From assembly GCA_003669605.1 (NCBI GenBank), contig QWOP01000031.1:1-64000 (forward strand): a DNA stretch of 64,000 nt, given 5' to 3'. The position numbers and the translations under genes are program-made. Below the pieces are notes generated by a model, which had not been told where the DNA came from, ran no database searches, and saw only the letters and a program-made list of their open reading frames with translations. Below are positions 1 through 64,000 of the stretch, piece by piece. The first letter of the stretch is position 1. Each line of letters begins with the position of its first letter. This DNA comes from Planctomycetota bacterium (GTDB taxonomy: Bacteria; Planctomycetota; Planctomycetia; Pirellulales; UBA1268).

Positions 1-161
1 CCCGAAAACAGAGTCTACCCGGGTGTACCAGACAACCGGAAGTTCCGGCCAGGACGCGCGCGTTCGGACCGAACACCGCCGGCCCCGTGATCAGCAGGGC
101 TTTACCAGCCCTCCACGGGGCGGACGCCAAACCCTGGGGGGCAAGGGGGAGTTTGCCGTCC

Positions 162-251
162 CCCCAAGCCTGGCCTGCCGATTTCAGCACGCCCCAAGCC
201 TGGCCTGCCGATGTCAGCACGCCCCAAGCCTGGCCTGCCGATGTCAGGACG
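162..251. repeat. Three tandem copies of a 30-bp unit
   Basis: The unit begins CCCCAAGCCTGGCCTGCCGA and occurs three times in perfect register at about 162, 192 and 222. The copies differ at only a few bases (atttcagcacg, atgtcagcacg, atgtcaggacg). The array lies just past the 3' end of the small minus-strand gene at 244-459 and slightly overlaps its last codons. It has no spacers, so it is not a CRISPR. It is probably a minisatellite-like slippage product, and no function is evident. Confidence 0.85.
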
Positions 252-459
252 ACCAGGTCCGTCCGCTGGCTCCCTCTGAACGGGGGCCGAAACTGCCGGT
301 GAGGCCGCCGATCACATCCCAACGATCGTGCCGCCGAACCTCGATGTCCCCCTGCTGATTGATCCGCACCAGGCAGGTGTCGGTGAGCCCTGCCCGGCGC
401 AGCTCCTCTGGGGAGACCTCATCGGGCTCAAGCATGCTCATCAGCGCCCGCCCGTTCAT
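244..459 (-). CDS. Small conserved planctomycete-type protein of unknown function
   Basis: About 71 residues if translation starts at the ATG at 459; in-frame ATGs at 441 and 435, and an upstream one at 576, are also possible. The core reads TDTCLVRINQQGDIEVRRHD followed by RWDVIGGL, a pattern I recall from short uncharacterised planctomycete proteins. The end keeps an F-x-x-R-x-x-x-A-S-G-x-x-W spacing, so the C-terminus looks intact despite touching the tandem repeat. There is no signal peptide, membrane segment or known catalytic motif. It follows rsmA on the same strand and may be its last operon member. Family recognition is from memory; function is unknown. Confidence 0.6.
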   Translation of the reverse strand: MNGRALMSMLEPDEVSPEELRRAGLTDTCLVRINQQGDIEVRRHDRWDVIGGLTGSFGPRSEGASGRTWSS

Positions 460-589
460 CTCGATGTACTTCGCCCGCACGTGAGTCTCTCCAGGGTGCC
501 GGTCACTGCTGCCATTGAAGTCAATCGCTCCCTGACGGAGGCTGGCTTGCCACCGACAGGTGTGGTCCCTCGACAAGGGCTGCCAATGC

Positions 590-1687
590 TCATTCCGACT
601 GCGTCAGCAGCCGCTGGTATTCGGCCTCCAGCCGCACGAGCCCTGCGGGGGGAATCTCCTCGGCCCGGGTGTCGGGCCCCAGTCCCAGCGCCTTGAAAGT
701 GGCTTCCACCAGTTCCCGAGCGCCAGATTCTCGCTTTCCCCCCGCCATCCGCACAAGCACTCCGCGGAGCAGTTTTCGGCGGTGGCAGAAGAGGTCGCGG
801 ACGAAGATGTGGAATCGATCGAGGTCCTCAATCGTCTCCCGCCGCGCGGGATCGACCACGATCCGCACAATGGCCGAATCGATCTTGGGCCGGGGCCAGA
901 ACACGTTCGGTGGCAGGATGCGGACGATCTCCGCATCGCACTGGGCCCCGATCCACACCGAGAGGCCGTTGTAGGAGGAGTCGCCGGCCCGGGCGGTCAT
1001 CCGCTCCCCCATTTCCCGCTGCACGGTGACCGTCGCCGAGGCGAAGGGACGCGGGAGAGCGAGCAGATTGGAGATCACCGGCGTGGCCACGCAGTAGGGA
1101 AGATTGGCCACCAACCGCAGTTGGCCGCCGGTGGCAGCCAAGGCACGATCGACCGCCGCGAGCAATTCCGGGGCCATGCGGTGCTTGGCAGCCAGCGCAT
1201 CCCCCTCGACCAATTCGACGTTGTCGGCGTCGATGAGCCGGTCGCGGGCCAATTGGGCCAGCCTGGAATCGATCTCGGCGGTCACCACCCTCCCGGCAAC
1301 GGCAGCCAACCGCTCGGTGAGAGCACCGGTGCCGCTCCCCACCTCAAGAACCACGTCCTGCGGACCGATCCCTGCTTCGCGGACCACCAGATCAAGGAGA
1401 TTCAAGTCGACGAGGAAGTTTTGTCCCCGCGAGGAGTCGATCGAAAACCCGACCTGCGAGAAGAGCCGCTTGAGATAGGCCGTGGTCTGCCGCGCGGCCC
1501 GATCCGAGGGCGGTGGGGCTGCAGCAGCAGCCTGGGGAGCCGCGGCCAGCGGGTGACTGCGGGGCGGTTTCCCACGCGTTCGGGGCGCGTCGCCTCGGGG
1601 GGGCCTGGTTGGAGTGCCGGGAGTGGTGGGACGTCCGCTGCGGTCGGCTCCACGTTTGCCGGCGAATTTCCCAGGTCGACCGCTCAT
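590..1687 (-). CDS. rsmA: 16S rRNA (adenine1518/1519-N6) dimethyltransferase RsmA/KsgA
   Basis: Dimethylates two adjacent adenines in the 3' terminal hairpin of 16S rRNA during small-subunit assembly, using S-adenosylmethionine. The protein has 365 residues. RGQNFL is at about 87-92, the SAM-binding glycine motif LEVGSGTG at about 114-121, and the catalytic NLPY at about 195-198, followed by the C-terminal helical domain. Residues 1-66 are an extra Pro/Ala/Arg-rich, probably disordered extension that the usual 260-290-residue family lacks. Its ATG overlaps the stop of ribE by 4 nt (1684-1687), so the two are probably translated together. The family call is secure; the extension is the odd part. 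Confidence 0.95.
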   Translation of the reverse strand: MSGRPGKFAGKRGADRSGRPTTPGTPTRPPRGDAPRTRGKPPRSHPLAAAPQAAAAAPPPSDRAARQTTAYLKRLFSQVGFSIDSSRGQNFLVDLNLLDLVVREAGIGPQDVVLEVGSGTGALTERLAAVAGRVVTAEIDSRLAQLARDRLIDADNVELVEGDALAAKHRMAPELLAAVDRALAATGGQLRLVANLPYCVATPVISNLLALPRPFASATVTVQREMGERMTARAGDSSYNGLSVWIGAQCDAEIVRILPPNVFWPRPKIDSAIVRIVVDPARRETIEDLDRFHIFVRDLFCHRRKLLRGVLVRMAGGKRESGARELVEATFKALGLGPDTRAEEIPPAGLVRLEAEYQRLLTQSE

Positions 1688-2277
1688 CCTCGTGCCTCCA
1701 GCCAGCGTGCCACGTACTTGAAGACCACGTCGGTCTCCAGGTTGACGCCATCCCCAGTGGCGAGTTGTCCGAGGGTGGTGGCGGAGAGGGTCTGCGGGAT
1801 CAGGGCCACGCTAAAACTGTCGGCGGCGACATCGACAACCGTCAGGCTGACGCCATCGATGGTCACTGATCCTTTGGATGCCATCTGGGCGAGCAGGGGG
1901 GAGGGGGCGGAGAAGCGACAGGTTTCCCATTCCCCTTCGCGGAAGCGTGAAACCAGCCCCCCCATTCCATCGACATGCCCGGTGACCAGATGACCTCCCA
2001 GCCGGTCGGAGAGCATCAGCGACCGCTCCAGATTCACTCTACCGCCAGTTTTGAGCCGTCCCAGGCTGGTTCGGGTGAGGGTTTCGGGGCCGAGCTGAAA
2101 CTCCATCCTCGGCCCTTCGATCCGCACCACCGACAGGCAGCAGCCGCTGACGCAGATGCTCGCTCCCAACGCCGTGCCGGTGACGATCGGCTCTGCCTCG
2201 ACGACCAGCCGCACCCCGGGCGGTTCCGCCACCACGGACACGACCTTTCCCAGCGATTCGACAAGTCCGGTGAACAT
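1684..2277 (-). CDS. ribE: Riboflavin synthase, alpha chain
   Basis: Catalyses dismutation of two 6,7-dimethyl-8-ribityllumazine molecules to riboflavin, the last step of the pathway. The 197-residue protein starts with the classic MFTGLVE, which fixes the start at 2277. It has two lumazine-binding repeats: the first carries CVSGCCLSV, the second GHVDG and TIDGVSLTVV. Length is typical of a complete two-barrel subunit. The stop codon overlaps the start of rsmA. The 240-bp gap to the divergent enolase gene must hold its promoter, but I see no FMN riboswitch there, and no other riboflavin gene is adjacent. Confidence 0.95.
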   Translation of the reverse strand: MFTGLVESLGKVVSVVAEPPGVRLVVEAEPIVTGTALGASICVSGCCLSVVRIEGPRMEFQLGPETLTRTSLGRLKTGGRVNLERSLMLSDRLGGHLVTGHVDGMGGLVSRFREGEWETCRFSAPSPLLAQMASKGSVTIDGVSLTVVDVAADSFSVALIPQTLSATTLGQLATGDGVNLETDVVFKYVARWLEARG

Positions 2278-2293
2278 AGACCGGTGATGATAG

Positions 2294-3811
<1,518 letters not shown>

Positions 3812-3830
3812 TCTGAAAAAAAGAAAGTCG

Positions 3831-3865
3831 GCCGGGCACCGGTGGAGAACTCCCCGGTGCCCGGC
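3831..3865. terminator. Perfect 12-bp inverted repeat after eno
   Basis: GCCGGGCACCGG (3831-3842) and CCGGTGCCCGGC (3854-3865) form a perfect GC-rich stem with an 11-nt loop, 20 nt past the enolase stop. No T-run follows on the plus strand. An A-rich tract (GAAAAAAAGAAAGT) precedes it, so the canonical hairpin-plus-U-run arrangement would be read on the minus strand. It may be a terminator or an RNA-stabilising hairpin for eno. Confidence 0.55.
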
Positions 3866-3884
3866 GACCGACCGGAGCGTGGCT

Positions 3885-4223
3885 ATGCCTTCTCCCCCGC
3901 TGCGTCCCACCGATTCGCCCTGGTTCTGGGGGATGCTCTTTTCAGCGATGTCGCTGATCGGGATGGCGATCATCGCCCCCAAGTACGACGTTCGTCAGCG
4001 GCAGATCGAGGGACGTTTTCTCGGGCGGCAGCAGGCGAACAACGAGCGCACTCGCCGGGCGGCTGGGCTTGAGCCCATCGACTTGGCGGAGCAGGCCGAG
4101 GACCGCGACCTGGTTGCCCCGCGACGGATTGTGCCACTTTGGACGCTCGCCACGCTCGCTGCCATCGCCACTGCGGCCAGCGCGGTGATGTTCGCCCGCG
4201 AAGTGCGACACGCTCACCGCTGA
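3885..4223 (+). CDS. Small two-helix membrane protein, unknown function
   Basis: 112 residues with hydrophobic segments at about 13-31 and 84-104. Between them is a charged cytoplasmic or periplasmic stretch (YDVRQRQIEGRFLGRQQ and onward) rich in Arg, Gln and Glu that may form a coiled coil. High GC at third codon positions supports coding. It begins 20 nt after the enolase-associated hairpin. I recognise the general look from planctomycete genomes but no named domain. The ATG at 3885 is the only start that puts the first helix near the N-terminus. Confidence 0.65.
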   Translation: MPSPPLRPTDSPWFWGMLFSAMSLIGMAIIAPKYDVRQRQIEGRFLGRQQANNERTRRAAGLEPIDLAEQAEDRDLVAPRRIVPLWTLATLAAIATAASAVMFAREVRHAHR

Positions 4224-4348
4224 CTCCGGCGGCGCTTCCCGGCCGGGGCCACCTTGAGCCCGCCGCGCCCGATTTTTTGGGCAAGACTCACCTTGCGCGT
4301 TCGGGGAAATATTGAAACCGGCCCGTGGCACGCTCCTGGCCTTTTCTC

Positions 4349-4699
4349 ATGCCGATCCGCCGTCGCTTCCGCCGTGGTCTGAAGCTTCATCATCGGGTGT
4401 ACGTCGTGGAACTGGCCTCGGAAGTCCGCTGTGACCGGCGGTTCATCCGGCAGAACCGTTACACCAAGCCTGACCAGACCTGCCTCTATGTCGGTTCGAC
4501 GGGGCTCGATCCGGAGGTGCGGTATGTCAACCATCTCCGCGGTCACAAGGGCTGTCCGCTGGTCCGCGATCATGCCATCCGGCTGCGGCCCGATCTATTT
4601 GCCGACTTCCCGGCGATGACCTGGGAGGATGCGCTGGCCACGGAGGAAGCCTGGGCAAAGGAACTCCGCGAACTGGGCTACGCGGTCTACCAGCACTGA
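4349..4699 (+). CDS. GIY-YIG-like small protein
   Basis: About 116 residues from the ATG at 4349; a GTG at 4325 would add eight. HHRVYVVEL stands where a GIY strand would be, followed by CLYVGSTGLDPEVRYVNHLRG, which fits the YIG strand with its downstream Arg and His. A later EEAWAKEL supplies an acidic residue where the nuclease keeps its catalytic Glu. About 25 extra residues separate the GIY-like and YIG-like strands, and the GIY tripeptide itself is VYV. This is a divergent member of the GIY-YIG nuclease superfamily. Activity is uncertain and the neighbours give no clue. Confidence 0.65.
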   Translation: MPIRRRFRRGLKLHHRVYVVELASEVRCDRRFIRQNRYTKPDQTCLYVGSTGLDPEVRYVNHLRGHKGCPLVRDHAIRLRPDLFADFPAMTWEDALATEEAWAKELRELGYAVYQH

Positions 4700-4758
4700 G
4701 GCGTGTTGCGAGCAACCAAAAGCCCCAAAAGCAGGTCGACAAACAGGTCGATTTGCCG

Positions 4759-6459
4759 TCACCCGATGATCGAACGGCGGCGGGAGACGTAGTCCCAGAC
4801 GACGAAGCGGTCGAGGTCCTTCCCCGACGTGAAAAACACTCTGCCCTGCGCGGTCTGCGCGAGTTTGTAGGCAAACTGGATATCTTCTCTCGACTGCGAC
4901 CAGCCCGAGAGCAGGAACACATTGACCACAATCCCCTCGCGCCGGCAGGCCTCCGCCTCGCGGAGCGTCGCCTCCTCCGTCCGCTTGTGGGGCGGATAGA
5001 GGAGGTAGAGCTGGCTCCCCTCGAAATGCGCCGTGGGGAGACCGTCAGTGATCAGGATCACCTGTTTGTTAGGAGTGTCGGCACGGGCCAGTTGCCGCCG
5101 CGCCAGCTGCAGAGCGTGCTGGATGTTGGTGAAGTGGGGGGGGATGTCGGCTTCGGTTATGCCCGGATCGGACAAATCCGCCCGCAGTCGGACGACCGAA
5201 TCGAAGATCGTCACCGGCTTGGGGAGGAGCGTGACAATCTCCCCGGCAGGACGCGGCTTGGCGAAGGAATACATCTCGAGGAAGGAGAGGGTGTCGCCGG
5301 GAAACTCGCGCTGCACCAGCCCCTGGAGCGCCAGCGCCATCCGCTTCACGCTCACATAGAGCCCGCCGTGCCGCATCGAGCCGCTCATATCGAGGGCCAC
5401 AACAGTCGCGCACTTCGGCGTGTTGCGGGTTGAATGGACCTCAATGTCGCGGGCGTTGAGCCGCAGCGGCCGCTCCTTCCCTTGGCGGAGCATGCAATTG
5501 ACGAGCGAGCCGGGGATGTCGATGTGGGCCACCGAATCGCCAAACTCGTAGGGGCGGGTCGGCACCATCTCCACCGCCCCCTCGCCGGTGACGTTCACCT
5601 GATGCCGGCCGGTGCGGGAGGGATCGAGGGCGGAGAAGATCTTCTCGAGGAGCTTCCCCTGAAAGAGTCGCATCGCCTTGGGGGAGAGGGAGTATCCCTT
5701 CTTCCCCTTGTCGAGCCCCTGCTCGGCGGCCATCCGCGCCACCATCTCCTCCACCTGGGCCTTGAGGCGGGCGAGGTCATCGAGCTGCCCCTCGGCCGCG
5801 TAGCGCTCCAACGCCCCCATGTCGATCAGGCCGATACGGGCGGTCTTCTCTGCCTCGGCGAGCTGCTGGAGGAGCCGCTCGATCTCCTCGAGTTCCTCCT
5901 TCACCGCAAGCGCGGTCTCCACGTCGAGATTCTTTCTGCCCGTGAAGGTCCAACGCGTGGCCAGTTCGTCGATCTGATAGACGGCGCCGAGCCGGTCAAC
6001 GAGGGCCACCAGTTCGGCGCCGAAGCGGCTCTGGTCGTCGTCTTGGGCATACCACAACCGTTCGAGGAGGCGCAGCTGCTCGTCGCGGACGGCACGCAGA
6101 AAGGCTTCGCGGTATTTTGCGGGCGGCTTCGAGCGCCCCGCTGCGTCGCGAAAATCGGCCCGGGCCCGCTTCCGCACCCCCTCCGCATTCCATGTGGCGA
6201 GAATCTGCTTCCGCCGCTCGTCGAGCATCCTCCGCAGTGCCTCCAGCGACGGCCCCAGGCCGCGGATCTGCTCGGGATCGAGCATCACCGCCTCGGCGAG
6301 TTGCTCCGCAGTCAGCTCGTCGAGCTCGCCGAACTCAAGCAGGTGCTCCATGGCAGGGGTCAGCATGTCAAACTGCGGGCTCCGCGGCGGCGGAATCCGG
6401 GCCGGATCATACTTCTGGTAGGAGTGGACGATGCCGCCGAGCGAGTCGCGGTGGGCCAT
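4759..6459 (-). CDS. von Willebrand factor type A domain protein, partner of the MoxR-type ATPase
   Basis: 566 residues. The N-terminal 350 residues are charged and helical with no recognised domain. The C-terminal vWA domain has the MIDAS metal site DMSGSM at about 357-362 and ITDG at about 470-473. The ATG at 6459 (start MAHRDSLGG) has GAGG upstream and lies 26 nt after the stop of the ATPase gene, so the pair is an operon. In related MoxR-vWA pairs, the AAA+ ATPase and the metal-binding vWA protein act together as a remodelling or metal-insertion chaperone. The substrate here is unknown. No signal peptide or membrane helix is visible, so it is probably cytoplasmic. Confidence 0.85.
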   Translation of the reverse strand: MAHRDSLGGIVHSYQKYDPARIPPPRSPQFDMLTPAMEHLLEFGELDELTAEQLAEAVMLDPEQIRGLGPSLEALRRMLDERRKQILATWNAEGVRKRARADFRDAAGRSKPPAKYREAFLRAVRDEQLRLLERLWYAQDDDQSRFGAELVALVDRLGAVYQIDELATRWTFTGRKNLDVETALAVKEELEEIERLLQQLAEAEKTARIGLIDMGALERYAAEGQLDDLARLKAQVEEMVARMAAEQGLDKGKKGYSLSPKAMRLFQGKLLEKIFSALDPSRTGRHQVNVTGEGAVEMVPTRPYEFGDSVAHIDIPGSLVNCMLRQGKERPLRLNARDIEVHSTRNTPKCATVVALDMSGSMRHGGLYVSVKRMALALQGLVQREFPGDTLSFLEMYSFAKPRPAGEIVTLLPKPVTIFDSVVRLRADLSDPGITEADIPPHFTNIQHALQLARRQLARADTPNKQVILITDGLPTAHFEGSQLYLLYPPHKRTEEATLREAEACRREGIVVNVFLLSGWSQSREDIQFAYKLAQTAQGRVFFTSGKDLDRFVVWDYVSRRRSIIG

Positions 6460-6485
6460 AGAAAAAACCTCTTCCCGGGCAGTGG

Positions 6486-7949
6486 CTAACGGTAACCGCG
6501 GGTGTCGTAGATCGTGTGGCCGTGCGATTGGATCCGCGAGATCCGCTCGGTGGCGTAGAGCCCGGCGAGGATGAACTCGATGCAAGAGGCACGCACCGCG
6601 GGATCCTTGGCGGCGTTCACCTCGAAGGCCTTTTCCCACAGTTCGGGAACGTCGGCCACTATCGTGGAATAGTCGGCCGATGGCACGGCGTCACCGACCT
6701 CGATCTTCATCCCCTCCGCAAAGACCTTCGCGATGGCATCGACCGAGTGCTTCTCGACATATTCGTTGAAGACGGTGGCGATCGCATCGGCGATGATTCC
6801 GTCGAGGACCTGACGCTCAGAGAGTTGGTGGCTCCCCATCAGATCGAGCTCGAGTTTCCCAAGGCTCGACGCGTAGATATGACCGAGGTCGCTGATCCTC
6901 GGCACCGCCGGCGTCTCGCCGAGGCGGACGGCCCGGTGCCGGGCACTGGCGACCATCGTCCGGTAGTTGGCTATCGAGAACCGGGCGCTGACGCCCGACT
7001 GCTGGTCGATGTGCTTGCTGGCGCGGGCGGTGATCGTGATCTGTTCGATGATCTCTTTCATAAACGGCGGCACGAGCACCGGCCAAGAGTGCCCGCCGTC
7101 GACGCCCGCCTCCTGCTCGAGCATCTGGATCCCCAAGGCCCGCTCGCGCGGATAGTGGGTGTGGATGACGGCGCCGATCCGGTCCTTGAGCTGCGGGATC
7201 ACCTTGCCAGAGCGGTTATACGTGGAGGGGTTGGCGGAGAAGAGGAGCATCACATCGATGTCGAACTTGACGGGATAACCGCGGATTTGGACGTCGCGCT
7301 CCTCGAGAATATTGAACATCCCCACCTGCACCAGTTCGTCGAGCTCCGGGAGCTCGTTCATGGCGAAGATGCCGCGGTGCATCCGGGGGATGAGCCCGAG
7401 GTGGAGGGCTTCTTCAGAGGCCATGCTCGTGCCGCCGGCGAGTTTGGCAGGATCGATCTCGCCAATGATGTCGGCGAACTTCGTGCCGGGGGCGAGACGC
7501 TCGGCGTAGCGCTCGGCGCGCGGCCACCAGGCAATTGGCACCTCTGTCTCTTTACGGCCGGCGACCAAGCGGCGCCCGGCGGAGGTGATCGGATGAAAGG
7601 GGTCGTCATGGAGGGGGATCGAAGGATCGTCGAGATACGGAATCCAGTCGTCGAGAAAGCCTGCCAGGAGCCGCATCAGCCGGCTCTTTGCCTGCCCCTT
7701 TTCACCAAGGAACAGCATGTCGTGGCCGGCAATCAAGGCGATGTTGATCTCCGGAATGACGGTGTCGTCGTAGCCGACGATGCCGGGAAAAAACTCACCG
7801 CCAGAGCCGAGGCAGGCGAGGAAGTTCTCGCGCACCTCCTCCTTCACCGTTCGGCTCCTCCAGTCGGAAGCCCGCAGTGCGGCGAGCGTCCGCGGCAGGG
7901 TGGCCAGATCGCGGGGGGCGGGGAAGGGCAGGGGACTGGCAGCAGACAT
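6486..7949 (-). CDS. MoxR/magnesium-chelatase-type AAA+ ATPase
   Basis: 487 residues from the ATG at 7949 (MSAASPLPF). It has a P-loop variant GEKGQAKS at about 82-89, a Walker-B-like strand [12 protein letters not shown] at about 194-205, and a sensor-type segment [14 protein letters not shown], in the order expected for the chelatase/MoxR clade. The first gene of the two-gene unit with the vWA protein downstream. The family typically forms hexameric rings that couple ATP hydrolysis to remodelling of a target held by the vWA partner. This variant is longer than classic MoxR (about 330 residues). The target is unknown; a classic chelatase substrate is not implied by any neighbour. Confidence 0.85.
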
Positions 7950-8043
7950 CGGCGGGTCTCCGGGGGAGTCCGTCGATTGTAGGCGCACGGCGCCGCTCCG
8001 CACACACGCTTCGACCGTGTCATCTCGGCGGGGCGGTGCTTTG

Positions 8044-9060
8044 TCAGGCTGGCGGATGCGGTCTGGCGGCAGGGATCAGCGGGAGGCGAACTGTAATTGC
8101 CGTCCCCTTGCCGGGGGCACTCTCCACGCGGATCCGTCCCTTGTGGGCCTCGACAATCTCCCGACAGGCCGACAGCCCCAGGCCGCTGCCCCCCTTGCCG
8201 GTCTCATCTGGGCCGCTCTTGGTTGAGAAATGCGGGTCGAACATCCGCCGCATCACATCCGCCGTCATCCCGCAACCGGTGTCGCGGACCGTCATATCGA
8301 CCAGACCACTGGCGGAGTCGTGCGACAGCCGGAGGATCAGCCTGCCTCCCTGTGGCATCGCCTGGCGGGCGTTGACGAGGAGATTGATCAGCACCTGCTG
8401 GATCTGACCGGGATTGGCCGACACCTGCGGCACCGGCGTGTACTCCCGCTCCAGTTGCACCCGGTACTTGGTCATCTCCCGTTCCAAGAGGACCAGCGAA
8501 TCCTCCAACAGTGACTCGAGGTTCACAGGCTCCATCCGCGCAGTGCCACGGCGAGCCATCCCCAGAACACTGGCCGTGATCCGCGCGGCGCGCGTGCCAG
8601 CGGAGAGAATCCGCTCCAGGGCCTTGTCGCGGGTCGGCTGGTCGCGGTGGCGGAGTCCGAGCCGGGCATAGTTGAGGATCGTGGTCAGGGCGTTGTTGAA
8701 CTCGTGCGTCGTCGTTCCCAGCAGGTCGCCAAGGCTCGCGGCCTTGCGGGCTTCGAGGACCTCACGGCGCAGCGCCGCCACTTCCGCTGCGTGCTTGCGT
8801 TGCATCCCCTCGAACTGCCGCTGCACGGCCACCAACTCACTCTCTTCTCCCCCAGAGACCGGCTGCAGATCGCGGGACAGTGGAGGAAGATCGCTCCTGC
8901 CCCACGACGACGTGCCAGCCGGTCGTTCCCCCACGATCTGGGCAGCCCCGGGCGGCCTCGGCAGAGGCATTCGCTTCGCCGGAGACGGGGATGCCGGAGG
9001 GCGCTTGTACGGCACGAAGCCGTCGCCGCCATGCCCCAATCCCATCTCTTCAATCGCCAT
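8044..9060 (-). CDS. Soluble sensor histidine kinase
   Basis: 338 residues. The ATG at 9060 has a strong GGAGGAGG just upstream. The first 75 residues are low-complexity and Pro-rich; a coiled coil follows at about 75-108. The dimerisation/phosphoacceptor motif [15 protein letters not shown] has His at about 119. The ATP-binding domain has an N-box [12 protein letters not shown] around 225-235, DTGCGM around 260-265 and [13 protein letters not shown] around 290-302. No transmembrane helix or PAS domain is present, so it is cytoplasmic and must sense through the N-terminus or a partner. No response regulator is adjacent, which makes it an orphan kinase. Confidence 0.9.
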
Positions 9061-9561
9061 CGCCCCTCCTCCAAGAAGACTGCAACACCGCACGAGCTCC
9101 ACCGACTGCACGAACCCTGCTTTGGCCCCCGCACGCATCGGCCCAAAACCCTCAATCGCGCCGCGCCGCCAGCTGCCCAGTCGCCGCTAAGACCCCCGCC
9201 TTCCCCAATGGCCCCATCGAAATCGACCCCCCGACAGGCAATCTTCCGGCAACCCCCAACGCCCGCCGCTCCGCTACCACTTAACCTGATGCCACCGTTG
9301 GACTTGCAAACAAAGAGAAGCGTCCACTGGGGGTATCGGCGGCCTCCGTCTGTTGTCCAAAGGAACCCCTCCACGCACCTTTCTGCCCACTCGACCGTTT
9401 CATCTTCATCGCATGGTCTGCTCCCTCGATCGCTGCTACCATGCTGATGTTCGTCTCAACAATCAATTTTTTCCGGGTCGTTTTCCTCTTTTTTCACCGC
9501 GTCGCCCCTCCGCCCAGCCGGTTGTTCACCGGCCTGGCGATTGGGCCCCAAGGGCCGCACG
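9061..9561. other. 500-bp gene-free divergent intergenic region
   Basis: Lies between the leftward histidine kinase and the rightward DUF1559 gene. Translations here are Ser/Pro/Arg-rich without conserved motifs. It must hold the promoters of both flanking genes. I see a T-rich stretch (about 9460-9500) that is unusually low in GC for this window, but no clear -35/-10 pair. Confidence 0.5.
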
Positions 9562-10335
9562 ATGCCGACCACACCGCATGCCTTCAGCCGCCACATTGAA
9601 TCCCCGCGACTCTCCCCCCGGATGGCGGCCATGCAGCCCCGGCGGATGGCATTTACTCTGGTGGAGTTGCTGGTGGTGATCGCGATCATCGGCCTGCTGG
9701 TGGGAATGATGCTTCCTGCCGTGCAGGGGGCCCGCGAAGCCGCCCGGCGGACTGAGTGCAAGGCAAATCTCAAGCAGGTGGGCCTGGCGATGATGATGTT
9801 CCTCGACCGCAAGTCACGGGGAAAGTTCCCCGATGCCTGCATTCTGCCGAGTGAGGAACTTCTCTTTTTCACCCCCACCCGGCCGATCAAGCCGAGTCTC
9901 GCCGCCGTTCTCGGCCCCTACTCGGAGAACAACCGCAACATCTTCAAGTGCCCCTCCGACAACTACTACTTCCTCAAGAGTTCCAAGGCGATCGACAAGT
10001 TGAAGACTGATCTTTCCGCCATCGGCCGATCAATCCCCAACGACGCCCCGGAGGAGTACAAAACGCTTCCCTACGAGGGAACCAGCTACGAGTACCCACA
10101 GCGCCGCTTGGCGAACAAGACCCGCGAAGAGGCCCTTATCAGCCGCAGTGGGCAGCAGAATGGGACCTCGAAACTATGGATCACCTACGAATTCGAAGCC
10201 TTTCACGGTGGCGGTCTCGGCGCACTGTTCTCGTCCGAAGAGTCAACGTTCAACGACCCCGATCCGAACCGTCCCCCAGCGCAGGACGGGGCCCGCAACT
10301 TCCTCTACCTCGACGGCCACGTCGAGAATCTCTGA
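9562..10335 (+). CDS. DUF1559-type protein with prepilin-like leader
   Basis: 257 residues from the ATG at 9562; starts at 9622 or 9631 would give a shorter leader. The segment [20 protein letters not shown] is a type IV prepilin/pseudopilin N-terminus: a prepilin-peptidase site before F, Glu at +5, then one hydrophobic helix. After it comes [19 protein letters not shown], typical of the planctomycete DUF1559 family, and the protein ends [11 protein letters not shown], matching the H-x-G-x-x-DGHV-like ends of that family. DUF1559 proteins are greatly expanded in Planctomycetes and are thought to be exported filament-like or surface proteins. No secretion gene is adjacent here. Confidence 0.85.
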
Positions 10336-10397
10336 CTTGAGTCCCGCTCCCGCCACCATTTCCATCACCGACCCCGAATCACTGCGAGAGGATTCTG

Positions 10398-11132
10398 ATG
10401 GCCAGTTCCACGATGCGTTCCCGGCGGTCCTTCGCCGAATTCGAGTCGAACCAATCGAAGCGATCGAAGATTTCGCCGGCGCGCTGGATCGGCTTATTCG
10501 CGATCCTTGCTTTGCTCGGCCTCGGCGGCGCGTGGATGGCGGGCATGTTCAGCAAGCGTCCCGACGTCCGCATCGTCGAGATCCAGAAAATGGCCGGTGA
10601 GATGCAGGCCAAGTTCTCCGCCAACGGTGGCCCGCAGAACGAGGCCGAAGCCAAGGAACTGGTCTCTGCGATGGGACAGATGCGGGAGAAGATCCAGGCT
10701 CTTCCCGAGGAACTCCGTGGGCAAGCGATGCGTGGCGGCATGGGGCGGGGAATGATGGCTGCCCAGCAGAAGCAGATGAAGGATTACTTCGCGGCGCCGC
10801 CGGCCACTCGGCAGGCCCAACTCGACAAAGTGATCGACCGTGAGCAGATGATGATGAAAGCCTTTGCATCAGCCGCTGGCGGCCCCGGTGGCCCTCCTGG
10901 GGGTGGCGGCGGAGGTGGTGGTGGCCCTCCCGGCGGTGGCGGTGGTGGCGGCGGCCCTCCCGGCGGCGGTGGTGGTCCCGGCGGACCGGGGGGCAATCCA
11001 GAGGCCTTCCGCAAGCAGATGCTCGACAACACCAATCCCACTCAGCGGGCACAATTCACCGAATTCCGCCGGGCGATGGACGAGCGCCGCCAGCAGCGGG
11101 GCATGACCGGCGGCGGTGGCTGGGGGCGCTAG
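10398..11132 (+). CDS. Single-pass membrane protein with Gly/Pro-rich tract
   Basis: 244 residues. The ATG at 10398 has GAGAGG upstream. One transmembrane helix spans about 31-50, then a helical region rich in Met, Gln, Glu and Lys (about 55-155). A Gly/Pro low-complexity tract fills about 161-199, and a charged tail with Arg, Gln and Gly ends the protein. The Gly/Pro tract is encoded by a run of GGN and CCN triplets (10880-11000), so it is prone to slippage. It lies 62 nt after the DUF1559 gene, probably the same transcript. No domain is recognised. The stop TAG (11130-11132) is followed 2 nt later by the dispersed repeat. Confidence 0.75.
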   Translation: MASSTMRSRRSFAEFESNQSKRSKISPARWIGLFAILALLGLGGAWMAGMFSKRPDVRIVEIQKMAGEMQAKFSANGGPQNEAEAKELVSAMGQMREKIQALPEELRGQAMRGGMGRGMMAAQQKQMKDYFAAPPATRQAQLDKVIDREQMMMKAFASAAGGPGGPPGGGGGGGGGPPGGGGGGGGPPGGGGGPGGPGGNPEAFRKQMLDNTNPTQRAQFTEFRRAMDERRQQRGMTGGGGWGR

Positions 11133-11134
11133 TT

Positions 11135-11251
11135 GCCCGTGGAAAAAGTCATCCATGACCTTTTTCCACTTCGGATATCCCCGGTTTGCTCCAGTGCTAC
11201 GCACTCGCGGCCGCCTCGTGCGGCAAGGGCCGGCACTTTATCCACAGCTTG
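11135..11251 (-). repeat. Dispersed intergenic repeat, long form, copy A
   Basis: Inverted relative to copies B-D. It opens with the hairpin at 11139-11169 (GTGGAAAAAGTCA, loop TCCA, TGACCTTTTTCCAC) and continues through GATATCC, CGCACTCGCGGCCGCCTCG and GCCGGC. It ends in TTTATCCACAGC, which holds a perfect TTATCCACA (11238-11246). It starts 2 nt after the stop of the Gly/Pro-rich membrane protein gene. It aligns over its whole length with copies B and C when reverse-complemented. Confidence 0.9.
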
Positions 11252-11291
11252 CTAGCAACTCGCGGGGTCTCCTCCTTCGGCAGGGCGATGT

Positions 11292-11612
11292 ATGTCACAG
11301 TCCCTCGGCCTCCTCGAAGAGGCAATCCAGCTGGCCCGCGAACTCGGGTACCGTGTTCGCGAGGAACCGCTCGGCGACCTCCCCGGCGGGGCGTGTGATT
11401 TCGGCGGTCGTCGCCATATCCTCATCAACGCGGCCCACTCCGCCGCAGAACGGCTCGACACGCTCCTCTGTGTCCTCGCCGTCGATCCAGGTCTGGCCGA
11501 TCAGCCGCTGAGCCTGCTGCTGCGATCGCGGCTGGGGGGCGTGGGGAATCGGAGGCAGGGAGACCATGCCCCATCCCACGGGGCCTCCCCTCACACGCCA
11601 CAGTCGCGGTAG
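11292..11612 (+). CDS. Small conserved protein, unknown function
   Basis: 106 residues. The first 75 residues (LLEEAIQLARELGYRVREE, then GGACDFGGRRHILIN and AERLDTLLCVLA) form an alpha-beta pattern that I recall as a short conserved planctomycete family without a characterised member. The last 25 residues look unconserved and overlap the 3' end of nadD by 22 bp, so the tail may be a by-product of the convergent arrangement. No signal or membrane segment. High third-position GC supports coding. Confidence 0.6.
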   Translation: MSQSLGLLEEAIQLARELGYRVREEPLGDLPGGACDFGGRRHILINAAHSAAERLDTLLCVLAVDPGLADQPLSLLLRSRLGGVGNRRQGDHAPSHGASPHTPQSR

Positions 11613-12220
11613 AGACTGTGGGTGGCAATGTATCGCTCAACGGCAGCGGGCACTTGGTAGCGGATGCTTTTGCCTGCGCTGACCCTGGCACGGATGGCCG
11701 TGGAACGGATGCCAATCAACGGGCAGCGCACCCGCTCGGCGACGACCCGCGCGGCACGTTCCGGGCCCAGCAGTGCCGCCAGAGCCGGCTCGCAGACGAG
11801 CGACGCGATGTCATCGATCCCCTCCCGCTCCACCGCCAGCAGCTGCGCCAACTCGAGAATCCGGGCCGGTTCACGCCACCCCGGCAGCCCGGCCAGCGCA
11901 TCGGGACCGAGGATCAGGGAGAGCGAATCCCCCGGCCTTGCAGCAGCCAGTGCGGCGAGCGTGTCGACCGTCCAACTCACTCCGCCCCGGTCCAGTTCCG
12001 ACGACAACACCGCCAGCGCAGGGTTGCCTCTGACGGCGAGTTCCAGCATCGCCAGACGGTGGCGTCCCTCGGCCAGTCGTCGTGCTTGCTTGTGGGGCGG
12101 AACAGCCGCCGGTACCAACAGCACGCTGTCGAGTCCCGCCTGCTCACGGCAACACTCCGCCACCACAAGGTGGCCAAGGTGCACAGGATCGAAACTCCCG
12201 CCGTAGATTCCGCAGCGCAC
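11591..12220 (-). CDS. nadD: Nicotinate-nucleotide adenylyltransferase
   Basis: Transfers AMP from ATP to nicotinic acid mononucleotide to form deamido-NAD in NAD biosynthesis. The 209-residue protein starts MRCGIYGGSFDPVHLGHLVV, the nucleotidyltransferase alpha/beta phosphodiesterase signature with the catalytic H-x-G-H. The late I-x-S-T-x-I-R motif is present as IRSTAIRARVS. Length is normal. The gene is divergent from priA with a gap of 72 bp and convergent with the small protein gene on its 3' side. No operon partner is visible. Confidence 0.95.
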   Translation of the reverse strand: MRCGIYGGSFDPVHLGHLVVAECCREQAGLDSVLLVPAAVPPHKQARRLAEGRHRLAMLELAVRGNPALAVLSSELDRGGVSWTVDTLAALAAARPGDSLSLILGPDALAGLPGWREPARILELAQLLAVEREGIDDIASLVCEPALAALLGPERAARVVAERVRCPLIGIRSTAIRARVSAGKSIRYQVPAAVERYIATHSLYRDCGV

Positions 12221-12292
12221 GATGCCGGTGACTCCCTGCTTTCAAGGCGGGTGGTTGGCCGGGCCAGCCTCCCTGCGGTCTAATTCCTCACC

Positions 12293-14575
12293 ATGGAAGA
12301 CCAGCATACGGGCCAGCGGCAGTTGTTCGAGAGCCAGCCTGCCTGGATTGAGGACGACATCCGTCAAGGGACGGTTGCCACCGTTGTCCTGCCAGACGGC
12401 GTCGACAAGCCGTTGGATTATCTGGTGCCGGAACGCCTCGTGGCGGAGGTCGAGCCGGGGCGGAGGGTCATCGTCCCTCTCGGCCGGGCCAACCGGGAGC
12501 GGCTGGCTTACTGCGTCGCGGTCCGCCACAGCGATTTACCCGGCACGCCGCTGAAAGAAGTCGCTGGCGTGGAGGATCCCGCGCCCCTCCTCTCGCCACG
12601 GATGCTGGAACTGACCAAGTGGATGTCGCAGCGCTGGCTGGCACGCTGGGGGGAGGTGCTGGAGGCGGTCCTTCCTGCGGGGGTCAGGCTGTCGCGCGGC
12701 GTCCGTACCGACCCGCTCTTGATAGCCTCGGGGACTGCCCCCAAGCGACGCCTGACCGCTGCTCAGGGGGCCGTCCTCGAAGCGGCGGCCACCCCGGCGA
12801 CGGCCGCCGAGCTTGCCGCGCGTGCCCAATGCGGCCGCGCAGTCGTCAGCAGGTTAGTGACTCTCGGTCTGCTGGCCGATGCCGGGACGCGGCCGCGGGA
12901 ATCGCTCCGGGCTGCAGCGCGCGTCCCGGCCCCCCATCTCCGCCCGCAAGCCCTCTCGCTCGCGCAAAGCGCGGCACTCGAAGCCATCCTCCAACCGCTG
13001 CGGCAATCGCGGCACGAGACCGTGCTCCTCTTCGGCGTCACTGGGAGCGGGAAGACGGAGGTCTACCTGCAGGCAGTCGAGGAGACGCTCGCCCAGGGAC
13101 GGCAGGCGATCGTGCTGGTGCCGGAAATCAGCCTCACACCGCAGACCTGCGACCGGTTCCGCAGTCGGTTCGGCAGTGTGGCGGTTCTCCACAGCCATCT
13201 CACGCCGGCGGAGCGGCATGCGGAATGGCGGGAGATCGCATCCGGCCGAGTTGGTGTCGTGGTGGGCGCACGCAGCGCCATCTTCGCGCCCACGCCCCGC
13301 CTCGGTCTGATCGTCATCGACGAGGAACATGAGTCGTCGTTCAAGCAGGCCACCGCCCCGCGCTACCACGCCCGCGACGTCGCGGAGTGGATCGCCCGCT
13401 CCGCCGGCGTGCCTCTGGTGCTCGGCAGCGCCACTCCGTCGCTGGAGTCGTTTGCCCGCTGCCAGGCGGGAGAGTGGCGGATGTGCCGGCTCCCCGAGCG
13501 TGTCGGAGGCTCACAGTTGCCCGCGGTGATCACCGTTGATCTGCGCGATCCGAAGAGCCGCTCCCGCGGCGCGATCAGTCCCCGGCTGGCAGCTGGCATT
13601 CGCTGGGCGCTCGACTCCGGCGGGCAGGTGATGCTCCTCCTCAACCGCCGCGGCTTTGCCACCCACATCCAGTGCCGCGCCTGCGGCCACGCCGCCCGCT
13701 GCGGCCAGTGCGATCTCTCTCTCACTCTCCACCAACCAGGCAACCGCGGCATCTGCCACGGCTGTGGGCTGGTGAGCCGCTTGCCGCACGACTGCCCAGA
13801 CTGCAAGGCGCCGCAACTGGCCCAGCGTGGCACCGGCACACAGAAACTCGAAGAGCAGGTGCGCGGGCTCTTTCCCGCCGCCCGCGTGGCGCGGATGGAC
13901 ACCGACACGATGCGGGCCCGCGGCAGCCACGAACGGACGCTCGATGCCTTCCGAGCCCGTGAACTGGAGATCCTCGTCGGCACGCAGATGATCGCCAAAG
14001 GGCTCGATTTCCCGGCAGTGATGCTCGTGGGGGTGGTGAACGCCGACGCGGCCCTCCACCTGGCAGACTTCCGCGCAGCAGAGCGGACTTGCCAACTTGT
14101 CACGCAGGTTGCGGGGCGGAGCGGCCGCGGCTCGGCTGGCGGAAGAGTCGTCGTCCAGACGAGCACGCCGGAGCATCCGGCGATCCAGTCGGCGGGTCGA
14201 CACGACTACGAGTCATTTGTCCGCCACGAGTTGCCCCTCCGCCGGGCGCTCCTCTACCCACCCTTTGGAAGCATCGTTCGGATCGTCGTCCGGGCTGCTG
14301 TTGAGGACCGGGCGGCGGCGTGGGCCGGCACGCTCGTCGAGCGACTCCGCGAGGCAGCAAAGCGGGCCGGGCTTGGCAATAACGATGGCTTCCGCGTCCT
14401 CGGCCCCGCTCCGGCACCGGTGGCGCGCCTCCGCGACCGTTTCCGCTGGCATCTCCAAGTCCACGGCACCGATGGCACGCGACTGCGGGCGCTGGTGGTG
14501 GCTGCCACCGCCGGACTCAAGACCCCCGACGACGTCGCCTGGATCGTCGACGTCGATCCGGTGGAGATGCTTTAG
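12293..14575 (+). CDS. priA: Primosomal replication protein N' (PriA helicase)
   Basis: 3'-to-5' helicase that recognises stalled forks and starts PriA-dependent replication restart. The 760-residue protein has the N-terminal DNA-binding region, Walker A GVTGSGKT at about 248-255, and the DEEH box at about 343-346 with the following HESSFKQ motif. Zinc-binding cysteines follow as CRACGHAARCGQCD and CHGCG...CPDC, then helicase motifs including QMIAKGLDFP and QVAGRSGRG. Full length. Its stop TAG (14573-14575) overlaps the first base of dispersed repeat copy B, which separates it from the convergent dehydrogenase gene. Confidence 0.97.
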   Translation: MEDQHTGQRQLFESQPAWIEDDIRQGTVATVVLPDGVDKPLDYLVPERLVAEVEPGRRVIVPLGRANRERLAYCVAVRHSDLPGTPLKEVAGVEDPAPLLSPRMLELTKWMSQRWLARWGEVLEAVLPAGVRLSRGVRTDPLLIASGTAPKRRLTAAQGAVLEAAATPATAAELAARAQCGRAVVSRLVTLGLLADAGTRPRESLRAAARVPAPHLRPQALSLAQSAALEAILQPLRQSRHETVLLFGVTGSGKTEVYLQAVEETLAQGRQAIVLVPEISLTPQTCDRFRSRFGSVAVLHSHLTPAERHAEWREIASGRVGVVVGARSAIFAPTPRLGLIVIDEEHESSFKQATAPRYHARDVAEWIARSAGVPLVLGSATPSLESFARCQAGEWRMCRLPERVGGSQLPAVITVDLRDPKSRSRGAISPRLAAGIRWALDSGGQVMLLLNRRGFATHIQCRACGHAARCGQCDLSLTLHQPGNRGICHGCGLVSRLPHDCPDCKAPQLAQRGTGTQKLEEQVRGLFPAARVARMDTDTMRARGSHERTLDAFRARELEILVGTQMIAKGLDFPAVMLVGVVNADAALHLADFRAAERTCQLVTQVAGRSGRGSAGGRVVVQTSTPEHPAIQSAGRHDYESFVRHELPLRRALLYPPFGSIVRIVVRAAVEDRAAAWAGTLVERLREAAKRAGLGNNDGFRVLGPAPAPVARLRDRFRWHLQVHGTDGTRLRALVVAATAGLKTPDDVAWIVDVDPVEML

Positions 14576-14689
14576 CAGGCTGTGGATACCCTGCCGGCAC
14601 GTGCTGCACGAGGCGGTCGCGAGTGAGTAGCACAGGAGACCGGCGATATCCGAAGTGGAAAAGGTCAGGGATGACTTTTTCCACGGGCA
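14574..14689 (+). repeat. Dispersed intergenic repeat, long form, copy B
   Basis: Fills the gap between the convergent priA and glutamate dehydrogenase genes. It begins AGCAGGCTGTGGATACC at the priA stop, contains ACGAGGCGGTCGCGAGTG and GATATCCGAA, and ends in the hairpin GTGGAAAAGG...GACTTTTTCCAC (14655-14684) plus GGGCA. Its box is TGTGGATAC, one mismatch from the DnaA consensus in reverse. The hairpin end is 27 nt from the stop of the opposing gene. Confidence 0.9.
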
Positions 14690-14716
14690 GATCGTTGCTC
14701 GTGGTGCGGCGGCTGT

Positions 14717-15949
14717 TTACCCGATGCCACCGAGGACGGTCGCCCGGCCGACCCGGCCGACGCCCAGCATGTAGGCAGCCGTGCGAAGCGACACCTTCCG
14801 CTCCTGGGCCAGTTGCCAGACCTGCTCGAAGGCGCTGCCGAGGATCTGGTCGAGTTCCTGACGGACCCGGTTGATCCCCCACTGGTAGTGCTGTCGGTTC
14901 TGCACCCACTCAAACCAACTCGCCGTCACGCCACCGGCGTTGGCCAGGATATCGGGGAGCACCGTGATCCCCGCCGAGTCGAAGACCGCGTCGGCGTCGG
15001 GCGTCACCGGGGCGTTGGCCGCTTCGATGATCAGCGGCGCCTTGACGGCGGCTGCATTGGTGCCGGTGAGCACGCCACCAAGTGCCGCCGGGATAAGGAC
15101 GTCGCAGTCGACCGCCAGCAATTCCTCGTTGGTCATGCGATCGCCACCCGTGTAGCCCTCAAGCCGGCCGCTGTGGGCCTGGGCGAACTTGAGCATCTGG
15201 GGGACATCGAGGCCGTCCGGGCGGTGAAACGCTCCGTCGGCATCGCCGATCGCCACAAACCGACACTCGGCATCGTGGAGAAAGCGGGCGGTGAAGGTGC
15301 CGACATTGCCGAATCCCTGCAGCGCGATGCGGGTGCCGGGGGCCTGGCGGCCGCGGCGGGAGAGGATTTTGAGCGTCAGCGCGCCGACACCGCGGCCGGT
15401 CGCCTCCTCCCGGCCGGGGATACCGTGATACTCGACCGGCTTGCCGGTCACGCAAGCCGGCGAGAAGCCGTGGTACTTCCCGTACTGGTTCATGATCCAA
15501 GCCATCATCTCGGCGGTCGTTCCCATGTCGGGGGCGGGGATGTCAACGTCGGGGCCAAAAAGGTCGTGGATCGAGTCGACGAACCGTCGCGTGATCCGCT
15601 CCAGTTCCCGCGTCGAGCGCTTGGTCGGGTCGAGGGCGATTCCCCCTTTGGCGCCGCCATAGGGGATGTTGACCACCGCGGTTTTCCAGGTCATCAGCGC
15701 CGCCAGCCCGCGGACCTCGTCGAGATCGACCTGCGGGTGGTAGCGGAGCCCCCCCTTCATCGGGCCACGGGCATTGTTGTGCTGCACCCGGTAGCCGATG
15801 AAGGTCGCCATCTCACCGGTGTCGAGCTCCACCGGGATCTGCACCTGCACCTCGCGGCGGGCAGTGAGGAGGAGACGGCGCATGGCGTCAGACAGGTCGA
15901 GTTCGTTGGCAGCGCGGTCAAAGTAGATCCGAGTGGCATCGGCAGACAT
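14717..15949 (-). CDS. gdhA: Glu/Leu/Phe/Val-type amino acid dehydrogenase, probably glutamate dehydrogenase
   Basis: Oxidative deamination of glutamate, or reductive amination of 2-oxoglutarate, linking carbon and nitrogen metabolism. The 410-residue protein starts at 15949 ([10 protein letters not shown]). The substrate-binding KGGLRYHP and the catalytic-lysine segment IPYGGAKGG are present, then DIPAPDMGT, and the NAD(P)-binding GFGNVGTF. Length and motif order match bacterial hexameric GDH. Cofactor preference cannot be read with confidence. It lies near no other nitrogen gene and is convergent with priA. Confidence 0.92.
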
Positions 15950-16095
15950 GCATGGGTCTCCAGTGTGGCGGGGCGTCCGCAGCGGCGATCTTATTCTGAG
16001 GACGTTTCCCCCCCACAAGATTTCTCGCTCCGGCTGGGGTGCAGGTGCCGAATGGGTCGGCAGCGGATACTCTTTTCCTCTACCACCCAGGCGAC

Positions 16096-19095
16096 ATGAG
16101 GACTCCGCCGATGCCCGCTCCCACCCCCGACGAGTTCTGGACGCTCCTCGCGGAGGCGAATCTCACCGACCGCGGGGGATTGGACAAACTGCGACGAGAG
16201 TTCGAAGGACTGCCATTTCCCCCCGGCGCCAGCGCCGCGACAGCCACGGAACTCATCGCCCGCTGGCTGGTGAAGCGGACCGTGATCACGGAATGGCAGG
16301 CCCGGCGATTGGTGCGTGGAGAGAAGGGGCCGTTCTTCCTCGGTGATTACCGGCTCCTCGACCGTTTCGAAACCGGCCGGGGAGGGAGCGTCTTCCGCGC
16401 CCGCCACGAGCCCAGCGGCCGTCTCGTCGGCGTGACAGCGCTCAACAACAAGTGGTGCCAGCAGGCCGAGGTGTGGTCCGACATCCTCAAGCGGACCAAG
16501 GTCGCCAAGCAGGCCTCCAATCCGGTGCTGACGCGAACGAACAGTCTGGAGAAGTCGGGATCGCAGCGCTTCATTCTCAGCGAGGACACCGTCGGCCTGC
16601 CGCTGGCGGAAGAACTGGCCAGCCGCGGACCGCTGCCGGTCACGGAAGCCGGGAGCATCGTGCTGGCAGTGGCCTGCGCCGTAGCCGAACTCCACCGCCT
16701 CGGAGTGGTGCATGGCGGGGTCTCGCTCGACACTGTCCGCCGTGAATCTCCGCCAGCGGCGGCAAAGGACCAGTCCGGACCGATCCGCCTGCTGCAGTTC
16801 CCGCTGGTCACCGATCCACACCTGGTGCCGCTCCGCTTCCAGTGCGACGCCCCCGACGCGGTCGCCAGGCTGGGGACGCGGGCCTCGTTCGTGCCGCCAG
16901 AGTGGCTCTCGGCCGGACGCACCTGCGACACCACCGGCGATGTGTACGCGATCGGCTGCCTCTTCCACGCACTCCTCACCGGTGCCCCACCGTGCTGGCA
17001 GGGGGATCCGCAGAAAACGCTCGCCCATGTCGCCTCCGGCAACGGCCCGGCGAAGCTGGGGCTGCCGCGCGTGCCTGCGGAAGTGGCCACGCTCGTGTCG
17101 TACCTCACCGCGCGCGATCCCGCCGAGCGCTATCCCACCGCCGCCGAGGCCGCCTTGGCCATCGCCGCCTGCCTCGGCATCGAGCCGGAATTGGCGGGAC
17201 TGCCTGAACAGCAACCGATGCTGACGCCAGGCTCTGGTCCCGGCGAAGCATCTGGTTCGATAGCTTGCGAAAGCGCACTCGGCGGCCTGCCGCGGATCGA
17301 TTCTTCCAGCCCCCCATCAGCCTCAAGCGGGTCGACAACCAGCCGTCGGGGGGCCGTCAGCGCTGCAAGGCCAGCCTGGCTGTGGCCGGCGGTAGCCGGC
17401 CTGGGGCTCCTGACAACGGCGATCGGCGGCGGCGTGCTGGTGCTCAGCAACACGGCAGGGAAGGGGGGAGGCACCGTTCCGGTCACCGCGACCTCCGGCA
17501 GCAGTCTTCCCGGCGGCGGCGCCCCAGAGCCTGCCCCCCCTGGCGCTGCTCCTCCAGCCAATGGATCGCCGGCAGACACTCGGCAGAGGACAGGGGCGGG
17601 GGTCCCGGCAACTGCGGTAGTCGTCGATCGAATCGTCGACACCGACTCCCCCGATATCCCGTTTCAGCCTCCGCAACCCCCTGGCCCGCCACCGGAATTG
17701 CACTACCTGCCCCCCGGATCGCAACTGGTGCTCCTGGCACGCCCCGCCGCCGCTCTGGCCACTGCGGAAGGAAAACTATTCGCTCGTTCGCTGGGGCCGC
17801 GGGCCGCGGCCGCTCTGGAGGCGGCAGCGCAGTTGGCAGGCTGTCCGCCAGAAGAGATCGCGGAGATCCAGTCGGGCTGGCAGGCCGGCGGACCGGACGA
17901 AGTGATCGGAGGGACGCTGATTCGCGGCGTCGAGAGGTTGATCGTGGCTACCGATCGGACGGCCCGCCAACGGGCCTGGGGGCCCACCGAGGAGGTCGAT
18001 TGCGAAGGGGAGATTATCCACCGCTTGGCCACCGTTGCCCTCTGGCTCCCCACCGACGCCGATGACAAGGCCCTCTTTGTCGGCCCGGAGGAACTCGTCC
18101 GCCAGACGATCATCGCCCATCGCCAAGCAGGTGGCGCCGGCAGCGCTGCCGGCGTCGAGGCCAGCCTCCCACGCGATCTGGAGATGCTCGTGGGAATGCT
18201 CGACAGCACCCGGCACATCACCCTCCTCGGTTCACCGAACTATCTCCTCTACGACGGCCGGCCGGTGTTGGCAGGACCGCTTGCCAAACTCGTCGAGCCG
18301 CTCAGCTGGTTTCTTGGCGACTCGCTGCGGGCCGCAGCCCTCTCGATGCACTTCGAGCAAAACTGCTACCTGGAGCTCGACGCCATCGCCCCGGCCGACA
18401 CTCCGCCGAAGCAGTTGGCCCAGAAACTCTCCGCCAACGTCGCGGCCCTCGCCGAAGCGGCGGAGGACTATTGCAATGCACTCGATCCCCACCCCTACGG
18501 CCGCAAACTGGTGATGCGGCTGCCGCGGATGCTCGGTGTGGTGGCTGACCACATCCACGCGGGCACCGAGGGGCGGGGGGTCGTGGTCAACGCCTGGCTC
18601 CCGGAGCACGCCGCCCACAATCTGGCTTTGGCAACGGAACTGGCACTCGAACAGACCCCGCGGGCCGCAAGCGAACAGGTCGCCACCACCGGATCGTCTG
18701 CCAAAGGGGGTCCAAAGCCGCCCAGCGGAGCACTCGACAGGCTCGCCCAGCCGATCTCGCTGGTGTTCGGGAAGGACACCCTCGAGAAGTCGATCCAAAT
18801 GATCTCCGACGAGATCGGGGTGGAGATGGAGATCATCGGCCCCGATCTGCAACTCGAAGGGATCACCAAAAACCAGTCGTTTGGTCTCGACCAGAAAAAC
18901 AAACCCGCCGTGGAGATCCTCCGCGCGATCCTCGCCAAGGCGAATCCCGATGGAAAACTCGTCTACGTCGTCCGCACCACCGATGGGGCGGAGAAGATCG
19001 AGATCACCACGCGGGCGGCGGTCGAGAAACGGGGCGACACCATCGCCCCCGGCCAGAACCCACCGGCCCCGCCGGACGAATCGGCTGAAAAATAA
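16096..19095 (+). CDS. Pseudokinase-transmembrane protein with C-terminal secretin-STN-like domain
   Basis: 999 residues from the ATG at 16096. Residues about 80-360 have the Ser/Thr protein kinase fold ([20 protein letters not shown] glycine-loop region, [19 protein letters not shown] late-helix motif). All three catalytic residues are lost: the VAIK lysine is Ala in VTAL (about 113-116), HRD is HGG (about 206-208) and DFG is QFP (about 234-236). A transmembrane helix lies at about 428-451, followed by a Pro-rich linker and a 300-residue region of unknown fold. The end (about 886-970) reads like a secretin/TonB short N-terminal domain. It is a scaffold, not an enzyme, by inference. It lies 20 nt upstream of the DAHP synthase gene. 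Confidence 0.8.
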
Positions 19096-19115
19096 CACGA
19101 ACATAGGGAGAGACG

Positions 19116-20132
19116 ATGATTATTGTCATGCAGGCCAACGCCACGCGGGAGGATCTCGACCGCGTCGTCGCCAAGGTGGAGGAGAGGCGGCTGAAGCCGC
19201 ACGTGATTGTGGGGACGGAGCGGACCGTGGTGGCGGTCATCGGAGACGAGCGTGGCGCTGCCGGAACCGGCTTCGAGACGCTCTCCGGCGTGGCCTCCGT
19301 GATGCCGATCCTCGCTCCCTACAAAGTGGCCAGCCGCGAGGTTTGCTCAGAGCCGACAGTGGTTACTGCCGGACCGCTGGTGATCGGCGGCGGGCACGTC
19401 GGCGTCATCGCCGGCCCTTGTTCGGTGGAAAACCGCGACCAGATCATCGCCACCGCCAAGGCCGTCAAGGCGGCAGGGGCCACCGGCCTCCGCGGAGGCG
19501 CCTTCAAACCGCGCACCAGCCCTTACAGCTTCCAGGGGCTCAAGGAAACCGGCCTCGAACTCCTCGCTGAGGCCCGCGCGGAGACGGGGCTGGCGGTGGT
19601 CACCGAGGTGGTGGCATCAGAGGACGTTGCGTTGGTGGCCCGGTATGCCGATGTGCTGCAGATCGGCGCCCGCAACATGCAAAACTACCGCCTCCTCGAG
19701 GCGGTGGGCCGGACAGACGTGGCGGTGCTGCTGAAGCGCGGACCGGCGGCGACGGTCGAGGAGTTGCTCCTCGCCGCCGAATATATTCTCGACGGTGGCA
19801 ACCGCCGTGTCATCCTCTGCGAACGGGGCATCCGCACCTTCGAGGCCCACACCCGCTTCACGCTCCCCCTGGCGACGATCCCCTGGCTGCATGCCCGCAC
19901 CCACCTGCCGGTGGTCGTCGACCCCAGCCATGGCACTGGCCATGCCAACCTCGTCAGCAGCATGGCGGCTGCGAGTGTGGCGGCGGGGGCCGACGGCCTG
20001 ATCATCGAAGTCCATCCCGACCCCCAACGGGCCGCCAGCGACGGCGGACAGACGCTCGATTTCGAAGCCTTCGGAAAATTGATGGCGGTCTGCCGCCGCG
20101 TTGCCGGGGCAGTCGAGAGGACGCTGGGCTGA
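19116..20132 (+). CDS. aroF: 3-deoxy-7-phosphoheptulonate (DAHP) synthase, type I beta
   Basis: First enzyme of the shikimate pathway: condenses phosphoenolpyruvate with erythrose 4-phosphate. The 338-residue protein has an N-terminal ferredoxin-like regulatory domain ([18 protein letters not shown]) of about 70 residues. The TIM-barrel core follows with [48 protein letters not shown] and VDPSHGTGH. The order is that of the KDO8P-synthase-like beta type, which the N-terminal domain makes feedback-sensitive in known cases. The start at 19116 has GGGAGA upstream. It is tightly downstream of the pseudokinase gene, without obvious functional link. Confidence 0.96.
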
Positions 20133-20143
20133 AGGGGGAAGCG

Positions 20144-21484
20144 TCAGTCGAGCATGAGGACGGCGATCCCCATGTAGAGCACGATCCCCACCACGTCGAC
20201 GATCGCCGACACGAAGGGATTACTCATCAGTGCCGGGTCGAGGCCCAGCGAACGGAAGACCAGCGGCAGCACCGAGCCCACCATCGTCCCCAGCATCACC
20301 ACTCCCATGATCGTCAGCGGGATCACCAGCGCCTGCAGCGCCGTCGGTGCGTAGAACAGTGCCAGAAGAAACCCGGGAACTGCCAGGAGGAGCCCGAGGA
20401 GCAGGCCCAGCACGACTTCGCGACGGAGAATCCGCGGCCAGTCGGTGAGTTTGCAGTCTCCTGAGGAGAGGGCGGTGATCACGAGCGTGGCTGACTGGTT
20501 GCCGGAATTGCCGCCGCTGGCGATCACCAGGGGGATGAAGGCCACCAGCCAGGGATGGGCAATCGGGTTGCGTGCCAGAACCATCGCCGTGACCGCCGCG
20601 GTGCCGAAGAGGATCGTCAGCCACACCCCCCGCTTCCAGGTCATCGACAGCAGCGCCGCCTCGAGGTAACTCTCCCCCAGCGGCGTGATGGCAGCGGCCC
20701 GCTGGGCCTCGTCGGTGGCGTCCTGGCGGACGGCGTCGAGGACGTCGTCGTGCGTGACGATGCCCACCAAGCGGTTGTGGTCATCGACGACGGGAATGGC
20801 GAGGAAGTCAAAGCGGGCCAACTTCTGCACCACCTCGTCGCGCGGCTCCTCCACCCGGACGCTGATCGGGTCGCGCTGCATGAGATCGCCGACGAGGGCG
20901 TTGGGGCGGGCGAGGATCAGGTCGCGGAGGGAGACGAAGCCGACGAGCTTCCGCTCGGGATCGAGGACATAGATGTAGTAGATCGACTCGCTGTCGGGAG
21001 CCTGGGAGCGCAACCGGGAGACCGCCTCGCCCGCCGTGATCTCGGCGGGGAGCGAGGCGTACTCCGTGGTCATCAGGGCGCCGGCCGAATTCTCCGGACA
21101 GGAGAGGAGCATGCGGATGTCGTGCCGCTGGGCCTTGGCCACCAGCGGGAGAATCTCCTCCACCAGTTCTGGCTCAAGTTCCTTGAGGAGATCGACCCGG
21201 TTGTCCGGGGCCATGCACTCAAGCAGGGGGCCGAGGTGGCGGCGGTCGGCCGCTTTGAGCAGATCCACCTGCCGGGGCAGGGGGTAATACGGGAAGATGT
21301 CGGCCTGCCGCTCCACAGGGAGGGCGTTGAGCAACTGCCACAGCTCACCATCCTCGAGCCCCTCCGAAAACTCGGCCACGGTGGCGGGGTGGAGTTCCTC
21401 GGCAACCTCGCGGAGGCCGACGACATCCTCTTCGGCGAGCATCACCCGCAGTTCCGGAATCAGGAGGGGATTAGCGGTGACCAT
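20144..21484 (-). CDS. mgtE: MgtE-family magnesium transporter
   Basis: Mg2+ channel/transporter of the inner membrane, 446 residues. Residues about 1-130 are the acidic helical N domain, then two CBS domains (around TEYASLPAEITAGEA... and MQRDPISVRVEEP), then the five-helix pore domain starting near VWLTILFGTA. The conserved pore segment SGGNSGNQSATLVITAL is present. N and CBS domains close the channel when cytosolic Mg2+ is high. The gene is convergent with DAHP synthase and divergent from the cytochrome gene. No M-box-type leader is visible in the 136-bp upstream gap. Confidence 0.95.
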   Translation of the reverse strand: MVTANPLLIPELRVMLAEEDVVGLREVAEELHPATVAEFSEGLEDGELWQLLNALPVERQADIFPYYPLPRQVDLLKAADRRHLGPLLECMAPDNRVDLLKELEPELVEEILPLVAKAQRHDIRMLLSCPENSAGALMTTEYASLPAEITAGEAVSRLRSQAPDSESIYYIYVLDPERKLVGFVSLRDLILARPNALVGDLMQRDPISVRVEEPRDEVVQKLARFDFLAIPVVDDHNRLVGIVTHDDVLDAVRQDATDEAQRAAAITPLGESYLEAALLSMTWKRGVWLTILFGTAAVTAMVLARNPIAHPWLVAFIPLVIASGGNSGNQSATLVITALSSGDCKLTDWPRILRREVVLGLLLGLLLAVPGFLLALFYAPTALQALVIPLTIMGVVMLGTMVGSVLPLVFRSLGLDPALMSNPFVSAIVDVVGIVLYMGIAVLMLD

Positions 21485-21620
21485 GATGGCAGGCCGCTTC
21501 CGGGGAGCCGCCTATACTGGCGGAGTCGGTCGCGAGGCGGGATTCGGCGGCGGAGGCGACGCCCCTTGTCAAGGCGACATGAAGGCGACGCCCGGGAGGG
21601 CGGTGAGGGATGAGTATGCC

Positions 21621-23078
21621 ATGAACCAAGCCGGAACCGAACGCCGATTCGTGATCCCCCTCGTCTTGCTGATCTGGCTGGGATGCGGATCCCCGCTGAA
21701 CTGTCATTGGCCCTTCCTCGACCACGGTCCGTCCGCGGGCTGCGCTTTTGCTGCCGATGCGTTGCCGGCTGCCAACGACCGCTCCGCCGATGCCGGCTGG
21801 GACCACCTCCTCCACCGCGCCTACCTCCCCGCCGACTTCGATCAACAGGTGTTCGACGAATTGTGGACCACCTGGGAACAACCGCTCCGCTCGGAGGCGG
21901 AAGGGGCCGACGTGGCCAGGCGACGGAAGATGGCGATGGATCGCTACGGCCTCACGCCCCACCCGGACGACCCCTCGCGGTCGCTCCAGTATGTCGTCGA
22001 CGATGCCGGCCGCTGGTCGATGAGTTGTCTGGCCTGCCATCAGGGGACAGTCGCCGGCCGGACGATCCCCGGCGCCCCCAACACGCTCTACGCCCTCGAG
22101 ACCCTCACTGAGGAGGTGCGTCAGGTGAAGATCCGGCTGCAAAAACCTCTCGGGCACATGGACCTCGGCGGCCTGCTGATGCCGCTAGGGACGACCGTCG
22201 GCACCACCAATGCGGTGATGTTCGGAGTGGCCCTACTCCGCCACCGGGATGCGGATCTGGCGATCATCCCCAAGTCGCCACGGTTTGATCTCGCGCACCA
22301 TGACATGGATGCCCCGGCCTGGTGGCACTACCACTCCCGACGGCGAATCTACGCCGACGCCTTCGCCCCCAAAGGCCACCGGATGCTGATGCAGTTCCTG
22401 ATGGTGAAGGAGAACGGCCCCGAGCGGTTCCGGGAATGGGAGGATGAATTCCGCGACATCGAGGCCTGGATCGACGCCCTCGAGCCCCCTTCCTGGGAGG
22501 GGCCGGTCAATGCGGCGCGTGTCGCGGAGGGGCGGGAACTCTTCGTCACCCACTGCGGCAACTGCCACGGGACGTACGACGGGCCGCGGAACGGCCCCGG
22601 TCGATCCTATCCAGAGCGAGTCATCGCCATCGACGAGATCGGCACCGACCGCGACCGCTTTGACGCCCTGACAGCGGACCAACGCAAGGCACTCAACGAC
22701 AGCTGGTTCGCTGCCGATACAGACTCCATCAGCGGCATCGAGTCGCCGATCGGGTACGTGGCGCCCCCCCTCGACGGCGTGTGGGCCAGCGCTCCCTACC
22801 TCCACAATGGATCGGTGCCGACGCTCTGGCACCTCCTTCATCCGGAAGACCGACCGCGGGTCTGGCGGCGGGGGCCGGCCAATGCCTACGACACCGAGCG
22901 GGTGGGGTTAGCCGTCGAGGTTCGCGACGCCTTCCCCCCGGGCCGTCTGCCGGCTGCCGAGCGGCGGACCTGGTTCGACACCAGCCGGCCTGGCAAGGGG
23001 GCCACAGGGCACACGTTCCCCGATGTTCTCGACGAGGCCGGCAAGGCCGCGGTCCTCGAATACCTAAAGACCCTCTGA
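21621..23078 (+). CDS. Exported dihaem cytochrome c-type protein
   Basis: 485 residues from the ATG at 21621, with GAGG upstream. An N-terminal hydrophobic segment (about 11-25) is a signal peptide or anchor. Two haem-c binding motifs are visible: CLACHQ at about 136-141 and CGNCHG at about 312-317. The second is inside a region ending with GYVAPPLDGVWASAPYLHNGSVPTLWHLL, the ending typical of planctomycete cytochrome c domains that receive electrons in the periplasm. Substrate or partner is unknown. No oxidoreductase is adjacent. It resembles the c-type cytochromes widespread in Planctomycetes but is not a peroxidase by motif. Confidence 0.85.
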   Translation: MNQAGTERRFVIPLVLLIWLGCGSPLNCHWPFLDHGPSAGCAFAADALPAANDRSADAGWDHLLHRAYLPADFDQQVFDELWTTWEQPLRSEAEGADVARRRKMAMDRYGLTPHPDDPSRSLQYVVDDAGRWSMSCLACHQGTVAGRTIPGAPNTLYALETLTEEVRQVKIRLQKPLGHMDLGGLLMPLGTTVGTTNAVMFGVALLRHRDADLAIIPKSPRFDLAHHDMDAPAWWHYHSRRRIYADAFAPKGHRMLMQFLMVKENGPERFREWEDEFRDIEAWIDALEPPSWEGPVNAARVAEGRELFVTHCGNCHGTYDGPRNGPGRSYPERVIAIDEIGTDRDRFDALTADQRKALNDSWFAADTDSISGIESPIGYVAPPLDGVWASAPYLHNGSVPTLWHLLHPEDRPRVWRRGPANAYDTERVGLAVEVRDAFPPGRLPAAERRTWFDTSRPGKGATGHTFPDVLDEAGKAAVLEYLKTL

Positions 23079-23137
23079 CTGCCCCCCCGTTTCCCACGCC
23101 AGCCGCTCTTCTCCGGAAGATTTTTCTGCTACCGTAG

Positions 23138-24562
<1,425 letters not shown>

Positions 24563-24700
24563 TCGCCACCGGCTCGCCAATCAATCGCTTTTTTATCCAT
24601 CGCTATACAAAACGGTCGCTCCTGGAACTCCTTGGGGAGTGAGGGGACCGCAGTTCGGATGGTTCCCTGCCGCTTGTCCCGCAGTCGGCAGTGACTCCCG

Positions 24701-25522
24701 ATGACCTCTCCCCCCAACCAGCCTCCTGCAACTGTCGGCTTTGCCGACCGCGTTGCGGCCCTCCGCCGGGCTGGACTCCCGATTGCTGACGGCAGCAGCG
24801 GGCAACTCGAGGCACTCGCCGAGGCGGCGCGGCTCGGGGCCGACCCCGATCTGCTGCTCGAGGCCGCCGTCCGCTTCGGGCAGGATCTGGCCGTGCATGC
24901 GCGCGTCGGCTGGCGACCTTGGTTTTATCCTGCGCTTGTCTGTTCGGGAGCGGTCCTGGGCACGCTGTTCATGAGCCTCTTTCTGACGCCCCTGCTGCAA
25001 AGTGTGTCTGCCGAATTCCGTCTGCCGCCATCGGTGGGACTGCAGATGCTTGAGTGGGTCCGGAGGCTGACCCCAGCGATTCTCCTGCTGGCGGTGGCAG
25101 CGCTCCTTGTGGCGTGGCTCGCCGTGCGGGTCCGGTGGACGCGGGAGACTGCGGCCGATCCGCTGCGGACAGCCCTTGGCTGCGCCACCCTCGCGGCGCT
25201 TGGCGAGGCGGGGGTGCCGGCCGCTTGCTGCCGCGATGTGGCGGCCCGCTTCGGGCTCGGCTCCAAAGGGGCTGGGCAGCCATTCGCAGCCTGGGCGATC
25301 GGCGCTGACACTGGCGCCATTTCCCCTGCCGACGCGTTGCGCCTGGCGGAGCGCACTTCCAGTGTCGCCGCGGCCCGGCGCGACGGCGCCGAGCGCCAGG
25401 CATGGGCATCGGTGGCCGCCATTTTGGTCGCGGGAATGGCCACGCTGGTCTATGCGCTGGTCCTCTTTCTGCCGGTGGTCGAGTTCTTTACGTCGATCTC
25501 CGCGGCTGCCGCGACCCGCTGA
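24701..25522 (+). CDS. GspF-like inner-membrane protein, first of three
   Basis: 273 residues with helices around 71-93, 124-144 and 241-262. The loop LTPLLQSVSAEFRLP aligns with the signature K-x-I-F-x-D-F-G-x-x-x-P of GspF/PilC, but its key residues are replaced, so it is the most degenerate of three consecutive paralogues. GspF proteins are the inner-membrane platform of type II secretion and type IV pilus machines. It starts the seven-gene operon, 138 nt after thiC. Six nucleotides separate it from the next gene. Confidence 0.7.
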   Translation: MTSPPNQPPATVGFADRVAALRRAGLPIADGSSGQLEALAEAARLGADPDLLLEAAVRFGQDLAVHARVGWRPWFYPALVCSGAVLGTLFMSLFLTPLLQSVSAEFRLPPSVGLQMLEWVRRLTPAILLLAVAALLVAWLAVRVRWTRETAADPLRTALGCATLAALGEAGVPAACCRDVAARFGLGSKGAGQPFAAWAIGADTGAISPADALRLAERTSSVAAARRDGAERQAWASVAAILVAGMATLVYALVLFLPVVEFFTSISAAAATR

Positions 25523-25528
25523 CAAGCC

Positions 25529-26518
25529 ATGCCGAAGCACCATCCATCCGCCGCTCCTCTCGACACGGTGCTCGGGCCGTGGCTCGATCGTGCCCTCGAG
25601 ATCGGCGGCGGGCTGCAACCGGCACTGCGGGCCCTGGCGGCCTCGATGCCTTCCGGGAAGCGGCAAGAAGAGTGGATCGAGGTGTGCGACATCGTCGCCG
25701 CCAAAGACGAGCGGCTTGCCGCAGCGGGGCTGGCTGGCCATCCGGAGAACTGGATTCCATTGATCGCCGCAGCCCCACCGGGAGCGACCAGCGGCGACGG
25801 TCGATCGGAAGTCGAATTCCTCAGTCGGGCGATCGACATCACCACCCGCGATGAACCGGGACGGGGATGGTGGCGACCGGCCGTCTATCCGTTGCTGGTG
25901 ATGGCGACTGCAATTGCGATCAGTTGCCTCCTGGCAGTCATGGTCGTCCCCACGTTCAAGCAGATCTTTAACGATTTTGGGATGCGGTTACCGGCGATCA
26001 CCGTCGGTGTCATCTGGCTTTCCGACGCGATCCAGAGCTTTGGGTGGATCGCGGTGGCGGCAGTGGCAGCCGTGGCTGTGGCTTGGCGGCCGATCTGCTC
26101 TTTCTGCCCCTCCTGGCTCAGTCTCCCCGGCCAGCGCCTCGCTTGGTCGGAGCGTTTCGCCCGCTTCAGTGCCGATCTTCTCGATGCCGGCCTGCCGGAA
26201 GATGACGCGTTCGCCCTGGCTGCCAGGGCCAGCCGTCCGGGGCAGGGGGTGCCTGTGGGCTCTGCGGACCGCACCGCCAGTCCGCGTTGGCTGACGACTA
26301 CCGTTGGTTATGCCCTCGACGCACCTCTCGGCCGGAAGCCGCGCGCCCGTCTCCTTCGCCAACTGGCGCGTGGTCACGACCAGCGGCTGAGTGTCTCGCG
26401 CAGCTGGCTCGCTTGGGGCCTCGGGCCCTTGGCGATCTTCGTGACCGGCTTCTTCATCATGCTTCTGGTCCTCGCCCTCTTCATGCCACTGATCACACTC
26501 GTTACCGGCCTCAACTGA
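25529..26518 (+). CDS. GspF-like inner-membrane protein, second of three
   Basis: 329 residues. The first 100 residues look like a reduced cytoplasmic domain. A helix at about 113-132 runs into VVPTFKQIFNDFGMRLP, a clear GspF/PilC signature, then two further helices and a second cytoplasmic region (FARFSADLLDAGLPEDDAF). A C-terminal helix pair ends VLALFMPLITLVTGLN, again typical of GspF. It is more conserved than the gene before it. In the same transcript, with 33 nt before the third paralogue. Confidence 0.8.
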   Translation: MPKHHPSAAPLDTVLGPWLDRALEIGGGLQPALRALAASMPSGKRQEEWIEVCDIVAAKDERLAAAGLAGHPENWIPLIAAAPPGATSGDGRSEVEFLSRAIDITTRDEPGRGWWRPAVYPLLVMATAIAISCLLAVMVVPTFKQIFNDFGMRLPAITVGVIWLSDAIQSFGWIAVAAVAAVAVAWRPICSFCPSWLSLPGQRLAWSERFARFSADLLDAGLPEDDAFALAARASRPGQGVPVGSADRTASPRWLTTTVGYALDAPLGRKPRARLLRQLARGHDQRLSVSRSWLAWGLGPLAIFVTGFFIMLLVLALFMPLITLVTGLN

Positions 26519-26551
26519 AGACGCGCTCGGGCACCATCCACCCATTCATCC

Positions 26552-27628
26552 ATGACTGATCAACCACTCCCTGCTGGATCCACTCTGACGCTGTGGGGCG
26601 TTGTCCGTGAGTTCGTCGGCGGACTGCTGCCGACATCGAACGGTCAGCGTCGGGCACTGGCCGGACTGCTGGCAACGGCGGTCGACGAACAGATCCCACT
26701 GCCTCCGCTGCTTTTCGCCTGGGCGACCGACGAGCGCGGCCTGCAAGCAGCCCGCGTCCGAAAGTTGGCGACACTGCTGGAACGGGGAACGCCGCTGGAA
26801 TCTGCTCTGCCCCAGGTACCAGGCGCCCTCCGTCCCCGCGATGCGACGGCGCTGCGGCTCGCGGCTGGTTTGGGCTGCGGAGCGGAGAGGGCGCTGGTGG
26901 CTCTCGACGATCCCTCGTCGGCCGCGGCCGCGGTCGAAGAAAACCTCCGGGGCACGATTGTCTATACCGGAACGCTGGTGGCCTTGTTCGTTCCAGTGGC
27001 GCTGTTGATCGCCTTGAAGATCGTGCCGCAGTTCAAAAAGATCTTCGACGACTTCGGCATGGAGATGCCGGTCTGGTTCCGTCTCACCAACACCCTTTCG
27101 GCGATGGTGGCCACGCTGTGGCCGATCGTGGTCCTCGGATTCCTCTTTCTCGGTGCGCTCGTCTTCTCGCCCCGTCTCCGGACCTGGGTCTGCCGCCGCT
27201 GCGGCCTCGGGGTGCTCGGCGTTCTCAACGACGCCCGGTCAGCGGAGGTGTTCGGCGCCCTCGGAGCCGAGCCCGCTGGTTCCCGGCCCGAGTTGGTACT
27301 CGCCGCGCTCTCGGGAGCCAGCGACGATGCCCGGCTCGCGGCCCGGCTCGGTGGGGCAGAGGGCGGCAGCACTGTCGGCCGGACACTCGCTGCGACGGGG
27401 CTGGCAACCCCGTCGGAAGCAGACCTGATCGATGCGGCATCTGGCAGCCGTGGAGCATGGGTGGCGACAGCGCTAGCGCGCCGTCGCCGCGCCCGGGTCC
27501 TGGAGCGCACTTGGCTCGTGTCCGAACTTCTTCTCCCGGTGATCGTGCTCGTCATGGGGGCCTTCGTGCTCACCGAAGCGCTCGGGATCTTGACTCCGAT
27601 CTCCAAACTCATCATGGGGCTCTCCTGA
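26552..27628 (+). CDS. GspF-like inner-membrane protein, third of three
   Basis: 358 residues. The N-terminal half has AVDEQIPLPPLLFA and VRKLATLLERGTPLESALPQVPG, the helical cytoplasmic GspF domain. It is followed by a helix, KIVPQFKKIFDDFGMEMP (signature), two helices, a second cytoplasmic domain, and the C-terminal helix ending TPISKLIMGLS. It is the best preserved of the three and is the likeliest functional core. Its stop overlaps the start of the next gene by one base (TGATG at 27626-27630), so translation is coupled. Confidence 0.85.
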   Translation: MTDQPLPAGSTLTLWGVVREFVGGLLPTSNGQRRALAGLLATAVDEQIPLPPLLFAWATDERGLQAARVRKLATLLERGTPLESALPQVPGALRPRDATALRLAAGLGCGAERALVALDDPSSAAAAVEENLRGTIVYTGTLVALFVPVALLIALKIVPQFKKIFDDFGMEMPVWFRLTNTLSAMVATLWPIVVLGFLFLGALVFSPRLRTWVCRRCGLGVLGVLNDARSAEVFGALGAEPAGSRPELVLAALSGASDDARLAARLGGAEGGSTVGRTLAATGLATPSEADLIDAASGSRGAWVATALARRRRARVLERTWLVSELLLPVIVLVMGAFVLTEALGILTPISKLIMGLS

Positions 27629-28080
27629 TGACGGCCATCATCCCCCATTCGCTTCTTTCCAAGCGGGTCGGCCCTCGGGGTCGCCGTGGAGTTGCCCTCT
27701 TTGAACTGTTGGTGGCATTTTCACTTCTGGCCGTGGTCGTCTCGGTGTCGGCGGGGCTCGTCGTCCGCCACGGTCGCCTCCTCACCAGCGCGCGGAACCA
27801 GCGTCTGGCGATTGACGAACTGACCAACCAGATGGAAAGGCTGACGGCGTTTCGGCCTGACGAACTGGCTGCGTTTCTCGCCGCTCCGATCCCATCGCCG
27901 CTCGTCCGCGACCATCTCGCTGAAGTCACTCTCGGCTGCACGATCGACGAACCGACGGCGGGCGATGACGAACGCAGGGTCGTGCTCGCAATCGAGTGGA
28001 ACGAGCCTGGCAGGCGTGGCAATCCGCTCCGCCTCGCTGGCTGGCTGCGGGGCACACTCCCCGTGGAGGTGGCACCATGA
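27628..28080 (+). CDS. Pseudopilin-like protein (GspI/H type)
   Basis: 150 residues from the ATG at 27628. A basic leader ends in RRGVALFELLVAFSLLAVVV: the prepilin-peptidase site is after Gly21 and Glu is at +5, then the hydrophobic helix that packs in a pilus. The rest has no recognised domain and resembles small pseudopilins of the type II secretion tip. Its 3' end overlaps the next gene by four bases (ATGA). Which minor pseudopilin it represents cannot be decided from sequence alone. Confidence 0.75.
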   Translation: MTAIIPHSLLSKRVGPRGRRGVALFELLVAFSLLAVVVSVSAGLVVRHGRLLTSARNQRLAIDELTNQMERLTAFRPDELAAFLAAPIPSPLVRDHLAEVTLGCTIDEPTAGDDERRVVLAIEWNEPGRRGNPLRLAGWLRGTLPVEVAP

Positions 28081-28733
28081 TGATTCGCTCGGAAACGGTT
28101 CGCTGGAAACGGCGCGGCGTGTCGCTCGTTGAGCTGATGGTGGCGATGACCGGCGTGAGCATGGTCCTCGCCATGACTGCGGCGCTGCTTCACGGCGTCC
28201 TCCGGGCCCAGTCGGAAAGCCGGCTGTTTTTTGACGACGAGCGGGCGAGCATTCGGCTGGCAAGGCAGTTTCGTGCCGACGTGCACGCCGCTTGCGGGAT
28301 GACGACCGCCGCAGCGGCAAAGCCCGATTCCGCAGAGGCAGAGACACTCAGGCTTGCCGCGCTGCTTCTGCCGGATGGTCGGACAGTGGAATACTCCCTG
28401 GCGGCCGGCAGACAGGGACTGATGCGATTGATCATCCCTTTTGGTGGCAACGGCTTGGTCGCCCGCGAGGATTTTCGATTTGCCGGCCCTCTGGCCGCAG
28501 CGATCACTACCCATTCCCCAGCCAATGGCCGGCGCGTCACGCTCGCCATCGGCCCCCGGCCCGATGCTCCTGAGCTGGGCGACCGATCGCCCGGAACTCC
28601 ATCCGCCCTCGGCAAGACGGTGCCACGCTCATCGGCCGAAGCCCGCCGCAAGCCGCCAGCACTTGCCATCGACGCAGACCTCGGCCGCGACCTCCGCTTC
28701 ACGCAGCCCGCCACCGCGGAGGAGCCTCGATGA
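28077..28733 (+). CDS. Pseudopilin-like protein (GspJ type)
   Basis: 218 residues from the ATG at 28077. It has a short basic leader, then GVSLVELMVAMTGVSMVLAM: cleavage after Gly14 and Glu at +5. The next region (ESRLFFDDERASIRLARQFRADVHAA) is the kind of helix-plus-acidic stretch found in GspJ-like minor pseudopilins. The C-terminal third is Pro/Ala/Arg-rich and probably disordered. Overlaps its neighbours by 4 nt on both sides, which signals a single translationally coupled operon. Confidence 0.72.
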   Translation: MMIRSETVRWKRRGVSLVELMVAMTGVSMVLAMTAALLHGVLRAQSESRLFFDDERASIRLARQFRADVHAACGMTTAAAAKPDSAEAETLRLAALLLPDGRTVEYSLAAGRQGLMRLIIPFGGNGLVAREDFRFAGPLAAAITTHSPANGRRVTLAIGPRPDAPELGDRSPGTPSALGKTVPRSSAEARRKPPALAIDADLGRDLRFTQPATAEEPR

Positions 28734-29191
28734 CACTTTCAGTCCATTCAAGCCGGCCCGGCTCAACGCTCGTCGCCGTCCTCGCGGCGATGACCGTCGT
28801 GCTCCTATTGCTCGGCGGAATGCTGAAGATCGGTCTCATCGGCCGGCGGCAGTTGCTCAAGGAGCTCGATGCCCGGCAGGCTGAGTGCCTCCTTGAGGCG
28901 GCGGCAGATCGGGCCGCCAAGCGGCTCGCCGCCGATCCAGCCTGGAGTGGCGACGCCCGGACGGTGGCCGCCGATCAGATCACGGGCGTGGGGGCCGCAT
29001 CCGTGACGACCAGCATCGCGGCTGGCGAGGGTCGCGGCCCCGCGCTTCAGATCGTGGTCGATTATCCCGCCGGCAGGACCGACTCGGTCCGCCGCGAGCG
29101 GACCTTCCCTTTCACTCCGCCGGCAGCCGTTCGCTCGCCGACATCCGCCTCCCCTCCCACCGATCCTCCTTCCCTTGAGGTGTCCCCATGA
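28730..29191 (+). CDS. GspK-like minor pseudopilin
   Basis: 153 residues. After the short leader RPGS, the helix TLVAVLAAMTVVLLLLGGML follows; the position +5 is Ala instead of Glu. Among pseudopilins GspK is the one that naturally lacks Glu5, so this suits a GspK-like role at the tip, although the protein is much shorter than true GspK (about 320). The C-terminal end is Pro/Ser-rich. Start and stop overlap the neighbours by 4 nt. Confidence 0.6.
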   Translation: MTLSVHSSRPGSTLVAVLAAMTVVLLLLGGMLKIGLIGRRQLLKELDARQAECLLEAAADRAAKRLAADPAWSGDARTVAADQITGVGAASVTTSIAAGEGRGPALQIVVDYPAGRTDSVRRERTFPFTPPAAVRSPTSASPPTDPPSLEVSP

Positions 29192-30087
29192 AGATCGTCC
29201 ACTTGCCACGTCGATTCAGGGCGTTCACGCTCATTGAGTTGCTCGTCGTGATTGCCATCATCGGCGTCCTCGTTGGCCTCCTCCTCCCGGCCGTCCAGTC
29301 GTGCCGTGAGGCGGCCCGACGCTGTGCCTGCCTCAACAACACGACGCAGATTGGTCTGGCGCTGCACAATCACGAATTCCACACCGGCCATTTCCCAGCC
29401 GGGGTCACCAACCCTGACGGCCCGATCAAAAACGAAGCGCTTGGGCAGCATGTCAGTTGGACGGTGCAGATCCTCCCCTACATGGAGCAGAACGTCATCC
29501 ACCGGATGTTCGACCAGGCAGCCGGTGCCTACGCCGAGAAGAACGACCTCTTACGGCGAACACGGATCAACACGCTCCGCTGCCCATCGTCCCCTGACCC
29601 GCAGGACGTCGATGAAAACGCCCAGGGGAAGATCCAGGTGTCGAGTTACGCCGCCTGCCACAATTCGATCGAAGCCCCGATCGACACCGACAACGACGGG
29701 ATGCTGTTCCTCAACAGCCGGACTCGGTTCGACGACATTTTTGACGGCAGTTCAAACACGATCCTCTTGAGCGAGCGGGTATTTGCCCATTCGCCGCAGG
29801 ACAACGAACTTCCCGATCTCGGCTGGCCGTCGGGGACGCGAGCCACGCTCCGCAACACCGGCCGGCTCGAGCAGATGTCGATGCGGAACATGACCGGCGT
29901 GGCAGACGTGGAGACGTTGGAAAAAGGGGCGCTGTATGTGGGCGGTTTTGGGGCCTATCACCCCGGCGTCGCGGTCGTCGGAATGGCGGACGGCTCCACG
30001 CGGGCGCTGGCGTACTCCATCAGTCCAGAAATCCTCCACCGCCTCGGCAGCCGTGCCGGCGGCGAGCTTCCCGACTCGAATTGGTGA
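29188..30087 (+). CDS. DUF1559-type protein with prepilin-like leader
   Basis: 299 residues. [27 protein letters not shown] is broken into the usual leader, Glu at +5 and helix; the residue before the cleavage site is Ala rather than Gly. EAARRCACLNNTTQIGLAL, the HFPAG and SWTVQILPYMEQ motifs, and FDGSSNTILLSERV are hallmarks of the family, and the protein ends near VVGMADGSTRALAYSIS. It is the last gene of the operon and overlaps the GspK-like gene by 4 nt, which ties this DUF1559 protein to the pseudopilus apparatus. Confidence 0.9.
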   Translation: MKIVHLPRRFRAFTLIELLVVIAIIGVLVGLLLPAVQSCREAARRCACLNNTTQIGLALHNHEFHTGHFPAGVTNPDGPIKNEALGQHVSWTVQILPYMEQNVIHRMFDQAAGAYAEKNDLLRRTRINTLRCPSSPDPQDVDENAQGKIQVSSYAACHNSIEAPIDTDNDGMLFLNSRTRFDDIFDGSSNTILLSERVFAHSPQDNELPDLGWPSGTRATLRNTGRLEQMSMRNMTGVADVETLEKGALYVGGFGAYHPGVAVVGMADGSTRALAYSISPEILHRLGSRAGGELPDSNW

Positions 30088-30561
30088 GGGTGTCGGGGAG
30101 CGCGGAAACCATCCGTGCGACTGGAGTGTGAGCCATCGGGCGTCGATTGTGATCCACTCCGCAAGTCTGGTGCTGGAATCGGCCTCTTCGACCCTGCCAA
30201 GCAGGCACTGCCTGCCGGCGGCGCCTTGAGCAGCCGACGCGACGAGAACCAGCCAGGCAATGCCCTTTTGCTGCGCACTCAACTGCCCTCACAATGCGCT
30301 GCCCGCACCGATGGCCAGCGGCTCGGCAATCGTTTCTAAAAACAAATCTGCCGTTGGCGAATCGACTCCAGATGGCTGGAAACATGGGCTCAAACGCTCG
30401 GCTGACCATCGGCGCTTGCAGACTATTTCCGCCGCCAGACTGGAGTTTGGCACGCAATGTGATCTGTAGAAGAGCGGCGGTCAGAGCATCTCTGCCGCTC
30501 GAGAGGTCAGGCGACGCGGAGACGCCTCCTCTCGACGTGCTCTTCCTTCTGGAGATGCCCG
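30088..30561. other. Non-coding region before amt
   Basis: 474 bp with no convincing gene; translations are short and lack motifs. It carries a sigma-54-like element near its 3' end (separate entry) and a short perfect hairpin GCAGGC-ACT-GCCTGC (around 30200). It is lower in GC than the flanking genes over 30320-30470. The region is large for a simple promoter and may hold an upstream activator site, but none is identifiable. Confidence 0.5.
30448..30463 (+). promoter_or_regulatory. Candidate sigma-54 promoter upstream of amt
   Basis: TGGCACGCAATGTGAT matches the -24 half of the RpoN consensus TGGCACG fully, but the -12 half (GTGAT instead of TTGCW) only partly. It lies 99 nt before the amt ATG. 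Ammonium transporter genes paired with PII genes are often under RpoN and NtrC control, so the context supports it; the weak -12 half counts against it. Confidence 0.35.
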
Positions 30562-32121
30562 ATGCGTTTGTTATGTCCTTCCGAAAGGGGGATGGCGCTT
30601 CTCGATGGCTGGATGGTGAAATCGCTCCCCCGGCTCACATCGCTGCTTGCCGGCACGGCGAAGGTTGCCTTGGTGGCCACGGTTGTTGGGGGGGCGATGC
30701 TGGGCGGTGCGGCGCTCGCACAAGACGCCACCCCTCCACCCCCGCCGCTGCCCACCGTCGAGGAAATGGTGCCGAAGTTGTGGATGGCGGCCGACACGGT
30801 ATGGGTGCTGGTGTGCAGCATGCTCGTGTTCTTCATGAATCTCGGGTTCGGCTGCGTCGAATCGGGATTCGCTCGGGCCAAGAATGCCGTCAACATTCTC
30901 TCCAAGAACTTTGTCGTCTTCGCTGCCACCACCATCGCTTTCTGGCTGCTTGGCTGGGACTTGATGTTTGGCTCCGGCGACGGTGCCTGGATCGGGAACT
31001 CGGGCTCCTTTATGGTCGGCGGAGCTGATAACAGCCCTGCCATGGGGGACAAATACCAGGGCGTGTACAGCGCCATCGGTTGGGCCAACGTCCCGCTGTG
31101 GACGAAGTTTTTCTTTCAATTGGTGTTCGCGGGGACGGCGGCCACGATCGTCTCCGGTGCGGTGGCTGAGCGGATCAAGTACCACTCTTTTGTGCTCTTC
31201 AGTTTCCTCATGGCTTTGCTGATCTATCCGGTCACAGGCCATTGGGTGTGGGGGTTTGGCTACCTGGCGAAAGAGTGGAATTTCTGGGACTTCGCTGGCT
31301 GCACCGTGGTGCACTCGGTGGGCGGTTGGGCAGCCCTGACCGGGGCTGTGATTCTCGGTCCACGCATCGGAAAATACTCCTCGACGGGCAAGGTGCAGGC
31401 CATCCCTGGGCACAACATGTCGCTGGCCTTCATCGGCTGCCTCGTGCTCTGGTTCGGTTGGTTCGGATTCAATCCCGGCAGCACGATGAGTGTGGCGGCG
31501 GACGGTGGTGCGGCAGCGTCGCTGGTGGCAGTCAACACCAACATGGCAGCTGCGGCAGCGACCCTGACGGCGACCCTCACCGCCTGGCTGTTGCTTGGGA
31601 AACCGGACTTCGGGATGACGCTCAACGGCTGTCTTGCCGGCCTTGTAGGGATCACCGCTTCGGCGGCCTTCACCAACGCCCAGTGCGCGGCGATCATCGG
31701 AGCAATCGCCGGAGTGCTGGTGGTGTTCGCAGTCCTGTTCTTCGATCGGATCAAGGTCGACGACCCGGTGGGCGCGACGAGTGTTCACTTGGTGTGTGGG
31801 ATCTTCGGGACTCTGTGCGTGGGACTGTTCACCACCACCGATCTGTCCACGACGGTCCTCTCGAGTCCTTTCGGCACCGCGGCGGCAGGGGGGCCAGCGG
31901 CTGGGCTGTTTTTCGGTGGAGGCACCAAGCAACTCATCGCCCAGTTGGTGGGGGTGCTGCTGGTCGGGGCCTATGTCGTCCCGGTGTCGGCGGTCTGCTG
32001 GCTGGTCCTCAAGGCCGTCGTCGGACTGCGTGTCTCTCCGCATGAGGAGGTCGAGGGGCTCGACATCGGCGAGCATGGCAACGAGGCCTACCACGGTTTT
32101 CAACTGATTCGCACTGAGTAG
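30562..32121 (+). CDS. amt: Ammonium transporter (Amt/MEP/Rh family)
   Basis: 519 residues; trimeric inner-membrane channel for NH4+/NH3. The ATG at 30562 has GGAGATG upstream and gives an N-terminal signal peptide (helix around 34-52, cleavage near ALAQ). Family motifs follow: GFGCVESGFARAKNAVNIL, DFAGCTVVHSVGGWAALTG, and FGWFGFNPGS. The later H-V-x-C-G-I-F-G segment (VHLVCGIFGTL) carries the second pore histidine. Length exceeds plain Amt by the signal sequence and a C-terminal cytosolic tail. glnB follows on the same strand, the classic pairing in which PII plugs the channel. Confidence 0.97.
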   Translation: MRLLCPSERGMALLDGWMVKSLPRLTSLLAGTAKVALVATVVGGAMLGGAALAQDATPPPPPLPTVEEMVPKLWMAADTVWVLVCSMLVFFMNLGFGCVESGFARAKNAVNILSKNFVVFAATTIAFWLLGWDLMFGSGDGAWIGNSGSFMVGGADNSPAMGDKYQGVYSAIGWANVPLWTKFFFQLVFAGTAATIVSGAVAERIKYHSFVLFSFLMALLIYPVTGHWVWGFGYLAKEWNFWDFAGCTVVHSVGGWAALTGAVILGPRIGKYSSTGKVQAIPGHNMSLAFIGCLVLWFGWFGFNPGSTMSVAADGGAAASLVAVNTNMAAAAATLTATLTAWLLLGKPDFGMTLNGCLAGLVGITASAAFTNAQCAAIIGAIAGVLVVFAVLFFDRIKVDDPVGATSVHLVCGIFGTLCVGLFTTTDLSTTVLSSPFGTAAAGGPAAGLFFGGGTKQLIAQLVGVLLVGAYVVPVSAVCWLVLKAVVGLRVSPHEEVEGLDIGEHGNEAYHGFQLIRTE

Positions 32122-32159
32122 TGGGATCTCAGACTCACATTCGGCACCTCCGCCGAGAG

Positions 32160-32191
32160 GGTGCCGCCGGGCAGCAGGGCCCGGCGGCACC
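32160..32191. terminator. 13-bp inverted repeat between amt and glnB
   Basis: GGTGCCGCCGGGC and GCCCGGCGGCACC form a perfect stem with a 6-nt loop, 38 nt past the amt stop. No T-run follows, so it is more likely a stabilising or attenuating hairpin than a full terminator. It sits in a 317-bp gap (32122-32438) that otherwise shows no gene. It may lower the level of glnB relative to amt or protect the 3' end of amt mRNA. Confidence 0.5.
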
Positions 32192-32438
32192 ACCCGTCCA
32201 GAAGGATGCCCCAACGGCTTGGGTGGGCACTCCGCCTTGCTCACCCAGGCCGGGGTATTCTTCGGGACTCAGGAAGGGTTTCTTCGGGTGGCGTGTGTGG
32301 GGGCTCGATGGAGCGGCTTCCTTCCTCTGGCCGACAGAGGAGAGGGAAGACGAGACGAGGGCGGCCCGAGGAAGGAAACATTGTGCCCAGGGCAGGGGGG
32401 GTGATAGGCTCTGCCAAACTTGAGGAGGCGGGGGTCCA

Positions 32439-32786
32439 TTGAAACTGATCATCGCCATCATCCAGCCGAGCAAGCTCGAGAGCGTCAAGCAGGCGCTTTC
32501 CGCCGTGGAGGTCTTCCGCCTCACGGTGTTGGACGTGCAGGGCTTCGGCCGGCAACGCGGGCATGTCGAGGCCTACCGCGGTCACGAGATCGCCGTCAAT
32601 CTGCTCCGCAAAGTGCAGTTGCAGATCGCCGTCAACGACGATTTCGTCGAGCCGACGATCAACGCCATCGTCGAGGGGGGGAGATCGGGTGAGAAAGGGG
32701 AGATCGGCGACGGCAAAATCTTCGTCCTGCCGATGGAGGAATGTGTCCGGATTCGCACCGGCGAACGTGGCAGTGAAGCGATCTGA
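32439..32786 (+). CDS. glnB: Nitrogen regulatory PII protein, non-uridylylatable variant
   Basis: 115 residues. TTG at 32439 is the start: it follows TTGAGGAGGCG and gives the usual KLIIAIIQPSKLESVK beginning. FGRQRGH, the T-loop, IAVNDDF and GDGKIFVLP are standard PII motifs and the C-terminus is IRTGERGSEAI. At residue 51, where GlnB has the uridylylated Tyr, there is Ile (the T-loop reads YRGHEIAVN). This implies that control by ATP/ADP and 2-oxoglutarate binding is retained but modification by GlnD at that site is not possible. Co-located with amt, its likely target. Confidence 0.95.
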   Translation: MKLIIAIIQPSKLESVKQALSAVEVFRLTVLDVQGFGRQRGHVEAYRGHEIAVNLLRKVQLQIAVNDDFVEPTINAIVEGGRSGEKGEIGDGKIFVLPMEECVRIRTGERGSEAI

Positions 32787-32790
32787 CCGT

Positions 32791-32910
32791 GAGCAGGCTG
32801 TGGATACACTGCCGGCTCTTGCCGCACGAGGCGGTCGCGAGTGCGCAGCACTGGAGAAAACCGGAGGTTTTCCCAGGGGGAAAAGGGCAGGGATGACTTT
32901 TTCCACGGGC
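32791..32910 (+). repeat. Dispersed intergenic repeat, long form, copy C
   Basis: Begins GAGCAGGCTGTGGATAC 4 nt after the glnB stop, contains GCACGAGGCGGTCGCGAGTG, a second small palindrome GAAAACC-GGA-GGTTTTC (about 32856-32872), and ends with the hairpin-type sequence GGGAAAAGG...GACTTTTTCC, CACGGGC. The left arm of the terminal hairpin is slightly altered. It is convergent with leuA, 81 nt from its stop. Confidence 0.9.
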
Positions 32911-32990
32911 CGTGAGGGCGACTGCTCACGCTGTGGCACAGCGTCGCTTCCCGTGGCGAGCAGTCTTTTTTTTGCCCCTGACTTTAGCCC

Positions 32991-34550
32991 TCAGCCCTGC
33001 TGAGGATGAAGCCGCGGCTGGGCCCCCGCCGCCACCCTGTTGACCGCGGCCAGAAACGCCTTGGCCGAGGCCTCCAGCGAATCGGTCGACACGCCGCGGC
33101 CCCGGTGGACCTGGGTGCCGGCAGCAGCCCCGGCAGGTTGCAATTCCACAGTCACTTCGGCCTGGGCATCCTTTCCCACCGTCACCGCTTGGACGCGGAA
33201 ATCACGGCAGACCGTGACAATACCGGTGAGTTTTTCGATCGCCAGGAAGATGCCATCGATCGGTCCATCCCCAGCGTTGACCTCGACCGACATCTCCTCG
33301 CCTCCCTGCATGACGCGGAGTGCCACACGGGGTGGTTGGCCGCTGGAACAGGAGAGGTTGTAGCCGGCCAGCGTGTACCTCTCGGGGAGGTCAGCAAACT
33401 GGTCTTCGCAGAGGGCCGCGATGTCTCCGTCGTAGATCTCTTTCTTGCGGTCCGCCAGCACCTTGAAGCGGTCGAAGAGCGTCTGCAACTGCTCCAGCGT
33501 GAGTTGGTACCCAAGCGCCTTGGCCCGATCGGCCAAAGCCGCCCGTCCGCTGTGCTTTCCCAGCACGAGATCGGTGCGCTCAAGGCCCACGTCCTCGGGC
33601 CGCATGATCTCGTATGTGCTCCGCTCCTTGAGCATGCCGTCCTGGTGGATCCCCGCTTCATGGGCAAAGGCATTGCGCCCCACGATCGCCTTGTTGCGGG
33701 GAACCTGGATACCGGTGATGGTGGCCACCAGTTTGCTTGTGGGGACCAATTTCTGGGTGACGATCCGCGTCTCACACCCGTAGTGATCGCGGCGGGTCCG
33801 CAGCGCCATCACCACCTCCTCCAGCGAACAGTTCCCCGCCCGCTCCCCCAGACCGTTGATCGTGCATTCGATCTGCCCGGCCCCCGCCTCGACTGCCGCC
33901 AGACTGTTGGCGACAGCGAGGCCCAGGTCGTCGTGGCAATGGACGCTGATCACCGCCCGGTCAATGCCGCGGACACGCTCCCGCAGCGTGTGGATCACAC
34001 GGTGCATCTGCTGGGGGGTGGCGTAGCCGACGGTGTCGGGGATGTTGACGGTGGTGGCCCCGGCGTCGATCGCCGCTTCCACGACGCGGCAGAGGAAGTC
34101 GATCTCGGTGCGGGCGGCGTCTTCCGGGGAAAATTCCACATCAGCACACAGGCGACGGGCCCGCTGCACCCCGGCCACTGCGCGGGCCACCACTTCGTCT
34201 TCCGTCATCCGCAATTTGAATTCGCGGTGAATCGCGCTGGTGGCGAGGAAGACATGGATTCGCGGCCGTTCCGCCTGCTGGAGCGCCTCCCAGGCGCGGT
34301 CGATGTCGGTGTCGTTGCAGCGGGCCAGCCCGCAGACAACCACGCCGCGGACCGTCGCAGCAATCTCCTTGACGCTGGCGAAATCTCCAGGAGAGGCGAT
34401 GGGGAACCCGGCCTCGATGACATCCACCCCAAGTTGCCAAAGCGCCTGCGCGATCTCCAACTTCTCCGTGAGATTCATGCTCGCGCCGGGCGATTGCTCG
34501 CCGTCGCGGAGCGTCGTGTCGAAGATCCGGATCGGACGTGTGGTGGTCAT
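32991..34550 (-). CDS. leuA: 2-isopropylmalate synthase
   Basis: Condenses acetyl-CoA with 2-oxoisovalerate, the committed step of leucine biosynthesis. The 519-residue protein starts with RIFDTTLRDGEQSPGASM, the HMGL-like active-site motif, and has the metal-binding HCHDDLGLAVANSL and FAHEAGIHQDGML motifs. The C-terminal regulatory domain (about 390-515) is present, so leucine feedback is expected. Size and order are standard for LeuA; homocitrate and citramalate synthases are close relatives but less likely given the leucine-type motif set. No other leu gene lies nearby. Confidence 0.94.
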   Translation of the reverse strand: MTTTRPIRIFDTTLRDGEQSPGASMNLTEKLEIAQALWQLGVDVIEAGFPIASPGDFASVKEIAATVRGVVVCGLARCNDTDIDRAWEALQQAERPRIHVFLATSAIHREFKLRMTEDEVVARAVAGVQRARRLCADVEFSPEDAARTEIDFLCRVVEAAIDAGATTVNIPDTVGYATPQQMHRVIHTLRERVRGIDRAVISVHCHDDLGLAVANSLAAVEAGAGQIECTINGLGERAGNCSLEEVVMALRTRRDHYGCETRIVTQKLVPTSKLVATITGIQVPRNKAIVGRNAFAHEAGIHQDGMLKERSTYEIMRPEDVGLERTDLVLGKHSGRAALADRAKALGYQLTLEQLQTLFDRFKVLADRKKEIYDGDIAALCEDQFADLPERYTLAGYNLSCSSGQPPRVALRVMQGGEEMSVEVNAGDGPIDGIFLAIEKLTGIVTVCRDFRVQAVTVGKDAQAEVTVELQPAGAAAGTQVHRGRGVSTDSLEASAKAFLAAVNRVAAGAQPRLHPQQG

Positions 34551-34651
34551 GGGATGGCCTGGGCGAGAGTGGACAGGTCCGTTTGGATACGGTGGGGCAG
34601 CGAGGGGAGGGAACGGATCGGGAAGTATAGGGGCGGAGGCGGCGTTGTGTA

Positions 34652-34669
34652 GAATCGGGAGGCCGATTC
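34652..34669. promoter_or_regulatory. Perfect palindrome upstream of the RND adaptor gene
   Basis: GAATCGG-GAGG-CCGATTC, 7-bp arms with a 4-bp spacer, 37 nt before the adaptor ATG and 100 nt from the leuA start. Its position suits a repressor or metal-sensor operator. No regulator gene is adjacent, so the binding protein is unknown. Confidence 0.45.
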
Positions 34670-34671
34670 AA

Positions 34672-34693
34672 TCTGTCTACAGACCGTCTGTCC
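34672..34693. promoter_or_regulatory. Overlapping palindromes next to the adaptor gene
   Basis: TCTGTCTACAGACCGTCTGTCC contains ACAGAC-C-GTCTGT (34679-34691) and GTCT-AC-AGAC (34675-34684), which share one half. TCTGTC is repeated directly. It ends 12 nt before the start codon of the RND adaptor gene, so a protein bound here could block transcription or translation start. Inference from position and symmetry only. Confidence 0.4.
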
Positions 34694-34705
34694 GGAGTCC
34701 ACCGC

Positions 34706-36280
34706 ATGGCCGCTGCCACTCCCCCCGAGAGCCGCACACCGGGCCCCGGGGCGATCCACGCGCCGGGAGGAGCGTGGCGAGGCGTGTGGGGGACGCTGCG
34801 TGGCGGACTCGGTGGGGTCGCGATGCTCGCCGCGGGCGCGGCTGCCTGGTGGTGGTTGGCCACGCACCACTTCAGTGGCGGCGAGCATCCAGAGGTTCCC
34901 CTTCGCGAGGCGGCAGCGGCCGAGGAGGCCCGCGGCCTGGCGGATGAAGTGACGCTTCCCGAGGCCTCCCGCGTGGCTGCCGGTATCGAGCTCGGAACCG
35001 TGACCCGCCAGCAGATTCGCGACCGCCTCACCGTCCCCGGCAGGATCGACTACGACGCCCGACGCCGCCTCGATTACGCCTCCCCCGTCGACGGGATCAT
35101 CTCCAAGGTGCTGGTACAGGTGCGGCAGCGGGTCTCGAAGGGGGACTCGCTGGCGGAGATCTCCAGCCCTGATGTGGGCAAGGCACGCGACGAAGTCCGT
35201 CGTCGGGAGGACGATCGCGCCATCGAAATGAAGGCGGCAGAATGGTCCACCACCGTGGCCGATAACGTGGAATCGCTCCTCGACATCCTCTCCCGGCGGC
35301 CAGGCCTGGCGCTGGTGGAGGAGCAGTTCAAGGACCGGGTGCTGGGGAGTTACCGGGAGAACCTGCTGGGGAGTTATTCCAAGTTGCTGTTCGTCGAAAA
35401 GGTCAACGCCAGCACCCGCTCGCTCGGAGAAGGGGGGGTGCTGTCGGGAAGGATCATCGAGGAGCGCACGAGCAATCTGGAGGTCGCTCGGGCCAACTTC
35501 GATACCGCCTGCGAGCAGTCTCGCTTCATGACCCGACAGGACCGCGACCGAGCCCGGGCGTCGCTCGCTCAGGCCGATCGCCTCGTGCAGGTGTCGCGGG
35601 AATACCTGCGAACGCTTGTCGGCAGCCGCTTGGGCGCCGAAGCGGCGGCGGTGGCCGACGACGGTGCCGACAGCCCCGGCGACACCAATTCCCTCAGCGC
35701 ACTGGTCCTGCGGACGCCGTTTGATGGGTTGGTGGAGGACGTGTTTGTCGCCCGCGGCGAGCGGGTGCAGGCCGGCGACCAGATGTTTGTCGTCGCCGAT
35801 ACCTCGACCCTCTGGGTGCGGGCCCAGATCCACGAACGGGAATGGACCGCCGTGGAAGTCGCCGAGGGCCAGGAAGTGCGGGTGGTGGTCCCCGGCGCGG
35901 AGCGGCACGAGACGACCGCCCGAGTACACCATGTGGGTGCCACGGTCGAGGCCGAATCAAGGAGTGTCCCGCTGGTTGCGGAGCTCACCAACGACATCAA
36001 TGAGACCCATATCAAGCCCGGCATGTTTGTCTGGGTCGATCTCCCCCAGGGCACTCTCCGCGAGGCAATTGTGGTCCCGATCGGGGCGGTGATGCGGCAC
36101 GAGGGACTGGCGTTTGTGTTTGTGCCTCTCAGCGGCGGACGCTACCGCCGTGCCAACATCAAGACGGGGATCGAGAGCGGTGGGCTCGTGGAGGTCCTCG
36201 ATGGCCTGCAGGAGGGCGAGCAGGTGGTGTTGCAGGGAGCGTTCGTGCTGAAGAGCGTGCTCCTCCAAAACCAGGAGTAG
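34706..36280 (+). CDS. RND efflux periplasmic adaptor (CzcB/HlyD type)
   Basis: 524 residues; membrane-fusion protein that joins an RND pump to an outer-membrane channel. An N-terminal anchor helix is at about 33-53. The biotinyl-lipoyl-like segment is LDYASPVDGIISKVLVQ and RVSKGDSLAEISSPD. A long helical hairpin spans about 170-300, and the closing lipoyl half reads LRTPFDGLVEDVFVARGERVQ. Beta-barrel and membrane-proximal domains end the protein. The C-terminus matches the heavy-metal (CzcB/CusB-like) group. Its partner pump follows after 200 nt; the gap holds dispersed repeat copy D. Confidence 0.9.
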   Translation: MAAATPPESRTPGPGAIHAPGGAWRGVWGTLRGGLGGVAMLAAGAAAWWWLATHHFSGGEHPEVPLREAAAAEEARGLADEVTLPEASRVAAGIELGTVTRQQIRDRLTVPGRIDYDARRRLDYASPVDGIISKVLVQVRQRVSKGDSLAEISSPDVGKARDEVRRREDDRAIEMKAAEWSTTVADNVESLLDILSRRPGLALVEEQFKDRVLGSYRENLLGSYSKLLFVEKVNASTRSLGEGGVLSGRIIEERTSNLEVARANFDTACEQSRFMTRQDRDRARASLAQADRLVQVSREYLRTLVGSRLGAEAAAVADDGADSPGDTNSLSALVLRTPFDGLVEDVFVARGERVQAGDQMFVVADTSTLWVRAQIHEREWTAVEVAEGQEVRVVVPGAERHETTARVHHVGATVEAESRSVPLVAELTNDINETHIKPGMFVWVDLPQGTLREAIVVPIGAVMRHEGLAFVFVPLSGGRYRRANIKTGIESGGLVEVLDGLQEGEQVVLQGAFVLKSVLLQNQE

Positions 36281-36400
36281 CCGGCTGTGGATAAACTTTC
36301 CGAACTCGCCCCAGGAGTCGGTCGCGAGTGCGGGGCGCTTGAGAAAACCGGAGATGTCCTCAGTGGAAAAACGTCAGGCATGACTTTTTCCGCGGGCAGC
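36281..36400 (+). repeat. Dispersed intergenic repeat, long form, copy D
   Basis: Directly abuts the stop TAG of the adaptor gene. It begins CCGGCTGTGGATAAAC, in which TGTGGATAA is the exact reverse complement of TTATCCACA (36286-36294). CGGTCGCGAGTG and GAGAAAACCGG are conserved, and the hairpin end is GTGGAAAAACG...GACTTTTTCCGC, with one base changed from the other copies. It is the most diverged long copy and the only one between two co-directional genes. Confidence 0.88.
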
Positions 36401-36481
36401 ACGGGCAGTTAGTTGGTCTGGGATGGCCTTCAGCCGTCCGATGTGTCTGTGCCCAGGGACGTGGTGGACGGGAGGGCGGCG

Positions 36482-39400
36482 GTGCTTTCAGGCCTGATCC
36501 AGTGGTCGCTTACCAACCGGGCGCTGGTGATTGCGCTGTTTGTGCTCATGTCCGTCGGCGGGCTGTACGCGGCCACGCGGATTCCGGTCGATGCGGTGCC
36601 CGACTTAGTCAACGTTCAGGTTCAGGTGGTCACCGAAGCAGGCACGCTCTCGCCGCTGGAGGTGGAGCGCTACGTCACCTACCCGGTCGAACTGTCGATG
36701 AGCGGGCTGCCGCATGTCGAGGAGGTGCGGAGCATCTCCCGCTTCGGGATCTCGCTGGTGACGATCGTCTTCCAGGAAGGCACCAACATCTACCTCGCCC
36801 GCCAGTTGGTGGCCGAGCGACTCTCCGAAGCCAAGCAACGGATCACGGTCGGCCGTGGAGATCCGAAACTGGGGAGCCTGAGCACCGCCCTGGGGGAGAT
36901 TCTGCAGTTTGAGGTCCGTGGTGCACGCCACAACCTCATGGAACTGCGCAGCATCCTCGAATGGGACATCGCCCCGGCGATGCGCGAGGTGCCCGGCGTG
37001 ACCGACATCAACAGTCATGGTGGGTACGCCAAGAGTTACCAGGTGCGGATCGACCCCGATCGGATGAGCGCTCAAGGGATCACGCTGGGGGAGGTGCTCG
37101 CCGCCCTGGAACGCAACAACGAGAGCACCGGCGGCGGGTATATCGTCAAGCATGGGGAGCAGCGATTTATCCGTGGTCAGGCGTTGCTGGGGACCATTGC
37201 CGACATCGAGCAGGTCGTGGTCCGCAGCCCGTCGGGGGGTGTGCCTGTCCTGATCCGCAATATCGGGGATGTCGGGATTGAGCCGCTGACACGCCAAGGG
37301 GCGGTGACCAGGGACGGCCGCGGAGAAGTGGTCACCGGGATGGTGATGATGGTCCGCGGCGAGAACAGCCGGCGGGTGGTCCAGGCTGCCAAGGCAAAAC
37401 TGGAGACGATCCAGCGCACCCTGCCAGCCGACGTGCAGCTCGAGATCCTCTACGACCGCTCCGAACTGATCGCTCGAACGCTCGATACGGTGGTCCACAA
37501 CCTCGCCGAGGGGGGATTGCTGGTGATCGGCGTGCTCTTGCTGCTGTTGGGCAACGTCCGGGCCGGGCTGATCGTGTCGCTGGCGATCCCGCTCTCGATG
37601 CTGTTCGCAGCCAACCTGATGCTGGCCACCGGCATCTCCGCGAGCCTGATGAGCTTAGGCGCGATCGACTTTGGCCTCGTCGTGGACAGTTCGGTGATCA
37701 TGGTGGAGAACTGCGTGCGACGGTTGGGAACAGCCTCTCCGGGGGAGTCCAAACTCGACGTCGTCCGTGATGCCGCCATTGAGGTTCGCGGGCCGACGAT
37801 GTTTGGCGAATTGATCATCGCGGTGGTCTACCTGCCGATCCTCTTTTTGGAGGGAACCGAAGGGAAGCTTTTCCGTCCGATGGCGCTGACGGTGCTCTTC
37901 GCCCTCCTCGGTTCGCTGATCATCTCGCTGACCCTGATGCCGGTGCTGGCGGCAACCGTTCTCTCCCGCGAACCGGAACGCGAGCCGCTGCTGATGCGGA
38001 TCTTCCACCGCTTCTACCATCCGCTGGCCAAGGCGGCGGTGTGGCATCCGGTCTGGATCACGGCCGCGGCCCTCAGTCTCGTAGCGGCTTCGGTGCCGGT
38101 CGCGATCCGACTCGGCGCCGAGTTCATGCCTCGGCTCGATGAAGGGGACATTCTGGTGGAGGTGGTGCGCCTGCCCAGCGCCACGCTCGAGGACTCCGTG
38201 CCGATGACGACCCGCATCGAGACGGTGCTAGGGGCGTTTCCGGAGGTGCGGACGGTGTTCTGCAAGACCGGTCGGCCGGAGATCGCCAACGACATTATGG
38301 GGGTCCAGCAGACCGACGTCTGGGTGATGCTCAAGCCCCGACGGACATGGCCCCAGGAAATCTCGCGGGACGAATTGGTGGAGCGGATGTCGGAGGCACT
38401 CTCCGCTGCCGCGCCCGGCGCCAACTTCGGCTTCAGCCAGCCGATCGAGATGCGGGTCGACGAACTCGTGGCGGGGGTCAAGTCGGACGTCGCCGTGCTG
38501 CTCTACGGTGACGATCTCGACACCCTGGGCGAGCTTGGCAAGCAGATCGAACGGGTGCTGCGGGGGATTCCAGGCGCCGTCGACGTGCGGGCCGACTGGC
38601 AGGCCAACGTGCCCACAACGCTGATCGACGTCCGCCCCGACCAACTCGCCCGGCACGGCATCGACGGAGTCGAGGTGATGCGAACGGTGTCGGCGATGGG
38701 TGGAATCCCCGCCGGAGTGATCTTCGAGGGACGGCCGCGCTATCCCTTGGTGGTGAAATTCCCCCGCGAATGGCGGGAGGATCCGGAATTGGTGCCGCAG
38801 ATCCCGGTCGGAGCGGTGGGGGGCCGGCCGGTGCCGCTGGGTGAGCTGGCCGATGTCCGTTCCGAAGAAAGCCCCCCCTCGGTCGAGCACGAGAACTCCC
38901 GACGACGAACGTTTGTCTCCGTCAACGTCCGCGGCCGCGATGTGGCCGGATTCGTCGCCGATGCGCAGGCCGCCGTCGGCCGGGAGGTGCCCTTGCCCTC
39001 CGGCTACTCGCTCGCCTGGGGAGGGGATTTCAAGAATCTCGTTTCCGCCGGCCAGCGACTGGCCCTCATCACCCCCATGGTGCTGGGGCTGATCGCCATG
39101 CTGCTGTACACGAGCTTCAAGTCGTTTCGCCTGGCGGCGCTGATCTTCTGCGCGGTGCCGGTGGCGGCTTCCGGTGGAATCGTGGCGCTCTCCCTGCGGG
39201 GCATGCCATTCTCGATCGCCGCCGGGGTGGGGTTCGTCGCCCTCTTCGGCGTCGCCGTGCTCAATGGCCTGGTGTGGGTGAGTGGTGCCGAGCATGCCAG
39301 GCAATCAGGGATGTCGCCGCGGGAAGCCGCCCTCTCCACGGCGGAGGTGCGAATCCGTCCGGTCCTGATGACCGCTATGGTGGCGAGCCTCGGATTCCTC

Positions 39401-39577
39401 CCCATGGCGATCGCCAGCAGTGCCGGAGCGGAGATCCAGCGGCCGCTGGCGACCGTCGTCATCGGCGGCATCATCACCAGCACACTGTTGACAGCTTTCG
39501 TGGTGCCGGCGGTCTATCCGTGGTTTGTCCCGCCGCCGCGCCGGCGACAGATCGCAGATGCCGGATCTTCCGGGTAA
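36482..39577 (+). CDS. RND efflux pump, heavy-metal CzcA type
   Basis: 1031 residues from GTG at 36482, which has GGGAGG six bases upstream and gives SGLIQWSLTNRALV as the first cytoplasmic-to-helix segment. An earlier TTG (36413) would add an unlike leader. The first helix is followed by PDLVNVQVQV, YVTYPVELSMSGLPHVEEVRS, and FGISLVTIVF, typical of CzcA/CusA. Twelve helices and the two large periplasmic loops are present; LGAIDFGLVVDSSVIMVENC carries the acidic proton-relay residue of helix 4. No outer-membrane channel gene is adjacent, so the pair must use one encoded elsewhere. Metal is not determinable here. Confidence 0.93.
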   Translation: MLSGLIQWSLTNRALVIALFVLMSVGGLYAATRIPVDAVPDLVNVQVQVVTEAGTLSPLEVERYVTYPVELSMSGLPHVEEVRSISRFGISLVTIVFQEGTNIYLARQLVAERLSEAKQRITVGRGDPKLGSLSTALGEILQFEVRGARHNLMELRSILEWDIAPAMREVPGVTDINSHGGYAKSYQVRIDPDRMSAQGITLGEVLAALERNNESTGGGYIVKHGEQRFIRGQALLGTIADIEQVVVRSPSGGVPVLIRNIGDVGIEPLTRQGAVTRDGRGEVVTGMVMMVRGENSRRVVQAAKAKLETIQRTLPADVQLEILYDRSELIARTLDTVVHNLAEGGLLVIGVLLLLLGNVRAGLIVSLAIPLSMLFAANLMLATGISASLMSLGAIDFGLVVDSSVIMVENCVRRLGTASPGESKLDVVRDAAIEVRGPTMFGELIIAVVYLPILFLEGTEGKLFRPMALTVLFALLGSLIISLTLMPVLAATVLSREPEREPLLMRIFHRFYHPLAKAAVWHPVWITAAALSLVAASVPVAIRLGAEFMPRLDEGDILVEVVRLPSATLEDSVPMTTRIETVLGAFPEVRTVFCKTGRPEIANDIMGVQQTDVWVMLKPRRTWPQEISRDELVERMSEALSAAAPGANFGFSQPIEMRVDELVAGVKSDVAVLLYGDDLDTLGELGKQIERVLRGIPGAVDVRADWQANVPTTLIDVRPDQLARHGIDGVEVMRTVSAMGGIPAGVIFEGRPRYPLVVKFPREWREDPELVPQIPVGAVGGRPVPLGELADVRSEESPPSVEHENSRRRTFVSVNVRGRDVAGFVADAQAAVGREVPLPSGYSLAWGGDFKNLVSAGQRLALITPMVLGLIAMLLYTSFKSFRLAALIFCAVPVAASGGIVALSLRGMPFSIAAGVGFVALFGVAVLNGLVWVSGAEHARQSGMSPREAALSTAEVRIRPVLMTAMVASLGFLPMAIASSAGAEIQRPLATVVIGGIITSTLLTAFVVPAVYPWFVPPPRRRQIADAGSSG

Positions 39578-39621
39578 AACATTCCCGTCGCCCCCCTTCC
39601 CGGCCCGTGGAAACCATCGTC

Positions 39622-39933
39622 ATGACCCGCCAGATGACCATCCAGGAATTCCAGTCGCTGATCCGTGCCATGTACCACGACAAGGACGCCGCCCGGGGAG
39701 TCGAGGGGACGTTCATGTGGCTGACGGAGGAGATCGGTGAATTGGCGACGGCGCTGCGCAGTGGAACCAAGGAGGAGATTGCGCTTGAATTCGCCGACGT
39801 GCTCGCCTGGCTGGCGACGATTGCCAACGTCGTTGATGTCGATCTCCAGGCTGCCGTGGCCAGGAAGTACGGTGCAGGCTGCCCGGGTTGCGGTCGTCTG
39901 GCCTGCATCTGTTCGGATGCGGAGAAGCCATGA
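39622..39933 (+). CDS. MazG-like nucleotide pyrophosphohydrolase with Cys cluster
   Basis: 103 residues from the ATG at 39622 (MTRQMTIQEF); GTG at 39607 or ATG at 39634 are alternatives. The MazG-type helices hold EEIGELATAL (E-E-x-x-E) and LEFADVLAWLA (E-x-x-D), the four-acid metal site for hydrolysis of NTPs. A short C-terminal tail has CPGCGRLACIC, five-residue Cys spacing that could bind zinc; this tail is unusual for MazG. The 3' end overlaps the next gene by 4 nt. The substrate is unknown. Confidence 0.82.
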   Translation: MTRQMTIQEFQSLIRAMYHDKDAARGVEGTFMWLTEEIGELATALRSGTKEEIALEFADVLAWLATIANVVDVDLQAAVARKYGAGCPGCGRLACICSDAEKP

Positions 39934-42164
39934 AGGAGGCGCTGCGTCCGACGCTCTGGAGATGCCTGGGCAGATGTCTGGGGAGAGGGCGGGTGTCTCC
40001 CATAAGGAGCCTCCTTTGCCAGATGTGCATGCCTGGTTTGTGGGCAGTTGTGTGGCTGTTGACGATCGGTCCGGCGGCGTCGCGGGGAGACGCCGAATGG
40101 ACGTCGCGAGTCGGATTCGACGGCGTCTACCGCTGCGGATCATGGACCCCGCTGGTTCTCGAATCAACGCAGTCTGAAGCGGCCGTGGTGACTGTCTGGG
40201 TGGAGGATCCGGATGGCCAGTTGGTCGGCTCGCCGGCTGCCGAGGTCGTGACCCTCGACGATGGCACGCGACAGGCCCGGGTGCGGGTGCGATTCGGTCG
40301 TCCAGCGGGCCGCGTGCTGGTGGAAGACGATTCCCAGGGCCTCACCGCGCTGCAACTGCAGCCGCCGCTGGAGTCGACTGAGCGGGTGCTGTTGGTGGTC
40401 GGCGACCTGCCCAGCGCTGAGAGAGCCTCGCGCTTGCTGCAGCGGGAAGACGGGGCGCGGCTCCGGGTCGTGACCGTCGCCGATCCGGCCCGGCTTGGAT
40501 CCGACGGCCTCGATTATGACGGTGCCGACGCGATCATCGTCTGCGGGAGAACCGTGTCGGCGGCTCCCCCCACTGCCGCCGCTCTGCGGGGGATGGACGC
40601 CTGGGTGCGGCGTGGTGGCCGGCTGGTGTTCATCGCCGGCGCTTCGGCCGTACAGCCAGCCCTCTCCGCCTCCGCCGCTGCCGCTTGGCTGCCGGGGCCT
40701 CCCGGGAAGCCAGGCAGCGTGGCCCGGATGGTGCCGCTGCGACGCGCGGCTGCAATCGAGACCTACTGCAAGGCGGGGCGGCCGCTCGACCGGGGTGCAC
40801 TCGCCGGGCTGGAGGTGCCGCTGCTTGCCGATCCTGCCGGCATCGACGGGGCCATCGAGGCCTGGGAATGCACTTCCCCTACCGATCTCCCTCTGGTCGT
40901 CCGCCGGGCCCACGGTTTCGGATCGGTCACCTGGATCGGTCTCGACATCGATCAGGGGGCGTTTCGCAACTGGCAGGGCACCGATTCACTGCTGGTAGAA
41001 CTGCTCGGAGGACGGCCGGCGAAGGCGGGCAGGGCAGGGGAGGTGAGCCGGCAGACCCTCGATTTAGGGGGGCAATTGCGGTTGGCAGTCGACCGCTTTC
41101 CTGGCGTGGTGGCCGTGCCTTTCGAGATCATCGCCGGGATGGCGCTCCTCTACATCGGCTGCCTCTATCCGCTCGACTGGTGGCTCGTCTCCCGCGGCGG
41201 GGGGCGACCGCGACTGGCTTGGCTGACTCTCCCCTTGCTGGTGGCGGCATTCACCGGCCTGGCTTGGTGGACGGCCGGGCGCTGGAAGGGAAACCGGTGG
41301 CAGGCCAGTCGGGCCGACATCGTCGACATCGACATCGCCGCCGGGATCGCCCGGGGGACATCCTTCGCCGGGGTCTGGTCGCCGGACAACGCCCTCCTCG
41401 ACATCTCCGTCACTGTGCCGCAGGGCTACGCTGCTCGGCCAGGCGACTCGGCCGTGTCGTGGTACGGGATCTCCGGCCGTGGCATCGGCGCCACCGATGC
41501 CTCCACCGCCCATCCGTCGCTGGCGGCAGATTCCTACGGCTATCAAGGCTCTGCTGAACGCTTGGCTGGCGTGCCGATTGCGGCCTCATCCAGCCGGCTC
41601 TTTGAAGCGGAATGGATGGCCGATGAAGTGGCAAAAGCAGTCGTGTCGAGCCTGACTGCCGATGTTCAAGGCACGCTCCGCGGTTCGCTCGAGAGCCGCC
41701 TCCCGTTCCCCCTTGAACAGTGCGGGCTGCTCCATGCCGGCTGGTACTACGAGATCGGTACTTTGGCACCCAGCGGGAGATTTGTTCCCGCAGCCGGCAA
41801 GGGGCCACGGACGCTCGCCGCGGCGCTGACCCGCAGCGCGAGTGTCTTCGATCGGGTGCGGACCGAACGCTGGAGCCTCGAGGAAACCGACATCGATCGG
41901 ATTCTCGAGATGGCTGGCTTCCACGCAGCCGCCGGCGGCGAGGCATACACCTCTCTCGAGGCCGGAAGGCTGGGGCGGATCGACCTTTCGCCGCTGCTGC
42001 AGATCGACCGGGCCGTGCTTGTCGGTCGTGGACCGTCAGGCACCGTGTGGGGCCGCTCGGCAACCGCGGAAGACGGCCGGACAATTCCTGACCAGTTCAT
42101 TCCATCCGCCGACACGTCCACCCTCTGGCGGATCGTCATTCCCCTGGATCATCGCAGGCCATGA
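39930..42164 (+). CDS. Large exported membrane protein, unknown function
   Basis: 744 residues. A signal or anchor segment (LWAVVWLLTIGPAASRGD) is at about 37-53, then a beta-rich periplasmic region of 330 residues. Two transmembrane helices are at about 392-421 (VPFEIIAGMALLYIGCLYPL and flank) and 429-449, separated by a short loop, and a second beta-rich region follows. The start ATG overlaps the MazG-like stop, and the stop overlaps the ABC ATPase start (42161-42164), so the three genes form one transcript. It probably works with the ATPase. The architecture resembles proteins next to ABC ATPases in other planctomycetes, but I do not recognise a named family. Confidence 0.72.
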   Translation: MKEALRPTLWRCLGRCLGRGRVSPIRSLLCQMCMPGLWAVVWLLTIGPAASRGDAEWTSRVGFDGVYRCGSWTPLVLESTQSEAAVVTVWVEDPDGQLVGSPAAEVVTLDDGTRQARVRVRFGRPAGRVLVEDDSQGLTALQLQPPLESTERVLLVVGDLPSAERASRLLQREDGARLRVVTVADPARLGSDGLDYDGADAIIVCGRTVSAAPPTAAALRGMDAWVRRGGRLVFIAGASAVQPALSASAAAAWLPGPPGKPGSVARMVPLRRAAAIETYCKAGRPLDRGALAGLEVPLLADPAGIDGAIEAWECTSPTDLPLVVRRAHGFGSVTWIGLDIDQGAFRNWQGTDSLLVELLGGRPAKAGRAGEVSRQTLDLGGQLRLAVDRFPGVVAVPFEIIAGMALLYIGCLYPLDWWLVSRGGGRPRLAWLTLPLLVAAFTGLAWWTAGRWKGNRWQASRADIVDIDIAAGIARGTSFAGVWSPDNALLDISVTVPQGYAARPGDSAVSWYGISGRGIGATDASTAHPSLAADSYGYQGSAERLAGVPIAASSSRLFEAEWMADEVAKAVVSSLTADVQGTLRGSLESRLPFPLEQCGLLHAGWYYEIGTLAPSGRFVPAAGKGPRTLAAALTRSASVFDRVRTERWSLEETDIDRILEMAGFHAAAGGEAYTSLEAGRLGRIDLSPLLQIDRAVLVGRGPSGTVWGRSATAEDGRTIPDQFIPSADTSTLWRIVIPLDHRRP

Positions 42165-43138
42165 TCGAAACCATCGACCTCACCAAGAAGTACGGTGACT
42201 TCTCGGCGCTGGAATCCCTCGACTTGAAACTCGAGAAAGGGGATCTGTTCGGTTTCATCGGCCCCAACGGTGCCGGCAAAACAACCACCATCCGCATCCT
42301 CGCCACGCTCCTTTCCCCCACCTGGGGCGAAGCGTACGTCTGCGGCCACTCGATCTACACCCATCCCCGCGATATCCGCCGGGCGATCGGCTACATGCCC
42401 GACATCTTCGGCGTCTACGACGACATGCGGGTCATCGAGTATCTGGAGTTCTTCGCTGCCGCCTACCGCATCGACGGTGCCGAACGCCGCCGCGTGGCGG
42501 ATAGGTCGCTCGAACTCGTTGACCTGACGGTGAAGCGGGATGAATTGGTGACCAGCCTCTCCCGGGGGATGACGCAGCGGCTCGGATTGGCCCGTGTGCT
42601 CCTTCACGACCCGCAGGTCCTCCTTCTCGACGAGCCGGCAAGCGGGCTCGATCCCCGGGCGCGGATCGAGATGCGCGGCCTCCTCCGTCGGCTGCAGGGG
42701 TTGGGGAAGACGATTCTCGTCAGCAGCCACATCCTTCCGGAATTGGCTGACATCTGCAATCGCGTGGGGATCATCGAATACGGTCGGCTGTTGGCGTGCG
42801 GTGACGTTCAGGAACTCCTGGCGCAGGTCCGCGGCCGTCCAGTGATCCGGATCCGAGTCGCTGGACCACCGGAGCCGGCAGCCCGCCTGCTCGAGGGGAC
42901 GGCCGAGGTATCTGGGGTTGCAGTCCGCGACGGTGAAGTGCTGGTGACGCTGGCGGAGGGGGTCGACGATCCGTCGCCGATCGCCTCTCGGTTGATCGCA
43001 GCAGGTTTCCAGCTGCAATCGATGCGGGAATCGGAAGTGAATCTCGAGACCGCGTTCCTGGAAATCACCAAAGGCTCGCTGGGTCGCCCTCCGGCAGAAC
43101 AGCCCACTCCTCCGCCGGGCGGTGCCGCCGGGGTTTGA
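42161..43138 (+). CDS. ABC transporter ATP-binding protein
   Basis: 325 residues. Walker A GPNGAGKT is at about 34-41, signature LSRGMTQR at about 133-140 (instead of LSGGQ), Walker B VLLLDEP at about 153-159, and the H-loop SSH at about 181-183. The C-terminal 100 residues are a domain seen in ABC-2-type ATPases with export roles. The nearest relatives by motif are ATPases of the ABC-2 (CcmA/NatA-like) group. No ABC permease gene lies next to it; the protein before it has two transmembrane helices and may substitute. Confidence 0.9.
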   Translation: MIETIDLTKKYGDFSALESLDLKLEKGDLFGFIGPNGAGKTTTIRILATLLSPTWGEAYVCGHSIYTHPRDIRRAIGYMPDIFGVYDDMRVIEYLEFFAAAYRIDGAERRRVADRSLELVDLTVKRDELVTSLSRGMTQRLGLARVLLHDPQVLLLDEPASGLDPRARIEMRGLLRRLQGLGKTILVSSHILPELADICNRVGIIEYGRLLACGDVQELLAQVRGRPVIRIRVAGPPEPAARLLEGTAEVSGVAVRDGEVLVTLAEGVDDPSPIASRLIAAGFQLQSMRESEVNLETAFLEITKGSLGRPPAEQPTPPPGGAAGV

Positions 43139-43272
43139 ATGGCTCGGGCCTGAGAGTTGGTAGACTCCGAGCGGGACACTCCGAGCGGTGCGACCGTTCC
43201 GGTTGGGGGTGGCCTGAGGCCGCGAGAGGTCCGCGGAGTGGCGACTTCGAGAAAGGTCAGCGGAGGATCAGC

Positions 43273-44193
43273 ATGGCGATCTTGGGGCAAGGGACCGGGG
43301 CCAACAGAAGGTGGGCATCCTGGTGGCAGCGTGCTCTGGCCAGCACCCTGGGGATGATTCCTGTTGCGTGTCTGCTGGTGCTTGGAACACTCGTTCCGCC
43401 GCCGCCGGAAGTCTGGGCACAGCCTGGTTCAGCCCCTCCTCGGCCCCGGCAGGCCAACAAGACCCGGGCCACTCCCCCGCAAACGCCGGCGGCTCCGCAA
43501 ACGCCGGCGCTTCCCACCCCGCCATCAGCCGGTCTCGACACCCCGAAGAGCACGCTGGGCTACGCCCTGGGCCTCATCAAGGGGAGCACGATCGCGGAGG
43601 AATTCAAGGCGCAGAAGGCGCCGTTTGACTACGCCGCGTATGCCCAGGGATTCTCCGACGCCATGAACGGTGTGCCGGCCCGTCTCCCCGAAGAACAGAT
43701 CGCCAGTGCCTTGCGGGAGTTCTGGGGACAGATGGAGAAGGAGCAGGAGGTATTCCGCCGCGAGATGGTGGAGCGCGGAAAGGTCCATCAGGAGAAGGGA
43801 GCCGAATTCCTCGCAGCCAATGCCACCAGGAAAGGAGTCATCAAACTCCCCAGTGGGTTGCAGTACGAAGTCCTCACCGCAGGCAGCGGTCCCAAGCCCA
43901 AGCCCACCGACATCGTCTCCACCCAGTACCGCGGCACGCACATCGATGGCCAGACGTTCGACGCCACCAATGCGGAGCAGCCTTCGGCGAAGTTTGCTGT
44001 CGAGGAGGCGGTGCCTGGATGGCAGGAGGCCTTGCCCCTGATGGCGGTGGGCTCGCGGTGGCGCTTGGTGTTGCCGACGGAATTGGCCTACGGCGAGGAG
44101 GGATTGCCGCCGTTGATCGAGCCCAACGAAGTCCTCGTCTACGAACTGAAACTGCTCCGGATTGAACCGCCTCGTCGGGCGGGGGGCGATTGA
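43273..44193 (+). CDS. Exported FKBP-type peptidyl-prolyl isomerase (FkpA/Mip type)
   Basis: 306 residues from the ATG at 43273, with GGAGG 8 nt upstream. Signal peptide at about 18-50, then a Pro-rich linker and a helical dimerisation segment (about 85-180) as in Mip and FkpA. The FKBP fold begins near GLQYEVLTAGSGPKP and contains V-S-T-Q-Y-R-G, F-D-A, GWQEALPLM-A-V-G and W-R-L-V-L-P-T-E-L-A-Y-G. It acts on proline bonds of proteins in the periplasm or envelope. The next gene, also exported, starts 72 nt downstream; they are probably one folding-and-repair unit. Confidence 0.92.
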   Translation: MAILGQGTGANRRWASWWQRALASTLGMIPVACLLVLGTLVPPPPEVWAQPGSAPPRPRQANKTRATPPQTPAAPQTPALPTPPSAGLDTPKSTLGYALGLIKGSTIAEEFKAQKAPFDYAAYAQGFSDAMNGVPARLPEEQIASALREFWGQMEKEQEVFRREMVERGKVHQEKGAEFLAANATRKGVIKLPSGLQYEVLTAGSGPKPKPTDIVSTQYRGTHIDGQTFDATNAEQPSAKFAVEEAVPGWQEALPLMAVGSRWRLVLPTELAYGEEGLPPLIEPNEVLVYELKLLRIEPPRRAGGD

Positions 44194-44264
44194 TCGCCAG
44201 CGGCAAAACTCGCCCGGTGCAGTGGGGCAGGGGGGTGGTCCAAGGCTGGCGGGGAGCGATGGAC

Positions 44265-45524
44265 ATGAAACGGGTGCACCGGGACGGGGGACGACGGATG
44301 ACCGCTCCATGGCGCGGGATGACGATAGCGATGCTGGTGTGGACCACCGTGGTGGCTGCGGCCCCTCCGGAGCCACTCGCCGAACGGATGGCGGCGCTCC
44401 GCGAGCGGATGGTCAGGGACGACATCGCCGCCGGAGGGGTTGTCGACCCGCGAATCCTCGAAAGCATGCGAGGCACACCCCGTCACGAATTCGTGCCGCC
44501 GCCGCAGCGGCATCTGGCCTACGTCGACATGGCGCTGCCGATCGGTGAGAAGCAGACTATTTCCGGGCCGTTCGTCGTGGCCTATATGACCGAGCGACTG
44601 CAGCCGAAGGCCACCGATCGTGTGCTGGAGATCGGCACTGGCACAGGGTACCAGGCGGCAGTGCTTTCGCCCTTGGTGAAGATGGTGTATTCGATCGAGA
44701 TCAACAGGCCGTTGGGAGAGAAGGCGGCGAAACTCCTGACACGGTTGGGCTACAGGAATGTCGTGACGCGGATCGGCGATGGTTTCCAGGGATGGGCTGA
44801 ACACGCCCCCTTCGACAAGATCATCGTCACCTGCTCCCCCGAGGAGATCCCCACGCCGCTGGTCGAGCAACTTGCCGAAGGGGGAATGATGGTCATCCCG
44901 GTCGGCGAACGCTACGAGCAGATGCTCGTCCTCCTCACCAAACGGGGAGGGGAGATGATCCACGAGTCGCTTGTTCCGAGCTTGTTCGTGCCGATGACCG
45001 GAACCGCCGAGGACGCCCGGCAGGTTCAGCCCGACGGAACCCGGCCGCAACTGCAAAACAGCAGTTTTGAAGACCTGCTGCCCGACACGTCTGTCCCCAC
45101 TGCCTGGTACTACGGTCGGCAGATGGAGGTCGTCGAGGGAATCGACGCTCCGCAGGGGCAGCGCTACTTGAAATTGGAGAATCACCAGCCGGGGCGGCCA
45201 GCGCAACTGTACCAGGGGTTCCCCGTCGATGGCCGAGAGATCGCTAGGCTCAAGGTGTCGCTGTCGGTGCGTGGGGAGGGGATCCGCGAAGCGGCGTCCG
45301 CCGAAGAGACACCCTCATTGGGGGTGCAGTATTTCGATGAGCGCCGCAGTCGCTCGTCGCGGGCCATGCTCCCGATCGGAAAGGGGACGTTTCCGTGGCG
45401 GAGGGTCGAAGGCGCGCTCACGGTGCCCCCCTGGGCACGCGAAGGGATCCTGTTGGTGGGAATGCTCGGGGCGACCGGCAGGCTCGAGGCGGATGACGTC
45501 CGGATCGAGGGCGTCAGAAGGTGA
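44265..45524 (+). CDS. pcm: Exported protein-L-isoaspartate O-methyltransferase with C-terminal beta domain
   Basis: 419 residues from the ATG at 44265, chosen because GGGGAG sits 8 nt before it; an ATG at 44259 is also possible. A signal peptide covers about 12-33. The methyltransferase domain (about 38-245) has VDMALPIGEKQTISGPF and the SAM-binding LEIGTGTGYQAAVL, both diagnostic for PIMT. The C-terminal 155 residues (from about NSSFED, 265) look like a jelly-roll carbohydrate-binding domain. PIMT repairs isoaspartyl damage, normally in the cytosol; export and the added domain are unusual. It follows the exported FKBP gene directly. Confidence 0.88.
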   Translation: MKRVHRDGGRRMTAPWRGMTIAMLVWTTVVAAAPPEPLAERMAALRERMVRDDIAAGGVVDPRILESMRGTPRHEFVPPPQRHLAYVDMALPIGEKQTISGPFVVAYMTERLQPKATDRVLEIGTGTGYQAAVLSPLVKMVYSIEINRPLGEKAAKLLTRLGYRNVVTRIGDGFQGWAEHAPFDKIIVTCSPEEIPTPLVEQLAEGGMMVIPVGERYEQMLVLLTKRGGEMIHESLVPSLFVPMTGTAEDARQVQPDGTRPQLQNSSFEDLLPDTSVPTAWYYGRQMEVVEGIDAPQGQRYLKLENHQPGRPAQLYQGFPVDGREIARLKVSLSVRGEGIREAASAEETPSLGVQYFDERRSRSSRAMLPIGKGTFPWRRVEGALTVPPWAREGILLVGMLGATGRLEADDVRIEGVRR

Positions 45525-45763
45525 CGACGGCTGCCTCGTTTGGGCGTCGACAGGGGGCGAAACCAGCGGCACAACCGCCACAATCCCCCCAGCCGTTCGA
45601 TCCACCAGCCAGGACCGGCCGCTAAACTCGACTCATATCCCCTAGGCTTCTTGCTTTGCCTAGCCGTCAAACTATCTTTGGCTCATGCGGACGGTCGGTT
45701 CCCGCGCCTGTGCGGGTCCTTGGCCTGGGGCAGTCTCAATCATCCAAAGGGAGAACGATCCTG

Positions 45764-46921
45764 ATGTCGGTCCTTCGTCATTGCTGCAAGTTTGCAGGGG
45801 TTGTCACTTTTCTCGCGGTCGTGGCGACAGCCTGCGACGCGCATGCCGGCTGGCATCACCGTTACGGGTCCTCCGGGGGCTCCGGTGGCTCGTCAGGAGG
45901 CAGTTCGGGTGGCTCGTCAGGAGGCAGTTCGGGCGGTAGCTCGGGCGGCTCCTACGGCGGTTCGTCCGGTGGCAGTGCCGGCGGCTACGGTGCCGGTGGT
46001 TCTTCGGGCGGGAGTTACGGCTCCTACGGGTCGTATGGTTCTGCCGGATCACAGGGTGGGTTTCTTTCCCACCATGCCGCCAAGAAGGCGATGCGGAGTT
46101 ATCGTCACGGCTCGAGCGGCGGTTCGTCGGGCGGCAGCTCGGGCGGTTCGTCCGGCGGCAGCTCCGGTGGCTCCTACGGTGGCGGCAGTTCGGGCGGCTC
46201 CTACGGTGGCGGTAGTTACGGTGGCGGTAGTTACGGTGGTTCCTCGTCCCCGGCTTACTCCAGCGGTGTCGACTATTCCTCGGGGTATTCAAGCGGCTAT
46301 CCGGTTGAGACCCAGCGGGTCATCAGCGAGTCGCCGATCTACGGCGGCAGCGAGGTGATCGGTGTTCCGTCGACCTCCAACGAAGCCGCGGTCCCGGCCG
46401 ACGGTGCGATGCTCGTCGTCAACCTCCCGGTCGATGCTGAGGTGTTCGTCAACGGTGCCAAGACCTCTGCCACCGGTGCCACCCGCCGTTATGTGTCCCG
46501 CGGACTGGCCAAGGACAAGGAATATGAGTTCGTCGTCAAGATGGTTGTCGATCGTGACGGCACCCCCCGCGAGCAGACCAAGACGGTCACGCTCTCGGCC
46601 GGTGGCCGTTCGAACGTCTCCTTCGACAGCGTTGTCGCCACCCCGAAGACCAGCCTGACGCTCCACGTCCCCGCTGACGCGAAAGTCTGGCTGGCCGGCA
46701 ATGAGACGTCGTCGAGCGGCGCGACCCGCCTCTTCGAGACGACCAACCTCAAGGGGGGCCAGACTTGGAAGAACTACGAGATCCGTGTCGCGACGATGGT
46801 CGACGGCAAGGAGCAGGTTGTTTCGAAGACCCTCGACTTGGTCGCCGGCGGAACGGTCGAACTGACCCTCGACCCGGCCCAGCGGACTGCCTCGGCTGAC
46901 GCCCAGGTCTCCGTCCGCTGA
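45764..46921 (+). CDS. Exported Ser/Gly-rich protein with two TIGR03000 domains
   Basis: 385 residues from the ATG at 45764, with AAGGGAGA upstream. A signal peptide ends near DAHAGWHH. Residues about 34-165 are Ser-Gly-Gly and Tyr-Gly-Gly repeats, flexible and probably cell-wall linked. Two tandem TIGR03000 domains follow, each with D/N-A-x-V-x-V-N-G-x-x-T-x-x-x-G-x-T-R-x-F spacing (ADAEVFVNGAKTS and ADAKVWLAGNETS type). TIGR03000 is a planctomycete-specific domain of unknown role. A strong terminator follows directly. The repeat DNA (45865-46250) is low in complexity and may vary in length. Confidence 0.9.
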   Translation: MSVLRHCCKFAGVVTFLAVVATACDAHAGWHHRYGSSGGSGGSSGGSSGGSSGGSSGGSSGGSYGGSSGGSAGGYGAGGSSGGSYGSYGSYGSAGSQGGFLSHHAAKKAMRSYRHGSSGGSSGGSSGGSSGGSSGGSYGGGSSGGSYGGGSYGGGSYGGSSSPAYSSGVDYSSGYSSGYPVETQRVISESPIYGGSEVIGVPSTSNEAAVPADGAMLVVNLPVDAEVFVNGAKTSATGATRRYVSRGLAKDKEYEFVVKMVVDRDGTPREQTKTVTLSAGGRSNVSFDSVVATPKTSLTLHVPADAKVWLAGNETSSSGATRLFETTNLKGGQTWKNYEIRVATMVDGKEQVVSKTLDLVAGGTVELTLDPAQRTASADAQVSVR

Positions 46922-46953
46922 TCCTGGAGCCGACTGGTTGCAAGTGTTCAATT

Positions 46954-46991
46954 GCTCCCGCGCGGTGGATGCCGCGCGGGAGCTTTTTTTT
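46954..46991 (+). terminator. Rho-independent terminator
   Basis: GCTCCCGCGCGG (46954-46965), loop TGGATG, CCGCGCGGGAGC (46972-46983), followed by eight T residues (46984-46991). It lies 32 nt past the stop of the TIGR03000 gene. This is the clearest intrinsic terminator of the window. Confidence 0.95.
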
Positions 46992-47197
46992 GGCTTGCGA
47001 GTTCCCCCACAAGTTGCGCGGGAACGGCGGCCGAAACGATTCCTCGAGGGGGCGATTGGGGCGCCCGCCCAACAGCCTGTTTTTCACGTCAGACCCCGAC
47101 GGCCTCAGACCCTGACGGTCAGAGCGGTTGCCACCGGCAGCGACAGCAGCCACTCCACCGCCCCACGATTCCAAATCCCGAAGTCAGCCGATCGACA

Positions 47198-47794
47198 ATG
47201 CCACGCCTTTTGCCCCCTGCCGCCTGGTCGCCCGCCGCCCGCGTCGCGGCATCGCTGGCCATTCTCCTCTACCTGGCAACGGTGATCGTGCCACCGCTGG
47301 CTGGCCCCGCGCCCTCAAGCGACTTGGCGATGCGGTTGGTCCAACCACTGCGCCCGCTGGTGGGGGGGCTGTACCTCGGGCACGGATACCGGTTCTTTGC
47401 GCCTGATCCCGGCCCCGGTCATGCCATCCGCTGGACGATGAGACTCCCCGACGGCTCGAGCCGCTCCGGGATTCTGCCCGATCCGGACGTCGATCGACCG
47501 CGTCTGCTCTACCACCGCAGATTCATGATTGCCGAGAAGATCGCTGGGCTGGTCCCCCCCCCCGATGCCCCCGAAGAGGTTCGCCGGGAGGGGAAGCCGC
47601 AATGGCAACCGCTGGTGATGGGGGTCGCAGGGCAGCTCTTGAGGCGGCACGGTGGCGTCGAAGTTGATCTTATGATGATCGAGTTCGACCTGCCGACTCC
47701 CGAGGATTTCCTCGCTGGGAAGTCAGCCCCCGACGGCGAGACGCCGCTGGGTACTTTCGCCCTTTCTGCCCCTCCAGCCTCCAATCGCCCATGA
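47198..47794 (+). CDS. Membrane protein of unknown function, HTTM partner
   Basis: 198 residues from the ATG at 47198. One strong hydrophobic segment lies at about 15-37, then a conserved-looking region with GGLYLGHGYRFFAPDPGPG and RWTMRLPDGSSRSGILPDPD. The last 70 residues are Pro/Glu-rich. It overlaps the HTTM gene by 4 nt (ATGA), so the two are translated together and probably form a complex. The family is often found next to HTTM proteins in Planctomycetes, with unknown role. Confidence 0.7.
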   Translation: MPRLLPPAAWSPAARVAASLAILLYLATVIVPPLAGPAPSSDLAMRLVQPLRPLVGGLYLGHGYRFFAPDPGPGHAIRWTMRLPDGSSRSGILPDPDVDRPRLLYHRRFMIAEKIAGLVPPPDAPEEVRREGKPQWQPLVMGVAGQLLRRHGGVEVDLMMIEFDLPTPEDFLAGKSAPDGETPLGTFALSAPPASNRP

Positions 47795-48855
47795 GCCGCC
47801 GCCACCGTCCGCCCCATACCGACCGGGCCGGTCGGCAATCCGATATCATCCCGGGCCCTTGGGCCGGTGGGACCGCGGTCTCGACTCCGTCAGGGGAGGG
47901 GGGAAGTGGCGCGGTTGCCACGCGAGACGACGAAGCGTCAGGGCAGGGGGGAGCGGGCTGGTGCGTTTCCTGGGCGAATGCCTGGCGGAGTTTCTGGTTT
48001 ACCCCGGCCGATCCGCTGCCGCTGGCGGTGGTGCGGATCATTGCCGGCACAATGCTCGCTTGGTCGTGCTGCGTGTGGTTGATGGATGTCGATGCCTTCT
48101 TCGGTCCATCGGGTTGGCTGCGGGACGGCGACGTCTGGAGGATGAACGATCAGCCTTGGCAGTGGAGTTGGTTCTTCGCCGCCCGCTCGCCGACGGCCAT
48201 CCGCGTCCTCACGCTGATCACACTGGTGGCGGGCGTCTGCTTGGCGGTGGGTCTGGCGACACCGGTGGCAGCGGCAGTGTCACTGGTGGGATTCATCAGC
48301 GCCGCCAACCGCACTCCCCTGACGGTGTTCGGTTTTGACGACGCTTTGGGGATGCTCCTGATCCCGCTGGCGGTGGGGCCATCGGGGGCGGTCCTGTCGC
48401 TCGATCGGCGGCTGGGCCTCCTGCCCGCAGCCGCGACGCCGTCGGTGGCTGCCAACATCGCCCTCCGGCTGATCCAGGTCCATCTGTGCATCGTCTACTT
48501 CTTCTCCGGGATCGCCAAATTGCTCGGCGTGAGTTGGTGGGAGGGGACGGCTCTCTGGGGGGCGGCCGCCAACAGCCGCTACCGGACCCTCGACATCACC
48601 TGGCTGGCCCGCCACCCGCTGCTGGTCAACGCTCTCACGCTGGGTACGCTGTTCTGGGAAGTGTCGTACCCAGCACTCGTTTGGCCACGGCTCACCCGCC
48701 GGCTGGCAATCGCCATGGCGATCCTGGTGCACGCCGGCATCGGCGCCGCTATGGGAATGAAAGAATTCGCCATCACGATGATCGCCGCCAACCTTGCCTT
48801 CGTGCCGGCAGACAACTGGCGGGCCCTGTGGACGCGGCTGCGGTCCCGGGGCTGA
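47791..48855 (+). CDS. HTTM (horizontally transferred transmembrane) family protein
   Basis: 354 residues with about eight transmembrane helices. The HTTM signature shows as ANRTPLTVFGFDDALGMLLIP, VGPSGAVLSLDRRL and the following LRLIQVHLCIVYFFSGIAKL. This domain is related to vitamin K-dependent gamma-carboxylase, but the carboxylase active-site lysine region is not evident, so enzymatic carboxylation is not claimed. The long N-terminal tail (about 1-60) is Gly/Ser-rich. Coupled with the preceding gene. Confidence 0.88.
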   Translation: MSRRHRPPHTDRAGRQSDIIPGPWAGGTAVSTPSGEGGSGAVATRDDEASGQGGAGWCVSWANAWRSFWFTPADPLPLAVVRIIAGTMLAWSCCVWLMDVDAFFGPSGWLRDGDVWRMNDQPWQWSWFFAARSPTAIRVLTLITLVAGVCLAVGLATPVAAAVSLVGFISAANRTPLTVFGFDDALGMLLIPLAVGPSGAVLSLDRRLGLLPAAATPSVAANIALRLIQVHLCIVYFFSGIAKLLGVSWWEGTALWGAAANSRYRTLDITWLARHPLLVNALTLGTLFWEVSYPALVWPRLTRRLAIAMAILVHAGIGAAMGMKEFAITMIAANLAFVPADNWRALWTRLRSRG

Positions 48856-48970
48856 CCTCCCTCCCTCCACACTCCCCCACACCCGTTTTTCGCGACAGTC
48901 GCCCCTGGTTCCCGAGAGCCCAGCCTGTTCGTTGCACCCCGTCTTTGCAGATCCCTTGGAAACCGATTTT

Positions 48971-50008
48971 ATGATCGACACCATCGCAGTCGTGGGCGCC
49001 ACTGGCGCCGTGGGCCGGATCATCATCGAGTCGCTGCTGGCGCGGAAATTTCCCGCTCGGCGAATCAAACTGCTGGCGTCGCCGCGGACTGCCGGGAAGC
49101 CCTTCACGGTTGCCGGGACCACGTTTGACGTCGAGGTCTTGCGGCCGGAGTCGTTCGACGGCGTAGCGATCGCCATCGGCAGTACTCCTGACGAGGTGGC
49201 CGCCGAGTTCGTGCCCTGGGCTTTAGAACGGGGGACCGTCGTCGTCGACGAGAGTGGATATTTCCGCATGCGCCCCGACGTGCCGCTGGTGATCCCGGAG
49301 GTCAATCCCGGCGACATCGACAAACACCACGGGATCATCTCCAGCCCCAACTGCTCGACGACGCAGATGGTGATGGTCATCAAGCCGCTCCATGACGCTG
49401 CGCGCGTGCGGCGGGTGATCGTCAGCACCTACCAGGCGGTGAGTGGAGCGGGATTGGCAGCTACACAGGAACTGGAACAGGCCACCGCCGACTGGCTGCA
49501 GGGCAGGGGGGGGACGAAGGCGATCTTCCCGCACTCCATCGCCGCCAATCTGATCCCACAGATCGGTTCACCCCGCCCCGGCGGCAGCACCAGCGAGGAG
49601 CTGAAGATGGTGCACGAGACGCGGAAGATCCTCGGCGATGAGTCGATCGGTATCTGTGCTACCTGCGTCCGCGTGCCGGTGGCCAACTGCCATAGTGAGT
49701 CGATCCTTATCGAGACCGAGACAAAACTCTCCGCTGCCCAAGCACGGCGGTTGCTCGCTTTGGCGCCGGGGATTATCGTCGTCGACGACCTGGAGCAGAA
49801 GATCTATCCCATGCCGCGCGACTGCAGCGGCCGGGACGAAGTCTTCGTGGGGAGGATCCGGGAGGATGACTCCGGGCCCAATGGCATCGCGCTGTGGTGC
49901 GTGTCAGACAACCTGCGGAAGGGGGCCGCCACCAACGCTGTGCAGATCGCCGAGGTGCTTGCCGCCCGCCTGGGGACGCGGCCACTCGGCGCCCCGGTGC
50001 GGGCATGA
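48971..50008 (+). CDS. asd: Aspartate-semialdehyde dehydrogenase
   Basis: NADPH-dependent reduction of aspartyl phosphate to aspartate semialdehyde, the branch point for lysine, threonine and methionine. The 345-residue protein has the nucleotide-binding GATGAVGRI near the N-terminus, the catalytic Cys in SSPNCSTTQM at about 128, and YQAVSGAGLAATQEL. The later histidine region (CHSESILIE) and DCSGRDEVFVGRIRED complete the family pattern. Length is typical. Its stop overlaps the truA start by 4 nt (ATGA at 50005-50008). Confidence 0.97.
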   Translation: MIDTIAVVGATGAVGRIIIESLLARKFPARRIKLLASPRTAGKPFTVAGTTFDVEVLRPESFDGVAIAIGSTPDEVAAEFVPWALERGTVVVDESGYFRMRPDVPLVIPEVNPGDIDKHHGIISSPNCSTTQMVMVIKPLHDAARVRRVIVSTYQAVSGAGLAATQELEQATADWLQGRGGTKAIFPHSIAANLIPQIGSPRPGGSTSEELKMVHETRKILGDESIGICATCVRVPVANCHSESILIETETKLSAAQARRLLALAPGIIVVDDLEQKIYPMPRDCSGRDEVFVGRIREDDSGPNGIALWCVSDNLRKGAATNAVQIAEVLAARLGTRPLGAPVRA

Positions 50009-50805
50009 CCCGCACGATCCGCCTCAGGCTGGCCTACGAGGGGACCCAATACTCCGGTTGGCAGCTGCAGCCCGGGCAGGCAACGGTGCAGGGGACCCTC
50101 GCCGAGGCGATCCGGGCGGTGAGCGGCGAGGAGATCCGGCCGCGGGGATCGAGTCGCACCGATGCCGGCGTCCATGCGTTGGCCCAGGAAGTGTCGTTCG
50201 ACACCTCAAGTGCCCTCGGGGCTGGGACATGGGTTCGGGCCCTCAATGCTAGGCTGCCATCGGACATCACCGTCCTCGCCGGCGAGGAGGCACCGCCAGG
50301 CTTCGATCCGATGTGGGCCGCTGTCAGCAAGACCTATCGCTACCGGATCCACGATGCCCCCTGGCGGCCGGTGCTTGCGCGCCACCTCGTCTGGCGCCGG
50401 AAAAGCCGCCTCGACGCCGGCCTGATGCAGACTGCTGCCACCGCCCTCGTGGGGGAGCACGATTTCACAAGTTTTGAGACGACGCCCTCCTCACGGCTCT
50501 CCAAAGTGCGCACAATCCATCGTCTCGACATCTTCCGGCGGAGGAATGGCGACGACCTGTCTGACGCTGAAGTGTGGGTCGAGGTGGAGGGAAATGGATT
50601 CCTCCACAACATGGTGCGGATCATCGTCGGATCGTTGGTGTTGGTCGGCTGCGGCCGCAGGCAGCCTGGCTGGATGGCGGAGGCTCTGGCAGCGCGAGAC
50701 CGCCCTGCCGCCGGTCCGACCGCTCCCCCCCAGGGACTGGTGCTGCTGTCGATCACGCTGGACCCGTCCCGCCTCCGGCCGGCGCCGGCGGCGACGACCT
50801 CCTGA
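50005..50805 (+). CDS. truA: tRNA pseudouridine(38-40) synthase TruA
   Basis: Converts uridines 38-40 of the tRNA anticodon stem to pseudouridine. The 266-residue protein starts with LRLAYEGTQYSGWQ, has the catalytic Asp in SSRTDAGVHALAQ at about 53, and VSKTYRYRIHD. The late MVRIIVGSLV motif matches the family. Operon with asd by a 4-nt overlap; no functional link is known for this pairing. Confidence 0.96.
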   Translation: MTRTIRLRLAYEGTQYSGWQLQPGQATVQGTLAEAIRAVSGEEIRPRGSSRTDAGVHALAQEVSFDTSSALGAGTWVRALNARLPSDITVLAGEEAPPGFDPMWAAVSKTYRYRIHDAPWRPVLARHLVWRRKSRLDAGLMQTAATALVGEHDFTSFETTPSSRLSKVRTIHRLDIFRRRNGDDLSDAEVWVEVEGNGFLHNMVRIIVGSLVLVGCGRRQPGWMAEALAARDRPAAGPTAPPQGLVLLSITLDPSRLRPAPAATTS

Positions 50806-50850
50806 CTCGATCTCTGATTCCGTCCTCCCCGATAGCGACCAAACGACTCC

Positions 50851-51732
50851 ATGGCAAAACTCCCTGATCGCATCGGACCTCTGACTCTCCAGCAGCAACT
50901 GGGGATGGGCCGGCAATGCCAGGTGTGGAGTGCGTTCGACACCTCCACCGGCACCCAGGTGGCGGTGAAGATCTTGGTACCGGAGTACTCGCGCGACCGT
51001 TCGCAGCGCCGCCAACTGGAGCATGAGTTGAGGGTCGGGCAGAACCTCCAGCACCCGAACCTGATCCGTGTCCACCGGCTCTCGGAGTACCAAGGGCTCT
51101 TCTGCCTGGTGATGGATCTCTTCCAGCATCCCAACCTCCGCCGCTGTGGGGCCTCGGCGGCCGAGCGCGAGCGGACGAGGCCAAAGGTGGTGAAGATCCT
51201 CACCGGGATCGCGGAGGCGCTCGGGCATCTCCATGGTCTGGGGTGGGTGCACCGCGACGTGAAGCCGGCCAATGTTCTTGTCGGCCCCGATGGCGATGTG
51301 AAGGTGCTCGACTACGCCATCGCGGCCCAGCCCCCGGGCTTCCTGGGAAAGTTGCTGTGGACGAAGAAGCAGGCCCAGGGCACGCCAAGCTACATGGCTC
51401 CGGAGCAGATCCGCGGCCAACCCCCCGATTTCCGCTCCGATGTCTACTCCCTCGGCTGCGTGGCCTACGAGATGCTCGCCGGAGCGCCCCCATTCACCGG
51501 CAGCGACCAGAACGACCTCCTCGGCAAACACATCTATGCCAATCCTCCGGTGGTCGAAGCGGCCAACCGCAACGTCACCCCGGCAGCGTCAAAACTCATC
51601 CGGCAGATGATGGCCAAAAAACTCGCCGACCGGCCAGCGACGATGCAGGATGTCGTCCGCGGGCTGAAGACCATCCGCCTCTTCGAGCGTGATCCGGGGG
51701 CCGACTCAATGCCCGTGGAAAAACACCCCTGA
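50851..51732 (+). CDS. Serine/threonine protein kinase, soluble
   Basis: 293 residues. The glycine-loop is LGMGRQCQVW at about 17-26, the lysine K40 is in VAVKIL, the catalytic loop HRDVKPAN spans about 134-141, and the DFG motif reads DYA (154-156). APE is present as APEQIRG. No transmembrane helix, so cytosolic. D154 and D136 remain, so activity is plausible despite the DYA change. The last residues MPVEKHP and the stop are supplied by dispersed repeat copy E. Confidence 0.9.
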   Translation: MAKLPDRIGPLTLQQQLGMGRQCQVWSAFDTSTGTQVAVKILVPEYSRDRSQRRQLEHELRVGQNLQHPNLIRVHRLSEYQGLFCLVMDLFQHPNLRRCGASAAERERTRPKVVKILTGIAEALGHLHGLGWVHRDVKPANVLVGPDGDVKVLDYAIAAQPPGFLGKLLWTKKQAQGTPSYMAPEQIRGQPPDFRSDVYSLGCVAYEMLAGAPPFTGSDQNDLLGKHIYANPPVVEAANRNVTPAASKLIRQMMAKKLADRPATMQDVVRGLKTIRLFERDPGADSMPVEKHP

Positions 51733-51742
51733 CCTTTTCCCC
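51711..51742 (-). repeat. Dispersed intergenic repeat, short form, copy E
   Basis: GCCCGTGGAAAAACACCCCTGACC, then TTTTCCCC, is the hairpin half only, oriented like copies A and F. The middle is changed (ACACCCC) and the distal DnaA-like half is missing. The stop TGA (51730-51732) of the kinase gene lies inside it, so the element forms the C-terminus of that protein. Assignment to the family is weaker than for the other copies. Confidence 0.6.
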
Positions 51743-51837
51743 CTTTCCGCGGTGCCAACTCGAATTGACTCTGCTTCCGTCGCCGTGGGAAAGTACCGGG
51801 TTGGTCCCGTTCCCCCCCGTGCTCGGAGCCCCCAGCC

Positions 51838-52812
51838 ATGTCCCGAGGCCTGCACCGGCTTCCGCTTGAGAAGCCGATCTACGAAATCGAGGACCGGATC
51901 ACGACGCTTGAGGCCGCGCCGCTCGGCGCCGGGCAGCAGGAGGAACTGCGCCGCCTCAAGCGGGAACTCGTCGATGTCCAGAAAAAGGTCTTCGGCAGCC
52001 TCGATCCCTGGCAGACTGTCGAAGTGGCCCGCCATCCCGACCGACCGAAGACGAGCGACTATCTGAGCCTGGTGTTCGATGAGTTCGTCGAACTCCACGG
52101 CGACAAGTCGTTTGGCGACGACCCGGCAATGCTGACCGGGTTTGCGAAACTCGACCGCCACAAGGTACTGGTCGTCGGTCACCAGAAGGGAAAGACTCTC
52201 GCCGAGCGGCAGGCCTGCCACTTCGGTTGTGCCCACCCGGAGGGCTACCGCAAGTCGATGGGCAAGATGCGGTTGGCGGCCAAGTACGGCCTCCCGGTGA
52301 TCTGCCTGATCGACACTCCCGGCGCCTATCCGGGCGTCGGTGCCGAGGAACGGGGCCAGGCCCAGGTGATCGCCGAGAGCATGTTCCTCATGGCAACCCT
52401 CCCGGTGCCTGTGGTCTGTGTCGTGATTGGCGAAGGGGGTTCAGGGGGCGCCCTGGGGATCGGCGTTGGTGACCGGGTGGCCGTCCTCGAACATGCCTAC
52501 TACAGCGTCATCAGTCCGGAGGGGTGTGCCGGGATCCTTTGGAAGGGTGCCGAACACAAGGCCGAGGCGGCGCGGGCGCTGAAGATGCGGTCGCACGATC
52601 TCAAAGGCTTGGGGGTGATCGATGCGGTCATCGAAGAACCGCCCGGCGGCGCGCACCGCGATCCACGCCAGATGGCCAGTCGGGTGAAGAACTATCTGGT
52701 GCGAACGCTCCGCGAACTCATCCCGCAATCGGGCGCGGGCTTGGTCGATGCCCGCTACGGAAAGTTCCGCGCCATGGGCCGCTTCCTCGAGGCCGACCAG
52801 ACGACGGCCTGA
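51838..52812 (+). CDS. accA: Acetyl-CoA carboxylase carboxyltransferase, alpha subunit
   Basis: Carries carboxyl from biotin to acetyl-CoA, forming malonyl-CoA for fatty-acid synthesis. The 324-residue protein has an N-terminal helical part (YEIEDRITTLEA and the flanking lengths), then the crotonase-like core with FVELHGDKSFGDDPAML, GHQKGKTLAE, CLIDTPGAYPGVGAEERGQ and IGEGGSGGALGIGVGD. The last motif is the oxyanion-hole glycine loop, and SVISPEGCAGILWK follows. Start at 51838 gives a standard N-terminus. accD must be elsewhere. Confidence 0.97.
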   Translation: MSRGLHRLPLEKPIYEIEDRITTLEAAPLGAGQQEELRRLKRELVDVQKKVFGSLDPWQTVEVARHPDRPKTSDYLSLVFDEFVELHGDKSFGDDPAMLTGFAKLDRHKVLVVGHQKGKTLAERQACHFGCAHPEGYRKSMGKMRLAAKYGLPVICLIDTPGAYPGVGAEERGQAQVIAESMFLMATLPVPVVCVVIGEGGSGGALGIGVGDRVAVLEHAYYSVISPEGCAGILWKGAEHKAEAARALKMRSHDLKGLGVIDAVIEEPPGGAHRDPRQMASRVKNYLVRTLRELIPQSGAGLVDARYGKFRAMGRFLEADQTTA

Positions 52813-53123
52813 GGGCTGGGAGCCTCTGGGATGGGAGCCTCTGGTATGGGCGCCTTGGCATCGATCGCTTTTCGGGCGGTGTCTGTCGCGGTCTGCCCGG
52901 ATGCTGATCGGCGCTGGATTGGCGGCAGGTTGGCGTCACGAAAAGGCCTGTTTGAGGCCCCCTTCTTCCCCTCTCCCCAACGTCCGATAATGTCTCTTAT
53001 GTCCGTTTCCGCATCGGTTTTCGCCGGGGTTTTTGGCGTTTTTCATTCCCGCTCCCCTGCCGCACGCCGGCGGTTTTTGAAGGCGGGATTTCTGCAGCGA
53101 GAGCTCTGTGTCCAAACGCTCTG
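52813..53123. other. Convergent intergenic region between accA and cvpA
   Basis: 311 bp without a supported gene. Just past the accA stop is a 15-bp tandem duplication TGGGAGCCTCTGGGA/TGGGAGCCTCTGGTA (52817-52846). The rest shows no repeat, terminator-quality hairpin or convincing reading frame. Confidence 0.5.
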
Positions 53124-54050
53124 TCAGCGGACCGGCAACGGTGTCTGAGCGCCCACGGGAAAGGCAGAGGGAGTGGACGGAGGGGATCCGATTTGAGCAC
53201 CGTAACGGCTGCCGTTGGTACGCGGAGGCAGTGGGGTTTGCGGAGCACCCATCGCCGGGGCAACCGGCAGTGACTGGAAGCCGGCCGGCAGCGTCTGGGA
53301 TGGAATGGCCTGGGACTGGGGTTGGCCACCGCGGGGGACGAACCAGGCGCTTCCCGGTGGGAGCGTGCCGCCGGCCTGCTGCACCCCCCCCTGCTCTGCT
53401 CCCGCCCACGCTGCGGCCGAGCTCACGCCTTGGATAAGCGACTGCAGCGACAGTTCTTGGCCCGCAGGGCTCGCGGATGCTGACTGTCCGAACCCTGGCA
53501 ACCCTCCGGGAGCGTCGGCGCGGCCGTCACCGGGTTGGGCGAACTGCCGCTCGAACTGCTTCACAAACGGATCGACGGTGTCGTGAATCTCCTTGGGGAG
53601 ATAGGTGTCGGCGCGAACGATGAGATCAGCCACAAAGCGCCCACAGTAGCTGGCCACAATCTGATGACGGTACGCGGGGGCAAGCGTCACTGAGAAGAAC
53701 GTGATCACGACGCACAACAGCGCTCCCTTGGCCAATCCGAGCAGCAGTCCGAGTTGGTGGTCGAAGGCCGAGAGATGGACGGCATTGATCGCTCCCGCGA
53801 TCATCCGGAACACCAACCACACCACCAGCGACGTGCCGGCGTAGAGGGCCAGCATGGCGATGTAGCGGTTCCAGGGAGCCTGTTGTCCAAAGTAGGGAGC
53901 CAGTGGCGCGGCGAACCGCAGGGCCACGAATGAACTGGCGACGATGCCGGCGATCCAGGCCAACTGCCAGACCATCCCCTTGAAGTAGCCAAGCAGGGCA
54001 GCCACGGCGAGGATGCCGATCATCACAAGGTCGTATCCCTCGACGGCCAC
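53124..54050 (-). CDS. CvpA-family membrane protein
   Basis: About 308 residues from GTG at 54050, which has AGGAG eight bases upstream; an ATG at 54083 would add 11. The N-terminal 165 residues have four to five hydrophobic segments with YDLVMIGILAVAALLGYFKGM and an A-L-R-F-A-A-P-L motif, the CvpA/colicin V production fold. The C-terminal 130 residues are Gly/Gln/Pro-rich, disordered, and unlike the usual short CvpA. Function in this phylum is unknown; in enterobacteria CvpA affects envelope integrity. A small coding-like frame ends just before its start. Confidence 0.82.
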   Translation of the reverse strand: MAVEGYDLVMIGILAVAALLGYFKGMVWQLAWIAGIVASSFVALRFAAPLAPYFGQQAPWNRYIAMLALYAGTSLVVWLVFRMIAGAINAVHLSAFDHQLGLLLGLAKGALLCVVITFFSVTLAPAYRHQIVASYCGRFVADLIVRADTYLPKEIHDTVDPFVKQFERQFAQPGDGRADAPGGLPGFGQSASASPAGQELSLQSLIQGVSSAAAWAGAEQGGVQQAGGTLPPGSAWFVPRGGQPQSQAIPSQTLPAGFQSLPVAPAMGAPQTPLPPRTNGSRYGAQIGSPPSTPSAFPVGAQTPLPVR

Positions 54051-54060
54051 GGTCGCACTC

Positions 54061-54243
54061 CTACTGGATGGGAATCGGTGCACTGCTCCGGCATGCCGTC
54101 TCTACCGCGGCCTGCCAGGGGGGCGGGAGTGTAGAGGCTCCAAAGCCGCAACCGAAGGGCATTTCGCCCGCGGCGGCGTCCATCTCCCGGCCATCGATCG
54201 CGGCCCCTTGGCAGCCGGGGCAGGCAAGGGGAGGGCACGCCAT
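54061..54243 (-). CDS. Possible small ORF coupled to cvpA
   Basis: 60 residues with high GC at third codon positions (about 75%). Contains CPGC near residue 8-11 and a later C-x-x-x-F-G-C-like segment, perhaps metal-binding, but with no recognised family. Its TAG stop overlaps the AGGAG Shine-Dalgarno of cvpA, so coupled translation is plausible. It could be a leader peptide, or only a chance frame in GC-rich DNA. Confidence 0.3.
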   Translation of the reverse strand: MACPPLACPGCQGAAIDGREMDAAAGEMPFGCGFGASTLPPPWQAAVETACRSSAPIPIQ

Positions 54244-54654
54244 CACCAAGCCCGTCCGCAGCCCGACAAGAGGGGTGTGGCTGGGGTTGCCTCAAACGCC
54301 TGGGTGATCTGCGGTAGATGGGGCGTCTATGCCGAAACAGCAAATCCGGCCGCCTGCGCAGACAGCCCATACCACCTCAGGCTGCCGACCTGCGCAGCCA
54401 TGCTGGTTTGCGCGGTCTCACAAGATGCGTGGACTGCTCTCAAACGGCGGGAGATCGGCTCCACAGCGACATTTCCTATCCGGAAGCAAGGGGGGCGCGG
54501 GGGGAGGCTGTTGACGCTCACGCGATCCCAGTGCCGACAACTCCCTTGGGTCTGCACCCCATTCAGCATGAAGCCGAATGGAACAGCCTCCGTCCGCGTC
54601 ATTGTTTGACGGCGCTGGCGGCGGGAATGGACATTGTCGCCAGGGAGGGTTGCG
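54244..54654. other. Intergenic region without supported gene
   Basis: About 410 bp between the possible small ORF and the DUF457-like gene on the plus strand. Frames here lack motifs and are Arg/Ser/Pro-rich. It must include the promoter region of the divergent genes, but no clear -35/-10 pair stands out. Confidence 0.45.
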
Positions 54655-55383
54655 GTGCCCGGCTTCCGCGTGCACATCACCGGATCGACCGCTGTCGGGG
54701 CGGGCTACGCCGCCGCGGCTTGGTCCGTCGGTGGCATGCCCCCCTCGACTTGTGCCCTCGCCGGCGGCCTCTGCGCCGTGGCTGGGATGCTCCCTGACCT
54801 CGACAGCGGTCCGGGGGTCCCCCTCCGCGAGAGCGTGGCCTTCGCTGCGGCGGTGGTGCCGATGCTGATGATCCACCGCTTCGAGCAGGCGGGGATGACT
54901 CTGGAATCGATGATTCTCGCCGGTGCAGCGATCTATTTGGCGATCCGCTTCGGCCTCTCTTGGGTTCTTACCAAGCACGCCACCCACCGCGGCATGTACC
55001 ACAGCCTTCCGGCAGCAGCGGTCGTCGGCCAGATCGCCTTTCTGGCCTTCGGTGCCGAGGATCCGCTCCGTCGCTACTTCATTGCCAGTGCTGTGGTTCT
55101 GGGGTACTTGACCCACCTCGTTCTCGACGAGATCTGGAGCGTGAAACTTGGGCAGTTTGGCCCGAAGTTCAAGACGTCGTTTGGCACGGCCTTCAAGTTT
55201 TATGGTGGCGAGGCTTGGTCGAACCTGCTGACCTATGTCCTGGTGATCGCATTGGGGGTGTTGGCAGCCGGCGACGCAGCCTGGAGCGAACGGACGCTGC
55301 ACATGCGGCAACACACCCGACAGCAGATGGAACAGGCGGCCCGATCGATGCAGGCCCCGGCGCCGTGGAATTACCGCCGCTGA
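54655..55383 (+). CDS. DUF457-type membrane-bound metal-dependent hydrolase family protein
   Basis: 242 residues from GTG at 54655, with AGGGAGGG six bases upstream. H-I-T-G-S near the start, D-L-D-S (MLPDLDSGPG) with two acidic residues, and THRGMYHSLP with two histidines are the DUF457 (YdjM-like) metal motif. There are about five hydrophobic segments. The last 50 residues are a cytosolic helix rich in Arg and Gln. Members are predicted hydrolases of membranes but have no proven substrate. Confidence 0.85.
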   Translation: MPGFRVHITGSTAVGAGYAAAAWSVGGMPPSTCALAGGLCAVAGMLPDLDSGPGVPLRESVAFAAAVVPMLMIHRFEQAGMTLESMILAGAAIYLAIRFGLSWVLTKHATHRGMYHSLPAAAVVGQIAFLAFGAEDPLRRYFIASAVVLGYLTHLVLDEIWSVKLGQFGPKFKTSFGTAFKFYGGEAWSNLLTYVLVIALGVLAAGDAAWSERTLHMRQHTRQQMEQAARSMQAPAPWNYRR

Positions 55384-55468
55384 CCGTCCCCCTCGACGGC
55401 CCTTGCCGCGGTGACGCCGGGGATGGATCATGGGGGATCCTTCCGCCGCCCACCGCCCCAGGCCCATC

Positions 55469-56440
55469 ATGCCCCTTCCCCTCCTGGGCGTCGCTGTGAG
55501 TTCTTCAGTGGTGCTCGCGGCTGAACTACTGCTGATCGCGGCCGCTGCGTATGCTGGCGGCTCGTCGGTGGCCTTCCTCACCCTCGGCCACCGGCGGATG
55601 CAGGTGCTCTTGTCGTTCACCGGTGGGATCATGCTGGGGGTGGCTCTCCTCCACCTCCTTCCCCACGCATCTGCAGCATTCGGCGGTCGGATCGAGGATG
55701 TGGTCCCTTGGGTGCTGGGGGGCTTTTTCCTGATGTTCCTCCTCGAGCGTGCTTTCCACGGGCACGCTCACCACGCCGTCGATCCCACAGCATGTTCTGC
55801 GGACTGTCATCCAGAGCATGGGGAAAATGACCATGACCACGCTGCTTCCGACGGGCGACTGGCGGAGGCGGGGCATGGCGGGGAGGCCGGCCGGTGGGGA
55901 TGGTGCGGGGCTTTTGCCGGCCTCGCAGTCCACAGCCTTGCCGATGGCGCGGCGCTCGCGGCAGCCGTCGGCGTCAATGGAAGCGCCAATGGGGGCGGAG
56001 GCGGATGGCTGGCGGGCTGTGCCACCTTTCTGGCGATCCTCCTTCACAAGCCCTTCGATGCCGGCGTCATCGCCACGCTGATGATCAGGGCGGGATCAAC
56101 CTCCGCGCAGCGACGGCTTGTGAACCTCGCCTACGCGTTGCTGGTCCCTGCGGGGGCGGTCGTCTTCCTGGTCAGCCTCCGGGGCGTGGGGGACGGCCGC
56201 AGCCTCGTTCTCGGCGCGGTGCTGGCCATGGCGGCCGGGGCCTTCCTCTGCATCGCCGCAGCCGACCTCCTGCCGGAGGTGGAGTTTCACAGCCACGATC
56301 GGGTCCTGCTGTCGGCATCGCTGGCCCTGGGGATTCTCGTGGCCTGGGGGATCACCGTGCTGGAAGGAGCCAAGGCGGCCGATGCCCGTGCCGTCAGGGT
56401 GCACGCCGCCGCCGATCACGATCCCGCTGCTGCCCGCTGA
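55469..56440 (+). CDS. ZIP-family metal transporter
   Basis: About 323 residues from the ATG at 55469; an ATG at 55430 is possible. Eight hydrophobic segments. The His-rich metal-binding loop (HGHAHHAVD and HPEHGENDHDH) is at about 97-125, and the ZIP core motifs are VHSLADGAALA (helix 4) and LLHKPFDAG (helix 5). Such transporters take up zinc or other divalent metals into the cytosol. The 3' end overlaps the next, minus-strand gene by 25 bp. Confidence 0.92.
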   Translation: MPLPLLGVAVSSSVVLAAELLLIAAAAYAGGSSVAFLTLGHRRMQVLLSFTGGIMLGVALLHLLPHASAAFGGRIEDVVPWVLGGFFLMFLLERAFHGHAHHAVDPTACSADCHPEHGENDHDHAASDGRLAEAGHGGEAGRWGWCGAFAGLAVHSLADGAALAAAVGVNGSANGGGGGWLAGCATFLAILLHKPFDAGVIATLMIRAGSTSAQRRLVNLAYALLVPAGAVVFLVSLRGVGDGRSLVLGAVLAMAAGAFLCIAAADLLPEVEFHSHDRVLLSASLALGILVAWGITVLEGAKAADARAVRVHAAADHDPAAAR

Positions 56441-57021
56441 TCGCCCGCTGGCCCTGATCGCTGCCCGCCAGTGGTATCGATGTCGAGGCCCCGGGCATCG
56501 CGAATAGCCCTCACCTCCCGCAAGACCTCCTCGATGAGGGCCTGCTGGCGGCGGAGGGGGGGGAGCTGGGACTGGAAGCACCAGGTGATCGCCGCCGCCA
56601 GGGCCAACGACCCAACAAGGTGGGGAGTCACCCAATTCTGTGAACCGGGGCGGCCCGCCGCCGGGTCTGCGGCCCCTCCCAGAGCAACGATCGACACCAC
56701 CGCCAGCATCCCCAACAGGGCGTACGGAAAGGCCGACCGCTTGATCGCCCGGGCCCGGTCGGTGAGGGCCGGCGACAGCCTGTACGTCTCCACCACCTCC
56801 CGGCACCACCTCCCGGTACCGATGAAGTAGGTGACGGCAAGGCTATTGACCAGCACGACCATCAAGGCCGCAAAGATACCGGAGAGCCGGTGGACAGTCC
56901 CCCAGCGGAGCACCGCCTGATCGGTTTGGCCGTGGAGATCGCCCAGCCACAGGCCGAGGCCGGCGGTGGCGAGCATCAGGGCCACCGCGAACGTGGCGAC
57001 CCGGGAGAAGACGCGTTCCAT
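56416..57021 (-). CDS. Four-helix membrane protein, unknown function
   Basis: 201 residues from the ATG at 57021. Hydrophobic segments at about 9-27, 43-67, 100-118 and 135-152 frame the short motif WGTVHRLSGIFAAL and FIGTGRWCREVVETYRL. The C-terminal third is helical and charged. I recall related uncharacterised proteins in planctomycetes. Convergent with the ZIP gene, with the two coding regions overlapping by 25 bp at their ends. No partner is evident. Confidence 0.65.
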   Translation of the reverse strand: MERVFSRVATFAVALMLATAGLGLWLGDLHGQTDQAVLRWGTVHRLSGIFAALMVVLVNSLAVTYFIGTGRWCREVVETYRLSPALTDRARAIKRSAFPYALLGMLAVVSIVALGGAADPAAGRPGSQNWVTPHLVGSLALAAAITWCFQSQLPPLRRQQALIEEVLREVRAIRDARGLDIDTTGGQRSGPAGDQRAAAGS

Positions 57022-57145
57022 CGAGTGACTGGCTCCTGCCTGAGGAAAGGCCACCGCCGGATGCGGTGAGCGTGGCATGACTATAGGCTGATGGGGTGTG
57101 CCGCGCAAGCACAGCCACAGCGAGGATCATTCCCGGACAAGCCCC

Positions 57146-58255
57146 ATGCAGACACTTACCCACCCATCCGCGGCGTTGCCGGCCCTGTTCGTCACCTGCG
57201 GCGATCCCGCCGGGATCGGTCCCGAGGTGGTGCTCCAGTCTTGGGTGATGACGCCGGCGCACCGCAGCGCCCGGCTGCGGGTGGTGGCGCCGGCGGGCTT
57301 GTTGCGGGGCGTGCTGGCAACGATCCCCGGGCTCCCCAGGGTGTCGGTGGAAGCGGTAACTGCGGCCGATCAACGCCCATCGGACCCTGGGACGGTGTTG
57401 GCGATCGATCCCGGTGGCGATTCTTCCGCAGTCACACAAGAGACGATAGTCACACCAGGAACGATCTCCGCTGCCGGCGGACGGGCGGCGATGACGGCAC
57501 TGGAAACCGCCTGGGGGTTGGTGCGGGGGGCACAGGCTGGTGCCGCAGCGCTGGTCACCGGTCCTCTCAACAAGGCTGCCATCCACGCCGCCGGGTACGG
57601 CGTCCCCGGACACACCGAATGGCTGGCGCGGGCCTGCGGCCTCCCCGACCATGACGCCTCGATGATGCTCTGGCTCCCTGCCGAGGATCCTCAAGACCGC
57701 CACGACGGTGGCCGCGGGCTGGGAGTGGTGCACGTCACGCTGCACCAATCGCTGGCCACGGCCGTCGCGAAGGTATCAGTGGCCGGTATCGTTGCCGCCG
57801 GCCGCCGGCTCGATCCGTTGCTCGCGGCGCTCCTCGGCCGTCGGCCGCGGATCGCCGTCGCGGCCCTCAATCCGCATGGTGGCGAAGGAGGGCTGTTTGG
57901 TGACGAGGAGTGGAACGTGATCAGCCCCGCAGTGGCAGAACTCGTGGCTGCGGGGATCGATGCCAGCGGTCCGTTCCCCGCCGACACGCTCTTCCTCCGG
58001 GCCGCCAGGGGAGCCTTCGATGGCGTAGTGGCCATGTATCACGACCAAGGGCACATTCCGGTGAAATTGCTGGGCATGCACCGGGCCGTCAATATCACCC
58101 TCGGGCTGCCGCTGGTGCGGACGAGCGTGGCTCACGGCACCGCATTCGACATCGTCGGCTGCGGACGAGCCGATCCGGCAAGCATGCTGGCCGCCATCGA
58201 TGCCGCGGTGCGATTGCTGGGGGCGGGGTGGCGCGGCGATCGCTGCGCTTCGTGA
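57146..58255 (+). CDS. pdxA: 4-hydroxythreonine-4-phosphate dehydrogenase PdxA
   Basis: Oxidises 4-phosphohydroxythreonine in the DXP-dependent pathway to pyridoxal 5'-phosphate. 369 residues from the ATG at 57146. Family signposts: CGDPAGIGPEVV near the N-terminus, GPLNKAAI, GHTEWLA with a metal-binding His, ALNPHGGEGG, YHDQGHIPVKLLG with another ligand, and GTAFDIVG. No N-terminal extension. It is divergent from the membrane protein gene (124-bp gap) and convergent with the LolA-like gene. Confidence 0.95.
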   Translation: MQTLTHPSAALPALFVTCGDPAGIGPEVVLQSWVMTPAHRSARLRVVAPAGLLRGVLATIPGLPRVSVEAVTAADQRPSDPGTVLAIDPGGDSSAVTQETIVTPGTISAAGGRAAMTALETAWGLVRGAQAGAAALVTGPLNKAAIHAAGYGVPGHTEWLARACGLPDHDASMMLWLPAEDPQDRHDGGRGLGVVHVTLHQSLATAVAKVSVAGIVAAGRRLDPLLAALLGRRPRIAVAALNPHGGEGGLFGDEEWNVISPAVAELVAAGIDASGPFPADTLFLRAARGAFDGVVAMYHDQGHIPVKLLGMHRAVNITLGLPLVRTSVAHGTAFDIVGCGRADPASMLAAIDAAVRLLGAGWRGDRCAS

Positions 58256-58280
58256 ATGGGACAGCAAACACTGCCCCCGG

Positions 58281-59441
58281 TCACTGCCGCATCGGATGGA
58301 CGTTGGGAACGTAGGTCTCGGTGATATCGGCAAGCCCCTCGGTGGCTGGCTTGTACACAAACACCGAGACATCGATCGGGTCACCGATCCGCACATCGTA
58401 AAACTCGAGCAAGCCCACAACCTGTGTCGGCTGGGGGGGCACAGGCCGGCGACCGGGAATTGCCAGCCACTCGATCCGGCAGGGGAACAATTCCCGCTTG
58501 CTGATCGCCAACCGCACACTCCAAGGCATCCCTTCGGGGATGTCCTGGGGCCCCACTCCCTGCTCACTCTTAATCGCCTCGGCCTGATCCTTGAGCAGCC
58601 ACGCCAACGCATCGAGATTCCAGGTCCCCTCGATACTCCATATCGGCACGTCATCGATCATCGCCGAGGTGATGGAGACGAAGCGGAAGTACTGCCGCAG
58701 CAGCGCCAAGTCGCGTTGCACGCCCCCCAGATAGGCGGATTGGTCCTTGCGGTGCCCGATCCCCAGTAATTCCAGGCGCTCACGGACACGGCGGACATCG
58801 ATCCGTTCCACGTGTGGAGGATGCGGCCCCAGGCGACGGTAGTTCCAGGCAAACAGACCATCGCAAATGTCCAAGACCTCGAACTCCTCGGTTTTGGCGC
58901 TGAGCCGGTATTCGTAGCGGTAGCGTTGATCTTCAGCGACACCAGACTGAATGTAGCGCCCAGTTCCCTTGAGAACGGTGTCACCAACCCGTACCAATTG
59001 ACGGACGCGGGCCGAGAGCGCCGGGGTCCGGGTGAGGCCGCCAAACGCCGCCGCCACCACCCGCTCCGCCCTCCCCGCTTGATCGATTGCCGACTCCTCG
59101 GGCCCGGGAGCGGCCGCAACGCTTGCGACAGGCGAGACTGCTGCGGCGGTGACCGCGGTCGAAGCATCGATCACGTCCGGAGTCGCCGGCAAGTCGGCCG
59201 TGGCCGCCCGTTGGTAGACGCTGCCGCCGGTTGCCGGGGCCCCGTCCGCCGGAAGCGGGGCATCGACCAGCCCCCTGGCCGGCCCCGCAAACAACCACAC
59301 GCACAGCCACGCTCCGACCATCGCCAGGGTGATGCCGCGTGGGCGCAGGGGCTGAGGGCACAACGCCCTCGGGGACGGTCGCCGGCGGAGCCGACGCAAT
59401 CCGGGGAGTCTGCGGGGGAGGGTGTCCGGTACGGTCGTCAC
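58281..59441 (-). CDS. Exported protein with LolA-like fold (hypothesis)
   Basis: About 386 residues if GTG at 59441 is the start; the true start is unclear because no strong ribosome-binding site is found. A hydrophobic segment (about 40-60: LAMVGAWLCVWLFAGPARG) is a signal peptide. A low-complexity Ala/Pro/Val stretch follows. The C-terminal 270 residues contain repeated beta segments (GTGRYIQSGVAEDQRYRYEYRL, FEVLDICDGLFAWNYRRL) similar to the outer-membrane lipoprotein carrier fold. Homologous planctomycete proteins are uncharacterised. Divergent from the lipoprotein operon by 230 bp. Confidence 0.62.
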   Translation of the reverse strand: MTTVPDTLPRRLPGLRRLRRRPSPRALCPQPLRPRGITLAMVGAWLCVWLFAGPARGLVDAPLPADGAPATGGSVYQRAATADLPATPDVIDASTAVTAAAVSPVASVAAAPGPEESAIDQAGRAERVVAAAFGGLTRTPALSARVRQLVRVGDTVLKGTGRYIQSGVAEDQRYRYEYRLSAKTEEFEVLDICDGLFAWNYRRLGPHPPHVERIDVRRVRERLELLGIGHRKDQSAYLGGVQRDLALLRQYFRFVSITSAMIDDVPIWSIEGTWNLDALAWLLKDQAEAIKSEQGVGPQDIPEGMPWSVRLAISKRELFPCRIEWLAIPGRRPVPPQPTQVVGLLEFYDVRIGDPIDVSVFVYKPATEGLADITETYVPNVHPMRQ

Positions 59442-59671
59442 GAGTTTGAGGGTTTTACCAAAGAAATGATCGGTTTCTGGACGAACTTGTTGGGGCGGGT
59501 GATGGCGTCCGGTCGCGGGTCTTACGGCATCTGCCGTGGGACACGAGTGTACGGAGGCCCACCCGGCGGGCCCAAGGTGGATTCCCACCTCCGGTGCTCG
59601 CAGAGGCATGGCAGACGAATTTTGTTCGAGCAGGCACACGCGACCCGATCGCAGGCTTTGGAGGTGATCCG

Positions 59672-60940
59672 ATGGTGAAACGACATCTACAGGGCTTCGT
59701 CGGCTTGTCGCTGGCAGCCTCCTTGACCGGCTGCCATATCCCGGCGAATTCGCCCTTCACGGGGCTGGCACAGATCCGGCCGGTCGCCACTCCGCACACC
59801 AACGTGGCCCCACCGGCTGCGATGCTCCAGCACCCCGGGCCGGGTGTCGAAGGCCCCGGGCCGGGAGTCATCTCCCCGGTGGGCTACGAAGAAATGCTGG
59901 CCGCCAACGGCGTCGATGCCGGAGGGATGGGGGGCCCCGGAGGGATGGGCGGGCCCGGGTACGGAATGAATGCCCCGGTCTCGCAGATCGGCTTCATCGG
60001 GCCCGACGGCATGCAGATCCACTGGGACGTCACGGAATTCGGCGGTTTCGACTCCGAGCCGTTGATCACGCCAGGCCGCTACGACTTCGTGCAGGGGGCG
60101 ATCTACCGGCTGAAGCTCACCGACATCCCCGGACAGGAGGGGCTGGAACTCTATCCAACGCTGGAAGTGGCACCGGTCACTCCGCGGACCGATGCCTTCC
60201 TGGCGCACAATGCCATTCCCTTCCAACTCACGGATGAGGATCTCGACCAGGTGACCAGCGGCAACTTCGTCACCAAGGTGGTCTACCTCCCCGATCCGGA
60301 ATACCAGGAACTGGCCGTCGCCGGAGTCGAGACCTTGGTGAGCACACGGCTCGATCCCGGCTGCGATCCGGTCGTCGAGGCGGACCGTCGCGGTTCGATC
60401 ATGGCGATCATCCGCATCGGCAACAAGGATCTGGAGTCTCCCGGTAGGGGAGGCGCTGGGGCTCTGGCCGGCAATGGTGGAGCGGGTGGCGCTGGGGGGC
60501 CAGGAGGTTCGGCGGCCTGTCCGATGCCGTTGGGCGTGCCTTGCGGTGGTGATCCATCGCAACTTCCGCCGGCGTTCCTGGCTGGGATGACAGCTCCCGT
60601 GTATGGCATGCCAATCACCGGCACGCCGATCGGACTGCCAGGCCCGGCCCACATCCCACTGGGGGTCCCCGCTGGTCTGCGACGGCACACGATCACCAAT
60701 CACACCAAGATGCATATCCCGGCCCCGACGAGCGAACTCAAGCTCCACGTGCAGCAGTATCCCGGCCTGAGTTACCCCAAGCCGGCACACCGGGCTTACA
60801 TCTTGGAACGGTCTGACGTGCCGAACATCCGGCTCCGCCAGCCTGACGAGGACCGGCTGCGGTTCGTCGGCAACGGTGGCCCAGACCCCGACACCGCGGC
60901 TGGTGAGTGCCCGCCGGCCCCAGAGGATTACATCCCCTGA
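59672..60940 (+). CDS. Surface lipoprotein, paralogue of the next gene
   Basis: 422 residues from the ATG at 59672, with GGAGGTGATC just upstream, one of the best ribosome-binding sites here. Lipobox LTGC at about 18-21. A Gly/Met/Pro-rich segment (around 90-105, GGMGGPGGMGGPGYGM) follows, then a beta domain with YRLKLTDIPGQEGLELYPTLEV and GNFVTKVVYLPDPE. A second Gly-rich region and a long tail with conserved-looking PRPAHRA-type motifs end the protein. It shares its central domain with the downstream protein. Likely outer-membrane or surface-anchored by lipid. Confidence 0.78.
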   Translation: MVKRHLQGFVGLSLAASLTGCHIPANSPFTGLAQIRPVATPHTNVAPPAAMLQHPGPGVEGPGPGVISPVGYEEMLAANGVDAGGMGGPGGMGGPGYGMNAPVSQIGFIGPDGMQIHWDVTEFGGFDSEPLITPGRYDFVQGAIYRLKLTDIPGQEGLELYPTLEVAPVTPRTDAFLAHNAIPFQLTDEDLDQVTSGNFVTKVVYLPDPEYQELAVAGVETLVSTRLDPGCDPVVEADRRGSIMAIIRIGNKDLESPGRGGAGALAGNGGAGGAGGPGGSAACPMPLGVPCGGDPSQLPPAFLAGMTAPVYGMPITGTPIGLPGPAHIPLGVPAGLRRHTITNHTKMHIPAPTSELKLHVQQYPGLSYPKPAHRAYILERSDVPNIRLRQPDEDRLRFVGNGGPDPDTAAGECPPAPEDYIP

Positions 60941-61076
60941 GCGGCCCAGAGTCTGATGTGCGGGCCGGTTTCAACACGGCCCGCACATCCCCTCCGGCTG
61001 GGTCTGCGACGGTTGTCTTCCCTGAAGTCTCTTCCCTTGTCTCACCGCACTCTTTCACAGCTTCGACGAACTTCCC

Positions 61077-61817
61077 ATGAACACTCACCGCAACACCGGA
61101 CGCACGGCCGGTACGACAGCGCGGTGGCAGGCTGCCGGGACGCTGTCCCGGGAGGCCGTCCGGACAGGGACCGTGCTGCGGGTGGTCTGTGGGCTGCTGA
61201 CAGCCGCCAGTTTCATCCTCCCCATCGCGACGCTCCAGGGCGCCGAGGTCGGGGAGGATGGAACGGCGGGCATTCTTGTCAGCCCACCCATGCCGGGAGC
61301 GATTGGCGCCCACCGACCCCCGCAGGCCGGTCCCTGTCCGGAAGCCTCCCTTGCCGTGGCACTCCAGCCGGTTTCGATCCGGGGGCCGAAGGGGATGACG
61401 GTCTCAGCAGAGACCTTCGAGGGGTGGTCGGCACCGCAAGCCGCCCCGTTCCGCACCGCGCTCTTGGTGGGCGCGACCTACCGGCTCCGGATCGGTGGTC
61501 TCGGTGGATACGAAGGGCTCGAGGTCTATCCGACGCTCCGCATCCTCGCCCGTCTGGCAACTCCCCCCGGCATGGATCACCGCTTCCCGGTGGAGGTTGT
61601 GATCGACGAGAACGACCTCGTCATGGCGCTGGATGGTGGGTTCGTGCGGCGGGTGGTCTACATGGACTGCGATCCCGACACCGCCGACATCGCTGCGGCG
61701 GATTGGTTTGATGTCCGGCCTGGCGATGACGCCTTGGATATCGCCGCCACACTGGGCGCCCCGGTCGCCGAACTGATCCTTGGCAATCGGCTCCCCACCC
61801 CGGGAGTCGTGCCATGA
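61077..61817 (+). CDS. Exported protein, paralogue of the preceding lipoprotein domain
   Basis: 246 residues. A signal peptide is around 31-56 after a long basic N-terminal stretch. The domain around 125-225 (YRLRIGGLGGYEGLEVYPTLRI, GGFVRRVVYMDCDPD, AELILGNR) aligns in order with the upstream lipoprotein, showing duplication. It carries no lipobox. Its 3' end overlaps the following gene by 4 nt. Function unknown; part of the surface operon. Confidence 0.72.
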   Translation: MNTHRNTGRTAGTTARWQAAGTLSREAVRTGTVLRVVCGLLTAASFILPIATLQGAEVGEDGTAGILVSPPMPGAIGAHRPPQAGPCPEASLAVALQPVSIRGPKGMTVSAETFEGWSAPQAAPFRTALLVGATYRLRIGGLGGYEGLEVYPTLRILARLATPPGMDHRFPVEVVIDENDLVMALDGGFVRRVVYMDCDPDTADIAAADWFDVRPGDDALDIAATLGAPVAELILGNRLPTPGVVP

Positions 61818-63307
61818 AGCCCGCTGGTGCCGCGCCTCTGATCCGCTGGCTGACGATCGCCGCCGGAGCCGTTCTGTTGGCATCGTGCCGCTCGATCACG
61901 GCGCCGCCGGCTGCGGTGTCGGCGTTCATGGCAACCGCGATTGTGGCCGAGGCAGACTCCATCGACGGCCCGGGAGCAGCAGCGGATACAAGCCCCAAAA
62001 CGACGTCAGCCACCACACCCGTTAATAGCCAAACGGCAAGCGCCGTGCGGGACAGCGCGGTCCGGCGTGCCGGCCTCGAAATCCCCTCCCCTCCCCTGCC
62101 CCGTTTCGCCCCGAGTGGCGCTGTGCTGCCGGTGCCGCTGGGAAGCGGTCCCGCAGTCGTGGCTGTCGGCGGCTGGTCCCCTGCTGGCGCTGGCCCCGTC
62201 CACGCTGGTGGGGCCTCCTGTGGTCCGGCCTGTCGGGGGACTGCCTGCCATGGTCCGGCCTGCCGCCTCCCTGCCAACCGGCTGGTGGGCCGCGGTGGCG
62301 GCTGCCAGGAGGGAGCCTGTCAGGACTCCGCCTGTGGGCCAGTCGGCCTGCCGATCATCCCGCTGCCGGTGGTCGGTCCCTGCCTGGTGTGCGACGGTGG
62401 CGACCACCAAAAGCCCGCGTACCCGCAGGGGCAAAGCGGCATCGGCAACATCACATCCGGTGACACCGTGGCCCGGTACCGCGCTGCCGGCGGCCCAAAA
62501 CCAGATTTCGACGAGATGGCCGAGGCGCAGGCCTGCCTCGTGGAGTCGAACTGCACCTGCGTCTATGCTCCTCGTTTTTCATCCGTCCGTCAGGTGACAC
62601 GCCCCTTCGAGAATGCGGTTCTCACCGCTCCCCGCGGCCTGGCGCTCGATACCCTCGCCGAAGCCGAGGCCGTTGGGCAGGGCGTCTGCGACAAGACGCA
62701 GCAGACGCAGTTGGTCGCCGCCCGCCGCGTCCAGCCGGGGCTGTCGGTCGAGGATCGGATTCCGGTACTCGCCGTCGACAAGGTGGTGCCGCCGCGGCTC
62801 AAGGAGGCGTTCGACGGCCCCGCCGCCCGCGTCCTCGATCTCCTCCCCGAGAGAGTTCATAACGTCGATGCGCCTCGGCTCAAGATGCGGATCGAAGTCC
62901 CGTTGGCATGGAGTTGCGTCTCAGCCGCGCAGGTGACCGTCAACGGCGAGGCCGCCGACGTGCTGGCGGTCGACCATGGCGTAGCCACGCTGCGACTGGA
63001 GTCTCCGGGGCGCTGCGAACTGACGCTCAGCAAGCGTGCTGGCAGTGACACCGCCAGGCCGGGTGAGGAACTCGACTTCACGATCTTCATGCTCAACTCC
63101 GGCGACCGCCCCCTCACCGATGTGGTGCTGGTGGATGCGGTCCCCGGTCGCCTTGAGGTCATCGAAGGGAGCCCGGTGTCGAACCTTCCTGCCGACATCG
63201 CGACAGCCCGCGGAGAGGACGGATCGACGAAACTCTCCTGGAAGTTCAGCGGCACGCTCAAGCCAGGCCAGAGCGGATTTGTGCGATTCCGCACGATCGT
63301 CCACTGA
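61814..63307 (+). CDS. Cys-rich lipoprotein with DUF11 domain (OmcB-like hypothesis)
   Basis: 497 residues, start ATG overlapping the upstream stop. Lipobox LLASC with Cys at about 25. Residues about 134-195 are very Cys-rich (GGASCGPACRGTACHGPACR and CQEGACQDSACGP, with CLVC after). The C-terminal half ends in a DUF11 repeat with TARPGEELDFTIFMLNSGDRPLTDVVLVDAVP. DUF11 also occurs in the chlamydial Cys-rich OmcB, which is disulfide-crosslinked in the outer envelope; Planctomycetes are in the same superphylum. A role in crosslinking the envelope is inference. The stop is followed by dispersed repeat copy F. Confidence 0.82.
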   Translation: MKPAGAAPLIRWLTIAAGAVLLASCRSITAPPAAVSAFMATAIVAEADSIDGPGAAADTSPKTTSATTPVNSQTASAVRDSAVRRAGLEIPSPPLPRFAPSGAVLPVPLGSGPAVVAVGGWSPAGAGPVHAGGASCGPACRGTACHGPACRLPANRLVGRGGGCQEGACQDSACGPVGLPIIPLPVVGPCLVCDGGDHQKPAYPQGQSGIGNITSGDTVARYRAAGGPKPDFDEMAEAQACLVESNCTCVYAPRFSSVRQVTRPFENAVLTAPRGLALDTLAEAEAVGQGVCDKTQQTQLVAARRVQPGLSVEDRIPVLAVDKVVPPRLKEAFDGPAARVLDLLPERVHNVDAPRLKMRIEVPLAWSCVSAAQVTVNGEAADVLAVDHGVATLRLESPGRCELTLSKRAGSDTARPGEELDFTIFMLNSGDRPLTDVVLVDAVPGRLEVIEGSPVSNLPADIATARGEDGSTKLSWKFSGTLKPGQSGFVRFRTIVH

Positions 63308-63323
63308 TCGGCTGCCGCTATCA

Positions 63324-63363
63324 GCCCGTGGAAAAAGTCATCCCTGACCTTTTTCCACCGGCC
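63324..63363 (-). repeat. Dispersed intergenic repeat, short form, copy F
   Basis: GCCCGTGGAAAAAGTCATCC and TGACCTTTTTCCACCGGCCC, the full hairpin (63328-63358) with a perfect 10-bp GTGGAAAAAG/CTTTTTCCAC core, located 16 nt past the DUF11 gene stop. No distal half is present. The hairpin is nearly identical to that of copy A. The remaining 200 bp to the next gene show no other feature. Confidence 0.85.
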
Positions 63364-63561
63364 CAGAGCGCCCCCCCCAGAGCGCCTCGCTGAGGGCCTC
63401 TCTCCCCGGCCCCTCCCCTTCTCTGCCGGGCTTCTCGGCCGTGGCCGATGAATTCCGCCCTCCTGCATTGCCCGGGTCGGGGCCAGCCCGGTACGATCTC
63501 GCGGAAGAAGTTCCGTCCGTTCGCGCCCCTGCTCCCCCGGGAGCATCCCTGGGAGGATTCC

Positions 63562-64000
63562 ATGTCTGCCGTGTCTGCGAGTCTCCGTCGCTTTTGCCTA
63601 TCCCTCGTGAGTGTCTCGGGCGTCGGGGCCTCGCTCCTGGGGCTCAGCGGACTTGTGATCACATCCGGGCGGGCAGCAGCCCAAGTGGCTGTCGATGACG
63701 TTGCCGATCCCGAGGCGGAGGTGGAGAGCGGAGTCCCCGAGGTGCCCGAGATCCCCGACGGCACCCCTGAGGAGTTGATGACGTTCGTCGACAACCTGCG
63801 GAAACGAAACTTCCGCCCCACGTCGCGCGATCAGGCGATGGCCTTCTTCAAGCAGGTGGCCAGCACCTCGGTGACGGTCGCCGACAAGATCCTCGGTCAG
63901 ATCGAATCAGACGACGAATTCTTCGTTCCCGCTTCGCGGATGAAGCTCGAGAGCCTGACGATGCTCGGACGTCTCGGCGACGAGCAGGCGGGCGACGAGG
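63562..64000 (+). CDS. Exported protein, N-terminal part (runs off the window)
   Basis: Open for 146 codons to the window end, with no stop. ATG at 63562 has GGGAGGATTC upstream. Signal peptide at about 10-40 (FCLSLVSVSGVGASLLGLSG and AAAQ cleavage). Then an acidic spacer and a helical region (PEELMTFVDNLRKRNF, MAFFKQVASTSVTVADKIL). I recall a similar helical N-terminal part in planctomycete TlpA-like redoxin proteins, but the redox domain itself would lie beyond the window. Function therefore not assigned. Confidence 0.75.
   Translation, partial: MSAVSASLRRFCLSLVSVSGVGASLLGLSGLVITSGRAAAQVAVDDVADPEAEVESGVPEVPEIPDGTPEELMTFVDNLRKRNFRPTSRDQAMAFFKQVASTSVTVADKILGQIESDDEFFVPASRMKLESLTMLGRLGDEQAGDE

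Follow-up and report, generated by a model that had tools for sequence, protein, structure and literature searches.

Isoaspartate damage builds up in ageing proteins, and the enzyme that acts on it, protein-L-isoaspartate O-methyltransferase (PIMT), is normally intracellular, in the cytosol where SAM is made; outside cells, SAM is unstable. We know of no SAM-based repair of exported proteins in bacteria. The locus described here lies in a 64,000-nucleotide stretch of planctomycete DNA (the window) and encodes a PIMT that begins with a signal peptide, preceded by a peptidyl-prolyl isomerase that also carries one. It raises the question of whether this PIMT is exported and, if so, how it could find SAM and what it could do outside the inner membrane. 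The features of the locus are as follows.

43273–44193, + strand: exported FKBP-type peptidyl-prolyl isomerase of 306 residues, with FKBP_N and FKBP_C domains in the FkpA/Mip layout (Pfam PF01346 and PF00254).
43273–43422, + strand: FKBP signal peptide, residues ~1–50, ending in VWA before Q, assigned by sequence reading; the FKBPs of relatives likewise start with signal peptides.
44259–45524, + strand: exported PIMT with a C-terminal domain, 421 residues, alternative start at 44265 (PF01135, TIGR00080 and NF001453, above cut-offs).
44259–44363, + strand: PIMT signal peptide, residues ~1–35, with a hydrophobic segment at 20–36, conserved in relatives.
44397–45014, + strand: PIMT catalytic domain, residues ~47–252 (VIA-align Z of 31.4 to E. 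coli PIMT, 3lbf, 1.7 Å over 205 residues).
44553–44564, + strand: QTIS, residues 99–102, substrate/active-site motif of PIMT, assigned by residue conservation.
44622–44654, + strand: SAM-binding motif I, VLEIGTGTGYQ, residues 122–132; E124, G126, T127, G128, G130, Y131 and Q132 are invariant in 52 long forms.
44829–44843, + strand: TCSPE, residues 191–195, a signature of the long exported form that all 52 long forms keep unchanged; Ala is found at 192 in all sampled cytosolic forms.
45042–45521, + strand: CBM16/CBM4-like β-sandwich, residues 262–421 (~160 residues), from a domain model, its VIA-align superimposition on 2zew and a sequence match to 8ag9.

The PIMT matches PF01135 with an E value of 3.9e-58 (197 bits against a cut-off of 20.3) over residues 49–249, and it exceeds the NCBIfam cut-offs of both TIGR00080 (211 bits against 159) and NF001453 (226 against 188). 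Its stop codon lies at 45524; at the other end, the alternative ATG at 44265 (MKRVH...) has a better Shine-Dalgarno spacing, with GGGAG at 8 nt, than the start at 44259. No sigma-70-like promoter was found in the stretch, and terminator-like sites are no commoner than chance. The best model of the whole protein has a mean pLDDT of 89. The PIMT-typical SAM motif I and the LPIGxxQTIS substrate motif are both present, and within QTIS the residues Q99, T100 and I101 are invariant in 52 long forms, with S102 kept in at least 90% of them. A column comparison of exported and cytosolic PIMTs showed that both retain the SAM motif, QTIS and other residues typical of the whole family, S102 being invariant in the tree-set samples of either kind, and that the two are set apart by fixed exchanges (IEI in place of IER, H76 in place of E), together with TCSPE in the long form. 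As the residues of the SAM and substrate motifs are invariant, SAM binding appears to be under selection in the exported PIMTs. The substrate of the long form may differ, because TCSPE replaces the cytosolic Ala in a loop near the substrate.

The signal peptide of the PIMT is composed of an n-region KR...RR...R, a hydrophobic stretch, MTIAMLVWTTVVAAA, and then PPEP, with the same layout from either start. Signal peptides were called by a hydrophobicity rule of our own and by eye; in its strict form, the rule requires an uncharged 11-residue window with a mean hydropathy of at least 1.75 behind a net positive start. The long relatives are 80 loci from public genomes, ~47–81% identical and nearly all from Planctomycetota MAGs. 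They carry the signal peptide as well, with N-termini that diverge in sequence and keep the layout: 74 of the 81 long forms, window included, pass the strict rule and the other seven show a signal by eye. By comparison, none of the 19 short second PIMTs from the same order passes, nor does any of them possess an extra C-terminal domain. A wrong start codon or a frame accident was rejected since signal peptides recur in the 80 relatives, and conservation in such divergent sequences, together with absence from 19/19 short copies, rules out a chance export signal. The preliminary description of the locus, which gave signal peptides to both proteins, was confirmed for the two of them; in the FKBP, the signal reads as NRR, a hydrophobic core and VWA followed by Q. 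A conserved twin-arginine motif was not found in the relatives, and Tat export carrying bound SAM along was rejected, as a Tat-like motif occurs in just one of the 80; such co-export is unlikely and would support at most one turnover even if real.

Ancestry was examined with a quick maximum-likelihood tree of 133 catalytic domains, from which the signal and C-terminal columns were excluded. It divides into a side with 48 cytosolic PIMTs and a side that holds every exported one, with 10 cytosolic forms interspersed; the long exported form makes up one clade with a support of 100. For the cytosolic group, the tree needs 6 label changes, where shuffling gives a mean of 43. When all exported rows were constrained together, the likelihood exceeded that of the free quick search by 49.7 (p-AU 0.905), and the resulting clade takes in the plasmid-borne forms of Microvirga, Phyllobacterium and Paraburkholderia. 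A single exported lineage is thus compatible with the quick-tree data, short of proof. The exported form represents an ancient branch of the PIMT family, conserved within Planctomycetota.

One PIMT was found in the window's own genome, an 84%-complete assembly; a hidden second, cytosolic copy was sought and not found, the four other PF01135 matches (20–33 bits) resembling other methyltransferases. In 35 other genomes of the family, a single PIMT match was found in 32 (two of them cut by contig ends) and none in three, absences that are weakened by MAG incompleteness. Genomes from other families of the order mostly encode one long exported and one short cytosolic PIMT, with the long form alone in G041, G054 and G058 (two of them single-contig) and the short one alone in G037 and G056. 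For the phylum, PF01135 was sought in 244 genomes and 90 strong matches were read, 30 chosen by the tool and 60 picked by hand to spread families: the same signal-peptide reading classed 56 as exported, 33 as cytosolic and one as unclear. Long exported forms also occur elsewhere in the class, and short exported ones, many of them bearing a lipoprotein cysteine, in other classes. Outside the phylum, in a proteobacterial sample made up of plasmids only, signal peptides were found on PIMTs of Microvirga ossetica, Phyllobacterium, Sinorhizobium chiapasense and Paraburkholderia hospita.

The C-terminal domain, described beforehand as jelly-roll-like, indeed proved to be a predicted β-sandwich of the carbohydrate-binding type. 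Folded alone, it reaches a mean pLDDT of 96.5, and the model superimposes on CBM16-1 (2zew) with a VIA-align Z of 16.1 (2.7 Å over 138 residues), on a hyaluronan-binding module with a Z of 16.4 and on CBM4 with a Z of ~14; Foldseek matched it to 2zex (E 1.6e-7). Sequence support is thin: the sole profile match is to the N-terminal region of the endoglucanase 8ag9 (E 4.8e-4), and Pfam gave none. The domain has invariant residues of its own, W283, Y285, R287, Q319, D324 and W380. We regard it as CBM-like and its sugar binding as putative, a shared fold being no proof of binding. Its presence throughout the 80 relatives is partly by construction, because these came ranked by whole-length similarity, which the phylum sample did not. 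Stand-alone exported copies of the domain were seen in two genomes (L240, 1005–2048, − strand; L241, 288–1748, + strand), one behind a signal peptide and one lipobox- or lipoprotein-like. Four cytosolic PIMTs (L182, L210, L223 and L224) carry a different C-terminal extension of ~220–235 residues.

The FKBP starts with an ATG 6 nt 3' of GGAGG, and both of its domains exceed the Pfam cut-offs (PF01346, E 7.6e-19; PF00254, E 3.9e-20), with scores below the curated NCBIfam cut-offs of NF008602 (129.6 bits against 198) and NF008150 (108.8 against 215). It is one of two FKBP_C matches in its genome. The preliminary description had suggested that the two proteins may form one folding-and-repair unit, and the tandem, same-strand arrangement with a short gap and two export signals stands, recurring in 31 of 40 close loci, window included. 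The pair is nevertheless absent from all 41 more distant long-PIMT loci, exported PIMTs occur throughout the phylum without the FKBP, and three other genes of the close group, those for the ABC protein, for the large protein that precedes it and for the Ser-Gly protein that follows the PIMT, are about as conserved as the FKBP. Since the other genes of the block are similarly conserved on both sides, the adjacency may be plain synteny. We therefore hold a joint unit to be unlikely; the FKBP probably serves the same compartment as the PIMT and need not work with it. Two proteins of this neighbourhood attract attention in themselves. That at 45764–46921 of the window is exported, has long SGG/SYGG repeats and two similar C-terminal repeats, shows no clear Pfam match and adjoins the PIMT in 23 of 31 close loci. 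The other, at 39888–42164, is a 758-residue protein with membrane segments and no Pfam match, whose position upstream of the gene for the ABC ATPase is conserved in 26 of 31 close loci.

The source of SAM outside the inner membrane was seen as a puzzle from the outset, and the question is a real one: the exported forms all keep an invariant SAM site, which argues that the exported PIMT meets SAM. Given that the exported form is an old and conserved branch, SAM must be available beyond the inner membrane unless the exported PIMT serves some unforeseen function there. In the wider order, no neighbour able to supply SAM is conserved in more than 7 of 30 loci, and no signal peptide was found on other SAM methyltransferases of the own genome among the loci that could be read. 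On plasmids of Microvirga, Phyllobacterium and Paraburkholderia, the gene for the exported PIMT is followed immediately downstream by one for a large spermidine-synthase-like "SAM-dependent methyltransferase" (L238, 1318–3669, − strand; L239, 2477–4951, − strand; L236, 1257–1651). The two of these that were read are polytopic, with 12–14 predicted membrane segments; this neighbour is a possible partner of the exported PIMT and a lead on the SAM question. A polytopic relative is also encoded elsewhere in the window's own genome. As for the compartment, the lumen of the inner-membrane invaginations had been suggested as an alternative to the periplasm. The invaginations enlarge the planctomycete periplasm; the reconstruction of one planctomycete shows lumen and periplasm to be continuous, and there is then no need to posit a compartment apart from the periplasm (PMC8567305). 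The titles and abstracts listed from the open-access literature on exported or periplasmic PIMT, periplasmic SAM methylation and planctomycete secretomes yielded no description of an exported PIMT, and the main text of the Tuwongella subcellular proteome does not mention isoaspartate.

The best explanation, which we favour with modest confidence, is a Sec-exported, glycan-anchored periplasmic PIMT that repairs isoaspartate. The enzyme would be secreted by Sec and fold in the enlarged periplasm, where the CBM-like domain could hold it to an envelope or extracellular glycan. The catalytic domain would then methylate L-isoaspartyl residues of aged exported proteins, restarting their conversion to aspartate, with SAM presumably reaching the space outside the inner membrane through leak, lysis or some transporter. 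The broader proposal, that Planctomycetota and some Proteobacteria methylate proteins with SAM outside the inner membrane, probably so as to repair isoaspartate, and do so by means of a dedicated, anciently split exported PIMT subfamily, is made tentatively and falls somewhat short of probable.

A possible, though rather doubtful, alternative is that the exported enzyme is active with SAM on a changed substrate, the carboxyls of surface proteins or another envelope acid, leaving a regulatory or structural mark in place of isoaspartate repair. The invariant TCSPE loop and the fixed exchanges at IEI and H76 would fit such a change, as would the fusion to a CBM-like domain that has invariant W, Y, R, Q and D residues itself and the separate cytosolic PIMT retained in most other families of the order; yet the protein retains QTIS along with nearly every residue that cytosolic PIMTs conserve, the fold matches isoaspartyl enzymes very closely and the exchanged residues are small for small. 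We consider it quite improbable that the protein never meets SAM and survives as a binding or chaperone-like protein recognising damaged peptides. This would agree with the binding role suggested by the CBM-like domain, with the instability of SAM outside cells and with our finding no supply of it, but a whole SAM site invariant across very divergent exported sequences is hard to explain without SAM binding.

An uncleaved hydrophobic start that keeps the PIMT at work on the cytosolic face of the membrane would remove the SAM puzzle altogether; it had been put forward as the condition that would overturn export, and we judge it very improbable. The cleavage site in the window is not ideal (AAA then PP), and some short exported relatives, such as L141 and L150, have long hydrophobic segments. 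Against this, positive charges precede the segment, which by the positive-inside rule puts the remainder of the protein outside, AxA followed by Q, A, D, E or S is found in 33 of the 80 long relatives, many short forms have lipoprotein cysteines, and the PIMT is fused to a CBM-like domain. Periplasmic repair of isoaspartate is the reading that we retain. The broader proposal, if true, would imply a pool of SAM in the periplasm and, for the window's family, a repair of damage confined to the outside of the cytosol. A conserved exported PIMT with an intact SAM site makes two questions testable, whether the periplasm contains SAM and whether it is a site of repair for exported proteins, and the signal peptide, IEI and TCSPE are simple markers for finding the subfamily elsewhere.

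When compared with cytosolic PIMT/Pcm (E. coli 3lbf; PF01135, TIGR00080), the window's PIMT is 44% identical, superimposes with the Z of 31.4 given above and shares SAM motif I and QTIS. It differs by its signal peptide and C-terminal domain, by Ile instead of Arg after the motif Glu and by Cys instead of Ala in the TCSPE loop. The PIMT of Thermotoga (1dl5, 317 residues) and PCMTD1 (in 9oma) likewise have a PIMT domain followed by an extra C-terminal part, which is CBM-like in the window's protein; these two are presumably not exported. Modules of the CBM16, CBM4 and CBM61 type, usually fused to glycoside hydrolases, share with related β-sandwiches the fold of the C-terminal domain (Z of 14–16 over ~137–145 residues) at 13–20% identity only. 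The FKBP resembles the periplasmic FkpA/Mip type in its FKBP_N and FKBP_C domains and signal peptide, and differs by a proline-rich linker and by scores below the cut-offs of the named subfamilies. Extracellular PIMT activity in animals, where the enzyme is released from damaged cells, offers the likeness of a PIMT outside the cell with an uncertain source of SAM; unlike the planctomycete enzyme, it has no dedicated signal peptide.
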